Of a stretch of 53,482 nucleotides of DNA, positions 1-53,482 are shown piece by piece. The translations under genes and the position numbers were made by a program. The stretch's first letter is position 1; every line of letters begins with the position of its first letter. Below the pieces are notes generated by a model. It worked only from the letters and a program-made list of their open reading frames with translations, was not told the DNA's origin and ran no database searches. Source of the stretch: a virus; IMG/VR virus record IMGVR_UViG_3300022918_000002, positions 1-53,482 of that record. One strand, given 5' to 3'.

Positions 1-127
1 TGTAATACTGTTTTTTAATGAAATTGCTCATAATATTTATTCTTTTGCTGTTACTAATACATCAACCGTTGCTCCCTGCACCGGTACGACCGCACCAAGT
101 AAAACCTCAACGCCCAACAAAGTTACA
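1..127. repeat. 127-bp terminal repeat, left copy
   Basis: Bases 1-127 are identical to 53356-53482. An exact repeat of 127 bp at the two ends of a contig is the usual sign of a circular assembly closed at a k-mer of 127, so this is most likely the same locus seen twice. The repeat holds the first codons of the gene at 52973-53386 (ATG at 29-31, minus strand) and the last codons of the gene at 37-423. Physical ends of the virion DNA cannot be read from this. Confidence 0.95.
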
Positions 128-423
128 ACATTACGTTGATATACGTTTATGGTATATCCAGATGCAGTAACGCTTGTAACACGTATTGATTGATTAGCGT
201 TAGCCTGGTTAGTTATAGATGCCTGTACATTTGGTGCAACCGTATAAGGGTTTTGGAATGTAAAGGCATATGTTCCTGTAGCATCAGTAACCCCGCTTCT
301 TGTTATCGGAATCCCCACAACAGGATTACTGGCGGCAAACATAATTGATAACATTACGCCTAAGCCTAATAAAGCTGATAGCAACATGATTTTGTTTCCT
401 GTACCTTTTAAAGTTTCTTTCAT
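37..423 (-). CDS. small virion-associated protein with N-terminal membrane segment and lectin-like beta domain
   Basis: The protein has 128 aa if it starts at the ATG at 421-423; an upstream in-frame ATG at 537 would run through the end of the fibre gene and is unlikely. Residues about 12-32 form a hydrophobic segment. The rest is a beta-rich domain with a 'F.NPYTVAPNVQ ... VTASGYTINVYQR' pattern resembling H-type lectin or gp53-like fibre modules. It is the last gene of the late operon, 19 nt after the SGNH tail fibre, so a fibre accessory or receptor-binding role is plausible. Its 3' end appears again at 53392-53482 because the contig is circular. Confidence 0.7.
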   Translation of the reverse strand: MKETLKGTGNKIMLLSALLGLGVMLSIMFAASNPVVGIPITRSGVTDATGTYAFTFQNPYTVAPNVQASITNQANANQSIRVTSVTASGYTINVYQRNVVTLLGVEVLLGAVVPVQGATVDVLVTAKE

Positions 424-442
424 TTTGTTTATAGTGTTTAAA

Positions 443-3400
443 TTAAAATAATCCGATAATATCGTATGATGCCCCATTCCAAATAACCCGCATACCTGAA
501 CCCTGTGTTGAGAATGTTTTGTTAACCACTCCATCAAAAGTGCCGATAGCTGTCAATATACCTGCTCCTTTATTTTTTATAACAAATTCCATGTTAGTAG
601 TTAACCCTGTAGGAAACGTAAAATTTGCCGTTCCACTCGTAAGCCCAACATAATAATCAGAAGTTGTTAACGTAGTTGATGCTGTAACGAATCTTTCGCT
701 TTTATTAAATACAGCCGTTTGGACTTGCCCCACATTTGCTGCATGCTCCGGCTGTGTACCCGCGGGTATTTCTATTTGACCAGTATCTAAAACACCTGCT
801 TTTAAAGTTGTTGTGCCCCCCGATAATGTTTTCCATGTTGTTAAATAATGTTTACCCGTACCTGTACCTACATTTTCAAATATAACACTTAAAGATTCAG
901 AACCACCTGTGCCCGTTGCTGTTGATTTATATCTAAAAGTGTGTGCTGCAAAGAATCCATTGCTATTTATACCATTTAAATTTGCCCCGTAAACCATAGG
1001 TGTCGTTGCGCTTGGAGCGGACATTCCAGGAAAAAAAGGAGCGGATAAACCTAAAAAAGAACCCGTAACGTTAATTAAAGAGTTAGCACCGTTAAACATA
1101 ATCCTGCCACCGCTACTACCTATCGTAAAGTTTGGGGCTACAGGACTACCTAACGACCCTGCTAATAAACTAAAATCATTGCCACTTCGCGTTACATTAA
1201 GCCTTGCATAATTTGCGGCATCAATAAAGTTAGAGTAATATAGAAAAGGGTTAGTAACTACAGGGTCGAATTGTAATGTACCTGTCATAGTATCTCCTGT
1301 CTTACTAACCTTTCCTGATATTGCAGGGCTCATTTCTCCTATACCTTTAACAACAGCCTGTATAAGCTGCCTGTCTACCAAATTATAGGCTGCCATAGCA
1401 GTAGCGTCGGCATTAAATATATATGTGTATCCCTGTCCTGTAGGATGTAAACCATCTGCCATTACGTTACCCGATAGATTTGGGTCATAATATTTATTAA
1501 CATCAACATACTGAATTTGAAACCCGTCTTTTGCTAATGTTGTACACAAATCAAATAAGGCACTATTTTGAGCATCAACCATTGCATCATTTAAGCCTGC
1601 AATGTTCCCGGGATAAGTTGTATAGCCTGTAGAGTTCATGTGCGCTGCTGAATTAACATAAATAGCTAACCCTCTATTGCCGTAAGGTATTTTAAGCTTT
1701 CCATTACCCAACCCACCAATAAGCCTTAATGCAGTACCGCCTGTTTTTGTTATTGTAACCGTATGTAAACCTCTTGTAAGACCTCCAAATCTATGTGTAA
1801 ATGGATAATAATTTGTATCTGATGTTCCTGTAGGTGTAGGATAGCCAACTAAAGCTGTAGAATTTGCAACAAAAGAACCCTGACTTACACCGTCAATAGT
1901 TATAGTGTAATTTGTTGTTCCTGAAACTTCATATGCAACAGTAACAAATATTACATCTCCTGTTGTTGTAAAATTCGCAGGGCTATTATTAACATTTGTC
2001 TGACTTCCTGTTGTAGTATCAAAAAATACGTTTGATGTAGTCCAATCAGCAGGTGTTGTTTTAGTCCATGCCTGGCCTTTCACAGCTTCGCTGCTATTAA
2101 ATGATGTAAGCAACCCTGTCATCATATTTATGTAAGCGGGTATTCCCGCTGTGCCGTATTGCCTAACATCATTTATTCCTAAAGCTACAATTCCTACCTC
2201 CGCATTCAAAGGGCTATATAATCCTTTATACTTTGTTGCTACAGTTGCACCGTTTGTGCCGCTATTCGTTATAGCCCACCCCCTAAAATTTCCAACCTTG
2301 TTTAAATAACCGTCATTAGCAGTAAGATTAAAATTGTTAGTAAAACTATCTCCTATAGCGTTCAGGCTTGAGACTAAACGTGTATCTAATCCAAGAGGTA
2401 TGTTTTTTACACCATCCGAAACAAAATATCCCTTATTCCACACTAAAGCATTTGCAGCATTTGGAACTGTAGAAAAAGTAGTGTTATATCCTATTTTGCC
2501 TGATGCTATTGTCGGTAATACAGCTGCTGTAGAAACATATTTGTTTGTAGTTGTTTCGGGTACGTTATCCGTATTAAATACATTAGGATAAGAGGCTAAT
2601 TTTGCTTTTTCATCAGGTAAAAATAAACCTGAATCTGTAGTATTAGCGGGTGGTATAATAGCACCTGTACCTGTACTACTGTTAACCGTCCCGCCTGTAG
2701 GGGATGCTGTGTAAGTTAGGTTTGTAGGTACTGTTATTCCACCGCCTGTAATATCACTAAGCAAAGCTAAAGTTCCTGTTTTAGCCTGTAACTTAGCTAC
2801 AAAATCGCCTGCGCCTGTGTAATCTGTTCTTTCAGGATATTTTAAAGTCGTTGTGTGATTGTAGACGCCACCATCAGCATCGTTTTTTACACTACCCTTT
2901 AATTCTGTAGATAATTCATCTTGACTCGCTAAAAACTTACCGTAATCATTAACTCCATTAAGTCCTATTTCAGCAACATCATTATCTACATAAGAGTAAA
3001 CCTCTGTTGAGTTTGAGCCGTGTATAGCGGATCTTACTTGTGGATTTCCATCTCCTGTATTTAAAATTCTTGTGCCAAAACTTTCAGCATTGGCTCCATC
3101 GGCTCCTGAAAATATTTGAGTTGGGTTAACTACGTTAATAAAAGTACCTACACCGGATGTTAATATTTGTGAGTTTGGGCTTATACTTCCTGAATATCCA
3201 TTTGCTGCATCTGAAAATTCAACAGTACCTGTTACAGAATTACCCTCTGTAGTTCCTGATAAAGGTATAAACTGACCGCTTAATGCAAGTGTAGGGTCAA
3301 TATTTCCATTTACATCAGCTTCAACACCTAATACAGTTAAAGGCGACCATTTACCGTTAACCTGAAACGTTGGGTCTGTAGATGTTAAATTAAAATTATC

Positions 3401-4354
3401 GTTGAAAGCAAAAAAAGCTTGTGTTCCTTCGTTGCCACCTTTAAATATAGCAGCTCTTTCATTATCAAAAATAATGTCGTTATTGTTACCCGTGTGATTA
3501 CTATTAGTTAAAACACTTTCTAATCCCTGTTCAGGCGTAACACCGCTATTTGTAGCTGCTGCAAAATCCCCTGATACTAATTGAGTACCTGAACCGCCAT
3601 AAACCCCGTTAGAACCTATGAATTGAACTAAGTATAAAACACCATCCTGTGTATAGCTAAAATAATATACCAATTCAGGGTTAGATAAATCACGACTTAC
3701 AGAATTTGCCGCTGTAACATAATCGCCTGTAGGTAATGACCCTAAAGATATGGTTTGCGTATTAGGGTCGTTACTTACATCTTGTACGGTTGTGGGTGTA
3801 CTACTTAAAAGCTTAAACATTGAAGCCGTTGTAGCTGTACCTGAACCACCAAAACCACTATTACCCCATGTGCCAGTACCTCCTATAAAAGCATATACTA
3901 ATCGCCTGCCATTGCCATTAATTAAGTTCTCTGTAACCTGAATGTAAACAGGCTTTGTAGTTTCAGTAACAGTAAACGAACCTGATGGAGTACGAGAATT
4001 GTTATTTATAAAGGTTTGTATATTGCCTACAGTAGTATTAAACTGCGCGGTATAGTTTATAAATAAACCTGTGTGGTTATCGCTCCCATCGCTTAACGTA
4101 TTCCAAGATGTTCCGTTGTTATACTCAACTCTGTTATTAGTAGAGTTATATTGTATACGCCCTTTTAAAGGTAGGTTAGGGTATAGCGTATTTGTTTTCC
4201 TAACAGGTAAGATTAATAAGCTGTCTGACTGTATACCCGCTTTAAACCTTGTTCCTTGCGATGCTGTACCGCTTGGGGCTAATGTGCCATTAACTTGCGA
4301 TGTTGCAGTAAACGATACAATAACCATTAAAAATAATAAAAGTCTTTTTTTCAT
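443..4354 (-). CDS. tail fibre/spike with internal SGNH (GDSL) hydrolase domain and N-terminal signal peptide
   Basis: A protein of 1303 aa. The centre holds the SGNH esterase blocks: GDS with the nucleophile Ser about 670, GxND (GIND) about 726-729, and DGLH about 967-970 giving the Asp/His pair, with a beta-rich insertion between blocks III and V. Flanks are Gly/Thr/Asn-rich fibre repeats. The phrase 'KVSKTGDTMTGTL' and the C-terminal 'HAANVGQVQTAV' region are typical of phage tail fibres. A likely role is deacetylation of host surface polysaccharide. Oddly, residues 1-20 (MKKRLLLFLMVIVSFTATSQ) look like a cleavable Sec signal peptide, which tail fibres normally lack. It sits at the end of the tail module. 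Confidence 0.88.
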   Translation of the reverse strand: MKKRLLLFLMVIVSFTATSQVNGTLAPSGTASQGTRFKAGIQSDSLLILPVRKTNTLYPNLPLKGRIQYNSTNNRVEYNNGTSWNTLSDGSDNHTGLFINYTAQFNTTVGNIQTFINNNSRTPSGSFTVTETTKPVYIQVTENLINGNGRRLVYAFIGGTGTWGNSGFGGSGTATTASMFKLLSSTPTTVQDVSNDPNTQTISLGSLPTGDYVTAANSVSRDLSNPELVYYFSYTQDGVLYLVQFIGSNGVYGGSGTQLVSGDFAAATNSGVTPEQGLESVLTNSNHTGNNNDIIFDNERAAIFKGGNEGTQAFFAFNDNFNLTSTDPTFQVNGKWSPLTVLGVEADVNGNIDPTLALSGQFIPLSGTTEGNSVTGTVEFSDAANGYSGSISPNSQILTSGVGTFINVVNPTQIFSGADGANAESFGTRILNTGDGNPQVRSAIHGSNSTEVYSYVDNDVAEIGLNGVNDYGKFLASQDELSTELKGSVKNDADGGVYNHTTTLKYPERTDYTGAGDFVAKLQAKTGTLALLSDITGGGITVPTNLTYTASPTGGTVNSSTGTGAIIPPANTTDSGLFLPDEKAKLASYPNVFNTDNVPETTTNKYVSTAAVLPTIASGKIGYNTTFSTVPNAANALVWNKGYFVSDGVKNIPLGLDTRLVSSLNAIGDSFTNNFNLTANDGYLNKVGNFRGWAITNSGTNGATVATKYKGLYSPLNAEVGIVALGINDVRQYGTAGIPAYINMMTGLLTSFNSSEAVKGQAWTKTTPADWTTSNVFFDTTTGSQTNVNNSPANFTTTGDVIFVTVAYEVSGTTNYTITIDGVSQGSFVANSTALVGYPTPTGTSDTNYYPFTHRFGGLTRGLHTVTITKTGGTALRLIGGLGNGKLKIPYGNRGLAIYVNSAAHMNSTGYTTYPGNIAGLNDAMVDAQNSALFDLCTTLAKDGFQIQYVDVNKYYDPNLSGNVMADGLHPTGQGYTYIFNADATAMAAYNLVDRQLIQAVVKGIGEMSPAISGKVSKTGDTMTGTLQFDPVVTNPFLYYSNFIDAANYARLNVTRSGNDFSLLAGSLGSPVAPNFTIGSSGGRIMFNGANSLINVTGSFLGLSAPFFPGMSAPSATTPMVYGANLNGINSNGFFAAHTFRYKSTATGTGGSESLSVIFENVGTGTGKHYLTTWKTLSGGTTTLKAGVLDTGQIEIPAGTQPEHAANVGQVQTAVFNKSERFVTASTTLTTSDYYVGLTSGTANFTFPTGLTTNMEFVIKNKGAGILTAIGTFDGVVNKTFSTQGSGMRVIWNGASYDIIGLF

Positions 4355-4364
4355 ATAGATAAAT

Positions 4365-4772
4365 TTAAATTTTAGTAAAGAATATTACATTGGAACTACT
4401 GCCATAGTCATAACCCGATATAGTTCCTGTTTCACTATCAAAGGCAAAGTTAGGCAATTCCGAAAAGTCATTAAAAATCTGATTAGCTGTTATAATTGCA
4501 TCAATTGAAACTGCATCAATTAAATTATCGTTTTGTATTACACCATCTTCCGCCGGTAAAACAATATGCCCACTTCCTGAACTCGAACCCCCACCGCTTT
4601 CTACCAACAGATGCTTTTCTGTTCTTTGTGTAGTGGGATTCCATACGGCTACATATTTACTACCCGATACGAACAAAGGTAATTCATCTATACGCTTGCT
4701 GTTTGAACGTATTTGATTTAAATATGTGTTTATCCTGTTTAAACTCTGTAATATGATTGTATATTGGCTCAT
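4365..4772 (-). CDS. small tail/fibre-associated protein, function unknown
   Basis: 135 aa. The N-terminal 30 residues are helical (LNRINTYLNQIRSNSKRI), followed by 'DELPLFVSGSKYVAVWNP', a Ser/Gly linker and a beta-rich C-terminus. This composition fits a fibre adaptor or chaperone. It lies between the SprB-repeat tail protein (11 nt away) and the SGNH fibre and is co-transcribed with both. No enzyme motif is visible. Confidence 0.7.
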   Translation of the reverse strand: MSQYTIILQSLNRINTYLNQIRSNSKRIDELPLFVSGSKYVAVWNPTTQRTEKHLLVESGGGSSSGSGHIVLPAEDGVIQNDNLIDAVSIDAIITANQIFNDFSELPNFAFDSETGTISGYDYGSSSNVIFFTKI

Positions 4773-4783
4773 CTTAATTTATT

Positions 4784-6799
4784 TTATTGATATTCTATAA
4801 ATGAACCATCGCCAATATCTATTAGTCCTGGTACTTCAATGTTTGTGCTATCTGTAATATCGTTTATACTTCCTGAATTTGATGAGAATACACCGCCTGT
4901 CTTAACAAGGTTTGCGCTCACAACATATAAATTTGTTTCGCCCATTGCTACATCGAATTCAGCGGGAGAATTGCTCACATAATAAACACCATCCATTTGT
5001 AGTGTCTTGTGGCTTAATGCCTGTACCAACTTTCTCATTATTTCTTTTGTAACAGGCAGGAAAGTAAATTTATCCATTTCGTAAACATCAGAATTAAGTA
5101 GAACTACAGATGTATCAGTATTGTATGTTTCAATATCTTGGTTAGATACAGCCGACACTCTATCGATAGGCAATCGTATTAAGTTAGTTATCCCTGTGCT
5201 GTAAAATATATCTGTATTATCAGGGTTTGAGTATCTTATCTCAACAGTTCCTAATTGCCTAACCTGTACATTTATTAATTCACTTATGTGAGTTAAGTTA
5301 CCAAATGTAGTATCATTATTGTTTATTCTAACCCTTATGTTTTGGTTTTGGTAATCTACAAGGTCAATTGTAAATTCGTAAACCTCATAATTAAATAGAT
5401 CGTAAACAGCACCGGCAATAACGTTCATTGGTGCGCCTATATACGGTGCATCTATTACTATAACATCAGCCTGTAAAGTATCATCATAAATAATATCGTC
5501 AATTAAGTACCATGCGCCATCTATTTGAAAGTAATTTCCAAATGATGCCCATTGAGGCAAAGTTCCATTAAGCGCATAAGGCTCAATTATAGACCCTGTG
5601 TTGTAATCATAAATGTTTCCTGACTGAAAGTATATACCTGTTTTATTGTTTCCTAAATTAACCTTAATTGCATCCCTACTATCAGTTACCCCGATATTAT
5701 TGGATTTTAAGAATACAGGTATTTGTATTTCTGTGCCATTCGATAAGATTACATAAGCAAGGTTTTCATTGTAATTTGACTTAAATTGAGTTGTAATTAT
5801 ATCAGCGGTCTGAAATTGCTGTATCTCTTTATAAGGCAATCTAACATTTACTTCACAACTTAGTGTATTTTCATCGTTACGGTAATTACCTGCATCACTG
5901 AAACTTATTCTATTAGCAAACCTAAAGCTATTGCTTTTAGATATGTAAAAGTAAGGCAGCCGTGTACTTTGTATTTCATCAACAGTAAATGCCAATGTTT
6001 TTATACATCCAAATTGGTCTTTTATATAAAGAGTATAATCGCCTGGCGAAATGCCAACAAAAGTATTCTCAAATTGATAATTTATTCCATCTAAACTAAA
6101 CTGTAATTGTAATCCAAATGGTTCTTGATAATTTACTATCAAAGTTGCTCCATTCGGGCTGTTATTAACCTGCACATTGAAATTGGCAGGGTTTAATAAG
6201 TCAGGTGTTCTATAATTTTGACCTATTATTGTATTTGGATCGCCTCCTGAAACAGATAATACTCCCGATGTGCCACGAGCTAAGCTAATATTAAATGTAT
6301 TTGAAGTTAACCCTGTTACTTGAACAGGTAAAATAATAGCAGACATATTCTGATTTGTAACAACGGCCATAAGAACCATGCCACACCTATTGCTGTTTAC
6401 AGGATTATAATTAACGCTTGTAAATGCAAAAGGAGGCTGTATAATTATTTCATTAAATTGCACATCGTAATCAGTTAAAACAGGATTTCCCTCTAACTTT
6501 AAACATTGCACTCCTGTAAATTCAATGAAATCATAGAATGTTGTTATTGTAACCGAGTTATCATTAAATGTTACGCTATACCCATCAGGATATGGCAAAT
6601 CTAACTGAAATGCGGATGCATAATTGCGCGCTGTATTTTGTCCTGTACTTATGGAATTGGCGGCGGTAAATTCGTTCCTACCTGTCCTTACTGTCCTTGC
6701 TAAGTGCAAAAACACACCATTATCTCCTATAAACACACGAATAGAGCCGTTTACAGGCACATCTTCATTGAATGTTATTATTACTTGATTTATTGCCAT
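4784..6799 (-). CDS. tail/baseplate protein with SprB-like repeat
   Basis: 671 aa, beta-rich throughout. Residues about 225-275 (pattern FSLDGINYQ...F.GISPGDYTLYIKDQFGCIKTLAFTV) match the SprB repeat seen in Bacteroidetes gliding adhesins and other surface proteins. The remaining domains are unassigned, including 'CEVNVRLPYKEIQQFQTADI' in the middle. The position downstream of the tape measure and the 759-aa protein suggests a baseplate hub or distal tail component. Stop TAA, 11 nt to the next gene. Confidence 0.75.
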   Translation of the reverse strand: MAINQVIITFNEDVPVNGSIRVFIGDNGVFLHLARTVRTGRNEFTAANSISTGQNTARNYASAFQLDLPYPDGYSVTFNDNSVTITTFYDFIEFTGVQCLKLEGNPVLTDYDVQFNEIIIQPPFAFTSVNYNPVNSNRCGMVLMAVVTNQNMSAIILPVQVTGLTSNTFNISLARGTSGVLSVSGGDPNTIIGQNYRTPDLLNPANFNVQVNNSPNGATLIVNYQEPFGLQLQFSLDGINYQFENTFVGISPGDYTLYIKDQFGCIKTLAFTVDEIQSTRLPYFYISKSNSFRFANRISFSDAGNYRNDENTLSCEVNVRLPYKEIQQFQTADIITTQFKSNYNENLAYVILSNGTEIQIPVFLKSNNIGVTDSRDAIKVNLGNNKTGIYFQSGNIYDYNTGSIIEPYALNGTLPQWASFGNYFQIDGAWYLIDDIIYDDTLQADVIVIDAPYIGAPMNVIAGAVYDLFNYEVYEFTIDLVDYQNQNIRVRINNNDTTFGNLTHISELINVQVRQLGTVEIRYSNPDNTDIFYSTGITNLIRLPIDRVSAVSNQDIETYNTDTSVVLLNSDVYEMDKFTFLPVTKEIMRKLVQALSHKTLQMDGVYYVSNSPAEFDVAMGETNLYVVSANLVKTGGVFSSNSGSINDITDSTNIEVPGLIDIGDGSFIEYQ

Positions 6800-6804
6800 T
6801 TTTT

Positions 6805-9084
6805 TTATCTATTTGCTATTAGCAATTTAAACTTACCCTCGTTAGGCTTTAGATTTAAAAAATACCCTTTTTTTATATCGTTGTTTTCATCTATAAATTC
6901 AACCAGCCCATATATATTCGGCTTTCTTTTATTATTTACTATTGTATATCCCTCAATTTGTCTCATTATTTCAGGTGTTATAGCATGCGTAAAGTCTATT
7001 GTTTCAGGTAAATACCTTGGTCGTTCTAATTGGCTGTTCTGGATATTACCATTTTCTGCCCTTTCTGTTCCTCCAATTAACTTTGTAACTAATTCGCTAT
7101 TTGCTACACTGCTTGCATATCTTACAAATTCATTTGAATATTTTTTTAATCCTGATGCTATTTCCCAACCATGCCTTAATAACATGTTAAAAGGTGATAG
7201 CCTTAAGTTGGTTGCTGTTTCAGGACTATAAACCCCCGTAGGGGGTTGCTCAAAATCATCTTGCCATTTCCTTTCTTCAAATATATATTGAGGCTCTGTA
7301 TTACTTCCGTTATCAAAAGTACTCCTTTTAAGGTCTTGCACAAATATGTCATTGTCATAACCTGTATCTTGTGTTGGAAACAATGAATACGGTTTACGCC
7401 TTGCAAACTCTTTACCGTAACTATCAGCACGGTAATCTGAAATCTCGCTAAACGTGTTTTTAAGCCTTTTGATGAATGTTGTAAATGTTGAGCGTGTATT
7501 GTATTCGTCAAGCCCCATAGCCTCGCTGTAATCGCCTCCTTTTGCATAACCTATATCTATTCCGCTATAATAGTAATTAGGCGCAACACTTCGTTTAACA
7601 TCACTTACCTGATTAGGCAGTCTTATCCTAACATTATTATCATAAAAATACCTTTTGTCCTCAACTACTATTGTCTCACTGTAGCCATTCTGCTCTATTC
7701 CTAAGCCTATATTCCATATAGCTTCATTACTTGAAATAAACTCTTTCCATGATGTAGTTAATGGCTTGAAAGAATTTATATTGTTAGGTGTTGATAAAGG
7801 CAATTCATCAAATTTTCTTACCCAAAATCCATGACTATAACCATTTAATGAGGCTTTACCATCTTCCTCATATCCTATATCAGTTCTGCCAAATATAGTT
7901 GATTTAAACACCCTGTTTTTACCAGTCATTATATGAATTAACCTGTTTGCTAATTCATAGGCTAATATAAACTTAGATTGGGATGGTTCAAAAAAACTAT
8001 CTTCTACAATATTCATACGCGCATCAATACCGAATGCGTTAATTCTTAGATTGCCATCACTTAACGTGCCACCAAGCTTTGCATGTACAAAAAACTGTAA
8101 CGATAGACTTTGACCTTGTAATAATTCAAATTCATTTTCGTAATCTATATTCCAAAATCCCGGGGGTGTTCCATATACAGCACCTCCTAATGATGATATC
8201 CCGCCCATAGATGTAGTATCAAATAGATTATATCGTTCCGCTACGTTATAATCCGTACCATTGCTATACTTAGTTATGTACAATATGTAGTATTCGTTTT
8301 CAGAATCATCTTTTTGGGTAACGTTAGTTAAGAAAGACATATCTAATTTTAACTTAAAACGTCTATCCCTATCACTATTCGCAAAGAACATAATACCGGT
8401 TGTACCTTGATTTGGGCCAGTAACTGTTTGGTCACTTATAGATTGTGCATTTTCATGGCTTTCAACCACTAACTTTATTGGAACTCCCACAACTTGCTCT
8501 CTGTCTGTGCCTCCTGGACTTGACCCCGCTGCTACATAAACCTCTGCTGATACTGTATTACCAAATCTTCCTGATTCTGTCTGCCACCTTGAATCTAAAA
8601 GTATATTCCTGCCATTTAACTGAACCGTGTCAATTCTTAATGGATCAATTGATGCTCCATCCATAGTAGTTAATCTCGTAACCTCTACCTTTTCACTTTC
8701 CCTGGCTTTTAATATACTTTCAAATCCAGCGTTATTAAATTTAACTGAAACTACCTTTTTATCAATTTCATAAGTAGTTAAATCCAAGTTACCAAAATAA
8801 GCCAATTCCATAATATCAGTTTGGGGATTGGCTGTCTGCCTTGTTAATCTTATATCAGCCTCTATACCTTGTACATCATAAATAAGTTTAATGTAATCCG
8901 CACCATCATCATGAAACTTTAATGCATTAGAAAATTTAGGAAATATACCGTGGTATTGTTCATGCCTTGTCAACTCCTTTTCATCAGTTTGCCAACCTTC
9001 CGGTTCTTGTACAACAATAGACCCCATTATTTCATTATAAAGGGTATATCGTACTCTATCTTTAAAAGCAGGGTTAGCACTCAT
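6805..9084 (-). CDS. distal tail / baseplate protein
   Basis: 759 aa, starting with ATG at 9082-9084 directly after the TAA of the tape measure gene. N-terminal half is beta-rich, including a linear stretch 'AELYVAAGSSPGG'-like region; C-terminal half is mixed and charged. By order (tape measure, then this) it occupies the place of the distal-tail or tail-associated protein of siphophages. I see no catalytic motif, and the assignment rests on synteny. Confidence 0.7.
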   Translation of the reverse strand: MSANPAFKDRVRYTLYNEIMGSIVVQEPEGWQTDEKELTRHEQYHGIFPKFSNALKFHDDGADYIKLIYDVQGIEADIRLTRQTANPQTDIMELAYFGNLDLTTYEIDKKVVSVKFNNAGFESILKARESEKVEVTRLTTMDGASIDPLRIDTVQLNGRNILLDSRWQTESGRFGNTVSAEVYVAAGSSPGGTDREQVVGVPIKLVVESHENAQSISDQTVTGPNQGTTGIMFFANSDRDRRFKLKLDMSFLTNVTQKDDSENEYYILYITKYSNGTDYNVAERYNLFDTTSMGGISSLGGAVYGTPPGFWNIDYENEFELLQGQSLSLQFFVHAKLGGTLSDGNLRINAFGIDARMNIVEDSFFEPSQSKFILAYELANRLIHIMTGKNRVFKSTIFGRTDIGYEEDGKASLNGYSHGFWVRKFDELPLSTPNNINSFKPLTTSWKEFISSNEAIWNIGLGIEQNGYSETIVVEDKRYFYDNNVRIRLPNQVSDVKRSVAPNYYYSGIDIGYAKGGDYSEAMGLDEYNTRSTFTTFIKRLKNTFSEISDYRADSYGKEFARRKPYSLFPTQDTGYDNDIFVQDLKRSTFDNGSNTEPQYIFEERKWQDDFEQPPTGVYSPETATNLRLSPFNMLLRHGWEIASGLKKYSNEFVRYASSVANSELVTKLIGGTERAENGNIQNSQLERPRYLPETIDFTHAITPEIMRQIEGYTIVNNKRKPNIYGLVEFIDENNDIKKGYFLNLKPNEGKFKLLIANR

Positions 9085-12000
9085 TTACCATCTTTTATTG
9101 TTCATTGCCCAAAGTTCGTGATTTAAGTCAAACTTATGGGTTTTGATTTGATTAATAATTTTAGCCTTTTTAAACCCGTCGGTTATAGAGTCCTGAATAT
9201 CTTGTTTAAGCTTATCGTTATTTATTGATTTATCACGCTCATTAAAGCCTTGTATACGCCTGTTATCGTTGTTAAGGTTATAGAACATGTTTTTACTCAT
9301 GTAATCCCTGTAAGCTTGTTTACTGCTGTGTACGCTATCCCCTTGTTTAAGCAAAGTCAATGTAGGAACATTTGGGGTAACGCGTATTTTACCATCTTTA
9401 CCCTCAATAATCTCTTGTACACCACCATCCCCAACTATTGCCATTTCTTCAATACCGCCCGTCCTACCATGTTTGTATTTAGGTATAGGCGTTGCTAATA
9501 CATTTGCTAATTGTGCAGCACCTACACCCGCTGCAATTGCCGCTAAAGTGGTTGCGCTAATAGCAAAGTCAAATTTAGGAACTTGAGCCAATGTAGATAT
9601 TACAGCCAATGCCGTTTGTTGTAATACTTGCGCAACGTTAAAGGCTTTGTTGAATATAGCTTGCTTACGTTGTTCCTCGCGTTTTTTACGTTCGAGTTGA
9701 GCCGTTCTTTTTGCACTTTCTTCTTCTATTAATTTCTTTTTTTCTTCATCATCCCCCGCTAACCTTGTTTGTTCATCGTAGTAGTTTTGTATATCCTGTA
9801 TCTCATCATCTATTTTACTGATACGCCTTTCAAACAAAGTATTGGCTAAATTACCCAATTCATTACTTAGGTTTTGTGATGTTTCTAAAATAAACTGTGC
9901 CGCTGCAATATTTGCATCTCTTGTACTTACAAGGTTTTTAAGTTCGGTTGCTGTTTTAGCATCTGACAATGCTATTTCTGCATTAGATAGTTTAGCAGCA
10001 TAATCTAAACGTTCCTTGTCTGTTAAATCAGTACGCGACAACAATTCTTTAAATGATGCTACCTGCGTTTCTAATGCCCTTATAGCATAACCTTTCTTAA
10101 TGTCGAATATATTACGCTCATGTGCTTCTACAGCGGCTTCACGGTCTTTGAATCCTACTTCTTCATTTGAGAAACGTTTATTTTCTCTTATAAGGTCGTC
10201 ATTAAGTAATTTAGTATTTGCTTCATCCTGCCTTTGTAAACGTTTTTCAAACAAGCTAACTAGTAAATCATCATATCTTTTTTCTCCCGCCCTATTTATA
10301 TCATCACGCTTCTTTTGTAATTCTTCAACAGCTAATAATTCCTGATTATTTAAAGCGCGTTTAATCTGACCACCTTTAGAAAGTATCTGTATTTCTTCAT
10401 CTGTTAAGTCCCTTACTTTATCATTGTACTGGGATATGTTACGAAGCTTTTTTACAGTTTCTTCTTCTGCTATTGCTAACTGCAACCTTGAAGACCTCAA
10501 TACAGCATCATAACGCTCTTCTTCTGTTTGGTTTTCATCAGCAACAATAGCATCGTTTTGTTCCCTAACAAGGTTTAAACGAAATATAATTAAATCAGAT
10601 AACGCGTTTTCTTCATCTTTAATAGTTTTATACTTATCCTTTTTTGATTTCTCTTCTTTGGCATCAAGTAATATAGATTCCGCTTGTAATTGGTTAACTT
10701 CTTCCTGTGCCGGTTTAACTAATTTCTGTAAACCATTAGCCTCGTCTTTTAGCTGTTTTAAAGAGCTTTCATTTATAGCCTTTTGCTTCTTGTCGGTTTC
10801 TTCTAATTCTTCGTTATATAGCTGCCTTTGACCTTGCTGACGTAATATCTCTTTAATCTCTGTAGATATTTCTTTTCTACGTGCAATATTAGCGTCTATT
10901 TGCTCTTTAGTAAGATTTAGGTTTACACCATCTATTTTTTGTAATTCAGATAATTCAGTTCTTAATTTGGCTAATGGGGCAGCAAAACCCTCCCTTGCTT
11001 TAATCTCATCGTTTATATCAATTATCCTGTCCTTTATGTTGTCTACTTCTTTTTGCTTGGATAAAGCCTTTGTACGGGCATCAATTGCTTTTAAAAGTTC
11101 CTGCTCACTTTTACTATATGACTTATTTAATATTTGAGCGTTACTTAAATCTTTGTAGTAATAAAAATATTGCTGTCTTAGTTTTTTAACAGCCTCATTA
11201 CGGGCATCTGTACTTAAAGCCTCATTCTTAGCTATACCTTGTAACTGCCTTAAGTTGTCTGCCTGCTTCTGAAAGTCCTTTTGAGCATCATTTGAGGTGT
11301 TTAGTAGTTTTTGTTGTGCGCGCCCTACAGCGGTTAATGCTTCGTCAAAATCCCCAAGCGTGCCTAATAGTTCAATTATTTGTCCACCAAAAAAAGTTAA
11401 TCCAACTACACCTAAAGTAAGGAATGTATTAACCGATAATAAAGAAGATCCTACACGCGCTAATATACTTGGTTGTGCTGCTAATGCTGCGTTTGCCTCT
11501 GTAGCTGCTAATGTTTCAGCGGTTAATGATGCTGTAGCTGCTGCCCTTGATATATTAGCCCTGCCTGTAGCGGCTATCTCTCCCTGTATGGCTGCAACTT
11601 GCTCTACAGTAGCACCGGCATTCAATAATGTGGCTTCTGTGTTGGCAACTGTTTCTGTAGTAGCAACCCCAGTTGTTTCTATTTCTTCTAAATGGGCTAA
11701 TACTTCTTCACGAATAGCAGCGGCTTGTTCTCTTGATGCGCCTATGCTTGCAATTACAGATTCAACTTGTGTTGCTAAGCTTTCTTCTAAGTCGCTTGAT
11801 ACTTGTACTGCGGCTTGCTGCGCTTCTGTCTGAGTGGCAACGGATGCTGTATAATCTTCTGCTACCTTTTTAATTTCGGCTAATTCACTTTTTATCGTAG
11901 TCAGGCTATCAAAAAATGCAGGTAAGTTATTAGATATTGCCAAAAAGAACGTATTAAGCGATACAGCCGCACTTGGTGCTTCCCTTAATATCTGTTGAAT

Positions 12001-12777
12001 AGAGTTTCCTAAAGCATCAAATTTATATTTACCTACATTACGTTGATTACGTCCTAATGAAGCATCGATTTTCTTTAATTCAGTATCAAGTTTTAATGTT
12101 TCGGTTCTTAGTTCCCCAAACCTTTTAGTTAAATCAACAAATTCAGGTGTATTTGCTTTTCCTGCTTCTCTTAATCGGTATAATTCAACAGCAACGCTTG
12201 CGGTAGCTCTAAATGATTTATTAAGTTCAGCAGACATTTCGCCATAAGCATCTTTTTGTGCGCGTGTGGCGCGTTCTACTTGTGCTGCCTGTTGTGCTTC
12301 TAACTTTTCAGTCTTAATCTTTTCCTGCTTAACCTTTTCAGAAGCGATTACAGCATTAGTTTCTTCTTTTAATGCATTTGTATTACTTAAATGCGATAAC
12401 TTTTCGGCTTCAATAGCTTGTTTAGCCTCATTAGCTATCCTTGATTTATCCCTTGAAACTTCGTTATTTATCCGTTGTTCAGCAGTTAAATTAGCTATTT
12501 GCGCCTTTAAACTGGCTATAACTGCTTCTTGTTCCCTTAATGAAACGATTATTGCATCAGTAGCGGCCTTCTCTTTACGCTTATTCTCAATTAGGTTTTG
12601 ATTGGTTGCTGTATCTGTACGGTAAGCACCTACAACGGCATTTAACTCCCTTGCAGATGCTTTTAATTCTTCCTGTGCCTTTTTAGCTTTCTCTAAGTTA
12701 AGTACGTAATCATCCCCCCAATAAAGCGCGGCATCTGTTATTAACTCCTGCCTGGTAATTATTCCATCTTGTGCCAT
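9085..12777 (-). CDS. tape measure protein
   Basis: 1230 aa and overwhelmingly alpha-helical. Coiled coils cover residues about 25-175 and 480-960, with a hydrophobic segment at about 438-472 (LARVGSSLLSVNTFLTLGVV). A Gly-rich C-terminal block (GRTGGIEEMAIVGDGGVQE) is common in tape measure proteins. It sets tail length and spans the tail lumen. By the usual rule of about 0.15 nm per residue the tail would be roughly 180 nm (inference). It is the longest helical protein, placed just after the chaperone-like gene. Confidence 0.93.
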   Translation of the reverse strand: MAQDGIITRQELITDAALYWGDDYVLNLEKAKKAQEELKASARELNAVVGAYRTDTATNQNLIENKRKEKAATDAIIVSLREQEAVIASLKAQIANLTAEQRINNEVSRDKSRIANEAKQAIEAEKLSHLSNTNALKEETNAVIASEKVKQEKIKTEKLEAQQAAQVERATRAQKDAYGEMSAELNKSFRATASVAVELYRLREAGKANTPEFVDLTKRFGELRTETLKLDTELKKIDASLGRNQRNVGKYKFDALGNSIQQILREAPSAAVSLNTFFLAISNNLPAFFDSLTTIKSELAEIKKVAEDYTASVATQTEAQQAAVQVSSDLEESLATQVESVIASIGASREQAAAIREEVLAHLEEIETTGVATTETVANTEATLLNAGATVEQVAAIQGEIAATGRANISRAAATASLTAETLAATEANAALAAQPSILARVGSSLLSVNTFLTLGVVGLTFFGGQIIELLGTLGDFDEALTAVGRAQQKLLNTSNDAQKDFQKQADNLRQLQGIAKNEALSTDARNEAVKKLRQQYFYYYKDLSNAQILNKSYSKSEQELLKAIDARTKALSKQKEVDNIKDRIIDINDEIKAREGFAAPLAKLRTELSELQKIDGVNLNLTKEQIDANIARRKEISTEIKEILRQQGQRQLYNEELEETDKKQKAINESSLKQLKDEANGLQKLVKPAQEEVNQLQAESILLDAKEEKSKKDKYKTIKDEENALSDLIIFRLNLVREQNDAIVADENQTEEERYDAVLRSSRLQLAIAEEETVKKLRNISQYNDKVRDLTDEEIQILSKGGQIKRALNNQELLAVEELQKKRDDINRAGEKRYDDLLVSLFEKRLQRQDEANTKLLNDDLIRENKRFSNEEVGFKDREAAVEAHERNIFDIKKGYAIRALETQVASFKELLSRTDLTDKERLDYAAKLSNAEIALSDAKTATELKNLVSTRDANIAAAQFILETSQNLSNELGNLANTLFERRISKIDDEIQDIQNYYDEQTRLAGDDEEKKKLIEEESAKRTAQLERKKREEQRKQAIFNKAFNVAQVLQQTALAVISTLAQVPKFDFAISATTLAAIAAGVGAAQLANVLATPIPKYKHGRTGGIEEMAIVGDGGVQEIIEGKDGKIRVTPNVPTLTLLKQGDSVHSSKQAYRDYMSKNMFYNLNNDNRRIQGFNERDKSINNDKLKQDIQDSITDGFKKAKIINQIKTHKFDLNHELWAMNNKRW

Positions 12778-12782
12778 TTTGC

Positions 12783-13349
12783 CTATTGTTTATGGTTTGC
12801 CTTAATTTTAAGGTCTATTTGCTTCCCTAATGATAATACTTTGCTTGCTGTAATAGTGTTAAAATCTAAATCCATACCTAAAAACACACTATAACTTGCA
12901 AGCATATCGTCAACACTATATTTAGCCTCGTTTTCATCCTGTTTAGGCAGATCATCTGCCATTGCATCAGCTTTCACTAATAAACCCTCCGCTTCTTTTT
13001 GAATCCGCTCTAAATCGCTTAAAAACGTTTCGTGTGTTATTGAGTAGCCGTATTCAATTAACTGGTCAATAGTTTCTTTATCGTAGTCCCATGATAATAT
13101 CCTGCACGCTATAATTACATAATTGTATTTTGCCTGAAAATGGTATATTTCAGCATGTATTTTTAATATCCGTTTGTCATCACTCGATGGGTTTAAAGAT
13201 AAATATTCAGCGTGTATGCTATCCCATAAATCTATTAACTCACTTTCAGTTAATACCTCGTTATCATAGCAAAGTAAACTGTAATCATGTTCCTGACTTA
13301 TTTTAATAAAAAGCTTATAGGGTATAGTGTCGAGCGTTTTGTAAATCAT
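12783..13349 (-). CDS. putative tail assembly chaperone
   Basis: 188 aa, acidic and alpha-helical, with no signal peptide. It lies immediately upstream of the tape measure gene, where siphophages encode tail assembly chaperones. Its ATG overlaps the TGA of the preceding gene (ATGA, 13346-13349), indicating translational coupling. No frameshift signal is evident at its 3' end, which stops with TAG 6 nt before the tape measure start. Function is inferred from position only. Confidence 0.6.
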   Translation of the reverse strand: MIYKTLDTIPYKLFIKISQEHDYSLLCYDNEVLTESELIDLWDSIHAEYLSLNPSSDDKRILKIHAEIYHFQAKYNYVIIACRILSWDYDKETIDQLIEYGYSITHETFLSDLERIQKEAEGLLVKADAMADDLPKQDENEAKYSVDDMLASYSVFLGMDLDFNTITASKVLSLGKQIDLKIKANHKQ

Positions 13350-13807
13350 ATACTTAATTTAAATCTTATTTCCTGAATGAACAAAGGGAGGATTGATTGC
13401 TCAATTACCTCCCTTAAATTTTTATCTGTTAAACCAAATATGTCGCCTGATAAGAATGTGCTGTACCTACTAAGATGTGAGCCTACTAAATCCTTTGTTT
13501 TACTATCACGGGAATAAAGTTTTACACTTTGGTTTTGTACTTCCATATAAAAGCCTTTAAAGAAATCCCCTGTATCATACAAAGTAAATGGCGTACCTGC
13601 TTTTTTGCTTGGATTTATAGCCTCTGTAGCCCTTGAATAGTAACCTATTGGGCTACCGTATATATCTATCTTTTCATTTAATAACTGCTCTTTATTCTTA
13701 TCGGTAAACTCTTTTTCTAAACTACGTATAACATCAAAAAACTGGGAGATAAGAGATTCTTTACTTACCCCCTGTGCTTTCTGTAACGCTTGGTTTAGTG
13801 TTGCCAT
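13346..13807 (-). CDS. tail completion / HK97 gp10-like protein
   Basis: 153 aa; N-terminal helix followed by a patterned region 'IGYYSRATEAI...AGTPFTLYDTGDFFKGFYM', then a helical C-terminus. The 'DTGDF..GF' phrase resembles phage neck or tail-completion proteins of the gp10 type. The start codon (13805-13807) lies 47 nt inside the 3' end of the 79-aa gene upstream, an unusually long overlap discussed in the findings. Confidence 0.6.
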   Translation of the reverse strand: MATLNQALQKAQGVSKESLISQFFDVIRSLEKEFTDKNKEQLLNEKIDIYGSPIGYYSRATEAINPSKKAGTPFTLYDTGDFFKGFYMEVQNQSVKLYSRDSKTKDLVGSHLSRYSTFLSGDIFGLTDKNLREVIEQSILPLFIQEIRFKLSI

Positions 13808-14000
13808 GTGTTGCTACTTTATAAGCATCTTTTAATGCTATTTCACGCGCCCCCGGTTGTAGGTTAGCAAAGATATGTACTTCTTCAAATTCCTTAATAA
13901 AATCCTTTTCAGATTTATTATAACCCTCGGCAAACACAATGCCCTGATAAATATTTCTACCTTTTAGGCTTGCTTTCTTTTCTTCTGTTCTTTTGCTCAT
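13761..14000 (-). CDS. small tail-module protein, unknown
   Basis: 79 aa, charged (Lys/Glu-rich), no membrane segment. It overlaps the following gene by 47 nt in the +1 (equivalently -2) frame. The overlap contains a run of five G (minus strand) just before its TAA, so a programmed shift could make a fusion of both proteins. Without a shift it is a free small protein with unknown role in tail assembly. Confidence 0.6.
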   Translation of the reverse strand: MSKRTEEKKASLKGRNIYQGIVFAEGYNKSEKDFIKEFEEVHIFANLQPGAREIALKDAYKVATHGNTKPSVTESTGGK

Positions 14001-14008
14001 GATTAAGT

Positions 14009-14458
14009 TTATTGGTTTAAAGGTCTTATTTCTATATATAAATCAGTAAAGCTATCAACAGGAGTTCCAGACAAATCTATTTGCTTGAACTGTGCGCTAT
14101 TACTATTTAATATAAAACCAGATGTTTTTACATTTTTGGTATTAGCATTGTTAGAAACCCTTAGTGTTAGATTACTATTTGCAGGCACATTAACTGTATA
14201 TGTTCCTGTTGACAAAACGCTAAATGTAAATGTCGTGGATGTTGGAAATGTATTCGCTATTACATTAGTGGTTATCGCACCTGATCCTGTTTGAACCAGT
14301 ACCGCTTTGTAAACAAATATTAGTGAGTCTATTTCCTGATCCACATAATCAACAACTGCACCCATATTATCCCCGATATCGGCAGGGGATATACTCCCTG
14401 CCTCGGTTTTATCTGTTATTGCCGCATCTATCTGCGTAAACAATTCTGTATTAGTCAT
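14009..14458 (-). CDS. small structural (decoration or fibre-like) protein
   Basis: 149 aa. Residues 1-45 form an acidic helical segment ('TELFTQIDAAITDKTEAGSISPADIGDNM' type, often seen at the N-terminus of phage decoration or fibre proteins). Residues 55-145 are beta-rich and Ser/Thr/Asn-rich. It follows the tail tube gene and precedes the chaperone-like genes. A virion surface role is inferred. Confidence 0.65.
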   Translation of the reverse strand: MTNTELFTQIDAAITDKTEAGSISPADIGDNMGAVVDYVDQEIDSLIFVYKAVLVQTGSGAITTNVIANTFPTSTTFTFSVLSTGTYTVNVPANSNLTLRVSNNANTKNVKTSGFILNSNSAQFKQIDLSGTPVDSFTDLYIEIRPLNQ

Positions 14459-14499
14459 TATTATATGTGTTTTATTAATTTAATCGGCACTAAAGGCCA

Positions 14500-14556
14500 T
14501 TAACCAAAAGTACCGTCAAACTCATTGCTGAACGGGTTGGTTCCCCCTCCGTCTGT
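14500..14556 (-). other. possible UGA read-through extension of the tail tube protein
   Basis: Directly after the TGA of the tail tube gene (14557-14559) the same frame stays open for 18 codons, TDGGGTNPFSNEFDGTFG, then TAA at 14500-14502. The composition is coding-like (Gly/Asn/Phe/Asp) and differs from the AT-rich noncoding DNA that follows it. A minor elongated tail tube protein of about 308 aa could result. This is an inference from reading-frame structure. Confidence 0.35.
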
Positions 14557-15426
14557 TCAAACATTGATGGTTAACACTCCATCAGCTTCATACATTGTAT
14601 CAACAATAACAATTACCCCATCAACTTCTACTGTCCACCCATCAGCAACAGCAGTTGCGTTTAATTGGTAAACACCATTTGCATCCGCAGCAACAAATGT
14701 TACTGTTTGGATAACTCCTGCGGCATTACGTGTAATTACGTCGGGTGCCGTAAGCGTTGTTAGCGGCCTGTTGCCGCAATCCGTAATAGCAGTAAAGCGT
14801 ATTGTAGTTGTAGTTGCTGAAACTTGGTTAAGTACAATATCAAATATACCCCTTAAGTCAGATCCAAAAGTAGTTTTTACAATTGTACCATTGTTTACGA
14901 TGTCTTTATAATCTGCATAAGTAACAGTTACTAAAGTAGTAGCGGGTTTATCAAGTACCGGACGTTGGCGAATACCTACGTTAATGGTTGCTTTTCTACC
15001 TCTTACACTTCCATCTTCCTGTGATACACCAATGAATGAATCATCGTTGTTAAGGTCAAACAGTTGCGTGTAATCTGTGTTCTGAATAGAATCTAAGGCT
15101 GCATGCGAGCAAAGCCCTAAATAGCATTCGTAAGTAAAACCCTCAACAGGTGGCGCGGTCTGAAACCTGTAATCCCCTGTAGTGTAAAACACAGCATCCG
15201 TATTTGCATTAGTTACTACACGCGCTGTATATAGCGGTATAATGTCTTTTGCTTCAATAGCATCAAGCCATGCCTGTTTGGTTTTGAATGCGGTTAATGT
15301 AGGGAAAGAAAAACCCGTACGGGCTGCAAATTGCAACTTCAATACGCCCTCAATACATTCATTGTTAGAGCCGGTATTCCGCGGTTGCGCTGCATCAACT
15401 CCGCATAGTTCGTTTATTACGCTCAT
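14557..15426 (-). CDS. major tail (tube) protein
   Basis: 289 aa. The N-terminal two thirds (with 'PRNTGSNNECIEGVLKLQF' and a conserved-looking 'GRKATINVGIRQRPV') have the mixed beta pattern expected for a tail tube subunit. The last 75 residues resemble an Ig-like or decoration beta domain. It lies after the head-closure genes and before chaperones and tape measure, the standard place for the tube protein. Its stop is TGA, one of only a few in this genome not part of an ATGA overlap, and is followed by an open in-frame extension. Confidence 0.8.
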   Translation of the reverse strand: MSVINELCGVDAAQPRNTGSNNECIEGVLKLQFAARTGFSFPTLTAFKTKQAWLDAIEAKDIIPLYTARVVTNANTDAVFYTTGDYRFQTAPPVEGFTYECYLGLCSHAALDSIQNTDYTQLFDLNNDDSFIGVSQEDGSVRGRKATINVGIRQRPVLDKPATTLVTVTYADYKDIVNNGTIVKTTFGSDLRGIFDIVLNQVSATTTTIRFTAITDCGNRPLTTLTAPDVITRNAAGVIQTVTFVAADANGVYQLNATAVADGWTVEVDGVIVIVDTMYEADGVLTINV

Positions 15427-15455
15427 AATGTTTTATTTTTTTTAATAGTTAAAGG

Positions 15456-15983
15456 CTAACAATTATAGCCGTCTTTATCGTATTTTATATCTAACCTAAT
15501 CTTAAAGCAATGGTGCGGTTGTGTGTCGTCATCACGATTGAAATAAACGCCCCTGTACACGTTATCTATCCCGGTAATTACCTGATTTACATTTACAGTA
15601 TTTAAACCCAAACTAAAGCGCTCAATTACCATTAAAACATCCATCCTTACATCTTCATCACAACGATATAAAACATCGGGATAAATCTCCTTAAGGTTCA
15701 ATGCGAAATAAAGGTCTAATTGTGCACTGTATAATCCATCGGTTTGTTTCTGCTGATTTCCAAATAACACAAAAAAACATTTGTTCTGTTCTGCATTGTT
15801 AATCATTACATAATCCCCGTTTTTAAGATAATGCTCAACTGTAATATTGTTATCTCTATACTGAATGTAACAACGCGGATAAATATATATTAGGTTAGCC
15901 CATGACAAACGCTCATTTATTACGCTTTGCATTTTAGCAATTAAGCTATCTATGCCTTTTGGGTTATCCCTTTCAATTACCAT
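15456..15983 (-). CDS. head closure / neck protein
   Basis: 175 aa, mixed alpha/beta, no membrane segment. Its start overlaps the 3' end of the preceding connector gene by 7 nt, showing coupling. Placed between the adaptor-like 219-aa protein and the tail tube gene, it fits a head closure or tail terminator protein. I see no diagnostic motif. Confidence 0.6.
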   Translation of the reverse strand: MVIERDNPKGIDSLIAKMQSVINERLSWANLIYIYPRCYIQYRDNNITVEHYLKNGDYVMINNAEQNKCFFVLFGNQQKQTDGLYSAQLDLYFALNLKEIYPDVLYRCDEDVRMDVLMVIERFSLGLNTVNVNQVITGIDNVYRGVYFNRDDDTQPHHCFKIRLDIKYDKDGYNC

Positions 15984-16636
15984 ATCCTTAAGGCTTTTAG
16001 TGTCGGTGCAAGTTTAACAGTACCATCTGGATTAAGAGTTGCGCCATCAGGTAACTTAGTAGGGAACAATACATTTATAAGCAATGCTAATGATTCCCTG
16101 TATTGACCGTATAAGCCTATACTAACCTGTTTCGCTTCTTCTGTGTACACACCGTTTAAAGCCTGGTATAATTCAGCATCAGCAAGTTTATAGCTATTCG
16201 TGTCTTTATTACTCCTAACTGTCAACCTTAGCCTTTCAATTGTTATTATGGCCATTTTTAAGCCTATAGCCTCTGTAAATGCATTTATGTTTAATGTAAT
16301 ACTTTCGGTGTAATCTTCTAAATAGTTTAGGCTTTCAATTAAGTTGTTAAACTTGTATTTAGCCCTTATATTTAAATCATAAACCTTATTCAGCACATCA
16401 ATAGCCGCATCTACTTTGGTTTTAGCTAACACCGTGTTTAAAGTGTCTTGTGTTACATCAGCATTTTCTATAGATTTCCACACCTTTTCTACTGTTGCCA
16501 AAGCATGAAAGCTATTTACGAATAAACCGCTATCACTTAATTCATTATCAACTGTAATAACAAGGTCAGTTGGCTGCACGGGGGCAAACCAACCAACTCT
16601 GTTTTTAAGTGTGTCTATGGAACTGTTGTTATACAT
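15977..16636 (-). CDS. head-tail adaptor protein
   Basis: 219 aa, mostly helical, matching a type of Bacteroidetes phage protein found just downstream of the capsid gene. The gene starts inside the end of the capsid gene (8-nt overlap) and overlaps the next gene, so all are translationally coupled. Function as adaptor/connector is inferred from order. Confidence 0.6.
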   Translation of the reverse strand: MYNNSSIDTLKNRVGWFAPVQPTDLVITVDNELSDSGLFVNSFHALATVEKVWKSIENADVTQDTLNTVLAKTKVDAAIDVLNKVYDLNIRAKYKFNNLIESLNYLEDYTESITLNINAFTEAIGLKMAIITIERLRLTVRSNKDTNSYKLADAELYQALNGVYTEEAKQVSIGLYGQYRESLALLINVLFPTKLPDGATLNPDGTVKLAPTLKALRIW

Positions 16637-17732
16637 AAGAAGCTTGTACCACGTTGGTAGTTAATACAAATATATTGTCTATATCAACAGATGGGAACGC
16701 GTTCATTTCCATTGCAGTAAATTCTACTAATGGATCGCTTTCAGACCATTTAGAAACCAATGTCGGGCCAAATTTAGCATAAGACTTACCAGCTACCCTG
16801 TGTATATCTTCCATTGAAACGGCATTGAACAAAGTCCCTAATTTACCCATCGGCACAAAAGAAACGTTATTGGCGTTGAACGGCTTAATAAAGGTAGGCT
16901 TACCATCAACCTCAATGTTAGTTTGGTGTTTAATTATTTCTATTTCCGGCCATTGGTTAGCAGCAAACATTTCGTTGATGTTTGTAAGCGTAACGGCAAA
17001 AGTTGCATTTGCTTTACCTACATTAAAGAACGTTTGAAGCATGTTTCTTACCTCTGTTGTTTGCTTAAATTGCAACCATAGGTCATAACTTAGTATCATT
17101 TTACCAAACATCCTACCTCTTGTGTTCCATTGGTATTGGACAAAGTTTTCTATGTCAGTAATCGGCTTTGCATTAGCTGCATCGCTCCACACTACCGGCA
17201 CACCCTGTTTTTGATAAGGCTGCGCTAATAGATCAACCACACCAAACTGTACGCCGTCAGGGTTATTCGTTGCGTTCACGTCTACAGTAAGCGTAGATAT
17301 TGCCTGTAAAAGCATAATATCAATACGTTTATCGCCTGAAACTGCCGCTTCTTGTAAATCCTTATTAAGAAATGCTATAAGGTCTGATGCCCTACCTCCT
17401 GCTACAGGTAGTGATTTAAGAACCTCTAAAGTCCTCATATCATCCTGATTCATCCTGAACTTTTCTTTTATAGCGGGTATCTTACCTTTGTAAAGTTCAA
17501 GTTTGTTACGGCTTCTTAGTGGTGCAGGAGCATCGCTATCAACGATTGATGCAGCCGCGGCTATTCTCTCTCTTCCGATAGCAGAATCAAAACTAAGGCT
17601 CATTTGTGGCAAACCTGTGTTTAGCCAGTTTCTCCAAATAGATTCCTGCTGTAGATTTAACTGTGAAGAATCTAAAAGAAATTGTAGGTCTTGGCTTGTT
17701 GCCAAATTACCAAAATACGATGGTGCTATCAT
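16629..17732 (-). CDS. major capsid protein (lambda gpE-like)
   Basis: 367 aa. The pattern of an N-terminal arm, 'RNKLELYKGKIPAIKEKFRMNQDD' near residue 85, a central 'GKMILSYDLWLQF', and a C-terminal 'VSKWSESDPLVEFTAMEMNAFPSV' is typical of HK97-fold capsid proteins of the gpE family. The usual companions are present upstream: scaffold and gpD-like decoration protein. It shells the head. No separate maturation protease gene was found. Confidence 0.88.
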   Translation of the reverse strand: MIAPSYFGNLATSQDLQFLLDSSQLNLQQESIWRNWLNTGLPQMSLSFDSAIGRERIAAAASIVDSDAPAPLRSRNKLELYKGKIPAIKEKFRMNQDDMRTLEVLKSLPVAGGRASDLIAFLNKDLQEAAVSGDKRIDIMLLQAISTLTVDVNATNNPDGVQFGVVDLLAQPYQKQGVPVVWSDAANAKPITDIENFVQYQWNTRGRMFGKMILSYDLWLQFKQTTEVRNMLQTFFNVGKANATFAVTLTNINEMFAANQWPEIEIIKHQTNIEVDGKPTFIKPFNANNVSFVPMGKLGTLFNAVSMEDIHRVAGKSYAKFGPTLVSKWSESDPLVEFTAMEMNAFPSVDIDNIFVLTTNVVQASYV

Positions 17733-17735
17733 TTC

Positions 17736-18344
17736 TTATAAAGATTGTGAGTGAATAATATAAGCCCCATTCGCTTTTAATGCCGCCTCAATAGCAGCCG
17801 AATTAGGAACTCTCCTTGCGTAAACAGTACCGCGTATTACAGCAGATACCGCTATGTTTATCTGTACTTTTGCATCATCATAAAGACGTGCATTAATAGC
17901 AGGTAATGCCGATGCAGTTGCGCCTGTAGCTGTAGATGCATATACTGTATCTCCTGCCGTAACCGCCCCTATGCTTGTACCTACCGTAATAGTATCGTAC
18001 AACCCATTAGTAGTATCTATGGCTGTTATAGGATATGCTTTACCACCAGTAGCACCCGATGCTAAGTTATCCCCTACTTTTAGAGTACTACCTTTATCTA
18101 CTTGGTAAGTTGTTGCTGTGCCTCCTGCATTCGCGTAAACCCTACCGGTATTTAATGTTGTTGCAATCCTTGTACCCTCATCATAGACTAACGGTGTTCC
18201 TGCCGGTACAACCGCCCCTAATGTAAGACCTGCAATTGCTAAGCGGAAACCGCCCTGTACTAACTGAATATCTTTACCGATACCCTGCCATACTGGGATT
18301 CCGTTACCGCCTACTTCACGTGTATATCCTATACCTCCGCTCAT
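17736..18344 (-). CDS. head decoration protein (gpD-like)
   Basis: 202 aa from the ATG at 18342-18344 (MSGGIGYTREVGG). A longer reading from 18374 would overlap the scaffold gene and adds only a Lys/Asn tail, so I reject it. It is Gly/Ala/Thr-rich and beta-rich with 'VVPAGTPLVYDEGTR' and 'VGDNLASGATGGKAYPITAI', a pattern typical of capsid decoration proteins encoded next to gpE-type capsid proteins. Confidence 0.75.
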   Translation of the reverse strand: MSGGIGYTREVGGNGIPVWQGIGKDIQLVQGGFRLAIAGLTLGAVVPAGTPLVYDEGTRIATTLNTGRVYANAGGTATTYQVDKGSTLKVGDNLASGATGGKAYPITAIDTTNGLYDTITVGTSIGAVTAGDTVYASTATGATASALPAINARLYDDAKVQINIAVSAVIRGTVYARRVPNSAAIEAALKANGAYIIHSQSL

Positions 18345-18348
18345 GTTG

Positions 18349-18987
18349 TTATTTTTTTTCTTGTGATTCTGCAAACGCTTTGATTGCAGGGTTAACTTCT
18401 CCTGCCTTAACAGGTGTTGTTAAGATGCCTCCTAACGGTGTATCATTGCCTAAGGCTGCTATTTTATTAGCTTCTGCATAAGGCGTGTACGCGGCTTCTA
18501 ATTTAGTTATAGCGTCTTCAAGTTTTGTTTCGTCTGATGGTATATACATGTCCCTGATAAAAGCAGGAATATCTTTAACCCTTGCATCCGATGTAAACTT
18601 TTCAGCTACTGTTTTTTGTGTTTCTCGCTGTTCAAACGTTCCAATCTTAGTGGCTAATCCCTCTATAATAGCATTTTGCTTCTCAATAAATGCTTTCATT
18701 GCAGGGCTTAAATCATCAGGTAAAGGATCGTTCTTGGGGTCGTCAAATTTTGGCGGCTTAACTTTAGATTCCAAATCCCTTATCTTGTCATCTGCTCTCG
18801 CTATGTCGCTAAAAGGGGTGTATTCGTTAGCTTGGTTAATTACCGCGTCTATTGCCGCATCGTCAGCGTCATCCGCAGGCATTTTAGATAGTCTACCCGA
18901 TATTTCGTTTAGCCTTGTTGTGGATAAGTTAGCCTTTGGGAATAACGCCCTTAGTCTACCTGAAATCCTTGTTGCATCTACTGCCAT
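18349..18987 (-). CDS. capsid scaffold protein
   Basis: 212 aa, highly charged, helical, rich in Asp/Lys/Ala with a central proline-rich linker ('KPPKFDDPKNDPLPDDLSP') followed by a coiled coil. These are hallmarks of a phage scaffold. It is the first gene after the structured leader RNA at 19018-19118 and so heads the head-gene transcript. No protease domain is fused to it. Confidence 0.75.
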   Translation of the reverse strand: MAVDATRISGRLRALFPKANLSTTRLNEISGRLSKMPADDADDAAIDAVINQANEYTPFSDIARADDKIRDLESKVKPPKFDDPKNDPLPDDLSPAMKAFIEKQNAIIEGLATKIGTFEQRETQKTVAEKFTSDARVKDIPAFIRDMYIPSDETKLEDAITKLEAAYTPYAEANKIAALGNDTPLGGILTTPVKAGEVNPAIKAFAESQEKK

Positions 18988-19017
18988 AATAATATGATTT
19001 TAATTAAATGTTTACTT

Positions 19018-19118
19018 AACAAAAAAAGCCACCTAATGCAGTATAAATGCAAAAGATGGCTTAAAAGTCTTTACGTGTTTTGTTGAGTGCTATGCATCTT
19101 TACATAGTTTATTTACAG
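19018..19118 (-). ncRNA. structured leader RNA before the capsid operon (variant copy D)
   Basis: Starts right after a TATATTTG box and ends in a Rho-independent terminator (stem 19055-19062 with 19026-19033, then seven U). It has a 5' hairpin (19103-19107 with 19090-19094) and the linker 'ACGTAAAGACTTTTAAG' related to that of copies B and C. The 5' hairpin loop (19095-19101) is complementary over 7 nt to 19052-19058, but here the partner overlaps the 5' arm of the terminator, so pairing would compete with termination. Confidence 0.6.
19021..19062 (-). terminator. Rho-independent terminator in the leader between portal and scaffold genes
   Basis: On the minus strand AAGCCATC pairs with GGTGGCTT (8 bp, one G-U), followed by a run of T. 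It lies downstream of the promoter at 19119 and upstream of the scaffold start, so it would stop most transcripts before the capsid genes unless read through. Confidence 0.75.
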
Positions 19119-19148
19119 CAAATATAGTTATTTTTTATTCAGTTTCAA
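19119..19148 (-). promoter_or_regulatory. Bacteroidetes-type promoter for the head genes
   Basis: On the minus strand TTG (19146-19148), 19 nt, TATATTTG (19119-19126). This is the Bacteroidetes -33/-7 consensus with ideal spacing. It overlaps the end of the portal gene and would start the leader RNA and the scaffold-capsid transcript. Confidence 0.75.
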
Positions 19149-20571
19149 TTATTTGTGTTTTTTCTTCATCCTGTATCTTTTTAAACGTAACCGTTGGGTC
19201 ATCGCTTAACGGGTTTTGGTTAATAGATTCCTCTTGTGAAAGTATTGCTTTGCCTCCATTAGCTTTTAGTAATAAGTCTACCATATCGCTTTCTGAACCT
19301 ATTCGGAATAAATCATATTCAGGCGTAACACTTAATTCTTCTCCGCCTCTGCATTCAGGATATATTGCGCATATTGCAGATATAAGAAAGTTAACACGCC
19401 TTTGAATGCCTAAACCGTAAACTCCTTTTTGCATGTTCTTAGCGAATGTGTGAGGTGCTATTAAAAGCCTGTCCATGATTGGCCCCGATAATTGCCCTGT
19501 TATTTTAGCCATAGCATGAGCGGATAAATCAGCTTGCATAGCCATTCCAAATATATCATTCTCATTCCCTTCTAACTCCATTTTTACAGATTCAGGCGCG
19601 CCGGTGGCTTGTACATATTCTAATTTAGCACCGTCCTCTAATTCAAAGACTTTACCTGTTTCGCCTTTAGTAGACATTCCAAGTATCTTCCCGCTTGCTG
19701 CCAATATAGGGCTTCCTGAATAATCGTTTTGATCTGAATGGTTAGACTTTAATGTTTCCCGCCTTTCTATTGATGATTGAGAATTTGCCCATATAGGTTT
19801 ATCTATTTGATAAAACACAACAGGTATCTTTCCGTAAGCTAATTTAACTGAATCCTCTTGCTGTTCTTTTTCCGTAGCTTGTTTATATGGCATCAATATC
19901 CATTCGGTGCTTCTGCTTTTTACATATCTCCTTAACTCTGTGTCTGTGTAAACATCAATATGGTCTGTTTCTTCATAACCCTTTCGTATAGTGTAAGCCC
20001 TTGCAAACGCTATAAGGTCATCGTATTCATCAAATACAGGGATTAGTTTATATCCTGTCTTAGGCGAATACACATTGCATTTTAGTTGAATCTCTTTAGT
20101 GCCATCGGTTTTATCTTTAACCTTTTTATACCATATTTCAGCGCATTCAGTTTCGGAATATAATGATTGCCCTATTTGATTGTTTTTGAAATCTAGTTTC
20201 TCATCTCTCCATATCTTTAACAGCCTATCGTAAGTGTTTTGCTCTGCACCCTCTTTTGGGTTAGCCTTAAGGTTTACTTTGCCAGATGTTAAAAACGCAT
20301 TAGCGGTAACGGTTAAAAGTTCTTGATAAGATAATGCTATCCTGGTTACGGGTACAGTCTTCGTGTATGAATATGATGTTCCATCTTCATTAGCGCGTTG
20401 TAGTTGTATTTCTTTATCCGGTCTAAAGTAAATATCGTTTATCTTATGCTTTTTTGAATCGTATTGTTTCCTGTATAAATCTTCATTGTAATACGAATTG
20501 TGGCACTTATAAATTTCAGGTATAAGAACTACAGGATTATTCAGGTTTGCGATAAAGAAATTAAGATCCAT
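19135..20571 (-). CDS. portal protein (SPP1 gp6-like)
   Basis: 478 aa, length and layout typical of siphophage portals: N-terminal helical wing, long beta region with 'YSPKTGYKLIPVFDEYDDLIAFARAY' type, then a stem-like helix 'AMAKITGQLSGPIMDRL'. It follows the large terminase gene by 16 nt. It forms the dodecameric DNA channel of the head vertex. The C-terminus is short and acidic. Confidence 0.85.
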   Translation of the reverse strand: MDLNFFIANLNNPVVLIPEIYKCHNSYYNEDLYRKQYDSKKHKINDIYFRPDKEIQLQRANEDGTSYSYTKTVPVTRIALSYQELLTVTANAFLTSGKVNLKANPKEGAEQNTYDRLLKIWRDEKLDFKNNQIGQSLYSETECAEIWYKKVKDKTDGTKEIQLKCNVYSPKTGYKLIPVFDEYDDLIAFARAYTIRKGYEETDHIDVYTDTELRRYVKSRSTEWILMPYKQATEKEQQEDSVKLAYGKIPVVFYQIDKPIWANSQSSIERRETLKSNHSDQNDYSGSPILAASGKILGMSTKGETGKVFELEDGAKLEYVQATGAPESVKMELEGNENDIFGMAMQADLSAHAMAKITGQLSGPIMDRLLIAPHTFAKNMQKGVYGLGIQRRVNFLISAICAIYPECRGGEELSVTPEYDLFRIGSESDMVDLLLKANGGKAILSQEESINQNPLSDDPTVTFKKIQDEEKTQIIETE

Positions 20572-20587
20572 AACTTTTACTTTTTAA

Positions 20588-21955
20588 TTATATGAATCCG
20601 CTCCAATTAACATTTGAAACGGGTTTATTGATATATGCTAAATATTGTGTATTAAAGGCAGAAACCATAATGTAATCAAATAAATCACTAAAATGCCCTA
20701 CCTTTTGATAATTAGCCCCTGTCTTAGGGTCTTTAGCGGTTTCCTTCAGCTTAGTTCCATCCGGTGCTTCTTTAAGCATTATAAAGTCGCTAATAGCTTT
20801 GGTACATTTCTCATCTATTGTTACTGTAACACCGCCTAATCCAGTTTCAAAGATAGTATTTATCCAGTTACCACGCATTACTACAGATGGATTTGAGCGT
20901 GTTACACGGTTTACCGGTTTGTATTGCTTAAGATATTCAAGTATTAGCGTGTAAAAGTTATGTCCCTTTTCAAGTTTAGTATCTTGCTTGTTAGCTGTTG
21001 CATCCCCATATACAAACATTCCGCTACTATGAGCCTGATATTTTCGGATTATCTCATTGCATACAGCCTTAACGGTATTATTTGGGGTTTCGCCCGCTAT
21101 CTCATCAATCATTTTTAAGTGCAATCCCTCAATTTGAAATATTCCACACGGTAAATATGGGTTAACGTTATCATCCCAACTTATATGCAAAGCTAATGCA
21201 GGATCGTATAATGCTTTACCTCGCTGCTTATCGTACTCAAACTGTTTATAGAATTCCCCTCCTGTTTTAACTAAGAAATCCCAGTTACCATTAACAAAGA
21301 CTTCATATTCATAAGGGGGCATATTCTCTAAGTTATCCAAATATTCCTGTGGTAAATTAGACTTACCATTTTCATCTATATTGTCGCTTATCTTAGAAGG
21401 TATGTATAACCAATTAGGATTGAGAATATCTTCTTTCCACGGATTAAACACTTTTGTTTTAACCCAGTTTTGTGTAGGGTTGCAAGTAGCTAATATTACG
21501 GGTTTAGGTTGGTACTTTGAATCAGGTATTATCCATGATCCTGAACGCTCAAAAGCTTTGTTTAAAGTCTTTTCCTGACACTCGTTGATTTCCTCAAACA
21601 AGAACCCATTAACCTCCAAACCTTTCATCCAGTCTAATTCTTTATCAGATACATAATTCTCTGATTTGAATAATATAATAGATCCGTTTGGATGCGTATA
21701 TTCATAGGGGCTTTGCCTTAGCTTACCTGATGGATTTATTTTTAAGAACGATGGTATTGTAGTAGTACGTATCTTTTCCATATTTTCCCTAATCACACAC
21801 CATCTTGAATTAGGAAATACTTGGCACATTATTAATAATGCGGAAAGACCCCATATTGTCTTGCCACCACGAATTGCGCCACCGTACAAAATGAAATTAT
21901 ATTTTTCACTTTGCAAAGCGTTCATTGCTTCTGTCTGTTTTGCGGTTAGTTTCAA
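20588..21955 (-). CDS. terL: terminase large subunit
   Basis: 455 aa. Walker A GGAIRGGKT at residues 25-33, Walker B with catalytic acid FLFEE at 118-122, a coupling motif 'ILATCNP' near 155, and a C-terminal RNase H-like nuclease with conserved Asp in 'VYGDATANKQDT' and 'HFSDLFDYIM'. It is the ATP-driven DNA packaging motor. The start codon directly follows the stop of the small subunit gene, and the order terS-terL-portal is canonical. Confidence 0.95.
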   Translation of the reverse strand: MKLTAKQTEAMNALQSEKYNFILYGGAIRGGKTIWGLSALLIMCQVFPNSRWCVIRENMEKIRTTTIPSFLKINPSGKLRQSPYEYTHPNGSIILFKSENYVSDKELDWMKGLEVNGFLFEEINECQEKTLNKAFERSGSWIIPDSKYQPKPVILATCNPTQNWVKTKVFNPWKEDILNPNWLYIPSKISDNIDENGKSNLPQEYLDNLENMPPYEYEVFVNGNWDFLVKTGGEFYKQFEYDKQRGKALYDPALALHISWDDNVNPYLPCGIFQIEGLHLKMIDEIAGETPNNTVKAVCNEIIRKYQAHSSGMFVYGDATANKQDTKLEKGHNFYTLILEYLKQYKPVNRVTRSNPSVVMRGNWINTIFETGLGGVTVTIDEKCTKAISDFIMLKEAPDGTKLKETAKDPKTGANYQKVGHFSDLFDYIMVSAFNTQYLAYINKPVSNVNWSGFI

Positions 21956-22489
21956 TTATATTCCTATTTCTTTATCGCCCCATTTAATAACCGTAACGCT
22001 TACTTCTTTTTGTTTATTATCTTTTTCGTAACCGCCTAAATGCTTCATGGCTTTTTCAAGGGCATCGAGTTTACTATAAGTCCTTATTTTCTTTGTGAAT
22101 CCTAAACTTTCTTTTTTGCCATCTATAAATTCATATATTTCATCGCTATCAAGTTGCTGTATCATTTGCCTGGCTTCGAGTGGTATTTGCTTTAATGGAA
22201 GCAAACGCCCATCGTCATCGTACAATGAAGCAATATCAAATCTTATCATTCCTGCAAGATTTTGTATAAGCTCATCTATTGTTATCTTGTTACGCTCGTA
22301 AGCCTCTCTCTGTAACTCTTTTATCCTTGAGGCTATATCGGGGTTAGCGTGAAGTCTACACGCCTCCTGCGCAACGCTGTGTACGTTCATAGCATCGGCA
22401 TCATATGCTATTCTGTAAGCAGCACTTTGATTGCCACAAACAACATAGCTTTGACAGTAATTTTCTTGCTTATCTGTTAGTCCTGCCAT
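21956..22489 (-). CDS. terS: terminase small subunit
   Basis: 177 aa. The N-terminal 'LTDKQENYCQSYVVCGNQSAAYRIAY' followed by 'NPDIASRIKEL' is the Terminase_2 family HTH DNA-binding signature, then a helical oligomerisation region. It recognises packaging sites and stimulates the large subunit. It is the first gene of the late operon, 31 nt downstream of a promoter box. Confidence 0.9.
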   Translation of the reverse strand: MAGLTDKQENYCQSYVVCGNQSAAYRIAYDADAMNVHSVAQEACRLHANPDIASRIKELQREAYERNKITIDELIQNLAGMIRFDIASLYDDDGRLLPLKQIPLEARQMIQQLDSDEIYEFIDGKKESLGFTKKIRTYSKLDALEKAMKHLGGYEKDNKQKEVSVTVIKWGDKEIGI

Positions 22490-22519
22490 TGTTATTTAAT
22501 TTTCATGTTAATTAATAAG

Positions 22520-22546
22520 CAAATGTAGTGATTATATTAAAAACAA
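22520..22546 (-). promoter_or_regulatory. promoter for the terminase/late operon
   Basis: On the minus strand TTG (22544-22546), 16 nt, TACATTTG (22520-22527), matching the TAnnTTTG -7 element. It sits between the terminator of the early region and terS. Its box differs from the TATATTTG seen at most other promoters. Confidence 0.6.
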
Positions 22547-22567
22547 AAAGACACCGGTTAAGGTGTC
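22545..22567 (-). terminator. Rho-independent terminator of the early region
   Basis: On the minus strand GACACC, loop, GGTGTC followed by five T. It follows the last early gene (22589-22888) and precedes the terminase promoter, separating early from late transcription. Confidence 0.8.
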
Positions 22568-22588
22568 AGATAAACTGTGTTTATTTTA

Positions 22589-22888
22589 CTATATGCCTAT
22601 TTCAGATTTCAATTCTTTTTTAAATTCCTTAACTCTTTCTTTAATATACATTCTTTCAGTTAGCTTTGTAAATTTTAATAAGCCACTGTAATTCCTAAAC
22701 ACCAATGTTGTAGTTAGTTTAGGCTCTCTAACCGTGTGCATACAGCTTGTCATTTCGCCTCCGGCTCTATCGTAAATTACTTCGATGTTTTCCTTATCTA
22801 TGTATTCTTTTACTTTTTTAAGGTTTTTATTACTTAGTTCTATTATGTCTTCTATTGGAGAATGAATAAATTTTAGTTGTATTTCCAT
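22589..22888 (-). CDS. hypothetical protein
   Basis: 99 aa, soluble, lysine/glutamate-rich with a central 'YDRAGGEMTSCMHTVREPKLTTT' stretch. It stops with TAG just before a terminator and is the last gene of the early minus-strand block. I do not recognise the family. Confidence 0.65.
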   Translation of the reverse strand: MEIQLKFIHSPIEDIIELSNKNLKKVKEYIDKENIEVIYDRAGGEMTSCMHTVREPKLTTTLVFRNYSGLLKFTKLTERMYIKERVKEFKKELKSEIGI

Positions 22889-22898
22889 GATTATTTTT

Positions 22899-23294
22899 TT
22901 AAAGATGTGCCGCTACAATCAAGTTACACGACTTACCGCGTTTAAATATGTTGTTTTCTCTTTTGCAGCCGCAATCGTATTCTACTATGTGCGCTATTGT
23001 TTTGTTATTGAGAACCCAGTCCGATGTATCAACACGTTCGGGGTGTTCTGTAAAAATAGGGTTTTCAATTGTTATAGTTTCTTCGCTTGCATGTTCAGTT
23101 AAACAACTATAAGTTATATCCGAACCTTGAAAGTAACCATACATAAGCGTTTTAATCCATGTTGGAAGCTTCTTTGAGGGAATTAGCTGCTTTCTTATGT
23201 TGCTTTCAGATGTGCCAGTTATTTCGGATAATTCTTTTAATCCAATCTTTAGAACCTCATTTACCTTTAACCAGTTTTCGTATGTGTATTCCAT
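22899..23294 (-). CDS. putative HTH DNA-binding protein
   Basis: 131 aa from the ATG at 23292-23294 (MEYTYENWLKVNEVLKIG); the longer reading to 23333 overlaps the upstream gene. Residues 15-45 (LKELSEITGTSESNIRKQLI) read as a helix-turn-helix. The C-terminal half has four Cys (CLTEHASEE ... YDCGCKREN ... CNLI), possibly metal-binding. A transcriptional regulator at the early/late border is possible. Confidence 0.6.
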   Translation of the reverse strand: MEYTYENWLKVNEVLKIGLKELSEITGTSESNIRKQLIPSKKLPTWIKTLMYGYFQGSDITYSCLTEHASEETITIENPIFTEHPERVDTSDWVLNNKTIAHIVEYDCGCKRENNIFKRGKSCNLIVAAHL

Positions 23295-23296
23295 GT

Positions 23297-23581
23297 TTAT
23301 TTTTTGAATATTTTTTGTTCCAATGATTCCCATATTTGATTAGGCAATATTATGAAAACATAAGTAATTATGCATATAGGTATTAAATACATTGCTATTG
23401 TAGACATTATTGGCAAGCTGCAAAATAAAACCGTTTTCGATAAACTAAATACTTCTATGTTCTTTTTATAAATTCCATAGGTTAATAGACAAATTCCTAT
23501 TATAAAAAATAGTATTGTAGGAGCAACCATGTTTAGTAAAAAATCTAAAGGCATTTTAGTTTTAAAGATTTCTATTTCCAT
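23297..23581 (-). CDS. small membrane protein
   Basis: 94 aa with two to three predicted membrane segments (about residues 12-35, 45-75). No motif recognised. It lies 2 nt upstream of the HTH-like gene and is co-transcribed with it. Confidence 0.6.
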   Translation of the reverse strand: MEIEIFKTKMPLDFLLNMVAPTILFFIIGICLLTYGIYKKNIEVFSLSKTVLFCSLPIMSTIAMYLIPICIITYVFIILPNQIWESLEQKIFKK

Positions 23582-23613
23582 GTTTGTTATTTAAAGGCTT
23601 TCGCCTGTTGTGG

Positions 23614-24051
23614 TTAACCCTTTAAATATTTTTCTGTTACATGACTTTTTAAACCCTCAAATAATTCAGCACAAGTATGTGTTATAATTATAGTAGTGTG
23701 CGGATGTTGGTTCTCGTTTAACCATTTAACTACAGGGTCTACAACTGTTTCGTATGTTATAATTTCCGGCTTTGTTTTAAATACTTCAAATTCATTAAAA
23801 AAAGATACAAGACCGTTATAATCAAACATTCCTCTTTCTCCTTTATTCCATTTTTTATGCTTCATAAAAGCATTTGCTTTGTCTGTATAATTAGGTAATT
23901 CAGACGCTTTAAACCATTCTTCTACTTTGATAGAAAAATTATTTTCATCATAAAAGCTTTGAGTGTGTAAATCAAACTTTAAATAACCTTTGTTTGTGTA
24001 ATAATAAGCTGATGTGTAAGGTTTTTCTAAACTAAATTCTATTAAATCCAT
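23614..24051 (-). CDS. hypothetical protein
   Basis: 145 aa, soluble, mixed composition, with 'DPVVKWLNENQHPHTTIIITHTCAELFEG' near the C-terminus, a stretch typical of small phage proteins of unknown function. Preceded by about 220 nt without a clear gene. Confidence 0.65.
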   Translation of the reverse strand: MDLIEFSLEKPYTSAYYYTNKGYLKFDLHTQSFYDENNFSIKVEEWFKASELPNYTDKANAFMKHKKWNKGERGMFDYNGLVSFFNEFEVFKTKPEIITYETVVDPVVKWLNENQHPHTTIIITHTCAELFEGLKSHVTEKYLKG

Positions 24052-24247
24052 TATATTAATTATTAAAAGTTATAAAATCGTGTGGGTTCATCGGTAAATC
24101 ATGCCAGTGTGTCGGGAAACATTATTTGTCTTTCCCATAACCGCCCTCATTGTAATCTCCGTTGTTTACTATATAAATACCAAAACCTGTTTATCTGCTA
24201 TAGGTTTTTTTCTCGTTTATACTGTATGCTATAATAATTTATTTTAA
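24052..24247. other. intergenic stretch with a short coding-like remnant
   Basis: No full gene is visible. On the minus strand a 19-codon segment GIYIVNNGDYNEGGYGKDK ends in TAA at 24122-24124 but has a stop shortly upstream and no ATG. It may be the decayed end of a lost gene. Nothing else is supported here. Confidence 0.3.
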
Positions 24248-24265
24248 GGGAGGTGTTAACCTCCC
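24248..24265 (-). terminator. strong hairpin, possible terminator
   Basis: Perfect 7-bp stem GGGAGGT/ACCTCCC with a 4-nt loop, just after the 40-aa zinc-finger-like gene. On the minus strand it is followed by TTAAAAT rather than a clean T run, so termination may be inefficient. Confidence 0.5.
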
Positions 24266-24272
24266 GTGTTAG

Positions 24273-24395
24273 TTATTCAAAACCAAACAATTCATTTGAG
24301 CAATCATCGCAATAGAAACAATCTTCTTGTGGTGAGTAGATAAAGTATTCGTGTCGCTGTTCTATTTTCATACAGCATTCGCATTGTTTTTCCAT
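24273..24395 (-). CDS. 40-aa Cys-rich zinc-binding-like protein
   Basis: A short gene, ATG at 24393-24395. The protein starts MEKQCECCMKIEQRHEYF and later has CFYCDDC, so two Cys clusters (C5/C7/C8 and C27/C30/C33 approximately) could bind zinc. It ends just before a hairpin and follows the 75-aa gene by 6 nt. Small zinc-ribbon proteins are common in phage early regions; the role is unknown. Confidence 0.6.
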   Translation of the reverse strand: MEKQCECCMKIEQRHEYFIYSPQEDCFYCDDCSNELFGFE

Positions 24396-24401
24396 AATTA
24401 T

Positions 24402-24629
24402 TTAAAAATTATGAGTTTCAAAATCTTTACTGTTATTATTGTAAGTTAAGTATATTCCGTAATAAGATAAGAAATCCTCTTTAACTTCATCATCGATACA
24501 TTCACAGCAAACATCTATTTTAGCTCTTTTACAAAACTCTATCACTTCATTTTTTGTTAATGATTTAGATAGTCTTTGGTTTAAAAGATTAGTATTTTGT
24601 GTTTTCTGTTGGTTGTAAGTAAGTGCCAT
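24402..24629 (-). CDS. hypothetical protein
   Basis: 75 aa, polar, with 'CKRAKIDVCCECIDDE' carrying four Cys in the middle. It is the first gene after the promoter at 24671-24701. No family recognised. Confidence 0.6.
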   Translation of the reverse strand: MALTYNQQKTQNTNLLNQRLSKSLTKNEVIEFCKRAKIDVCCECIDDEVKEDFLSYYGIYLTYNNNSKDFETHNF

Positions 24630-24670
24630 AATTTCTATTGCTTTAATTGTTTATTGTTTTAATTCTTATA

Positions 24671-24701
24671 CAAATATACTTAGAATATATTCCATAAACA
24701 A
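24671..24701 (-). promoter_or_regulatory. Bacteroidetes-type promoter
   Basis: On the minus strand TTG (24699-24701), 20 nt, TATATTTG (24671-24678), 42 nt upstream of the 75-aa gene. No leader hairpin or terminator follows, unlike the other TATATTTG promoters here. Confidence 0.65.
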
Positions 24702-24798
24702 ATAAAAAGAGAATATTTTCCAAGTAAATGGCTTAATATTCCATTATAGTGGTCTAACCCTCGTAAAATACGATACAATTTCAATATATTCTCAGTAA
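24679..24798. promoter_or_regulatory. cluster of AATATATT palindromes (possible operators)
   Basis: Upstream of the promoter box lie four imperfect copies of a palindrome GGAATATATTC: on the minus strand GAGAATATATTGA, TGGAATATTAAG, TGGAAAATATTCTC and TGGAATATATTCTA. The last lies within the spacer of the promoter, a classic operator position. The 24702-24827 stretch holds no gene that I can support. Confidence 0.4.
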
Positions 24799-24827
24799 AT
24801 TAATGTTTATATTAAATTTTTTTAAAG

Positions 24828-24989
24828 TCATTTATTTATCTCATCACTTATTAATTCCAAGAAGTTAAATCCAGTAAATAACCATACCAACAATATAATT
24901 GGAGAAAAAGCAACCATCATTATAACCAATATTGCTGATTTAATGAACCATGCAATAAACTTAAATGTATCTATAATTCTGTTTTTCAT
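24828..24989 (-). CDS. 53-aa membrane protein
   Basis: ATG at 24987-24989, stop TGA at 24828-24830. Residues about 11-41 (FIAWFIKSAILVIMMVAF and following) are strongly hydrophobic, giving one or two membrane helices, with an acidic C-terminal tail. It follows the lipoprotein gene by one nucleotide. Confidence 0.6.
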   Translation of the reverse strand: MKNRIIDTFKFIAWFIKSAILVIMMVAFSPIILLVWLFTGFNFLELISDEINK

Positions 24990-24990
24990 T

Positions 24991-25197
24991 TTAATTACAA
25001 GCGTTATGAATTAGGTTATCACGTTCCTGTATTATTAGAGATATTTTAGTGTAATCTACTGGATGCTGTTTTCTTTCCGCTTCAAGTTGGATGTCAAAAC
25101 GTGCCGTTATTTCATTTTTAGCGGCTATACAGTATGTTTCTTCATTGCTGCATGATAACAGCGTTAGAACGGATATAAATAGGGTTATTCGTTTCAT
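24991..25197 (-). CDS. small lipoprotein
   Basis: 68 aa with a Sec signal and lipobox ending LLSC (Cys about 16), then a polar helical domain. It would be an exported, lipid-anchored protein. The start overlaps the TGA of the 49-aa gene (ATGA at 25194-25197). Function unknown; superinfection-exclusion lipoproteins of this size are known in other phages. Confidence 0.65.
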   Translation of the reverse strand: MKRITLFISVLTLLSCSNEETYCIAAKNEITARFDIQLEAERKQHPVDYTKISLIIQERDNLIHNACN

Positions 25198-25343
25198 ATT
25201 AGTTTGTCTATTTGTTTTAGCTTTTTGTTTAATAAATTTAGTTCGGATATAATATACTCATTAGTACTATCCTTTTTTAAAGCCTTTAGCAGTTTTTTTT
25301 GTTTACGGCATAAATCATTGTAACTTTCATTATTATTTTTCAT
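25194..25343 (-). CDS. 49-aa helical protein
   Basis: ATG at 25341-25343, TGA in an ATGA overlap with the lipoprotein gene. Lys/Leu-rich, predicted coiled coil (KKLLKALKK and LNLLNKKLKQIDKLI). No family recognised; coupling to both neighbours supports it being real. Confidence 0.6.
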   Translation of the reverse strand: MKNNNESYNDLCRKQKKLLKALKKDSTNEYIISELNLLNKKLKQIDKLI

Positions 25344-25344
25344 T

Positions 25345-25521
25345 TTAAACCTCTTTAATTGTTACACTTACCTTTACACACGTCCAACCGTTTTTAAGCC
25401 ATGACTGCCACGAATAGCAGCCTACAAACCAATTTATACACGATCTTTTTTTCTTAGCCATGCTGCTTTCTATAAACTTTCCTTTAGGGTCTTTTATTAC
25501 CCACATTGTTAGGGTTCTCAT
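25345..25521 (-). CDS. 58-aa conserved-type phage protein
   Basis: ATG at 25519-25521, TAA at 25345-25347. Begins MRTLTMWVIKDPKGKFIESS with three Cys further on; such 'W.IKD..G' small proteins recur in phages. It follows the 389-aa gene by 3 nt. Function unknown. Confidence 0.6.
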   Translation of the reverse strand: MRTLTMWVIKDPKGKFIESSMAKKKRSCINWFVGCYSWQSWLKNGWTCVKVSVTIKEV

Positions 25522-25524
25522 TTG

Positions 25525-26694
25525 TTAGTTGCTTAGGGTAATGGGTTCGCCGGTGTAGAGTCTGAAAGCATCCATGTTCCATCTGCCAAAGAAATGACCG
25601 ACTTCGTATGAGCTTTCACCTTTTTTAACAACCATTCCTGAGAATGTTTTATCTTCAAACGTAAAGCCATCATTCATAACCACAAGTTCTTCGTCAGTTA
25701 TGAATTTTTGACCTTGTAGATTCCAGTTAATAGCGAAATGAATTTCCTCTTTAGCAGGCTCTATTATTTCTGCCCATATACCGTTATTGAATATAATATA
25801 ACCACCGTACCATAATGTATTACCGCTTAACTGAAATAGTCCGTTGTGTTCACTTAAATATACATTTAGACCATTTGATTTAATTTCGATATTATGTTTA
25901 AACCCACGCTTCTTAGCCTCGTTTATTAAAGCGGTTTTAACAACACTGTTACTTACATCATCCCAATTAGTGCCGTCTTCATTCATGTGTACTTTATCGG
26001 TAAATTGCCCGTCAGGGGAAAATCCATAGTTTTCATAGCCTACTTCTTTAAAATAAACTAAAGCACCGTTCTTTACGTGTCTATACCATTTTCCTGTATT
26101 CTCGTTATGAGGTTTTTCCTTAAGCACTAAGCGTTTGAATTCTTCGGTGGATATTTCGGTGTAGCCGTGTGATTGTATAGCACCTTTAGGGATTTTATGA
26201 CTGTAATCATCATACTTTGGATAACATAAGTGTAAATCAGATTCAAGATTTGTTATTTCTTTAAATCCTAAAGGCCAAGGTGTTTGGTAGTTTTTACTAA
26301 ACCACTTAAATATAATATTTACATCTTCATTAGTGATGGGTTTAACACACCACTTTTCAGGCAATTCAGTAAGCGGCTGCTCAGGCTCGAATAGTAATGC
26401 TTCGGGCTGGTTTAAACCATTAGATGTACCGGCAATACCTAATTTTAATTCCAATTCATAAACCCTCGAATCCAAAGTAGCAATCTCATTTTTGAGTTTT
26501 GATTTTTTAGAGAGGAACTCGGAGGCAGGGATGATTACTGGTGCTGTATCTGTGAAAAACCAGCAATTCTGGCTAAAACAAACCATATCCCCTATATATA
26601 GTCTCATGCGTGTAATATTGCTAAATTTACGCGCCTCTTTCTTAGTGCTAATTTTAATAGCCTCATTCGGTTTTAAATCTTTAATGTTTCTCAT
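25525..26694 (-). CDS. hypothetical protein, 389 aa
   Basis: A multi-part protein: N-terminal beta region, a short coiled coil at about residues 65-95 (KSKLKNEIATLDSRVYELELKL), then several repeated-looking modules containing 'KWYRHVKNGALVYF' and 'DGTNWDDVSN'. No catalytic motif seen. Such proteins occur in Bacteroidetes phages without known role. Confidence 0.7.
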   Translation of the reverse strand: MRNIKDLKPNEAIKISTKKEARKFSNITRMRLYIGDMVCFSQNCWFFTDTAPVIIPASEFLSKKSKLKNEIATLDSRVYELELKLGIAGTSNGLNQPEALLFEPEQPLTELPEKWCVKPITNEDVNIIFKWFSKNYQTPWPLGFKEITNLESDLHLCYPKYDDYSHKIPKGAIQSHGYTEISTEEFKRLVLKEKPHNENTGKWYRHVKNGALVYFKEVGYENYGFSPDGQFTDKVHMNEDGTNWDDVSNSVVKTALINEAKKRGFKHNIEIKSNGLNVYLSEHNGLFQLSGNTLWYGGYIIFNNGIWAEIIEPAKEEIHFAINWNLQGQKFITDEELVVMNDGFTFEDKTFSGMVVKKGESSYEVGHFFGRWNMDAFRLYTGEPITLSN

Positions 26695-26706
26695 AATATT
26701 TTGGTT

Positions 26707-27078
26707 TTATTTTGTTGTTGGTTGTGGTAGGCGTTGCCAATGGGTTACATTATTTATATCTCCTAAATTAAGCCAGTACTTATTGCTTTTTGAACAAACG
26801 GCATCTACCGCCATAGTTCCATCCTTTAAAATAACAATAACATCTACGTGCGATTCAGGCAACCTATCATTAACAGAAACCCATACAGGTAAAGTTTCCC
26901 TCATGTGGCAAAGGTTTTCGTAGTCCCATATTAAAGACTGGGCAGCTTCGATTGCCCCTAAACTTTCTTTCGGTATGTAATCATTAAGTAGTGAAACTAA
27001 TAGTTTCATTTCAAAAATACTCAACGGAACTACATTAGCGCGTTCCTTTTGGTGATCGGGGCTGTTGTAATTTATCAT
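26707..27078 (-). CDS. DUF551-domain protein
   Basis: 123 aa. The C-terminal 60 residues match the DUF551 pattern: 'WVSVNDRLPESHVDVIVILKDG', then 'YWLNLGDINNVTHWQRLPQP'. The N-terminal helix is unassigned. The family is widespread in phages and of unknown function. Confidence 0.8.
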   Translation of the reverse strand: MINYNSPDHQKERANVVPLSIFEMKLLVSLLNDYIPKESLGAIEAAQSLIWDYENLCHMRETLPVWVSVNDRLPESHVDVIVILKDGTMAVDAVCSKSNKYWLNLGDINNVTHWQRLPQPTTK

Positions 27079-27081
27079 GGG

Positions 27082-27393
27082 TTAAAAATGTTTAGGATAG
27101 TTTTTAACAAGAATGTTTCCAATACTCACGATAACATTTATAACAGAAAGTATAAATAGCAATATCATCATCCAAAAGTACCAGTAATGCCTTGCTCCCC
27201 AGTTCCAATAAATATCTATTTCTCCATCTGTAGTTACAAGATATTCGGTTACATATAACATTTCTTTATGCGGAACTACTTTTGTATCTCCAAAATACTC
27301 CCTTAGTTGTTCAGGCAAGTATGTTGCCAACGAAGCGGATGTAAAGAGTATTATTATTCTTAAGGCAATGCCTAAATAGACATTTGTTTTCAT
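27082..27393 (-). CDS. membrane protein with two transmembrane segments
   Basis: 103 aa; hydrophobic segments near residues 5-25 and 72-95, separated by a soluble loop of about 45 residues. Topology would place the loop on one side of the inner membrane. Family unknown. Confidence 0.6.
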   Translation of the reverse strand: MKTNVYLGIALRIIILFTSASLATYLPEQLREYFGDTKVVPHKEMLYVTEYLVTTDGEIDIYWNWGARHYWYFWMMILLFILSVINVIVSIGNILVKNYPKHF

Positions 27394-27408
27394 GTTCTTG
27401 TTTTTAAG

Positions 27409-27702
27409 TTAAACGTATTCTTCTTTTAGTTGTTCTTTAATCATAGCTTCTACTTCATCAGCAAAGGCGTGGTCTAAGGGGCGGAATCTACTTATATCAA
27501 AAGAGCACTCCCCATATCCTTCGTCGTAATATAAATTAGGATTAATTATTTCTTGTAAATAAATAGAATCATTACCGTCAAAAGCCCTTATGGTATATAT
27601 CTCATTTTTTAATGGCACTTTAACATTGTATTCTATATCGAATTCATCACGTTTAAAATTTATTAAACAAACAACTTTCTGCCCTACTTTAAAATTACTC
27701 AT
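27409..27702 (-). CDS. conserved phage protein (VGQKVVC type)
   Basis: 97 aa. Pattern VGQKVVCLINF...PLKNEIYTIRAF...IYLQEIINP...CSFDISRFRPL is a familiar small phage family of unknown function with an SH3-like beta-barrel look. The start overlaps the end of the upstream gene by 8 nt. Confidence 0.7.
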   Translation of the reverse strand: MSNFKVGQKVVCLINFKRDEFDIEYNVKVPLKNEIYTIRAFDGNDSIYLQEIINPNLYYDEGYGECSFDISRFRPLDHAFADEVEAMIKEQLKEEYV

Positions 27703-28081
27703 TGCTTTTAGTTTTTAATTGGTTAATATATACATGCGGTCTTTCAGATTCTTTAAATTGTTGTTCAGGTTCGTAATTACCATGCTGTGAGCGCTTATAT
27801 TGCCTCTCTGCTGCCTTATCGTACTTTTTAAGCAACATACTTACCCTATCAAGTTTTGGGCGCAACACAGGCTCTAATTCAGGCTTAAAAAGTATTTCCC
27901 TGTATAGTTCTGAATGTTCACGGCATAAAGCTATATAACCATCCGAATTACGGTCATACGTCGGCTGTAATGGGTCATCAGTAATTAACCAACGCTTATC
28001 TTTATTCTTGTAAATTAAAGCGCACACAAGGGCTATAAAGAAAAAGAATAATACTGTGTAGTCAAATAGGTTTAATTCCAT
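27695..28081 (-). CDS. small membrane-anchored protein
   Basis: 128 aa with one N-terminal transmembrane segment (residues 7-25, FDYTVLFFFFIALVCALIY) and a charged helical cytoplasmic or periplasmic domain. Overlaps both neighbours. Function unknown. Confidence 0.65.
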   Translation of the reverse strand: MELNLFDYTVLFFFFIALVCALIYKNKDKRWLITDDPLQPTYDRNSDGYIALCREHSELYREILFKPELEPVLRPKLDRVSMLLKKYDKAAERQYKRSQHGNYEPEQQFKESERPHVYINQLKTKSNE

Positions 28082-28416
28082 TATTTCAGTTTATTTATAA
28101 AAGTTATCGCCTCTTTAAGCCAATCATTATACTCATCTTTAGTTATTTCTTCCCCTAAAGTTATATCATTGTAAAATGTATCTAAATCTATGCTAACAGA
28201 TTCTTTGCTTATATTTATTGTCTCACAATCTATATCAACATCGCTATAAGAGCCATCCCATCTCCTTAACGCTATAACTTTTAGAACGCAGTTAGCAAAT
28301 GGCTTAAAGTATTTACCAACAATATCAGGTGCGCCTTTTAAATTTTCTTTAGCTTGCAATATTTTTAGTCTTTTTACTTCCGATTCTAAATGTTTTATTT
28401 TTTCTATATAATCCAT
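28081..28416 (-). CDS. hypothetical protein with N-terminal coiled coil
   Basis: 111 aa. Residues 1-25 form a coiled coil (EKIKHLESEVKRLKILQAKE) followed by a beta-rich region ('GKYFKPFANCVLKVIAL'). Its stop overlaps the start of the downstream gene and its start overlaps the stop of the upstream 49-aa gene, so translation is coupled. Confidence 0.65.
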   Translation of the reverse strand: MDYIEKIKHLESEVKRLKILQAKENLKGAPDIVGKYFKPFANCVLKVIALRRWDGSYSDVDIDCETINISKESVSIDLDTFYNDITLGEEITKDEYNDWLKEAITFINKLK

Positions 28417-28565
28417 TATTTTATGCTTTTAAGTGAATCATTTTTACGATAAGCCATAACATCAAATGTTACGCCCGATTGATTGCTGTTAACCCTTGTT
28501 TTGTGTATTAAATTACCGTTCATGTATATGTAAACCTCGTTGTTATTTTTTACTGTGTAGACCAT
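28416..28565 (-). CDS. 49-aa hypothetical protein
   Basis: ATG at 28563-28565, TAA shared with the next ATG (TAATGG at 28414-28418). Polar, beta-like (VYTVKNNNEVYIYMNGN). Supported by tight coupling on its downstream side. Confidence 0.55.
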   Translation of the reverse strand: MVYTVKNNNEVYIYMNGNLIHKTRVNSNQSGVTFDVMAYRKNDSLKSIK

Positions 28566-28566
28566 G

Positions 28567-28755
28567 TTAACTTTTAGATTTAAATATATTATATCTAATA
28601 TATAGCGTTAATAAAGTAATACTTATAGTGCTTAAGATTATCAACAAAGTCTCTCTTGTGTTTACAGCCTCTGCCAACTCATGTAAAAAAAGTACAATTA
28701 TAAATACCGCCAATACGAGGAATAGTTTTTCAAACATTATTTTAGTTCTTTCCAT
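28567..28755 (-). CDS. small membrane protein
   Basis: 62 aa from the ATG at 28753-28755 (MERTKIMFEKLF); the longer frame overlaps the upstream gene. Two hydrophobic segments (about 9-25 and 35-52). Function unknown. Confidence 0.55.
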   Translation of the reverse strand: MERTKIMFEKLFLVLAVFIIVLFLHELAEAVNTRETLLIILSTISITLLTLYIRYNIFKSKS

Positions 28756-28756
28756 T

Positions 28757-29194
28757 TTAATGATGTTTAGTTTGCCTCCAACCATCCTGAAATAAATCCT
28801 TTAGTTTATCCGGATGCACCTGTTTTGCTGTTTTACCTTTTATTACATAAACCCACCCTTTTGAAGCCCTGGTTTGCTCTAAAAGTTTCGCAGTAGGTAA
28901 AGCTTCATTTGCAAGGACTTTATTCGCTACATTAAGCTTATTGCCTATTGTGTTATCCCTGCTTACTGTTTTAGCCTTAGTACGCATTTCCTTTTTAATT
29001 TCAGCCGCTTTCTTTTCCTGCAACTTCCATTTAAAACCCGCTGATTTATGTATTCTGCCTGCTATGCAATTTGCTATCGATGTTGCAGAAACTTTGTTTT
29101 CAGCAGCAGCTTCATTTATGCAATCGTACTTTTTAATTACTTTGCCATTGTCATCTAATTTAGCTACCGGCTTTGTGTTGTTTAGATATGCCAT
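28757..29194 (-). CDS. NUMOD1-domain DNA-binding protein
   Basis: 145 aa. Residues about 14-58 (GKVIKKYDCINEAAAENKVS...SIANCIAGRIHKSAGFKWK) match NUMOD1, the DNA-binding module of homing endonucleases, without an attached nuclease. The C-terminal half is basic. It may be a remnant of a homing endonuclease or a stand-alone regulator. Confidence 0.75.
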   Translation of the reverse strand: MAYLNNTKPVAKLDDNGKVIKKYDCINEAAAENKVSATSIANCIAGRIHKSAGFKWKLQEKKAAEIKKEMRTKAKTVSRDNTIGNKLNVANKVLANEALPTAKLLEQTRASKGWVYVIKGKTAKQVHPDKLKDLFQDGWRQTKHH

Positions 29195-29248
29195 AATTTT
29201 ACAATGTTTAGATTACTAATGGTGCTTTTGTTATAGATTCCTTATATA

Positions 29249-29500
29249 TCATAAGGTTATCGCACCCCATAATGTATATATTCTTGAAGATAGCACTTTA
29301 TCTTTTTTTGATCTACCATCATGATGTAGTAATTTAGCGTGAGATGCACATAGTTCTCTTTGCTCAATACATTTCTGTTTTGCATATTCCTCCATAGCGT
29401 CGAGAATTTCATAGTGAATGTCGCAAACTCTATCTTCGCATGATAAAAGACCTTTTTCCACATCATGTATTTTTTTACTTAGTACTTCGTATGCCGTCAT
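29249..29500 (-). CDS. hypothetical protein
   Basis: 83 aa, helical with five Cys, ending in TGA. Followed by 54 nt with no gene. Another frame in the same DNA is open (29257-29466) but this one has the better start and composition. Family unknown. Confidence 0.55.
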   Translation of the reverse strand: MTAYEVLSKKIHDVEKGLLSCEDRVCDIHYEILDAMEEYAKQKCIEQRELCASHAKLLHHDGRSKKDKVLSSRIYTLWGAITL

Positions 29501-29537
29501 AATTTTATTTATAAGGGTTATTGTTTTCTGTTACTGG

Positions 29538-29864
29538 TTAAATATTTATAAATTCTTCTTCAAGCCTTTTGACATCTTTTAATAAGTCTAACCTGTCCTG
29601 TTCAGGTTGATTTGTTCTATTAATTTCATCAAGCTGTGAATCAATCCATTGTTTAAAACTAAAACCATCATTTAGATAACTTAAGCAAGATGTTATCATG
29701 TATAAAAATCTTTTTGCGCTTCTTGCTTGCGAACAGGTTTCATTAAGTATATCGTCTTTATTTTTATAAAAACTACCTGTACTAATGCCTTCTATATTGG
29801 CTAAATCTTTACCTAAAGTTATTTTAAACACTCTAAGTATTTCTGTAATTTCTTTATTTTCCAT
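29538..29864 (-). CDS. hypothetical protein
   Basis: 108 aa, helical and acidic, soluble, no recognised motif. Its ATG overlaps the stop of the upstream 96-aa gene. Confidence 0.6.
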   Translation of the reverse strand: MENKEITEILRVFKITLGKDLANIEGISTGSFYKNKDDILNETCSQARSAKRFLYMITSCLSYLNDGFSFKQWIDSQLDEINRTNQPEQDRLDLLKDVKRLEEEFINI

Positions 29865-30154
29865 TATTTATAAGGATTGTTATTATCGGTTACTGGTCTT
29901 GTTTTTTGAATCATTTGTAATACAAATTCCTTTCGCTGCTTAGTGCCTGTTTCTCCATCTTCAAACCAAAACGGAAAACCTGTATTTTCGGGTTTATTAT
30001 GTTTAAAGTCATCAAGTAATGATTGCTCTTCTTTTGTTGTAAAAACACCTATACTCCATAAACAAAATGTGAAAAAACATAATCCATCGTTTAATTCTTG
30101 CATATCCTTTATTTCCTCCCAAAGAAGTAAATAAAGCTCGTGTATTTTTCTCAT
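29864..30154 (-). CDS. hypothetical protein
   Basis: 96 aa, helical, Trp/Phe-rich in the first half. Adjacent on both sides to small genes with no gap, so it is part of the same operon. Family unknown. Confidence 0.6.
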   Translation of the reverse strand: MRKIHELYLLLWEEIKDMQELNDGLCFFTFCLWSIGVFTTKEEQSLLDDFKHNKPENTGFPFWFEDGETGTKQRKEFVLQMIQKTRPVTDNNNPYK

Positions 30155-30451
30155 TTAATACGGTATAGGTTTTAGATTTTCTCCATAAATAATTCGTTGT
30201 TCTGATTTTTTAGTAGGAGTTCCATCCTTTTTTAATACTGTACCATAATAGTTTAATACAGGCAAATAAGTATGTGAAGATAATGAGTATTTATATTGTT
30301 CTACTCTAATGCTGCCAATATGGTCGCTTGCTATATCGCCTATATCGTGTTGTGCGTTGGCTTTACAGTAAGTTTTAATAAGCTCATTTTTTTGCTCATT
30401 AAATTTTCCTTCTAACCTTTTTAAATCAAATTTATATTCTTCTATTGTCAT
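30155..30451 (-). CDS. hypothetical protein
   Basis: 98 aa, N-terminal helical (KFDLKRLEGKFNEQKNELIKTY) with a beta C-terminus including 'VLNYYGTVLKKDGTPTKKSEQR'. Such C-termini are seen in phage proteins of unknown function. Confidence 0.6.
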   Translation of the reverse strand: MTIEEYKFDLKRLEGKFNEQKNELIKTYCKANAQHDIGDIASDHIGSIRVEQYKYSLSSHTYLPVLNYYGTVLKKDGTPTKKSEQRIIYGENLKPIPY

Positions 30452-30457
30452 GTTATT

Positions 30458-30712
30458 TTAATTTAAGCAATGTTTAAATATTTTTAAATCCTGTGCGCTG
30501 TAGTCTTTGTGATTTCTAAACGTGAATAAATACGCTTGGTAAATATTGCTGTAATCCATATTTACTACTCTTAAGCTTCTGCCCGTAAAGTTTAGTATTT
30601 GGGTTTTAGACTCCCAATACATTTCAAAAGGCCAAAGCATTAAAAGCATATCGTTTGGATCTGTTATGTCGGAAATGTGTTTTACCGGCATCCAAGTTGT
30701 AGCGTTTTGCAT
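30458..30712 (-). CDS. hypothetical protein
   Basis: 84 aa, soluble, aromatic-rich. No recognised domain. Packed 6 nt from its downstream neighbour. Confidence 0.55.
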   Translation of the reverse strand: MQNATTWMPVKHISDITDPNDMLLMLWPFEMYWESKTQILNFTGRSLRVVNMDYSNIYQAYLFTFRNHKDYSAQDLKIFKHCLN

Positions 30713-30725
30713 AATTGATTATTTT

Positions 30726-30839
30726 TTACTTTAAAATTAACCCTATAGCCAATGTTACAATTATAAGACCCATTGCTATTATTATCTTTTCACGGTGTCT
30801 TAAAACGAATACATTCAACCGCTTCTTAGTTGTTTTCAT
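30726..30839 (-). CDS. 37-aa membrane peptide
   Basis: ATG at 30837-30839, TAA at 30726-30728. A basic N-terminus (MKTTKKRLNVFVLRHREK) precedes one hydrophobic helix (IIIAMGLIIVTLAIGLIL). Fits neatly between two genes. Function unknown. Confidence 0.55.
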   Translation of the reverse strand: MKTTKKRLNVFVLRHREKIIIAMGLIIVTLAIGLILK

Positions 30840-30849
30840 GATGCAGGTT

Positions 30850-31191
30850 TTAAACTATATCCTCTAAAGCATTTAGTATTCTTTCTTTAGGTGTTTTACC
30901 TGTTAAATACCTACTGGAACTATCATCGTTTATTCGCCATACATTGTTATGGCTAATATTTGTAGGATTTGCGGAAAATCCAAATACGGTTTTGTGATAC
31001 GGTTCAAGAATATCAGATAAAGCTATGGCCTCATCCGTGTATATGTCATCTATTTCTCCCTCTACTACTCCACAATGACCAAGCGCGCAATGGCAGTTAG
31101 GGTTTAATTCAGATGTTAAGTCAACAATAGTCCAAAGGTTATCTGGTATTGCTTCAAACTTTTTAATAAAGTATTCTCTTGTAAATTCCAT
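30850..31191 (-). CDS. conserved small protein, paralogue of 45916-46239
   Basis: 113 aa. It shares with the protein at 45916-46239 the blocks 'EYFIKKFEAIP', 'CHCALGHCG' and 'KERILNAL', so the two are paralogues in one genome. The CHCALGHCG cluster could bind a metal. Function unknown. Confidence 0.7.
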   Translation of the reverse strand: MEFTREYFIKKFEAIPDNLWTIVDLTSELNPNCHCALGHCGVVEGEIDDIYTDEAIALSDILEPYHKTVFGFSANPTNISHNNVWRINDDSSSRYLTGKTPKERILNALEDIV

Positions 31192-31201
31192 GATATTGTT
31201 T

Positions 31202-31330
31202 TTAAAGGTTTTTAAGTTCTCTTTTAGTGGCCTGTATCTCGTAGTTTAGTAAATAACGGTCTACAGTATCAGTAGTGGTTAATAAACTTGCCTCATGTAA
31301 GCTTATTAGTTTTAAAAGGTAGGTTTTCAT
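31202..31330 (-). CDS. 42-aa hypothetical protein
   Basis: ATG at 31328-31330, TAA at 31202-31204. Helical, begins MKTYLLKLISLHEASLL. Fits between two genes with 10-nt spacing downstream. Confidence 0.5.
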   Translation of the reverse strand: MKTYLLKLISLHEASLLTTTDTVDRYLLNYEIQATKRELKNL

Positions 31331-31393
31331 GGTTTATTTATCTAATGTATTTTATACTAAAATATTGGCTATAAGAGTTTTAATATTTAAAGT

Positions 31394-31654
31394 TTATCTA
31401 AAACTATTAAAAGAATGACTAATTTTATTAGTTAGATAAACTTTAGAACACATTACTTTGTTTGCGTTATCTAATAACTCTTTATTAGTGGTAAGCTTAT
31501 TATAAGTTTCTAACTGCATTCTGCAAACTTCTGCCAGTATATCATTAAATCTTAATTCAAAATCACACTCCTTAACTCCTAAATTTTTAGTAGCTAAAAC
31601 TATCATGTCAAAATTATTATCAAGTGTGTTTTTAACTTCTGCTGTAATTGTCAT
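31394..31654 (-). CDS. hypothetical protein
   Basis: 86 aa, helical and soluble. It is the first gene after the double-repeat promoter at 31694-31731. No family recognised. Confidence 0.6.
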   Translation of the reverse strand: MTITAEVKNTLDNNFDMIVLATKNLGVKECDFELRFNDILAEVCRMQLETYNKLTTNKELLDNANKVMCSKVYLTNKISHSFNSFR

Positions 31655-31693
31655 AATGATATATTGTTATTTGTTACTATTTTAATTCTTGAA

Positions 31694-31731
31694 CAAACCT
31701 AATATATTTTATGTTTATAACCTAATATATT
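31694..31731 (-). promoter_or_regulatory. phage promoter with 23-bp direct repeat
   Basis: On the minus strand AATATATTAGGTT occurs twice with a 23-bp period (31719-31731 and 31696-31708). The second copy runs into TAGGTTTG (31694-31701), a match to the TAnnTTTG box. The same arrangement recurs at 46720-46757, so it is probably a promoter class with its own upstream element. The rest of 31655-31791 contains no gene. Confidence 0.6.
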
Positions 31732-31791
31732 TGTGGTTTTATTTTGTTGAAAAAGCAATATATTTTTAAAACCCTTTATTCTACTGGTGTT

Positions 31792-32004
31792 TTAAGGCAA
31801 ATTATTTTTAGTAGCAACCATAGCGCAAAACCCCTTTTGGTAGTTTGAATAAATCCATCCTGCTGATTTATCAATTTTCAATGCCTCGCCAAAAGTCATG
31901 TCTTTTATAATTACCGTTTCGCCTTTAGTAGCTACTACGGTAATTATTGTTTCAAGTGGTAAAGTGTGGTAATCTTTTGGTTGAGGCTTTTTAGGTGCTG
32001 CCAT
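31792..32004 (-). CDS. hypothetical protein
   Basis: 70 aa, basic N-terminus (MAAPKKPQPKDYHTLP), then a beta/alpha region. Precedes the promoter at 31694. Family unknown. Confidence 0.6.
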   Translation of the reverse strand: MAAPKKPQPKDYHTLPLETIITVVATKGETVIIKDMTFGEALKIDKSAGWIYSNYQKGFCAMVATKNNLP

Positions 32005-32009
32005 TTATT

Positions 32010-32456
32010 CTATAGCTTTTTACCCGAATGTAATTTACTTAACTGATATTGTTTAGATAATTCTGAATTATTTTCTAATTCTAAATTATGAAATAAACAA
32101 CAGGCTTTAAAAAACCTAACATCGATTATTAAAGGGATATTGTTCTCACGCGCCCAATCATCAAAATAACCTTTACGCCCACGAGTGTGTTCAATAGTAT
32201 CAGCTTTTTTATTGCACCCCTCTATAAAGCAAAATTGATTATCAGGATGTCCTAAAAACTCAATTCTCAACACGGTGTACTTTGCGTTTAGTATAGACTG
32301 CTTCTTAGATACCTTATTAATCGATTTAAACGGCTTTAGCGGCTTTTCTTTCTTGTCTGAATGCATACACTCACTTGTACAGTAACGGTCTGTTGTACGC
32401 GATAATTTAAACTCTTTGCCGCATACATTACATGGTTTATGTGTTTTCTGTTTCAT
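32010..32456 (-). CDS. NinG-like recombination nuclease
   Basis: 148 aa. Cys pairs CNVCGKEF and CTSEC at the N-terminus, then an HNH-like part with 'CFIEGCNKKADTIEHTRGR' and 'RFFKACCLFHNLE', ending 'KLHSGKKL'. This is the layout of the phage lambda NinG family, which acts on recombination intermediates. It sits within the DNA-metabolism block. Confidence is good for the family, less for activity. Confidence 0.75.
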   Translation of the reverse strand: MKQKTHKPCNVCGKEFKLSRTTDRYCTSECMHSDKKEKPLKPFKSINKVSKKQSILNAKYTVLRIEFLGHPDNQFCFIEGCNKKADTIEHTRGRKGYFDDWARENNIPLIIDVRFFKACCLFHNLELENNSELSKQYQLSKLHSGKKL

Positions 32457-32497
32457 GGTAAAATAATTAAGGGGCTGTTACGCCCCTGTTTTTGTAT

Positions 32498-33166
32498 TTA
32501 GTCCTTAAGCCATTCGTTAGGGTCAACTTCTCTTTCCTCGCCAATCTTTAAATCCGAATTTTCTTTAAAAAGGTCTTGCTGCTTTTTGTTTTTGCCTTTT
32601 TTACGGTCTTGCTCTGCCTGTTCTTCAATTGTCAACTGTTTGCGCTTGCCTTGGTAAATAAAACCGTAAGCAGCCGCGTTACAATCTTCATACAGTTTTT
32701 CAAGTGTTTTCTCAATGCCTGTTTTTTCTGAATCAAAACGAACTACAGGATGCGCAAACTTACTAACACCAAAATCTGTCCTGTAAGAGCCTTTGATTTT
32801 AACACCTCTGTTTTCCTCATCTCCGAATAACGCAACAGCCTGGATATTCGTAATTGCTTCGTCAGCTTCTTTAACACCCTGCAAAGCGTTTGCTAATTTA
32901 TCTAAGTCATCCTTAACAGCTTCACGGGCGAAGCTCCATCCATTTTGCAAGCCCATTATAATTGCCGCGTATGGCTTAAATGCTGCAAGTGAATTGGGTA
33001 TTTCAGGCGCGGGTACTTCGGGGCTTTCACACGTCCATCCACCACCACGGCTTTGGCGTTCTCTGTAATGTATTACAAGCTTTTGCCCTTTCTCATTATA
33101 GCTAAGTCCTGTTAATTCAAAGTCTTCGTAATTAAGGCTTCGTTTGGGCGGTTTTGTTGTACTCAT
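32498..33166 (-). CDS. conserved phage protein of DNA-metabolism block
   Basis: 222 aa, N-terminal beta-rich half (LTGLSYNEKGQKLVIHY) and a Lys/Glu-rich C-terminus ending in an acidic tail. Acidic C-tails are typical of single-strand DNA-binding proteins, but no OB-fold can be proven from sequence. The neighbourhood (NinG, methyltransferases) supports a DNA role. Confidence 0.6.
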   Translation of the reverse strand: MSTTKPPKRSLNYEDFELTGLSYNEKGQKLVIHYRERQSRGGGWTCESPEVPAPEIPNSLAAFKPYAAIIMGLQNGWSFAREAVKDDLDKLANALQGVKEADEAITNIQAVALFGDEENRGVKIKGSYRTDFGVSKFAHPVVRFDSEKTGIEKTLEKLYEDCNAAAYGFIYQGKRKQLTIEEQAEQDRKKGKNKKQQDLFKENSDLKIGEEREVDPNEWLKD

Positions 33167-33168
33167 AT

Positions 33169-33285
33169 TTATTCTTGTTTAATTATTTCTTCTATTGCAT
33201 ACCATTGTTCAGGAGTAAGTTTTGGGTTGTTGTAGGATGAGAATAACTCTGATATATAGGCTTTAGTTTTGTTTAACTTGTCCAT
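33169..33285 (-). CDS. 38-aa hypothetical protein
   Basis: ATG at 33283-33285, TAA at 33169-33171. Helical and polar (PKLTPEQWYAIEEIIKQE). Its start lies directly before the stop of the upstream gene; tight packing supports it. Confidence 0.5.
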   Translation of the reverse strand: MDKLNKTKAYISELFSSYNNPKLTPEQWYAIEEIIKQE

Positions 33286-33483
33286 TTATATTATTTCCTC
33301 TTTTGTCAAATAAAGCTGTCTGTTACATTGGCTATACTCTTTGCTATTGTATTGTAATGTAATTAAATTAAAGGGTACGTTATTTACGTAAAAGTAAGTT
33401 CTTCCTACTCTATCAACAGCCCGTTCATATATGTTGCCTTTTGTTTTTTCAAACAATATTTGCCCTATTTTTATATCTGCCAT
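33286..33483 (-). CDS. hypothetical protein
   Basis: 65 aa with an SH3-like beta pattern (IKIGQILFEKTKGNIYERAVDRVGRTYFYV). Function unknown. Confidence 0.6.
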   Translation of the reverse strand: MADIKIGQILFEKTKGNIYERAVDRVGRTYFYVNNVPFNLITLQYNSKEYSQCNRQLYLTKEEII

Positions 33484-33486
33484 AAT

Positions 33487-33774
33487 TTAAAGTTTAAAAT
33501 TATCTTTAACATCGAAGTGATAATATATGTTTTCAAAATCCCTTTGCGTGTAGTTTACGCTTTCAATTATGCCAAACTCAATATAATTATCTTCTATTTG
33601 TTTTGCCTCCGAAAGTAAAATATACTTTTGGTACTCGTCGTAACTTTCGATGTATTCGGCTGAACTAAATACAACTTCCCTTTTGCCTACAATTACTAAA
33701 TAATAATATTCAGGTTCTGTTTCGTTGTCTGAATGCTTGTAGGCTTCGTGTAGTAACATTTCGTCGTGGTTCAT
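33487..33774 (-). CDS. hypothetical protein
   Basis: 95 aa, acidic and Tyr-rich (EPEYYYLVIVGKREVVF). No family recognised. Confidence 0.6.
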   Translation of the reverse strand: MNHDEMLLHEAYKHSDNETEPEYYYLVIVGKREVVFSSAEYIESYDEYQKYILLSEAKQIEDNYIEFGIIESVNYTQRDFENIYYHFDVKDNFKL

Positions 33775-33777
33775 GGC

Positions 33778-34887
33778 TTAACCCTTTATGTGGTGAATAA
33801 CCTTATCCAATAACTGATTTACGTCAGAATACATTTTTTTGTTTTTATTGGATTTAAATACATATTTAGTTTTTAAACTCTCTAAATCTGAAAGCAAATC
33901 TTTTACTTTTGCAGCATCGCCTTTGCTTAATTCTTTCTCAATAGCGGCTTTTTCTTCTTCTAAAGATTTCTGTTCAGCTTCTTTTTTATCGCTTAACTCC
34001 TTTTCAGCGGCAATACGCTTTCTTTCGTTTTCCTCAAATTCTTTGCGTTCAGCTTCTTTCCTATCAGCTTCATCTTTCCTTTGTTGTATCTCGTAAGCCC
34101 AATGGTCTTCAGCTCCTTTTTTAATATCTGAAAGTTCATTTTGATAATCAATTTCCTGCTTTTCAATAAGCGCATTGTAGTCTCTTATGAAAACTATATA
34201 AGGCTGTAATTCCTTACTTCTATTTGACCTTATTATGGCTTTTTGTTCGTTTTCTTTCATTAAACGTTCATTTTCTGCCTGTATTCTTTGACGTTCTTCG
34301 TCATCGGCTTTTTGTTTTGCAATTCGCGCTTCTTCTTGTGCTTTTTCGGCTTCTATACGTGCCGCTTCTGCTTGTTCTTTAGCTATTTTATTAGCTTCAA
34401 ATGCCGCTTTTGCGCTTTGTAATTGCCCATTAAATTGTTCTTCTGACATTTCAGATAACGGCAGGAATGAAGTGTCAAATTCATAAGGTAAAAAAGCAGC
34501 TTCACGTTCTTTTTTTAATGATGCTTTTCTTTCGGCTTCAATACGTTCTTCGTGTCGTTCTATTTCACTGAGTTTTTCCTCCATTTGTTCAATTGGAGTA
34601 GTGAGTTTGTTTTTTAATGCATCAACAAATTTACCTGATGCTAAAAAGAATGCTTTTTCTGATTTGTGAACATCAGCTATGCCTGTTCTAACCTTAACAA
34701 GTTTTAGGCGTAATTCTCGCGCGGCTTTAAATCCATCTTTGTTTAATTCCATCGCCACAACATCTGCGTATTGCTGCGTAAATGCCGTTAACTCAATTTT
34801 CTTTGGTTCGAAAGATTTTTCAATACTTAAAGCTTTTGTTTCTTCAATTCCATACTCTTTTGGGTCAATAATGCTTAATTTTTCCAT
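33778..34887 (-). CDS. coiled-coil protein, DUF1351-like N-terminus
   Basis: 369 aa from the ATG at 34885-34887 (MEKLSIIDPKEYG). The reading from 34917 runs into the leader RNA terminator and is rejected. Residues 50-115 resemble DUF1351-type phage proteins, often encoded near recombination genes. Residues 110-340 are long Glu/Lys/Ala coiled coil. It heads the transcript that begins with leader RNA copy A. Confidence 0.65.
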   Translation of the reverse strand: MEKLSIIDPKEYGIEETKALSIEKSFEPKKIELTAFTQQYADVVAMELNKDGFKAARELRLKLVKVRTGIADVHKSEKAFFLASGKFVDALKNKLTTPIEQMEEKLSEIERHEERIEAERKASLKKEREAAFLPYEFDTSFLPLSEMSEEQFNGQLQSAKAAFEANKIAKEQAEAARIEAEKAQEEARIAKQKADDEERQRIQAENERLMKENEQKAIIRSNRSKELQPYIVFIRDYNALIEKQEIDYQNELSDIKKGAEDHWAYEIQQRKDEADRKEAERKEFEENERKRIAAEKELSDKKEAEQKSLEEEKAAIEKELSKGDAAKVKDLLSDLESLKTKYVFKSNKNKKMYSDVNQLLDKVIHHIKG

Positions 34888-34906
34888 TGTGATAATTTTA
34901 AAATAC

Positions 34907-35001
34907 AAAAAACCCATACTATCCGAATGCTTCTCACTTCATTCTTCAAATACGGGTTTTGTTACTTTTTACGTTGCTATAGTGTGAGAAGGCAACAGAT
35001 A
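34907..35001 (-). ncRNA. pseudoknotted leader RNA, copy A
   Basis: Starts just after a TATATTTG box. The 5' hairpin GTTGC/GCAAC (34992-34996 with 34973-34977) has loop positions 34984-34991 perfectly complementary (8 bp) to 34930-34937 inside the loop of the terminator hairpin (arms 34951-34960 and 34911-34918, followed by a T run). The linker reads ACGTAAAAAGTAACAAAA. The terminator ends 20 nt before the ATG of the 369-aa gene. The fold is read from sequence; function is inferred. Confidence 0.75.
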
Positions 35002-35009
35002 CAAATATA
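35002..35009 (-). promoter_or_regulatory. promoter box of leader RNA A
   Basis: TATATTTG on the minus strand, 6-7 nt upstream of the probable RNA start. A TTG lies 16 nt further upstream (35026-35028 region), slightly close for a -33 element. Confidence 0.6.
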
Positions 35010-35049
35010 TAAAAGTTTTCCAATTCAATACTAAAAAATCTAAAATAAT

Positions 35050-35565
35050 TTAATTTTGTATTTTACCAATTAACCTATCCTCAATCCAATACCAATCGTT
35101 TAATACTTTAATACGCCCGAAAATAACTAAACACAAAGCATCAGCATTATACAATGTAACCTTTATTTCGGTATAGTTTTCCTGCGCTAAAGCTTTATAC
35201 CTATTTTTCCTTATCTGCTTGCTTTCGCCTTTAATACGCTTAATTAACGCTGTTTGCCAAGTAGCAGGATGAACTTCACAATAAGGCAATCTGTTCGTCT
35301 CTAATAATGTTTTTAGCATAGTATAACCTTTCATCATAGTTGCTATTGCAAACTTCTTACCTGGCGCATCGTCGGCTGCTCCTGCAAAGTGACTTACCTT
35401 TTCTAAAAATACCAATGGATTTTCAAAGTTATCTTTTATGTAAGCAAACTTATCATTTAAATCAATCGAGGCTTTTGGTATTTTAAAGGCTTCAATATTT
35501 TCATTGTCGTAAATCGCAATCCCACCGCTTGCGCCTGGATCTATTCCTATTATTGTGTATTTCAT
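35050..35565 (-). CDS. RuvC-like Holliday junction resolvase
   Basis: 171 aa. RNase H-fold motifs are visible: GIDPGASGG with Asp9, VFLEKV with Glu55, and YNADALCL with Asp142. These acidic residues bind the catalytic metals that cleave branched DNA. The ATG overlaps the TGA of the upstream gene (35562-35565). Likely function: resolving replication or recombination junctions before packaging. Confidence 0.9.
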   Translation of the reverse strand: MKYTIIGIDPGASGGIAIYDNENIEAFKIPKASIDLNDKFAYIKDNFENPLVFLEKVSHFAGAADDAPGKKFAIATMMKGYTMLKTLLETNRLPYCEVHPATWQTALIKRIKGESKQIRKNRYKALAQENYTEIKVTLYNADALCLVIFGRIKVLNDWYWIEDRLIGKIQN

Positions 35566-35858
35566 TTCTGCATTATTGTTTCAATCTTTAAATCCATTGC
35601 AAGCCGTAACTCTATTTTAGCACCCCTGCTATTTTTCCAGTTGTTTAACATGTAAATGTAATCGCAGTCTATTAAAGCTTTTAAATCTACTTTCATGTAG
35701 TCATCCCAACTTTCAAAATTACCATGTTCTAAATCTAAAGGGCTTATAGGCTCATATCCTAATTCTATAACTTCCTTTTTTGCCTTTTCAAAGTTATTAA
35801 TGTATTCTTCCCTTTCTAAGCCGCTTATTTGTCCGGCAATGTAGCATTTATGTTTCAT
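35562..35858 (-). CDS. DUF4406 (nucleoside deoxyribosyltransferase-like) protein
   Basis: 98 aa. Pattern YIAGQISGLE...ELGYEPISPLDLEHG...WDDYMKVDLKALIDCDYIYMLNNWKNSRGAKIELRLA matches DUF4406, a Rossmann-like family related to nucleoside 2-deoxyribosyltransferases. A role in nucleotide metabolism is suggested but unproven. Confidence 0.85.
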   Translation of the reverse strand: MKHKCYIAGQISGLEREEYINNFEKAKKEVIELGYEPISPLDLEHGNFESWDDYMKVDLKALIDCDYIYMLNNWKNSRGAKIELRLAMDLKIETIMQK

Positions 35859-35860
35859 GA

Positions 35861-36505
35861 TTAAAATATAGTTAATTGTTGTTGATGTTGTTTAAGGCGT
35901 TTTAAAGCGCTTTCATAATAATCTTTATCCAATTCACACGCGGTCAATTCAAAGCCTAAATTATGGCATGCAATAGCAATACTGCCGCTTCCTAAATGCG
36001 TATCTAATATCTTGTCTCCATTTTCAGCGTAATTCATAAGCAACCACTCGTAAAGTTTTACCGGTTTTTGTGTGGGATGGATTCTAACCTCTTTATCTTT
36101 CATATTTCCTTGTAGCATCCCATTCCACATAAAAGTAAATTTATCTACTATAACACCAAATGAATGACTGGCCAATTCACATTTTGAAAATGTACTACTT
36201 TCATTTTGCTTATCCCAAACTATCCTTCCGACATTAGGTATATATTTAGCGTAATAATTGCACCCCCAAATTATTTGATGCTTGCTTACCCTGAATAATT
36301 CATTAAAATAAACCTCATTAGGGACTTCCCAATTTTGTATTTTTTTAGTTTGTCTTCTTACTCCAGATGTGGATATATCATTACCTGTGTAATTGGCTTT
36401 ACCATAATCTTCGAAGTAAGGTGGGTCTGCAATTGCTAAATCGAAATACTTATCTGGATAACGAGCCATTAAATCCATGTTATCCTCGTTTGTTATTTGT
36501 ATCAT
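35861..36505 (-). CDS. DNA methyltransferase, DPPY type (copy 1)
   Basis: 214 aa. The catalytic DPPY is at residues 27-30 and the SAM-binding 'LDTHLGSGS' near 167-176, so motif order is that of beta-class amino-methyltransferases (N6-adenine or N4-cytosine). The ends are almost identical to copy 2 at 37415-38056, while the middle (target recognition region) differs. Likely protects phage DNA from restriction. Confidence 0.9.
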   Translation of the reverse strand: MIQITNEDNMDLMARYPDKYFDLAIADPPYFEDYGKANYTGNDISTSGVRRQTKKIQNWEVPNEVYFNELFRVSKHQIIWGCNYYAKYIPNVGRIVWDKQNESSTFSKCELASHSFGVIVDKFTFMWNGMLQGNMKDKEVRIHPTQKPVKLYEWLLMNYAENGDKILDTHLGSGSIAIACHNLGFELTACELDKDYYESALKRLKQHQQQLTIF

Positions 36506-36509
36506 TTTT

Positions 36510-37412
36510 TTAAGGTTTTGTAAATACTTCTACAGTAGTTGTTTTTTTTACGGGTTTATCTTCTTTTACCGGCTCATAATCTTGCATTACATAAGGTAAT
36601 CTTTCATCGTTTACATTTAATCCAAAGGTTTTAAATTTCTTTCCGCGTGAACGTTGGCATATGACTTCTGAATAATCTCCCATATCTTTTACTATAAGCA
36701 CGGTTTCGCACTTCTGCTGCAATATTGTGCCCAAATGCCCCCTTGCTTTGTCGCTTCCTGGATTTAAGTGTAATACTCCAGTTATGTGGCAATTTGACAA
36801 AGTATTATATTTCATTAACTTTTGTGTAAAAGCTACGCATTCAGTTAAAGAATTAAAATCATTAAGGAAATCAACGTAACCATCAAGTGACACAATGCCT
36901 AATTTATCTTTATAAGGACTTTTAGTAAATAGCCAATCTAAATATGCCATTCGTTCCGATGCACTGTATTCACGTAATTTCACTGCAATGTAATAACTAT
37001 GTATTCCTCCTACTGCCCGCCTTATACGGTCTGCTGTATTCCAACTGTCGTGTTCATCCTGTTCGGTGTCAATATCAATAATGTACTTACCGGCTAAATC
37101 ATGACCTCTTATATCAGGTGCGTATAAATTTGCAGTACCTCCAATTGCACACGCTAAAATCAAACTCTTTGCCCATGTCTTACGGCTTTTCTCCTCCCCT
37201 TTAATCATTGATATGTTTCCAAAAGTTCCAAATCTTAAAGGGTATTGTATTCCGTTGTAAAACCTGTCATCTAATCCTATTGAAATAGCTAATGGTGGCC
37301 TTTTGGGTTTTGTGTTTAAATCAACTGTGCTTTTTTTATGTACATCAGCATAATCTAATTCTTTAGGATCATCTTTTAATGCTAAATCCGGTGTTATTTT
37401 TTGTATTGCCAT
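36510..37412 (-). CDS. RepA/RecA-like ATPase with altered Walker A
   Basis: 300 aa. The nucleotide-binding loop at about 72-79 reads GEEKSRKT, with Arg in place of the usual Gly before Lys. A Walker B-like 'LGIVSLDGYVDF' and a sensor-like 'CHITGVLHLNP' follow. Such AAA_25-type ATPases act as replication helicase or loader proteins in plasmids and phages. It lies between two methyltransferase copies. Confidence 0.75.
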   Translation of the reverse strand: MAIQKITPDLALKDDPKELDYADVHKKSTVDLNTKPKRPPLAISIGLDDRFYNGIQYPLRFGTFGNISMIKGEEKSRKTWAKSLILACAIGGTANLYAPDIRGHDLAGKYIIDIDTEQDEHDSWNTADRIRRAVGGIHSYYIAVKLREYSASERMAYLDWLFTKSPYKDKLGIVSLDGYVDFLNDFNSLTECVAFTQKLMKYNTLSNCHITGVLHLNPGSDKARGHLGTILQQKCETVLIVKDMGDYSEVICQRSRGKKFKTFGLNVNDERLPYVMQDYEPVKEDKPVKKTTTVEVFTKP

Positions 37413-37414
37413 AA

Positions 37415-38056
37415 TTAAAACATTGTTAATTGCTGTTGATGAATTTTAATGCGTTTACAAGCGGCATCGAAATAATCTTTGTCTAACTCACATGCAGTTA
37501 AATCAAACCCTAAATTATGGCACGCTATAGCTATTGATCCACTACCCAAATGCGTATCTAAAATTAGCTGATTAGGTTTGGCGTAATTCATGAGCAACCA
37601 TTCGTAAAGCTTAACAGGCTTTTGTGTTGGGTGTATTCTTTCCTTATACAATCCATCTTTTGCATTAGCTCCAACCCATCCAACCTTAAATGATCTTAAT
37701 GCACCTCCTTTAGAACTAAAAGCTAATTCTCCATCAGAAAAATCGTTTTCTCCTGTCCCCTTGTCCCAATATATCCAAGATGATATTGGAGGTAAAAACG
37801 GAGTCATGTGATTTGCTCCCCAAACAATCTGGTTTTTTGAAACCCTAAATAATTCATTAAAATAATTATTGTCAGGAGTTTTTAAGTCCCAATCAGAATT
37901 GCCTCTATTTATTTTTTTCTTTCCATTTCCTAAGGTCATTTTATTAGCCCCAATCCCATACGGAGGGTCTACTATAGCTAAGTCGAAATATTTATCAGGA
38001 TAACGAGCCATCAAAGCCATGTTATCTTCATTAGTAATTTTAATTTTATCTACCAT
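37415..38056 (-). CDS. DNA methyltransferase, DPPY type (copy 2)
   Basis: 213 aa from the ATG at 38054-38056 (MVDKIKITNEDNM), which aligns with the start of copy 1. DPPY at about 30-33 and the same 'LDTHLGSGSIAIACHNLGF' SAM block. The middle 'GNGKKKINRGNSDWDLKTPDNN' differs from copy 1, so DNA targets may differ. It arose by duplication with divergence of the recognition part. Confidence 0.9.
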   Translation of the reverse strand: MVDKIKITNEDNMALMARYPDKYFDLAIVDPPYGIGANKMTLGNGKKKINRGNSDWDLKTPDNNYFNELFRVSKNQIVWGANHMTPFLPPISSWIYWDKGTGENDFSDGELAFSSKGGALRSFKVGWVGANAKDGLYKERIHPTQKPVKLYEWLLMNYAKPNQLILDTHLGSGSIAIACHNLGFDLTACELDKDYFDAACKRIKIHQQQLTMF

Positions 38057-38057
38057 T

Positions 38058-38654
38058 TTAAATTTCATTATCTGTTAATGTTTTACATCCTTTATCCTCG
38101 TAATCTGCATAATGTTCACAGCAATGTAAATCATGCTCTTTATTTTCATATCTAACTAATAATTCAGATAAAAAGTTATTAAGTTTTTCCGTTATAGCTT
38201 CATTGCTAAACATATCTTCTTTCATGAATTTAGCAAAGCTGTCAGTAATTACAGGGTCTTTTGCCTTATCGCTATTTTCTTTGTAAACCTCCCTAAGTGT
38301 TTCTATACTTTGGGGCTTAACGGTATCTTTAAACTCGTAGTGATTAAAAAAATCATTAAGCCTAAACATATCCATATTTAATTTAAAACGCTCGTAATGC
38401 CCTTTTAAAGGCTCTTTAAGTATATTTTGTATTTCCTTTTCTGCCGTAATGTTTGAGCCTTCATAATGCAGTAAAAGCTGATTATAAACATACATAGTCA
38501 TTTTACAAAAATGGTGGTTACGCGCTAATCTTTCCTCTTTCACAAAATTTATCCAGTCTACAACTTCGTTAAAAGCATTAGCATCGGTTTGGTTAGGTTT
38601 GTTGCCTTTTGCTATTGTGTATGCAAGCCGGTTCATTGATTTTTCTATATTCAT
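38058..38654 (-). CDS. hypothetical protein of replication block
   Basis: 198 aa, helical and acidic; C-terminal cluster 'EHDLHCCEHYADYEDKGC' with four Cys and two His may bind metal. Its ATG overlaps the TGA of the C5-methyltransferase gene (ATGA). Family unknown. Confidence 0.6.
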   Translation of the reverse strand: MNIEKSMNRLAYTIAKGNKPNQTDANAFNEVVDWINFVKEERLARNHHFCKMTMYVYNQLLLHYEGSNITAEKEIQNILKEPLKGHYERFKLNMDMFRLNDFFNHYEFKDTVKPQSIETLREVYKENSDKAKDPVITDSFAKFMKEDMFSNEAITEKLNNFLSELLVRYENKEHDLHCCEHYADYEDKGCKTLTDNEI

Positions 38655-39385
38655 AGATTTGATTCTTTTTTATTTTCATAAGCTTCTATTGATTTAAATA
38701 TTGAATATGGTATTATAGGGCATACGGCGTTTCCTAAAGCGTGTAAAGCCAATTGTGTGGAAAACCCATAATTTGATTCACACAATGGGGGCAAGGTTTT
38801 CCGTTGAATAGCATTGATAACCCTATTTGTTTCCCATTCTCTACTCGCCTGGTAATTGCAGGTGTTTTGTATAATGTTCCTCGATCCCTGTTGTCCGATG
38901 CCATTGGGGTAGGCAATAACGTAAAGCCGCTCTCTTTCATGAGGTAATCCAAACGCTTCTGCCGTGAAACATTCCCATTCTGCATTGTACCCGATTTCGG
39001 AAAGGTCAAATAAGACTTTTTCAAATCCTTTTTTAAGGAGGTTTGGGCTATTTTCAATAACGACCCATTCAGGTCTAATTTCGTAAATAGCACGGTCGTA
39101 ATGTTCCCATAATCCGCTTCGTTCTCCCACAATTCCAACTGACTTAAAATTTGCTGCTGAAATATCTTGGCATGGGAATCCTCCTGTAATAATTTTAACT
39201 TTACCATTGTATTCTTTAAAATCAGTTGTTTTTATATCTCCATACTGTTTGCATTCAGGAAAATGTTTTTTTGTTATTGAATTGCAATAATCGCTTATTT
39301 CAACGCTTGCTACATTTTTCCAACCTAATTCGTGTGCTGCTATCTGAAAGCCGCCAATACCGTTAAATAAAGCGTAGTGCTTCAT
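38651..39385 (-). CDS. C5-cytosine DNA methyltransferase
   Basis: 244 aa. Motif I FNGIGGF (7-13), motif IV GGFPCQDIS with nucleophile Cys72, motif VI ENSP (111-114, normally ENV), motif VIII HERERLYVIAYP, motif X ALGNAVCP near the C-terminus. It is shorter than most because the target recognition domain is small. The third methyltransferase of the phage, probably for anti-restriction. Confidence 0.93.
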   Translation of the reverse strand: MKHYALFNGIGGFQIAAHELGWKNVASVEISDYCNSITKKHFPECKQYGDIKTTDFKEYNGKVKIITGGFPCQDISAANFKSVGIVGERSGLWEHYDRAIYEIRPEWVVIENSPNLLKKGFEKVLFDLSEIGYNAEWECFTAEAFGLPHERERLYVIAYPNGIGQQGSRNIIQNTCNYQASREWETNRVINAIQRKTLPPLCESNYGFSTQLALHALGNAVCPIIPYSIFKSIEAYENKKESNL

Positions 39386-39389
39386 AATT

Positions 39390-40154
39390 CTAAGTTTTAG
39401 ATGCCAATATCCTTGTTATGTTTTTTCGTAGGTTTGAAAGGCTTAAAACCGTTTTCTTCCAAAACAAATCATCATCGTTATTTAAGTAATCATAAGCAGC
39501 AACTAAGTTTTCAATACTTACACCATCGTTTTCTACCATAAGCCGTATTTCTGTAACGTAGCTTTTGTAAACTGCCTTTTCCTGGTGGTTAGTTGGTAGC
39601 TGTTTTTCTTTTAGATTTTTAATAAATACTTTTCTAAACTTATCAGCCATTACAAAGTACATTAATTCCTTTTCTGTAACTTCAATTTCGGTGTCTTTGT
39701 ATTTTAAATTATTACCTGAAATTGAAATATCGGACATCTTTATTTTTAATAAAGATATATATGGTTTATTATCTGGTATAGGTTGGCGATTTCTGTCTGT
39801 TCCATTTGCTAATTCTCGCTCCTCCATTTGCGGTTTTTCGCTAATGGTTGATTCTATTGGGATAGAGTACCATTTTGTACGGTCATAACCCTTTTTATTA
39901 TGGCTGCTAACTAATATTAATTTAGCCTTATGTAAATTTATTAAACAGGTCTTTATTTGGCTTTCAGTAAGCCATGTAAATTGCTCTGTAAAGGCTTTTA
40001 TACTATTAAAAGTCCAGTACTGCCCATCATGGAAATTAACCTTATTAGATCGATTAAAATCAACCCAATAATCAATGTTAGATAATATAATAGCGGCATC
40101 AGTTCCAACTAACTTAGCTATTTCAGGCTCGAATGTCATTTTAACTTTACTCAT
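39390..40154 (-). CDS. replication initiator-like protein (winged helix)
   Basis: 254 aa. The N-terminus is a winged-helix pattern (AAIILSNIDYWVDFN...QYWTFNSIKAFTEQFTWLTESQIKTCL...LHKAKLI), and the C-terminus has 'DLFWKKTVLSLSNLRKNITRIL', typical of phage replication proteins of the DnaD/RepO kind. It lies upstream of the methyltransferases and ATPase, consistent with a replication module. Confidence 0.75.
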   Translation of the reverse strand: MSKVKMTFEPEIAKLVGTDAAIILSNIDYWVDFNRSNKVNFHDGQYWTFNSIKAFTEQFTWLTESQIKTCLINLHKAKLILVSSHNKKGYDRTKWYSIPIESTISEKPQMEERELANGTDRNRQPIPDNKPYISLLKIKMSDISISGNNLKYKDTEIEVTEKELMYFVMADKFRKVFIKNLKEKQLPTNHQEKAVYKSYVTEIRLMVENDGVSIENLVAAYDYLNNDDDLFWKKTVLSLSNLRKNITRILASKT

Positions 40155-40161
40155 GATGCAG

Positions 40162-40764
40162 TTAATCTAAACCAAAATATAATTCCATGCTTAAATCTTC
40201 TGTATCGGCTTGTTTAAGAGCATCAATAAGCTTTCCTTTAGACTCTTTACACAAACCATATCCGTAAGAACGATAACGGTATGACCTTTCGAAAGTAGAT
40301 ACAGGAAATATCAACCCATCATCAATAACAAGCTTTTTATTTGTGAGGTCTTCAAAGAACGTATTAACAAAAATATTGTAATAAGTGATACCCTCTTTTT
40401 CGGAACGCTTTGCATAAGCATATTTGGTAATTGAAAAATCAAACCTTGATATAATTTCAACAGGTGTTCCATAAGTATGCCTTATAAGTTCGACCCTAAT
40501 GTTTGTAGTTTTATTTTTATAGCATTTTACATTCCTGTTTTCATAAGAAAAAAAATAATTATCATCCTTTTCAAAAACATTAATCGCTTCTATTAAATCT
40601 TTTTCAGATTGAAAAAACACATCAATATCTTTAATCTTTTGATTATTAAAAATGTTTTTGAAACATCCACCGGCAATAAAACCTTTATGCCCCTCCATGT
40701 AGTAATCCAAGAATCTTACTTTGTTAAATGATTCTTTTGGTCGTTCAATAAATTTAGTTTCCAT
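40162..40764 (-). CDS. nucleotidyltransferase-fold protein
   Basis: 200 aa. 'GFIAGGCFKNIFNNQKIKDIDVFFQ' contains the GG...DxD signature (DIDVF) of the nucleotidyltransferase superfamily. Such proteins occur in phages with unknown substrates (tRNA or nucleotides possible). It is the first gene after leader RNA B, with ATG only 7 nt from the end of the terminator. Confidence 0.75.
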   Translation of the reverse strand: METKFIERPKESFNKVRFLDYYMEGHKGFIAGGCFKNIFNNQKIKDIDVFFQSEKDLIEAINVFEKDDNYFFSYENRNVKCYKNKTTNIRVELIRHTYGTPVEIISRFDFSITKYAYAKRSEKEGITYYNIFVNTFFEDLTNKKLVIDDGLIFPVSTFERSYRYRSYGYGLCKESKGKLIDALKQADTEDLSMELYFGLD

Positions 40765-40770
40765 AAATAA

Positions 40771-40876
40771 AAAACAAAAGCCGAAAACGTCAAGGGATCC
40801 ACTCCTATCGGTTTACGGCTTGTTTAGGTTAAAGTGCAACCTATAATGTCTTAATGTAGGTGGATCTTCTACGAGA
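40771..40876 (-). ncRNA. pseudoknotted leader RNA, copy B
   Basis: Same plan as copy A. The 5' hairpin GTAG/CTAC (40869-40872 with 40856-40859) has loop positions 40860-40866 complementary (7 bp) to 40796-40802 in the terminator loop. An extra hairpin lies at 40826-40842. The terminator stem AAGCCG/CGGCTT (40816-40821 with 40778-40783) is followed by TTTTGTTTTTT. The linker ACATTAAGACATTATAGG is nearly the same as in copy C. Confidence 0.75.
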
Positions 40877-40884
40877 CAAATATA
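40877..40884 (-). promoter_or_regulatory. promoter box of leader RNA B
   Basis: TATATTTG on the minus strand, directly upstream of the hairpin start. No clear -33 TTG is seen, so activity may need a phage factor. Confidence 0.55.
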
Positions 40885-40901
40885 CAAATATTATTTAATT
40901 G

Positions 40902-41408
40902 CTAAAACGCTTTACCATTTTCTTTAATACGATTTTCAATTTTGTGGTCAGCACGATTAGCATTGTACTCTAACTTTTCCATTACAGCCCCGCCAATATC
41001 ATAACCCCAACGACCACAATAATCCATAATTCTAATTACTGCATCAGCCATTTCTACTTCTGCCATTGGTCGGTTAGGCAAATGGTCATCCATAAGGTTT
41101 TTGCGTTCTCCCTCCATAGCTTCTGATAATTCGCTATGAATTAAACATATCATTTCGGCTTTGTTACGCTCTTTTAATTCTCCTGTTATAATATTTGTGT
41201 GCCAACCAGCTAATAGTGAATCGTTGTAGCAAATATCACGCATATCGTTTATTTCTTTCGATTTTATAAGATTGTCAATATATTTCTTTGCTATTGAAAG
41301 CTTATCAAACTTTTTATTTTCATCTTCTAAATCACTGTAAATTTTAAATTGTTCTACGTCTGTTAAGAAAATTATTTCAAAACCTTTATAGTCTTCTATT
41401 TTTGCCAT
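40902..41408 (-). CDS. MazG-like nucleotide pyrophosphohydrolase
   Basis: 168 aa. The C-terminal half has the MazG signature: 'IHSELSEAMEGER', 'EVEMADAVIRIMDYCG', 'KLEYNANRADHK'. The acidic residues bind metal to hydrolyse NTPs or dNTPs. Phage MazG homologues are linked to nucleotide pool control. N-terminal 70 residues are unassigned. Confidence 0.88.
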   Translation of the reverse strand: MAKIEDYKGFEIIFLTDVEQFKIYSDLEDENKKFDKLSIAKKYIDNLIKSKEINDMRDICYNDSLLAGWHTNIITGELKERNKAEMICLIHSELSEAMEGERKNLMDDHLPNRPMAEVEMADAVIRIMDYCGRWGYDIGGAVMEKLEYNANRADHKIENRIKENGKAF

Positions 41409-41413
41409 TGTTT

Positions 41414-41737
41414 TTAATTTGTAAAGTTAAAATTTAGTGTGCCAGTTTCTTTACTCGCATTTTTCTGCTGTTTTAAGCGCATTTCTTTGCTTATCCATAC
41501 AACTATGTACTTTGTCTTGTTATTAGGTCGCTTAGTGGCTAAAAATGGGTTTACAGGGTGTTTAAATATTAATTCCTGCTTTTATAATTGTTGTAAAGCA
41601 TTACCCCATTCGCTGCCGTTGCCTGTAATTTTACCACACGCCATTTTATAGGCTTGTTTAAGGTCTTCTACTGTAAATGAAATAAACCTTTTGCTTACCC
41701 ATTTCTTTGAGAACTCGTAAGGGGTTAGGTTATTCAT
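41414..41737 (-). pseudogene. small phage gene split by an in-frame TAA
   Basis: From the ATG at 41735-41737 the frame encodes MNNLTPYEFSKKWVSKRF to 'GNALQQL', then TAA at 41582-41584, and the same frame goes on open for 55 codons as 'KQELIFKHPVNPFLATKRP' and 'YIVVWISKEMRLKQQKNASK' to TAA at 41414-41416. The downstream half reads as a natural continuation of a family of about 105 aa. It is either a nonsense mutation, a consensus error or a recoded stop. Confidence 0.6.
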
Positions 41738-41960
41738 AAAATGGAATCCAGTTACCGAAAGTTGATTTAACCCCTCTACCAATCTCCAAGTGAGCGCATT
41801 TATTTAACAAGCATAGTTTTTTTTCGCCTTTATCATTAAGAATATAGAAAGCTAAATTATGCGGTTCTCTTGCTTCAGTAGATGAAATAACTTCATACTT
41901 TTTATTAAAAGTAAAGTTATCTGCCGGATATGGTAACATTACATATTTAAGTTTTTTCAT
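41730..41960 (-). CDS. hypothetical protein
   Basis: 76 aa, compact beta-rich protein (LNDKGEKKLCLLNKCAHLEIGRG). Its 3' end overlaps the start of the interrupted gene by 8 nt. Family unknown. Confidence 0.6.
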   Translation of the reverse strand: MKKLKYVMLPYPADNFTFNKKYEVISSTEAREPHNLAFYILNDKGEKKLCLLNKCAHLEIGRGVKSTFGNWIPFYE

Positions 41961-42152
41961 TGCTATTATTTTTAAAATTTATCCCAGTTTTCTTGTACCC
42001 ATTCATCACAAATAATTAAAGCGGGTTTACTATACTTCAACCCGCTTTAACTTGGTAGCCGCCATCCCTGACGCAATCGTGCCCTAAGTTTCAAGTATTT
42101 TTACGATTGTTGTTTTTTATAAAACACGATACTACCTGAATGAATTTAGTTT
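41961..42152. other. intergenic region with long inverted repeat
   Basis: Holds a perfect 12-bp inverted repeat (42016-42027 and 42039-42050, 11-nt loop). On the minus strand the distal arm is inside a short open stretch 'KYSKPALIICDEWVQENW' that ends in TAA at 41972-41974 and has no ATG. The sequence between 42050 and 42150 is more GC-rich than its surroundings and may be a structured RNA or a degenerate gene end. I cannot assign it. Confidence 0.35.
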
Positions 42153-42905
42153 CTACATGATTATCGGGGGGGTTAATATTTTTTCAGCTTTTAAAACGTT
42201 AGCGGTTAATAATTCTTTATCTTCCTCCGTTGGCTTAAAGTTATGTATAACCTTTGACGGCCATTTGCTATGCGATGGTATATACGCTAATTCGCTTATA
42301 TGCTTTTCAGTAATAAATCTACCTTGCCACGGCTCAATTCCTATTCTTTCTAAAAAGTTAGTATCTTCTATTTCTTCACGTATTTGTATCAGTTGGTCGT
42401 AAGATGGTGTAAATGCCATTATCTCGCAATATTCAACGCCAAGCAATATACAGTTAGAAACAACCTGCCAAAATATATCAGGAAACAAGCCTTTAAAAAC
42501 ATCAATATTTATTACACCCTCGTTAAGCTCTAACAATGCTTTAGAAAGGGTGTAATACTTCTTAGGTTGATAGCATTTCATTTCTCCCGCTGTATTAACT
42601 TTAGTAAAGTCAGGCGAGCCACTCCAAAAAGGATATTTAGGATGGGTTAACGTTGTTTTTGAGCATAAAGAATACTCTATACCCATATCATTTTCAAAAG
42701 CCCATGCCTCCATTACTTTGCCCCATGTCATATCTTGGGAATACGCACCAGTATCTAACGAACGCCCTAAACACCTTTCGGCTCTTTTTTCTTCAATGTA
42801 AGTTAAGGCAGGCGCGCCAAATCCTTTTCCTGATTTGTCTTTAGTCATTAACTTGAATATTTCGCTTGATGTAAAACGTCCTATTCTTTGCTCTATACTA
42901 ATCAT
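42153..42905 (-). CDS. YqaJ-type recombination exonuclease
   Basis: 250 aa. 'RIGRFTSSEIFKLM', 'YSQDMTWGKVMEAWAFE' and the metal-binding GSPDF...AGEMKC are the YqaJ/lambda-exonuclease signature. It degrades one strand of double-stranded DNA to feed recombination. It overlaps by 8 nt with its upstream partner, a typical exonuclease plus annealing-like pair. Confidence 0.9.
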   Translation of the reverse strand: MISIEQRIGRFTSSEIFKLMTKDKSGKGFGAPALTYIEEKRAERCLGRSLDTGAYSQDMTWGKVMEAWAFENDMGIEYSLCSKTTLTHPKYPFWSGSPDFTKVNTAGEMKCYQPKKYYTLSKALLELNEGVINIDVFKGLFPDIFWQVVSNCILLGVEYCEIMAFTPSYDQLIQIREEIEDTNFLERIGIEPWQGRFITEKHISELAYIPSHSKWPSKVIHNFKPTEEDKELLTANVLKAEKILTPPIIM

Positions 42906-43401
42906 TGGTTTTAATTTTTGAGTTTAGAAAGTTAATTACTTTGTTGTATGAGTTATATTCCTGGTTATTTATAACTCTTTCAACACCCGTTAATTCTTCT
43001 GGATTTAATTCTGATTTAACTTGGTCTAATAGGGTTTTAATATTACCTAAATGATCTATACCGCCTTTTAATACCCTTAGTATAGCTAATCCATTTGCCT
43101 CTCCAATACGCCCCTTGTTTTCTACAATGCCTATTTCAACTTCTAAGTTAACCCATGCAGAAGTTTCTTTTGTGCCGGTGTACATATTCAACTTCTTACA
43201 GTTGGTCGCATTAAGTATCATCGGTTTTACATTCTCTCCATTTGAATACGTTTTTTCATGAAAGTAAGCAACGTTCTTCAATTCCTTTTTTTGTAATTGA
43301 ACATCTTTTTGTTCAACACGCTGTATCGTTAATATAACATTTGAATCTATGTCCCATGCAGCCATAAAATCAGATTTAAATGCGTTTCTCCAATTTCCCA
43401 T
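42898..43401 (-). CDS. recombination partner protein of YqaJ
   Basis: 167 aa from ATG at 43399-43401 (MGNWRNAFKSD); the longer reading overlaps the HNH gene. Contains 'KPMILNATNCKKL' and 'KETSAWVNLEVEIGI', beta-rich. Proteins of this kind sit next to YqaJ in Bacteroidetes phages; single-strand binding or annealing is a reasonable but unproven role. Confidence 0.65.
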   Translation of the reverse strand: MGNWRNAFKSDFMAAWDIDSNVILTIQRVEQKDVQLQKKELKNVAYFHEKTYSNGENVKPMILNATNCKKLNMYTGTKETSAWVNLEVEIGIVENKGRIGEANGLAILRVLKGGIDHLGNIKTLLDQVKSELNPEELTGVERVINNQEYNSYNKVINFLNSKIKTND

Positions 43402-43403
43402 AA

Positions 43404-43952
43404 TTATTTTATTAAATGTTTCCAATGTGTATTATGTAGTATCCTGCCTATTGTTGATGTGTCAACATTATATTGTTCAGCAATAGACTTAATTGTTTTT
43501 GATTTGCCTATGGCGCGTATCTCTAAAACTTGTATTTCAGTTAATTTAGCGGCTGCATTTTTAGTTCCTTTGCATGATTTCATTAAATTATTTGAATGAG
43601 CATGATGGCTATTTTCTTTAGGTGTTACCCATTCGAGTTCAGTAACTCTGTTGTCATTCTTTATTCCTAATTTGTGATTAACTTCTGATTTTTTTTCAGG
43701 GTTTGGAATAAAAGCAATTGCAATTAACCTATGCAGTAAAAAACTATTACCACCATTCTTTTTGCTCAACCTTACTTGTAAATAACCATCTTTAGTTGTG
43801 CATGGTTTTAGAGGTCGTTCTTTGTAAAAATGATACTTATTATTTGGGGTTATAAATCTCCAATAACTAAGAGATTTAATATTACCTAAATTAGACACGG
43901 CATACAAACCCTCATAACCCACTACGTCTTTCCATTCTTCTATAATATCCAT
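43404..43952 (-). CDS. NUMOD4-HNH homing endonuclease
   Basis: 182 aa from ATG at 43950-43952 (MDIIEEWKDVVGYEGLYAV). NUMOD4 at 4-50, HNH at about 70-115 ('LLHRLIAIAFIPNP', 'VNHKLGIKNDNRVTELEWVT'), and a C-terminal HTH 'IKSIAEQYNVDTSTIGRIL'. A free-standing homing endonuclease. It is the first gene behind leader RNA C, with 9 nt between the T run and ATG. Confidence 0.88.
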   Translation of the reverse strand: MDIIEEWKDVVGYEGLYAVSNLGNIKSLSYWRFITPNNKYHFYKERPLKPCTTKDGYLQVRLSKKNGGNSFLLHRLIAIAFIPNPEKKSEVNHKLGIKNDNRVTELEWVTPKENSHHAHSNNLMKSCKGTKNAAAKLTEIQVLEIRAIGKSKTIKSIAEQYNVDTSTIGRILHNTHWKHLIK

Positions 43953-43961
43953 AATAAAAAT

Positions 43962-44061
43962 AAAAAGCCTACCATACTCCAAACGCATCTCAACTCGTTC
44001 TTTGTATAATAGGCTATAATGTCTTTAATGTTGCTTTAATTGAGATGCTGCAACCTTATAG
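43962..44061 (-). ncRNA. pseudoknotted leader RNA, copy C
   Basis: Best example of the family. The 5' hairpin GTTGC/GCAAC (44050-44054 with 44030-44034) has loop positions 44040-44048 perfectly complementary (9 bp) to 43985-43993 in the terminator loop. The terminator stem is AGCCTA/TAGGCT (44010-44015 with 43966-43971) followed by TTTTTATTTTT. The linker ACATTAAAGACATTATAGCC is shared with copy B. Confidence 0.8.
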
Positions 44062-44069
44062 CAAATATA
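44062..44069 (-). promoter_or_regulatory. promoter box of leader RNA C
   Basis: TATATTTG on the minus strand, 7 nt before the first hairpin; the upstream DNA is AT-rich without a clear TTG. Confidence 0.6.
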
Positions 44070-44109
44070 CGGATAACTAATTATATTATAGATTAATAGG
44101 CTATTAATG

Positions 44110-44355
44110 TTATTTATTTTCTACTATTATAAAATCTTTTACCTCTAATCCTGATATTTTAGATAGATACAATATATCTGAAACTACTACCGGTGCATTA
44201 AAGTTTTTATAGTTCCTTAGAGTAGCATCACTTAATCCCATATCTTCGGCAAGTTCATACTGCCTTAATTTATCTTTTTCGGGATATTTTTCATTTACGG
44301 TATCGATAACCTTTTCTATGTCAATCTTAACCCCTGTTCTTTTCTTTTCGCTCAT
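44110..44355 (-). CDS. HTH transcriptional regulator-like protein
   Basis: 81 aa. 'RQYELAEDMGLSDATLRNYKNFNAP' reads as a helix-turn-helix of the XRE type, followed by a short helical tail. Its ATG overlaps the TGA of the upstream gene. It lies just upstream of leader RNA C and may control early transcription. Confidence 0.7.
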   Translation of the reverse strand: MSEKKRTGVKIDIEKVIDTVNEKYPEKDKLRQYELAEDMGLSDATLRNYKNFNAPVVVSDILYLSKISGLEVKDFIIVENK

Positions 44356-44561
44356 TTTCGTTTTTTCTTTTTAGGTTGTAAATGTGTCTTTTTATTTCGG
44401 GTTTTTCCTGTGCCGTAGTTTTTGAAACTCTGAACTACAGGGTCAGATACTTTAGTTTCTGATTCAAGTATTTTCTTTTCTCTTAGAGCAATAGTGCCCG
44501 ACGAAACGTAAATGTTATTTTGGCACAAATGTTCCTTTTCATAATTTCCTTTACTGTTCAT
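44352..44561 (-). CDS. basic hypothetical protein
   Basis: 69 aa with a very basic C-terminus (KKKKRK) and several Ser/Thr. May bind nucleic acid. Coupled to the HTH gene by an ATGA overlap. Confidence 0.55.
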   Translation of the reverse strand: MNSKGNYEKEHLCQNNIYVSSGTIALREKKILESETKVSDPVVQSFKNYGTGKTRNKKTHLQPKKKKRK

Positions 44562-44570
44562 AATCTTATT

Positions 44571-44768
44571 TTATAATCTATAACCTGTATAATCGCATTT
44601 ACTGCAATTAACATTATATTGAGGTGGATTGCTTAATAAAATATTACCGTTTGTATCCTGTAATTCCGAATTACATTTAAGGCAAGATATACCGTTGTTT
44701 TTAGGATATGTTTGGTTTAAAATAAACATATCTTTGGTTTGTTTGTTATTTTCGTCTAATGTTTTCAT
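44571..44768 (-). CDS. zinc-ribbon protein
   Basis: 65 aa with CLKCNSELQDTNG ... CSKCDYTGYRL, two CxxC pairs about 25 residues apart, the classic zinc-ribbon spacing. Role unknown, probably nucleic acid binding. Confidence 0.7.
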   Translation of the reverse strand: MKTLDENNKQTKDMFILNQTYPKNNGISCLKCNSELQDTNGNILLSNPPQYNVNCSKCDYTGYRL

Positions 44769-44881
44769 AATAAATGTATTTTTTCGTAGTTAGGATTTTG
44801 CCCGTAATCTGTAAATAAATTACTTAAAGGCAGCGAGTAATTTGCATCGGGGTGGGTTTGGGTTATTTCTATGGTTATCAT
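44765..44881 (-). CDS. 38-aa hypothetical protein
   Basis: ATG at 44879-44881, TGA at 44765-44767. Both ends are ATGA overlaps with neighbours, which supports it strongly despite the size. Polar, no motif (MITIEITQTHPDANYSL). Confidence 0.6.
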   Translation of the reverse strand: MITIEITQTHPDANYSLPLSNLFTDYGQNPNYEKIHLL

Positions 44882-45153
44882 TTTATTTTATATTCAGGAG
44901 TTTTCTTTTGCTTGTCATTATGCATACTCTTAGCCTCTTTCCAAGTAATATATCTATTTTTGTTATTGTCCATCCTATTTATTGCAGCATCAAATCGATT
45001 ACTTGCAAGCTCTTTGTAATTGTTGACTTCATTTTCAACCCAGTCTTGTTTTAATTCTTGGAGTGTATCATAGTCCCAAAAAATAAAACTATCGGTAACA
45101 GTTGAGAAAACAGCGTATTTGCCGTTAGGTTGTTTGAAAAACACATGCGCCAT
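44878..45153 (-). CDS. hypothetical protein
   Basis: 91 aa, basic C-terminal half, ends in TGA within an ATGA overlap. Begins MAHVFFKQPNGKYAVFS. Family unknown. Confidence 0.6.
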   Translation of the reverse strand: MAHVFFKQPNGKYAVFSTVTDSFIFWDYDTLQELKQDWVENEVNNYKELASNRFDAAINRMDNNKNRYITWKEAKSMHNDKQKKTPEYKIK

Positions 45154-45157
45154 AACT

Positions 45158-45475
45158 TTAAGGTTTATAATTTTTAATGAAATTAACTACAGCAACATAG
45201 GCGGCTTGTATTTTCGTTTCGCCTTTATAATCGCATAACGCAGGAGTATTAAAACCATCGTCTAAACATATCTGTGCGCGATGCCTGCATAACTGAAACT
45301 TATAACCCAAAGATTCTATTTTCTCTATTACAGGCATTAACCGTGACCATGATTTATGATAATTTGCTTTATAGAACTGAACATTTCCGCTTTCAGTCAT
45401 AAATCCACCAAAATGCTCTGAGAATTTAAAACCTACAAACTCCGCGATAATCTTATTACTTTCTTCTATATTCAT
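45158..45475 (-). CDS. widespread phage protein of unknown function
   Basis: 105 aa with 'NYHKSWSRLMPVIEKIESLGY' and 'KIQAAYVAVVNFIKNY', a pattern seen in many phages and prophages. Function unknown. Confidence 0.7.
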   Translation of the reverse strand: MNIEESNKIIAEFVGFKFSEHFGGFMTESGNVQFYKANYHKSWSRLMPVIEKIESLGYKFQLCRHRAQICLDDGFNTPALCDYKGETKIQAAYVAVVNFIKNYKP

Positions 45476-45488
45476 TTTGCCTTATTTT

Positions 45489-45767
45489 TTAGCACCCCGC
45501 AGGGAATGATGTAACTTCTTTAGCGTTTACGATTGTTGTTAAACCACCGTTTTCATTTCTGTATGTACGTTTCACGTATTGGTATTTTTTGCCTCCTGAG
45601 GTTCCGTAACCGTTAGCGTCAAAACCTTGTGTGGTTGATTCTTCGCAATTAATAGATATAATAATAGATTGTCCGTTAGGTAAAATAGCTTTAATATTGC
45701 CGCTTGTTTTAAAAGAATAAAGTCCGAATAACGATAATACCATTATTGATAAGATTATTTTTTTCAT
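45489..45767 (-). CDS. small secreted protein
   Basis: 92 aa with a signal peptide (MKKIILSIMVLSLFGLYSF), a beta-rich body with 'SIIISINCEESTTQG' and a C-terminal Cys. Exported; two Cys could form a disulfide. Role unknown. Confidence 0.6.
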   Translation of the reverse strand: MKKIILSIMVLSLFGLYSFKTSGNIKAILPNGQSIIISINCEESTTQGFDANGYGTSGGKKYQYVKRTYRNENGGLTTIVNAKEVTSFPAGC

Positions 45768-45769
45768 GG

Positions 45770-45898
45770 TTATAATTTTACTGAATTTAATTTATTGTTT
45801 GCATCAACAACTGATTGCCTGTTTTCAATAGATGGGTTTTTAAGATATGCTTTTATTGCCGCGCCTCTTGATTGTAATTCTTGGTGTAATGTTTTCAT
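45770..45898 (-). CDS. 42-aa hypothetical protein
   Basis: ATG at 45896-45898, TAA at 45770-45772. Helical, MKTLHQELQSRGAAIKAYLK. Fits exactly between two genes. Confidence 0.55.
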   Translation of the reverse strand: MKTLHQELQSRGAAIKAYLKNPSIENRQSVVDANNKLNSVKL

Positions 45899-45915
45899 GA
45901 TTTATATTTTTAAGA

Positions 45916-46239
45916 TTACTCTACCATTCTAAGAGCGTTAAGTATTCTTTCTTTGGGTTTTGAGCCTAATTTATCCGGCCCATCATTTATTTCATATACA
46001 ACGGCATATTCTCCCATAGCAGGCATTGAAACAACTTTTTTATGTATAGGTTCTAAAATATTAACTAAGGCTTTCGCTTCTAATGTTAATCCATCTTGGT
46101 AAGATTCAATGCCACAATGTCCAAGAGCACAATGGCACTCATTATCTACGGGGCTTTTTAAATTAGTTGTACACCATTTATTTTCCGGTATGGCTTCAAA
46201 CTTTTTAATAAAGTACTCTTTGTCAAATTTAGTTTCCAT
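45916..46239 (-). CDS. conserved small protein, paralogue of 30850-31191
   Basis: 107 aa. Shares 'EYFIKKFEAIP', 'CHCALGHCG', 'ILEP.HK.V' and 'KERILNAL' with the protein at 30850-31191. Function unknown. The two copies lie 15 kb apart, each a few hundred bases downstream of a double-repeat or other early promoter. Confidence 0.7.
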   Translation of the reverse strand: METKFDKEYFIKKFEAIPENKWCTTNLKSPVDNECHCALGHCGIESYQDGLTLEAKALVNILEPIHKKVVSMPAMGEYAVVYEINDGPDKLGSKPKERILNALRMVE

Positions 46240-46241
46240 GA

Positions 46242-46688
46242 TTATTCAGTTTTTAATTTTATCCAGTTGTATTCTATTTGTTGTTCTACAGATAACAAGT
46301 GCCATTCAATTGCATAACCATTTTGGCGCATATAATCAGAGAAAATAAATGGATAATTATTATCTGTAATTTCTCCATCTATTACTTTACGGTAAAATGA
46401 TTCGTAAAAAACAATATAATCACTATCCTTGTGAAAAGAAATTAAACCTATATTTCTATTTTTAAATCCATCTATAAAATATGAAGATATATTTAATAGT
46501 TTAGCCACCTCAATAGCATCTTCATCGGTAATTGATGAAAGGGGCTTAAGTAGTAATTTTGTATAATCATCAATACTGCCATCTAATAAATAAGTGTCTG
46601 TACTTTCGTATTCATCATTGAAAGTCAAAACTTGTTGTTTCCAATAATTTGCAAAAAATCTCTCTTTGTTTTCAAATGTGTTTTCCAT
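46242..46688 (-). CDS. hypothetical protein
   Basis: 148 aa, acidic and aromatic-rich, soluble. First gene after the double-repeat promoter at 46720-46757. Family unknown. Confidence 0.65.
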   Translation of the reverse strand: MENTFENKERFFANYWKQQVLTFNDEYESTDTYLLDGSIDDYTKLLLKPLSSITDEDAIEVAKLLNISSYFIDGFKNRNIGLISFHKDSDYIVFYESFYRKVIDGEITDNNYPFIFSDYMRQNGYAIEWHLLSVEQQIEYNWIKLKTE

Positions 46689-46719
46689 TGTTATAATTAT
46701 TTATTGTTTTTCTATACCG

Positions 46720-46757
46720 CAAACCTAACATATTTTAGCTTACTAACCTAATATATT
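46720..46757 (-). promoter_or_regulatory. phage promoter with 23-bp direct repeat
   Basis: On the minus strand AATATATTAGGTT (46745-46757) and AATATGTTAGGTT (46722-46734), 23 bp apart, the latter running into TAGGTTTG (46720-46727). Same design as at 31694-31731; two matches with the same spacing argue for a real promoter or operator pair. Confidence 0.6.
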
Positions 46758-46780
46758 TTATGTTTATTTTTATTTAAAGC

Positions 46781-46812
46781 AAAAAAAATACCGCCTACTT
46801 TCGTAAACGGTA
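46781..46812 (-). terminator. Rho-independent terminator
   Basis: On the minus strand TACCG, 14-nt loop, CGGTA, then a run of eight T. It follows the promoter box at 46859 by about 45 nt and the u-spanin gene by about 80 nt, so it may end either transcript. Confidence 0.75.
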
Positions 46813-46853
46813 CTAAAAACAATAGAAAATAAATATAGAATTAAAAACAATAA

Positions 46854-46882
46854 TGTCGCAAATATAGTAAACATTAGCGACA
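46854..46882 (-). promoter_or_regulatory. promoter box within an inverted repeat
   Basis: TATATTTG (46859-46866, minus) is flanked by the inverted repeat TGTCGC/GCGACA (46854-46859 and 46877-46882). The geometry suggests a promoter covered by an operator. It would drive a short leader ending at the terminator 46781-46812. Confidence 0.5.
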
Positions 46883-46891
46883 AACAATTTA

Positions 46892-47380
46892 TTACTTATT
46901 CCTTAGCTCATTAAACATATTAGTGACATTAGAGGCATGTTTATTCATCGTTCGGTACATAAGTAACATTGCTACCATAAACACCAATACAACGCCTACG
47001 ATTAAGTATAAAACCCATGTAGAGTTAAACTCCTCCGTCTTGGTTTTTTCCTTTTCCTTTGTAGTCTGTAAAAGTTGGCTATTATATTTAGTTATAACAT
47101 CGATTAAAGCCGCGTTACAGTCCGCCTGTTGGATTATTCCCTGCTTATCGTATATTACCTTAAGTTGAGTGCCGTTCGTGCCTTGTACGTATATTGTGGT
47201 GTCCCTGTAAATTATGTTTGCCGGTGGAATGTAAGTCGCAATACCACCATCTCGCTTCTCTGTAGTTTCTATTTGCTCTTTAAAGTCGGTATCGGTTTTA
47301 GTCTTGGATGCTTGCTTTTGTATATCACAGGATGTTAACGACAATAATGTCATGAACATAATTAATAATCGGATTTTCAT
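46892..47380 (-). CDS. unimolecular spanin (u-spanin) candidate
   Basis: 162 aa. The N-terminal signal has lipobox LTSC with Cys18 for outer-membrane anchoring, a polar periplasmic part (residues 20-120), and a C-terminal transmembrane helix at 122-142 (WVLYLIVGVVLVFMVAMLL). This dual anchoring is the hallmark of u-spanins that fuse the membranes in the last lysis step. It is 2.5 kb from the endolysin, on the other side of the plus-strand operon, which is unusual. Confidence 0.7.
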   Translation of the reverse strand: MKIRLLIMFMTLLSLTSCDIQKQASKTKTDTDFKEQIETTEKRDGGIATYIPPANIIYRDTTIYVQGTNGTQLKVIYDKQGIIQQADCNAALIDVITKYNSQLLQTTKEKEKTKTEEFNSTWVLYLIVGVVLVFMVAMLLMYRTMNKHASNVTNMFNELRNK

Positions 47381-47402
47381 TTATAGGGTTTTTAAGTTTA
47401 AA

Positions 47403-47410
47403 CAAAGTTA
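47403..47410 (-). promoter_or_regulatory. possible promoter box for the u-spanin gene
   Basis: TAACTTTG on the minus strand fits TAnnTTTG, with a TTG 15 nt upstream, 22 nt from the start codon. Weaker than the TATATTTG boxes. Confidence 0.4.
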
Positions 47411-47479
47411 GTCAATTACCTAAACAAAAGATTACCTACATGGAATCATGTTATTTTTAGCACGGTGTCGTGTATAAAC

Positions 47480-47507
47480 AAAAAAACCGTGCATCTCTAC
47501 ACGGTTT
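47480..47507 (-). terminator. Rho-independent terminator in leader RNA
   Basis: On the minus strand AAACCGTG, 8-nt loop, CACGGTTT with seven T. A further CCGTGC downstream (47460-47466 area) could pair with the second arm instead, giving an alternative antiterminator. It lies about 70 nt downstream of the promoter box at 47578. Confidence 0.75.
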
Positions 47508-47577
47508 ACCAACCCCCAAAAACTTAATGCATGAAAAACACTACTTATTTTTTACTTAAAAAGAATTTTAAGCTTTA
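47486..47577 (-). ncRNA. short leader RNA upstream of the u-spanin gene
   Basis: The segment between TATATTTG (47578-47585) and the terminator at 47480-47507. It has a 5' stem CTTAAAA/TTTTTAAG but no loop-loop complementarity, so it is related in plan but not in fold to copies A-C and E. Could be an attenuated leader or a small RNA. Confidence 0.4.
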
Positions 47578-47585
47578 CAAATATA
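47578..47585 (-). promoter_or_regulatory. promoter box, minus strand, divergent early region
   Basis: TATATTTG, about 40 bp from the plus-strand promoter at 47604-47633. The two form the divergent pair that separates the plus-strand operon from the early minus-strand genes. Confidence 0.55.
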
Positions 47586-47603
47586 TAAATATTTACCTGC
47601 TTA

Positions 47604-47633
47604 TTGCGTAATAATGTTTTTTATGTATATTTG
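47604..47633 (+). promoter_or_regulatory. Bacteroidetes-type promoter of the plus-strand operon
   Basis: TTG (47604-47606), 19 nt, TATATTTG (47626-47633). Ideal spacing; it starts leader RNA E and the six plus-strand genes. Confidence 0.75.
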
Positions 47634-47719
47634 TCGATGTAGAGTCGTCGCTACAATTAAAAACATTTTAAAATTTCCGCACATGAAGAGCCGACGACCT
47701 CTGATTGTGCGGATTTTTT
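47634..47719 (+). ncRNA. pseudoknotted leader RNA, copy E
   Basis: The 5' hairpin TGTAG/CTACA (47638-47642 with 47651-47655) has loop GTCGTCG (47644-47650) complementary over 7 bp to CGACGAC (47692-47698) in the loop of the terminator. The terminator stem is TCCGCAC/GTGCGGA (47676-47682 with 47707-47713) with six T. The linker ACAATTAAAAACATTTTA resembles that of the minus-strand copies. It ends 6 nt before the ATG of a 25-aa reading frame. Confidence 0.8.
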
Positions 47720-47725
47720 GCATTT

Positions 47726-47803
47726 ATGAAATCAGCAAGTGAGAATTATGCCGAGATATTAAAATCTCCTGAATGGCATAAAAAGAGATTTAAGTTGAAA
47801 TAA
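47726..47803 (+). CDS. 25-aa peptide, possible truncated HNH endonuclease start
   Basis: MKSASENYAEILKSPEWHKK and so on to KLK, stop TAA. The phrase 'LKSPEW.KKR' is typical of the start of HNH nucleases, and no HNH core follows. It could be the remnant of a homing gene or a leader peptide between the leader RNA and the operon. Confidence 0.45.
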   Translation: MKSASENYAEILKSPEWHKKRFKLK

Positions 47804-47831
47804 ACCCTTATAACAGCTAAAACAATAACCA

Positions 47832-48035
47832 ATGACAAAACAAGAAAAGGCAAACCAGGACAAAAACAGGTATTTTACAGAAACAGGCGTTGATATTACA
47901 GAACGCATTACAAGCGGTAAAACACTATTCTTTGAATGGCGAAATGAAGCCGCTAAATACGCTGAACAAAAAAGGACTTATGTATTTGAAGTATTTAACA
48001 GAACCGAGCAAATAGGTTTCGGGGTAACAACTTAA
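47832..48035 (+). CDS. hypothetical protein
   Basis: 67 aa, polar and basic. First full gene of the plus-strand operon. No motif recognised. The stop is followed by the next ATG 4 nt away. Confidence 0.6.
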   Translation: MTKQEKANQDKNRYFTETGVDITERITSGKTLFFEWRNEAAKYAEQKRTYVFEVFNRTEQIGFGVTT

Positions 48036-48039
48036 GATT

Positions 48040-48480
48040 ATGGAATTGAAAGCAAGCGAATTACGAATAGGCAATTTAGTTGATTATCTGTGTGAAGATA
48101 AACTGGATGACCGGCAGGAATGGTACGAACCTACAGTGATTGACTGGCAGGATATTAAATATTTATCCGAAAAAGAAGTAAGAAACAAAGGATTAGTTCC
48201 CGATGGCCCGGTAAGAGAACATTACAAACCCATCCCGATAACCGAAGATTGGCTGTTGAAATTAGGGTTTGTTCGTAGTAATAATCCTGACTTACTTTTC
48301 TTTTCAATACCGATGCTGCATATCGAAATACATGCCGAAAAATATCGCGGCAGGTATGTTATTCAATTGGCGAATCATATTAAACCTATTGTGACTGAAA
48401 TCGAATTTGTACACCAACTTCAAAACTTAATATACGCGCTCAGTGGCACAGAACTAACTTTAACCGATAAAACTAATTAA
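48040..48480 (+). CDS. conserved Bacteroidetes phage protein
   Basis: 146 aa, with 'ELRIGNLVDYL', 'KPIPITEDWLLKLGF' and 'EFVHQLQNLIYALSGTELTL'. This set of blocks recurs in Bacteroidetes phages and prophages and supports host assignment. Function unknown. Confidence 0.75.
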   Translation: MELKASELRIGNLVDYLCEDKLDDRQEWYEPTVIDWQDIKYLSEKEVRNKGLVPDGPVREHYKPIPITEDWLLKLGFVRSNNPDLLFFSIPMLHIEIHAEKYRGRYVIQLANHIKPIVTEIEFVHQLQNLIYALSGTELTLTDKTN

Positions 48481-48490
48481 TTATGGAATT

Positions 48491-48691
48491 ATGCCAAAGT
48501 CATTAATTTATAAGGGGGTCTATGCCGTTACAAGAAACGGTAAAAATATGTTTCGATCTAACCATTCATACAACAAAATAATATGGCAGTCTAATTATTT
48601 CAATAGTGAAATTGAAGCAGCAAAGGCTTACGATATTCGTTTAATCACATTAGGCTTTAAGCCTGTAAATGTTTTAAAGCCTAAATTATGA
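48491..48691 (+). CDS. AP2-like DNA-binding domain protein
   Basis: 66 aa. 'YKGVYAVTRNGKNMFRSNHSYNK' and 'YFNSEIEAAKAYDIRLITLG' match the AP2 fold found in plants and in phage homing endonucleases. Here it stands alone. It ends with TGA overlapping the next ATG. Confidence 0.75.
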   Translation: MPKSLIYKGVYAVTRNGKNMFRSNHSYNKIIWQSNYFNSEIEAAKAYDIRLITLGFKPVNVLKPKL

Positions 48692-48930
48692 ATTGCGAAC
48701 TTTTTACAGTACCTGACGTAAGCGCAAAACTTAATTTAAGTTTTGAAACAGTAAGATTATTGATTAAACTCTTTGATGCTTATCCTACTGTAATTAACAA
48801 TAGAGTTTTTTATTCCAGATACATGAAAGATAAGATAATAAAATCATTGCCTTTAATAACAATACCAAAAAAGCCTAAAAAGCCTTATTTTGAGTTTGCA
48901 GAAGTAACAATAGAAAGTAAAATAAATTAA
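48688..48930 (+). CDS. MerR/excisionase-like winged HTH protein
   Basis: 80 aa. 'TVPDVSAKLNLSFETVRLLIK' is a MerR-like helix-turn-helix. In the absence of an integrase it is more likely a transcriptional regulator than an excisionase. Translationally coupled to the AP2 gene. Confidence 0.65.
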   Translation: MNCELFTVPDVSAKLNLSFETVRLLIKLFDAYPTVINNRVFYSRYMKDKIIKSLPLITIPKKPKKPYFEFAEVTIESKIN

Positions 48931-48941
48931 AAACAAATATT

Positions 48942-49328
48942 ATGATAAAAATAAACTCACTTAGTTTTAATGAGCAAGATGTAACTGAATGCAATGATGT
49001 ATCAGTTTTGTTAAATTATGAAATTGAATTATTAAAGCTAATGTCACATATAAAGGGCACGATTGATCATTGTAAAGAATTAAAAGAGAAAGGTACACCC
49101 GTTGCTTACGACATGTATTCTAAAAACATTCGTTTTAAGTCGCTTCTTGGAATACTGCATGCAATAATAAAAAATAGAATTAAAGAAATAAACAAAGACA
49201 ATCCAAAATTAGCTATTAAGCATTTCGGTAACTTTTTCATAGATGTAGCGGAAGAGGTATTGAGCGAGGAAACATTTAAGCATATAAAAGATAAGGCTGA
49301 AATAATATATAGAATGCAAATTAAATAA
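48942..49328 (+). CDS. hypothetical helical protein
   Basis: 128 aa, helical throughout, with basic patches, no motif. The stop overlaps the start of the next gene. Confidence 0.6.
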   Translation: MIKINSLSFNEQDVTECNDVSVLLNYEIELLKLMSHIKGTIDHCKELKEKGTPVAYDMYSKNIRFKSLLGILHAIIKNRIKEINKDNPKLAIKHFGNFFIDVAEEVLSEETFKHIKDKAEIIYRMQIK

Positions 49329-49636
49329 TGGATGACGAGATAAAGGTAATTTCTCTATTAGAAAAGAGTTTTACATTTAAGCGTACTACCAATACCGAAC
49401 AAAAATCCTGTTATCATTACGGGGTAGAAGTAGATGAGGAAACACGCACCGTAAATTGCGCTAAATGCGGAATTGTGATGGATCCTTTTGATTATCTAAA
49501 AACTACATGCTACAGGAACGAAAGCGCTTTCAACAAGTATATATTGTTAACAGCAGAAGTTTCTAAACTTGAAAAAAGGTATAATAATCTAAATAAAGAA
49601 ATCGAAAGATTAAAATCTATAAAGTCTAAACTATAA
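49328..49636 (+). CDS. zinc-finger phage protein with C-terminal coiled coil
   Basis: 102 aa. 'CYHYGVEVDEETRTVNCAKCG' and 'MDPFDYLKTTC' form a zinc-binding N-terminal half, a familiar phage family of unknown function, followed by a coiled coil. Last gene of the plus-strand operon. Confidence 0.7.
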   Translation: MDDEIKVISLLEKSFTFKRTTNTEQKSCYHYGVEVDEETRTVNCAKCGIVMDPFDYLKTTCYRNESAFNKYILLTAEVSKLEKRYNNLNKEIERLKSIKSKL

Positions 49637-49669
49637 AAAAAGCCTCCATTACGGGGGCTTTGCTTTTTC
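49634..49669. terminator. bidirectional terminator between convergent genes
   Basis: Hairpin AAAGCCTCC/GGGGGCTTT with T-rich ends on both strands (TTTGCTTTTT on plus, TTTTTTT on minus). It ends both the plus-strand operon and the minus-strand endolysin transcript. Confidence 0.85.
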
Positions 49670-50304
49670 TAATCTAAATCCGATAATAGCTTTTTATAAT
49701 ATTCAAACTTCTTTAAAACCTCTTGCAAACCGATACTACCGCCATTTACAGCCTTTCTAACGGCTTTTACGCTTGCATCATCACTATATAGCATCTTACC
49801 CCATAACTTAGCGTGTGTAAAGAAGAATATTGCTGATTCCCAAAAGTATTTTGTTACAACCAAATCAGGTTTTGTCATTATAGCGTTATCCTGGGTGTAT
49901 TTAGAGAAAGCTTTATAATTATCCCTAAAAGTTAATTGAATACCTCCACGCCCTCTAAAACGCCAACCATCCCCGCTTTCTACACTTCCATTCCCTACAC
50001 GATTCGCATAAGTATGATTCGCTATTAATTCAGGTTTCCCGCTTATCTTTTTGGCCAATGCATTTGGTTTACCGCTTAATGCATATCTTGATGGCCATGT
50101 TTTTGCTAATCCTGCACTACTATAATTTAGGTTCTCGTAAGCAACCGTAAAGTTTCCTGTTTCATTATCTACATTAGCCAATACATGTGTAAGCTGATTA
50201 TTGCTTATTCCCCAAACCGATTTCATTTTAAGTAATGTTTTTTTATCCAATGTGCCGGTGAGTGGTAATTTGTATTTCTCCTGAAATTCTATAATGTAAT
50301 TCAT
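49669..50304 (-). CDS. endolysin, GH19 chitinase-like with peptidoglycan-binding N-terminus
   Basis: 211 aa from ATG at 50302-50304 (MNYIIEFQEKYKL). Longer starts fall in the tRNA terminator. Residues 1-28 look like a peptidoglycan-binding helix bundle ('FQEKYKLPLTGTLDKKTL'). The catalytic domain has 'NETGNF...ENLNYSSAGLAKTWPSRY' with the acidic catalytic residues and 'GDGWRFRGRGGIQLTFRDNY', the GH19 signature. It degrades the host cell wall at lysis. Confidence 0.9.
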   Translation of the reverse strand: MNYIIEFQEKYKLPLTGTLDKKTLLKMKSVWGISNNQLTHVLANVDNETGNFTVAYENLNYSSAGLAKTWPSRYALSGKPNALAKKISGKPELIANHTYANRVGNGSVESGDGWRFRGRGGIQLTFRDNYKAFSKYTQDNAIMTKPDLVVTKYFWESAIFFFTHAKLWGKMLYSDDASVKAVRKAVNGGSIGLQEVLKKFEYYKKLLSDLD

Positions 50305-50337
50305 AAAATACATTTTAAAGTTAATTTCAAAGGTAAT

Positions 50338-50381
50338 AAAAAACCCCGCTAATTGCATGGTAAATTGTTTTAGTACGGGTT
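50338..50381 (-). terminator. terminator of the tRNA cluster
   Basis: On the minus strand AACCCG pairs with CGGGGTT across a 25-nt loop, followed by six T. It follows the Leu-like tRNA remnant and precedes the endolysin start. Confidence 0.65.
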
Positions 50382-50447
50382 CTGACGGAAATTACTTTCC
50401 ATTAGATTTTAAGTCTAACGTGGCTACCATTACACCATAGATGCATA
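50382..50447 (-). tRNA. tRNA-Leu(UAA)-like element, degenerate
   Basis: A D-arm (TGG/CCA with GGTAG loop), an anticodon arm TTAGA-CTTAAAA-TCTAA (anticodon UAA) and a long variable stem GGAAA/TTTCC are clear, as in leucine tRNAs. No T-arm or matching acceptor stem can be found before the terminator. It is probably a tRNA pseudogene or a tRNA-like piece. Confidence 0.4.
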
Positions 50448-50450
50448 TTG

Positions 50451-50522
50451 AGCAGGATAAAGGATTCGAACCTTTATTAACAGGGTCGTAACCTGTGATT
50501 TTATCCATTAAACTAATCCTGC
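50451..50522 (-). tRNA. tRNA-Arg(ACG)
   Basis: Acceptor GCAGGAT/ATCCTGC, anticodon arm ACAGG-TTACGAC-CCTGT with anticodon ACG, T-loop GGTTCGAATCC. Complete cloverleaf; CCA is not encoded. Confidence 0.9.
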
Positions 50523-50526
50523 CTTT

Positions 50527-50601
50527 GGGTGTTATAAGAGGATCGAACTCTTATCACGGGATTCACAGTCCCGCCGCTTAACCATTTAGCGTAATAACAC
50601 C
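50527..50601 (-). tRNA. tRNA-His(GUG)
   Basis: Acceptor GGTGTTA/TAACACC, anticodon arm CGGGA-CTGTGAA-TCCCG with anticodon GTG, discriminator C as in His tRNAs. Confidence 0.9.
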
Positions 50602-50608
50602 ATTTTAG

Positions 50609-50680
50609 TTTCAGATAATGGATTCGAACCATTACAACGAAAGTCAAAGTTTCGTATGCTAACCGTTACATCAATCTGAA
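50609..50680 (-). tRNA. tRNA-Gln(UUG)
   Basis: Acceptor TTCAGAT/ATCTGAA, anticodon arm CGAAA-CTTTGAC-TTTCG with anticodon TTG, T-loop GGTTCGAATCC. Confidence 0.9.
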
Positions 50681-50685
50681 TTTAG

Positions 50686-50758
50686 TCGAAAGCGGAGGGT
50701 TCGAACCTCGACCTCCTCGTTCCAAGTGAGGGATGCACGCCATTACAACACGCTCTCG
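50686..50758 (-). tRNA. tRNA-Pro(UGG)
   Basis: Acceptor CGAGAGC/GCTTTCG, anticodon loop CTTGGAA with anticodon TGG, T-loop GGTTCGAACCC. One A-C mismatch in the anticodon stem and a weak D-stem, so it is the least regular of the four complete tRNAs. Confidence 0.8.
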
Positions 50759-50772
50759 AATTATATTTAAAT

Positions 50773-50798
50773 AAAAAAACCTCCCGTAAAGGAGGTTT
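50773..50798 (-). terminator. terminator in the tRNA leader
   Basis: On the minus strand AAACCTCC, short loop, GGAGGTTT followed by a T run. It lies between the promoter at 50903 and the first tRNA, so tRNA expression depends on read-through. Confidence 0.8.
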
Positions 50799-50902
50799 GC
50801 TATATTATATATGTTATCTCACATACTTATACGCCTATACCTCCTGATAAATTATCGGGTTGTAAAAGTCGTTGAGTATGTAACATAGTTGTTTTCATGC
50901 AG
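50799..50902 (-). ncRNA. structured leader RNA of the tRNA cluster
   Basis: From the TATATTTG box (50903-50910) to the terminator. A 9-bp stem (50875-50883 with 50819-50827) encloses an inner hairpin and the sequence GGAGGT (50839-50844, minus), which is complementary to the first arm of the terminator and could act as antiterminator. No open reading frame. Likely an attenuator. Confidence 0.5.
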
Positions 50903-50910
50903 CAAATATA
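50903..50910 (-). promoter_or_regulatory. promoter box of the tRNA leader
   Basis: TATATTTG on the minus strand, with ACATTTG just upstream; no strong -33 TTG. Confidence 0.55.
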
Positions 50911-50942
50911 CAAATGTTTTTTAATAATCCTACTTTATATTT

Positions 50943-51257
50943 TTAATCGGTTTTATTAGGCAGGTTATCAAGCGTTTTAAACGCTTCATCTGTTTGACGT
51001 TTTATTCTGTGCTGTTCAGCATTTTTCATTGCCTGTATAGCCTTAATTTTAGCTTTATCGACGATAACATTAGTTTCTTTTAACTGCTGTAAAACTTTAT
51101 CTGATGGCATAGTTTCAGGCAAAACAAACATAGATGTATCCATTGCGGCTTCAGTCTTCACAGGCGTATTATTTATGCTGTCATTCACAGGCTTATCTTG
51201 CTTAACTGTTGAGCTTCCGAAAAACATGAATAACCCTAATATTAATAAATTTTTCAT
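50943..51257 (-). CDS. secreted helical protein
   Basis: 104 aa with a signal peptide (MKNLLILGLFMFFGSS) and a helical C-terminus. No Cys near the cleavage site, so not a lipoprotein. Next to the spanin-like gene; periplasmic role in lysis is possible. Confidence 0.6.
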   Translation of the reverse strand: MKNLLILGLFMFFGSSTVKQDKPVNDSINNTPVKTEAAMDTSMFVLPETMPSDKVLQQLKETNVIVDKAKIKAIQAMKNAEQHRIKRQTDEAFKTLDNLPNKTD

Positions 51258-51261
51258 GTGA

Positions 51262-51669
51262 TTAGTTTTTTTGTATTTGTATTGTTTTCTGCAAAATAAT
51301 ATCTGTTTGTTTTACACCCCGGCGCAACTGGTTTAATTCTGACTGCATTTCTGCGGCACGCTGTTCATCCCTTTGGCGTTGTTCTTCTTTATACTCGCTT
51401 AATAGGCCGTTTAACCTATCAACTATTTTAACTTTATCGTCTGCGCAATCTTTCAGACTACTAATGTACTGATTACGCTCCTGTTCTCTTTTTATTTCAG
51501 AAATGTTTAACGCTAATTCCAATTCCTTAACACGGGTACGGGCGTAGTTATCCCTGGTTTCATAGAATAAAATAATAGCAAATGGCAAAGCAACCATGAA
51601 TGCACCCGCACGTTTGGCGGCAGGCAGTTTCATTATTTCCCTGAATAATTCTAAAAAGGTCTTTTGCAT
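51262..51669 (-). CDS. i-spanin-like coiled-coil membrane protein
   Basis: 135 aa. One transmembrane segment near residues 22-38 (AGAFMVALPFAIILFY) followed by a long Glu/Gln/Arg coiled coil, the plan of inner-membrane spanins. The partner could be the lipoprotein-like product at 52441-52593. Alternatively the u-spanin at 46892 does the work. Confidence 0.55.
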   Translation of the reverse strand: MQKTFLELFREIMKLPAAKRAGAFMVALPFAIILFYETRDNYARTRVKELELALNISEIKREQERNQYISSLKDCADDKVKIVDRLNGLLSEYKEEQRQRDEQRAAEMQSELNQLRRGVKQTDIILQKTIQIQKN

Positions 51670-51692
51670 ACTTCAAAAGTAAGCAAAACATT

Positions 51693-52085
51693 TCAATATA
51701 GTTTAGCGAGTTTGCCAACGGATAGCGCAACGAATACCGAATCTATAATAGTTACGATGTAAACAAAGTAAATATCTGCATCCCATTCAGAAACCCTGTA
51801 AATAGTATTTACTATCCATAAAGCCACCAAGCAGTAATATGAGAGCCATGCGGTAAATTTCCATTTCTTACAGCAACAAAGCATATACAAAAGCACGATA
51901 CCACTAACACATGAAAGCTGATTATTAATCAAATCTATCTTTGTTAACCAAGCAGGTTCTTCTTTGAAATACCAGTAACGAATAAAAACAGCCGCCCCAA
52001 AAAGGTTAAGCTCCATTAATAGCAAAGGGACAAACCGAGTGTAATTACTCAATTTGTCCCCTAATTTTATTAGCAGGCTAACCAT
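51693..52085 (-). CDS. polytopic membrane protein
   Basis: 130 aa with four hydrophobic segments and 'LLYMLCCCKKWKF'. A holin or membrane accessory role is possible. Ends in TGA. Overlaps the start of the upstream gene's stop by one base. Confidence 0.6.
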   Translation of the reverse strand: MVSLLIKLGDKLSNYTRFVPLLLMELNLFGAAVFIRYWYFKEEPAWLTKIDLINNQLSCVSGIVLLYMLCCCKKWKFTAWLSYYCLVALWIVNTIYRVSEWDADIYFVYIVTIIDSVFVALSVGKLAKLY

Positions 52086-52336
52086 TAACGTGGAAACATT
52101 TTTCTGTCTTTACGGATAGGATAAGTGCCATCTGCAGGTACATAAGTAACTAATCCTGTGTTAACAATATCTGCATCCTGCAATACAAAAGGCTCTGTTG
52201 TGTAAGGTGCAGGAACATCGGTATAAGTTAAGTATATATCGGTAGGCTGTTCGTCAAGAAAGAAAGCCACTTCTAAGCCGTCTTTAGCTAATTTGTAAGC
52301 TGATTTTTTACTGATTTTTAAAACATTGTTAGGCAT
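52085..52336 (-). CDS. small soluble protein of the lysis block
   Basis: 83 aa, with 'KKSAYKLAKDGLEVAFFLDEQ' and 'YVPADGTYPIRKDRKMFPR'. Resembles small virion or head-fibre proteins rather than a lysis protein. Function unknown. Confidence 0.6.
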   Translation of the reverse strand: MPNNVLKISKKSAYKLAKDGLEVAFFLDEQPTDIYLTYTDVPAPYTTEPFVLQDADIVNTGLVTYVPADGTYPIRKDRKMFPR

Positions 52337-52511
52337 AAATTCTAAGGTATAAGTAAGTAAATATTGAAATTGTAAATATTGGGGCGAATATCATAAATGC
52401 ATAAGCATACTTTCTATTTAAACCCATGTAATCGGTAATATTAGTTATAGCGTTTTGGGTGCTTAACGCTATCAGTTTTTCGTACATAGTTTTTAGTTTC
52501 TTGATTTTCAT
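52329..52511 (-). CDS. 60-aa membrane protein
   Basis: One hydrophobic segment near the C-terminus (YAFMIFAPIFTISIFTYLYL). An internal ATG at 52487 could also be used. It overlaps the 52441-52593 gene in another frame, an embedded arrangement that recalls spanin gene pairs. Confidence 0.55.
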   Translation of the reverse strand: MKIKKLKTMYEKLIALSTQNAITNITDYMGLNRKYAYAFMIFAPIFTISIFTYLYLRIYA

Positions 52512-52593
52512 TTATAAAATGGCATCCACCTGACCAAATAATCACTATGAATGCGGCGATGCAAATATAGCAGAAACGTTTAAAGTTTTTCAT
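52441..52593 (-). CDS. 50-aa lipoprotein-like protein overlapping its neighbours
   Basis: ATG at 52591-52593, TAA at 52441-52443. An N-terminal hydrophobic segment (CYICIAAFIVIIWSGGC) could be a lipobox ending at Cys24, then a polar tail. It overlaps the holin-like gene by 14 nt and the 60-aa gene by 71 nt. Candidate outer-membrane spanin subunit. Confidence 0.5.
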   Translation of the reverse strand: MKNFKRFCYICIAAFIVIIWSGGCHFINENQETKNYVRKTDSVKHPKRYN

Positions 52594-52960
52594 TTTTATT
52601 GTCGGCTATATTAGTTTTTAAATCAATAACCTTTTGTATTTGGGTTTCTGTTTTACTAAATATACCCTGTAAAATAGACGACCCTGTATAGCCTACAAAA
52701 ACAAAAAAGAATTTAAGCCATTTCGCTACTGATGGTTTTAAAGCCAGTAATTCATCGAGCACAAATATAGCAACGAATACAGTAATGAAAGAACCTACTA
52801 TCGTAAGCCAGTCGTTCTTTAAATATTCAGATACGCTAAATTGTGTGTTTGCTGTTTGAGCCCTTTTTTTCATTGCCGGTAACTTAAGTAGGAATACATG
52901 GCAAAGTATGCCAATAACGCCACCAATAAAGCAATCTAAATATATTATACCTGTAGTCAT
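52580..52960 (-). CDS. putative holin
   Basis: 126 aa with three hydrophobic segments (about 5-26, 52-75, 82-102) and a charged C-terminus, typical of class I-like holins. It lies in the membrane-protein cluster upstream of the endolysin. Holin identity is inferred from topology. Confidence 0.6.
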   Translation of the reverse strand: MTTGIIYLDCFIGGVIGILCHVFLLKLPAMKKRAQTANTQFSVSEYLKNDWLTIVGSFITVFVAIFVLDELLALKPSVAKWLKFFFVFVGYTGSSILQGIFSKTETQIQKVIDLKTNIADNKNEKL

Positions 52961-52972
52961 AATTGTTAGTTT

Positions 52973-53386
52973 TTAAGTAAATTTAAACCATTCGCCTCTA
53001 TGTAATCTAAAAGCTATGAGAATAATTAACAAGCCTAATATTGATATTATACCCGCTACGCCTGCAATACTGTAAGTAGGCAATAATTTAAGGACAACAT
53101 AGCTTAATATAATAGAGGGTATCGCAGCAAACCCCATGTAATAAACTTCCCATACGTCAACTTTTTCTCCTGTAGTTTTGTACTGCCAGTTATCCCTAAC
53201 GCTTTGCCCTATGCAATTGAATATTATTGTCAGAATAAAGGCAGGCAATAAAGTTAATATCCTGTTGCCCTCGTACAAATCAACACCTAAAGCCATAGCA
53301 AATAACACACCTGCGTTTATAATTTGCCCTGTTCCTGTACCTAATATAAGGTTTTTGTAATACTGTTTTTTAATGAAATTGCTCAT
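52973..53386 (-). CDS. polytopic membrane protein, holin or accessory
   Basis: 137 aa with four hydrophobic segments (near 22-38, 42-60, 84-102, 106-128). In the circular genome its start lies 5 nt from the end of the gene at 37-423, so it continues the late transcript. The first codons are repeated at 1-31. Confidence 0.6.
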   Translation of the reverse strand: MSNFIKKQYYKNLILGTGTGQIINAGVLFAMALGVDLYEGNRILTLLPAFILTIIFNCIGQSVRDNWQYKTTGEKVDVWEVYYMGFAAIPSIILSYVVLKLLPTYSIAGVAGIISILGLLIILIAFRLHRGEWFKFT

Positions 53387-53482
53387 AATATTTATTCTTT
53401 TGCTGTTACTAATACATCAACCGTTGCTCCCTGCACCGGTACGACCGCACCAAGTAAAACCTCAACGCCCAACAAAGTTACA
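53356..53482. repeat. 127-bp terminal repeat, right copy
   Basis: Identical to 1-127 and therefore the closing overlap of a circular assembly. It contains the last codons of the gene at 37-423 (53392-53482) and the start of the gene at 52973-53386. Confidence 0.95.

Follow-up and report, generated by a model that had tools for sequence, protein, structure and literature searches.

Four leader sequences in the 53,482-base virus record analyzed here (the window, whose genes include those for portal, terminase, tape-measure and endolysin proteins) belong to a family of phage leader RNAs in which the loop of a 5' hairpin (HP1) is perfectly complementary to, and predicted to kiss, the apical loop of the terminator hairpin (T) that follows it. 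We regard the leader RNA structure as close to certain, which cannot be said of its mechanism, and we rate the leaders as a new RNA family and as a new variant within the cis-acting terminator/attenuator kind. The original prediction of a new family of pseudoknotted phage leader RNAs is borne out by two-sided change in the pairing sequences, by recurrence across phages and by the lack of an Rfam match. The leader RNA, of roughly 90 letters, probably decides whether the adjacent gene is switched on, a function that is inferred and untested.

The four leaders had been said to follow one plan, and direct reading of the sequence agrees, with a -7 box, HP1, T and a start codon present in each of A, B, C and D. 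The order is the Bacteroidota -7 box TATATTTG, HP1 a few nucleotides on, an AT-rich linker, T with its U-run, and the start codon. The perfect HP1-loop/T-loop complement, predicted at 7 to 9 nt, measures 8 nt in A, 7 nt in B, 9 nt in C and 7 nt in D on direct reading. The features are as follows.

34907-35001, minus: leader A, class I, sequence read directly
35002..35009, minus: copy A, -7 promoter box, from sequence
34973..34996, minus: copy A, HP1 with GTTGC/GCAAC stem, 80 bits with model R1
34991-34984, minus: copy A, kissing strand a CTTCTCAC, in HP1
34910..34959, minus: copy A, terminator hairpin T, with kissing strand b GTGAGAAG at 34937-34930
33778..34887, minus: gene behind copy A, weak phrog_16469 match
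40771-40876, minus: leader B, class II, subclass IIb, sequence read directly
40877..40884, minus: copy B, -7 promoter box, from sequence
40856..40872, minus: copy B, HP1 with GTAG/CTAC stem, kissing strand a GATCCAC at 40866-40860
40826..40842, minus: copy B, extra linker hairpin AGGTT..AACCT, typical of subclass IIb
40778..40821, minus: copy B, terminator hairpin T, with kissing strand b GTGGATC at 40802-40796
40162..40764, minus: gene behind copy B, phrog_4400, with a weaker match to a nucleotidyltransferase family
43962-44061, minus: leader C, class I, sequence read directly
44062..44069 (read 44069-44062), minus: copy C, -7 promoter box TATATTTG, from sequence
44030..44054, minus: copy C, HP1 with GTTGC/GCAAC stem, from sequence, 47 bits with model R1
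44040..44048, minus: copy C, kissing strand a GCATCTCAA, HP1 loop, perfect complement of TTGAGATGC
43966..44015, minus: copy C, terminator hairpin T, then U-run; T alone -19.3 kcal/mol, z -5.8
43985..43993, minus: copy C, kissing strand b TTGAGATGC, T apical loop
43404..43952, minus: gene behind copy C, NUMOD4-HNH homing endonuclease, ATG at 43952, 14 nt past the start of the U-run
47634-47719, plus: leader D, class IIa, sequence read directly
47626..47633, plus: copy D, -7 promoter box, from sequence
47638..47655, plus: copy D, HP1 with TGTAG/CTACA stem, kissing strand a GTCGTCG at 47644-47650
47676..47713, plus: copy D, terminator hairpin T, then U-run, with kissing strand b CGACGAC at 47692-47698

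A longer in-frame reading of the gene behind copy A begins at 34917, inside T. Three DNA methyltransferase genes (window 35861-39385, minus) and a gene for a DnaD-like replication initiator (39390-40154) belong to the operon behind copy B. Behind copy D, the first ORF (window 47726-47803, plus) is just 25 aa long, MKSASENYAEILKSPEWHKKRFKLK; it is similar to the N-terminal part of HNH genes that follow other leaders (L177, L180) and is probably a truncated homing endonuclease. Elsewhere in the window lies a cluster of four tRNA genes (50450-50758, minus; Arg ACG, His GTG, Gln TTG, Pro TGG).

Leader classes and related sequences

The idea of a single shared family plan holds for the common architecture but not beyond it, as A and C form one class, B and D another, and B a subclass with an extra hairpin. 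Class I (A, C) is recognized by HP1, a perfect complement of ~8 nt in the apical loop of the adjacent terminator, a box 3 to 6 nt upstream and a start codon near the U-run. Its HP1 has a stem of ~5 bp and a loop of ~14 nt, with the kissing strand at the 5' side of the loop and a conserved ACANNATA at the 3' side; its T contains an internal loop AATGAA/GGATTT (a tandem G.A arrangement, as read from sequence) and an apical loop of AA plus 8 nt. Class II (D, B) has an HP1 loop of 8 to 9 nt that is nearly all taken by the 7-nt kiss, and D and B, the latter as IIb, both fit its form GTAG-A-7 nt-CTAC, in which every one of the 7 nt pairs with the T loop. The extra AGGTT/AACCT linker hairpin of subclass IIb recurs in the loci L298, L315, L333, L370, L379 and L384. 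Copy D reaches 87 bits with model R2 of class II and 24 bits with model R1 of class I, so that the two classes are recognizably related.

Most T stems of both classes carry a conserved internal loop with tandem G.A (UGA/GA), of a sequence like kink-turn or SECIS-like cores; it is a possible protein-binding site. Two further loci, L203:8507-8595 (minus) and L154:5314-5408 (minus), lie before primase genes; their 5' end is still complementary to the T loop over 8 nt, in the absence of a clear HP1 stem. The linker ACATTAAAGACATTATA, put forward as a shared motif, is close only in B and C, and it was discarded as a family signature, none of its 7 exact matches elsewhere in viral contigs (among the matches listed) being a leader.

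A fifth variant had been placed before the capsid genes. This capsid-side leader (window 18990-19126, minus) comprises a box, a 5' hairpin CTATG..CATAG and a terminator, and is 82% conserved in a close relative, G412. Its complementary run, however, lies in the terminator stem and not in the apical loop, and the copy (box 19126-19119, minus) was rejected as a fifth member, the seventh complement pair being broken in the relative's orthologous copy. Judged from its sequence, it is a different kind of promoter-terminator leader, without an apical-loop kiss. The same relative has an ortholog of the gene behind copy B and lacks the kissing leader there, which indicates that the leader is an optional module not fixed to the gene. 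Upstream of this ortholog (locus L421, around 8690, minus), a promoter box is followed ~10 nt on by a bare terminator and a small ORF.

Loop-loop complementarity and covariation

The kissing complement was recovered by scans of viral contigs whose patterns were blind to it and whose counts are lower bounds. Scanning for the box followed by a GTTGC/GCAAC hairpin gave 118 listed matches; in 33 of these the loop complement was exactly 8 nt long and stood at one place, against an expectation of 2.1 obtained by swapping HP1 loops and downstream regions between matches of that scan; the corresponding scan for the box and a GTAG/CTAC hairpin (the type of D and B) gave a 7- to 8-nt complement in 40 of 119 listed matches, with 2.8 expected. 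A pattern of class II hairpin and linker, from which the box was omitted, returned 31 distinct listed matches, 29 of them with a perfect 7-nt complement (expected ~0.002 per match), present as eight different sequences. All 29 of these had a U-run after the complement, a promoter box stood 4 to 5 nt upstream in 28 of the 31, and the two matches without the complement also lacked the rest of the architecture. For class I, 51 sequences served to build a covariance model with the kiss pairs left out; run on loci picked by the terminator motif alone, it gave 42 matches, every one with a perfect loop complement of at least 7 nt. The pattern scans are the cleaner test, since many training sequences are among those 42. 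A strict descriptor identified at least 141 distinct leader sequences with 68 different kissing sequences, compared with 12 false positives on reversed sequence at equal score.

Covariation had been offered as evidence for the structure, and we concur, as the kiss pairs rank among the strongest covarying ones and the loop-loop helix is kept through massive two-sided change. In class I the kiss helix is 94% paired and six of its eight pairs are changed on both sides; one pair occurs as G-C 28 and C-G 17 times, another as G-C 22, U-A 14, C-G 9 and A-U 3 times, and at the most variable kiss positions two-sided change is seen in 17 to 26 of the 51 sequences. The class II kiss is paired in 182 of 182 cells (100%), again with six of the seven pairs changed on both sides. 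These percentages are biased upward because the alignment members were chosen with the complement in view. The class I structure as a whole scores far above 500 shuffles and every slid version, and in an APC-corrected ranking over all columns of the 51 class I sequences, the top 13 consist of 12 model pairs (from HP1, T and the kiss) and one extension of T.

Among the column pairs of these 51 sequences no competing (antiterminator) helix covaries, which weighs against a classical attenuator or riboswitch with mutually exclusive helices. A possible alternative pairing in copy C, GCTATAA/TTATAGC, is not conserved. Stem cells contain G.U 68 times and A.C 10 times, which fits an RNA on the leader strand and opposes a function as single-stranded DNA.

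Promoters, terminators and phage distribution

The housekeeping sigma factor of Bacteroidota has the known -7 consensus TAnnTTTG; a -33 motif was not found in Flavobacterium johnsoniae (PMC7366714), and the leaders likewise have no more than a weak -33 signal. The box lies 3 to 6 nt before HP1 in 32 of 40 model matches, against a background of 1.7%, and from this fixed spacing the transcript should begin at HP1, a start that is inferred. TTTT follows T in 63 of 64 kiss-positive matches and in 29% of kiss-negative ones. The T hairpin alone folds with a median of -14.8 kcal/mol and ends with ~7 T in nine bases, from which we infer that it should terminate. On its own, HP1 is weak (-1.7 to -4.1 kcal/mol, compared with -9 to -12 for the kiss duplex) and so probably needs the kiss to persist.

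Of 107 leaders, about 90% have the start codon 5 to 30 nt past the U-run. On the upstream side, 91 of 114 leaders have the end of a same-strand ORF no more than 250 nt away, and 61 have one within 50 nt, so that the leader terminator is often the first stop signal for the upstream operon too. This placement between co-directional genes, with an upstream stop codon near, would suit passive insulation, in which an operon-boundary terminator is joined to a new promoter, unregulated, and the kiss merely stabilizes the mRNA 5' end or the hairpin. We consider this very unlikely: a terminator downstream of a new promoter would silence that promoter, and without a function of the kiss it is difficult to see why the pairing should be kept so strictly while its sequence changes.

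Replication functions and homing endonucleases are enriched among the genes downstream of leaders. The 101 first genes that were scanned include 22 HNH_3 and 21 NUMOD4 homing endonucleases, 14 DUF6291 members and 10 ResIII helicases, together with BT4734-like and Prim-Pol primases and DnaD, HTH_36 and Lin1244-type initiators. No trans-acting protein is common to nine leader-bearing phages that were compared, the nearest being a cluster of HNH endonucleases present in seven of them. The lack of a common protein suggests that host machinery or the RNA alone is at work.

Leader units recur in cultured phages of Flavobacteriia as well as in many phage contigs unrelated to one another; the search of other phages for the conserved architecture thus came out in favor of the prediction, with leaders in viral contigs and in cultured Flavobacterium, Cellulophaga and Tenacibaculum phages. 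In Cellulophaga phage phi18:3 the leader (67 bits) precedes gp007 and gp006, the latter a DnaD-like loader. A leader before a NUMOD4 endonuclease is carried by the Flavobacterium phages mumin6-1, hattifnatt9-1 and their relatives (three leaders in hattifnatt9-1), and the leader of Tenacibaculum phage Gundel_1 (78 bits) stands before an antirepressor gene. A motif scan of the GTDB contig collection listed 20 chance-like matches from mixed phyla, none of which was recovered by the kiss descriptor, and model R1 found nothing in seven of the matching genomes. Nor did it find anything in 395 Bacteroidota genomes, where only ~11 candidates were scored per genome, so that prophage copies are not excluded. 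Plasmids gave no leader match. None of the 4227 models of Rfam release 15 matched a leader at the gathering threshold in the window or in 15 leader-bearing loci, and no plausible family emerged for the leaders at E values up to 10. Searches of open papers turned up no account of the family; most subscription journals and preprints lay outside the search, and a listing as an unnamed motif remains possible.

Proposed control of termination

We favor, with about an even chance of being right and without expression data, the reading that the cis-encoded leader is a conditional intrinsic terminator (attenuator), its stop hairpin capped by the 5' hairpin and read-through setting the expression of the adjacent gene. 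Transcription would start at HP1, as inferred from the fixed box spacing. As the T region emerges, the HP1 loop would pair over 7 to 8 (up to 10) nt with the T apical loop, and in this way the 5' end of the RNA would cap and pre-organize the stop hairpin. The default for most transcripts would be to end after about 80 to 95 nt; leakage, or a condition or factor that blocks the kiss or the stop hairpin, would allow read-through into the adjacent replication, homing-endonuclease or other gene. What the analysis demonstrates of this is the layout of the unit, the covarying loop-loop helix, the coupling to a promoter, the U-run, the adjacent gene and the lack of any covarying helix that would compete. 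Termination at T, an increase rather than a decrease of termination through the kiss, and regulation of the process are inferences.

With no alternative helix covarying, this is not the usual two-state attenuator; kiss and stop hairpin belong to a single fold, which favors a cis-acting conditional terminator. Several points count against it: T looks strong enough without the kiss, so that a pro-termination role of the kiss is not obviously needed; there is no sign of regulated termination in the form of an antiterminator helix or of a trans-acting protein common to the nine phages; and a few members have no recognizable promoter box or HP1 stem. Purine-class riboswitches also place a tertiary loop-loop pairing in an mRNA leader with a terminator, but their loop sequences are conserved and ligand-linked and their terminator is a separate, mutually exclusive helix, whereas in the leaders the sequence of the kiss is free and the terminator lies inside the fold.

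The put RNA of HK022 acts through the beta' zinc-binding domain of RNA polymerase and renders the enzyme resistant to terminators at a distance. The leaders share with putL and putR of HK022 a short structured RNA at phage promoters, no dedicated phage protein and several sequence-different copies per genome. The put RNAs, about 70 nt long and built of two stem-loops, work without a phage protein, and putL comes just after PL (PMC9378689). We weighed whether the folded nascent leader could act as a put-like processive antiterminator by binding the elongating RNA polymerase, which would then read through the leader's own and later terminators and turn the operon on. The position directly behind phage promoters, the lack of an obligatory phage protein among those found and the several leaders per phage speak for such a role, which we nonetheless think unlikely. 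Every unit has its own terminator 80 to 95 nt downstream, often right behind an upstream gene, which fits an operon boundary better than a modifier of an early promoter, and some members are without their own promoter. The second hairpin of the leader is an intrinsic terminator whose loop pairs with that of the first, whereas put has no loop-loop pairing to a terminator, having two stem-loops with an RNA triplex but lacking its own terminator (PMC9378689); with a U-run after the second hairpin in 63 of 64 matches, the leaders do not meet the two-stem put fold.

A second rival makes the RNA itself the product, a stable phage sRNA of 80 to 95 nt with its 5' end locked to the terminator, produced in excess, with only a little mRNA arising from leaky termination, as in type III toxin-antitoxin operons. 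Such operons (PMC5086642) have the plan of promoter, pseudoknotted RNA, Rho-independent terminator and ORF that ToxIN, CptIN and AbiQ have in common with the leaders, and a 5' end tied to T would protect both ends of the RNA. The pseudoknot differs, however, in that it includes the terminator, and the downstream genes come from many mutually unrelated families. No ToxN/CptN/AbiQ-type toxin appears among the 101 downstream proteins in PADLOC or Pfam tallies, and the four leaders of the window contain no tandem antitoxin (direct) repeats. Since an sRNA would not need the strict adjacency of start codon and T, and some members are without a promoter box, we find this reading improbable.

A further possibility is feedback in trans, in which the terminated short RNA pairs with a nascent transcript (loop a with strand b) or forms dimers and so represses or immunizes, the differing kisses averting cross-talk within a phage. 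There are precedents: the replication attenuators of plasmids (pT181, pIP501) rely on pairing hairpin loops and a distinct antisense RNA, with a terminator just upstream of the replication-initiator gene, and the C4 antisense RNA of P1-like phages has its pairing site farther along the mRNA. The leaders resemble the former in the terminator ahead of a replication gene and the loop pairing, and differ in that no antisense partner or competing antiterminator helix is seen; they resemble C4 (RF01695) as phage leader RNAs with a loop complementarity that varies between phages and with one leader before an antirepressor gene (Gundel_1), and differ in that the pairing partner is their own terminator loop. 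No leader matches the RF01695 model, and we rejected identity with C4. The kissing sequences differ in all 11 pairs of leaders that share a contig, as trans feedback would have it, but these pairs are too few and mostly of different classes, an antisense transcript is not evident, and the intramolecular kiss should beat pairing in trans. We consider it quite doubtful that the leaders act in this way.

The conditional terminator, acting in cis, can be extended to an RNA-only gene switch of Flavobacteriia phages, in which a single kissing fold would gate host RNA polymerase into replication and homing genes and orthogonally coded copies would serve as an early-to-replication checkpoint; we offer this only tentatively. 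The leaders are a widespread, strongly covarying RNA family in phages of a major bacterial phylum, for which the searchable literature describes few phage regulatory RNAs. A terminator loop held by the 5' end of its own transcript, through a pairing that varies freely and without a competing helix, is an unusual design for termination control. With the cultured carriers mumin, hattifnatt, phi18:3 and Gundel_1 the leaders are directly testable, and swaps of the kissing strands would separate the contribution of structure from that of sequence.
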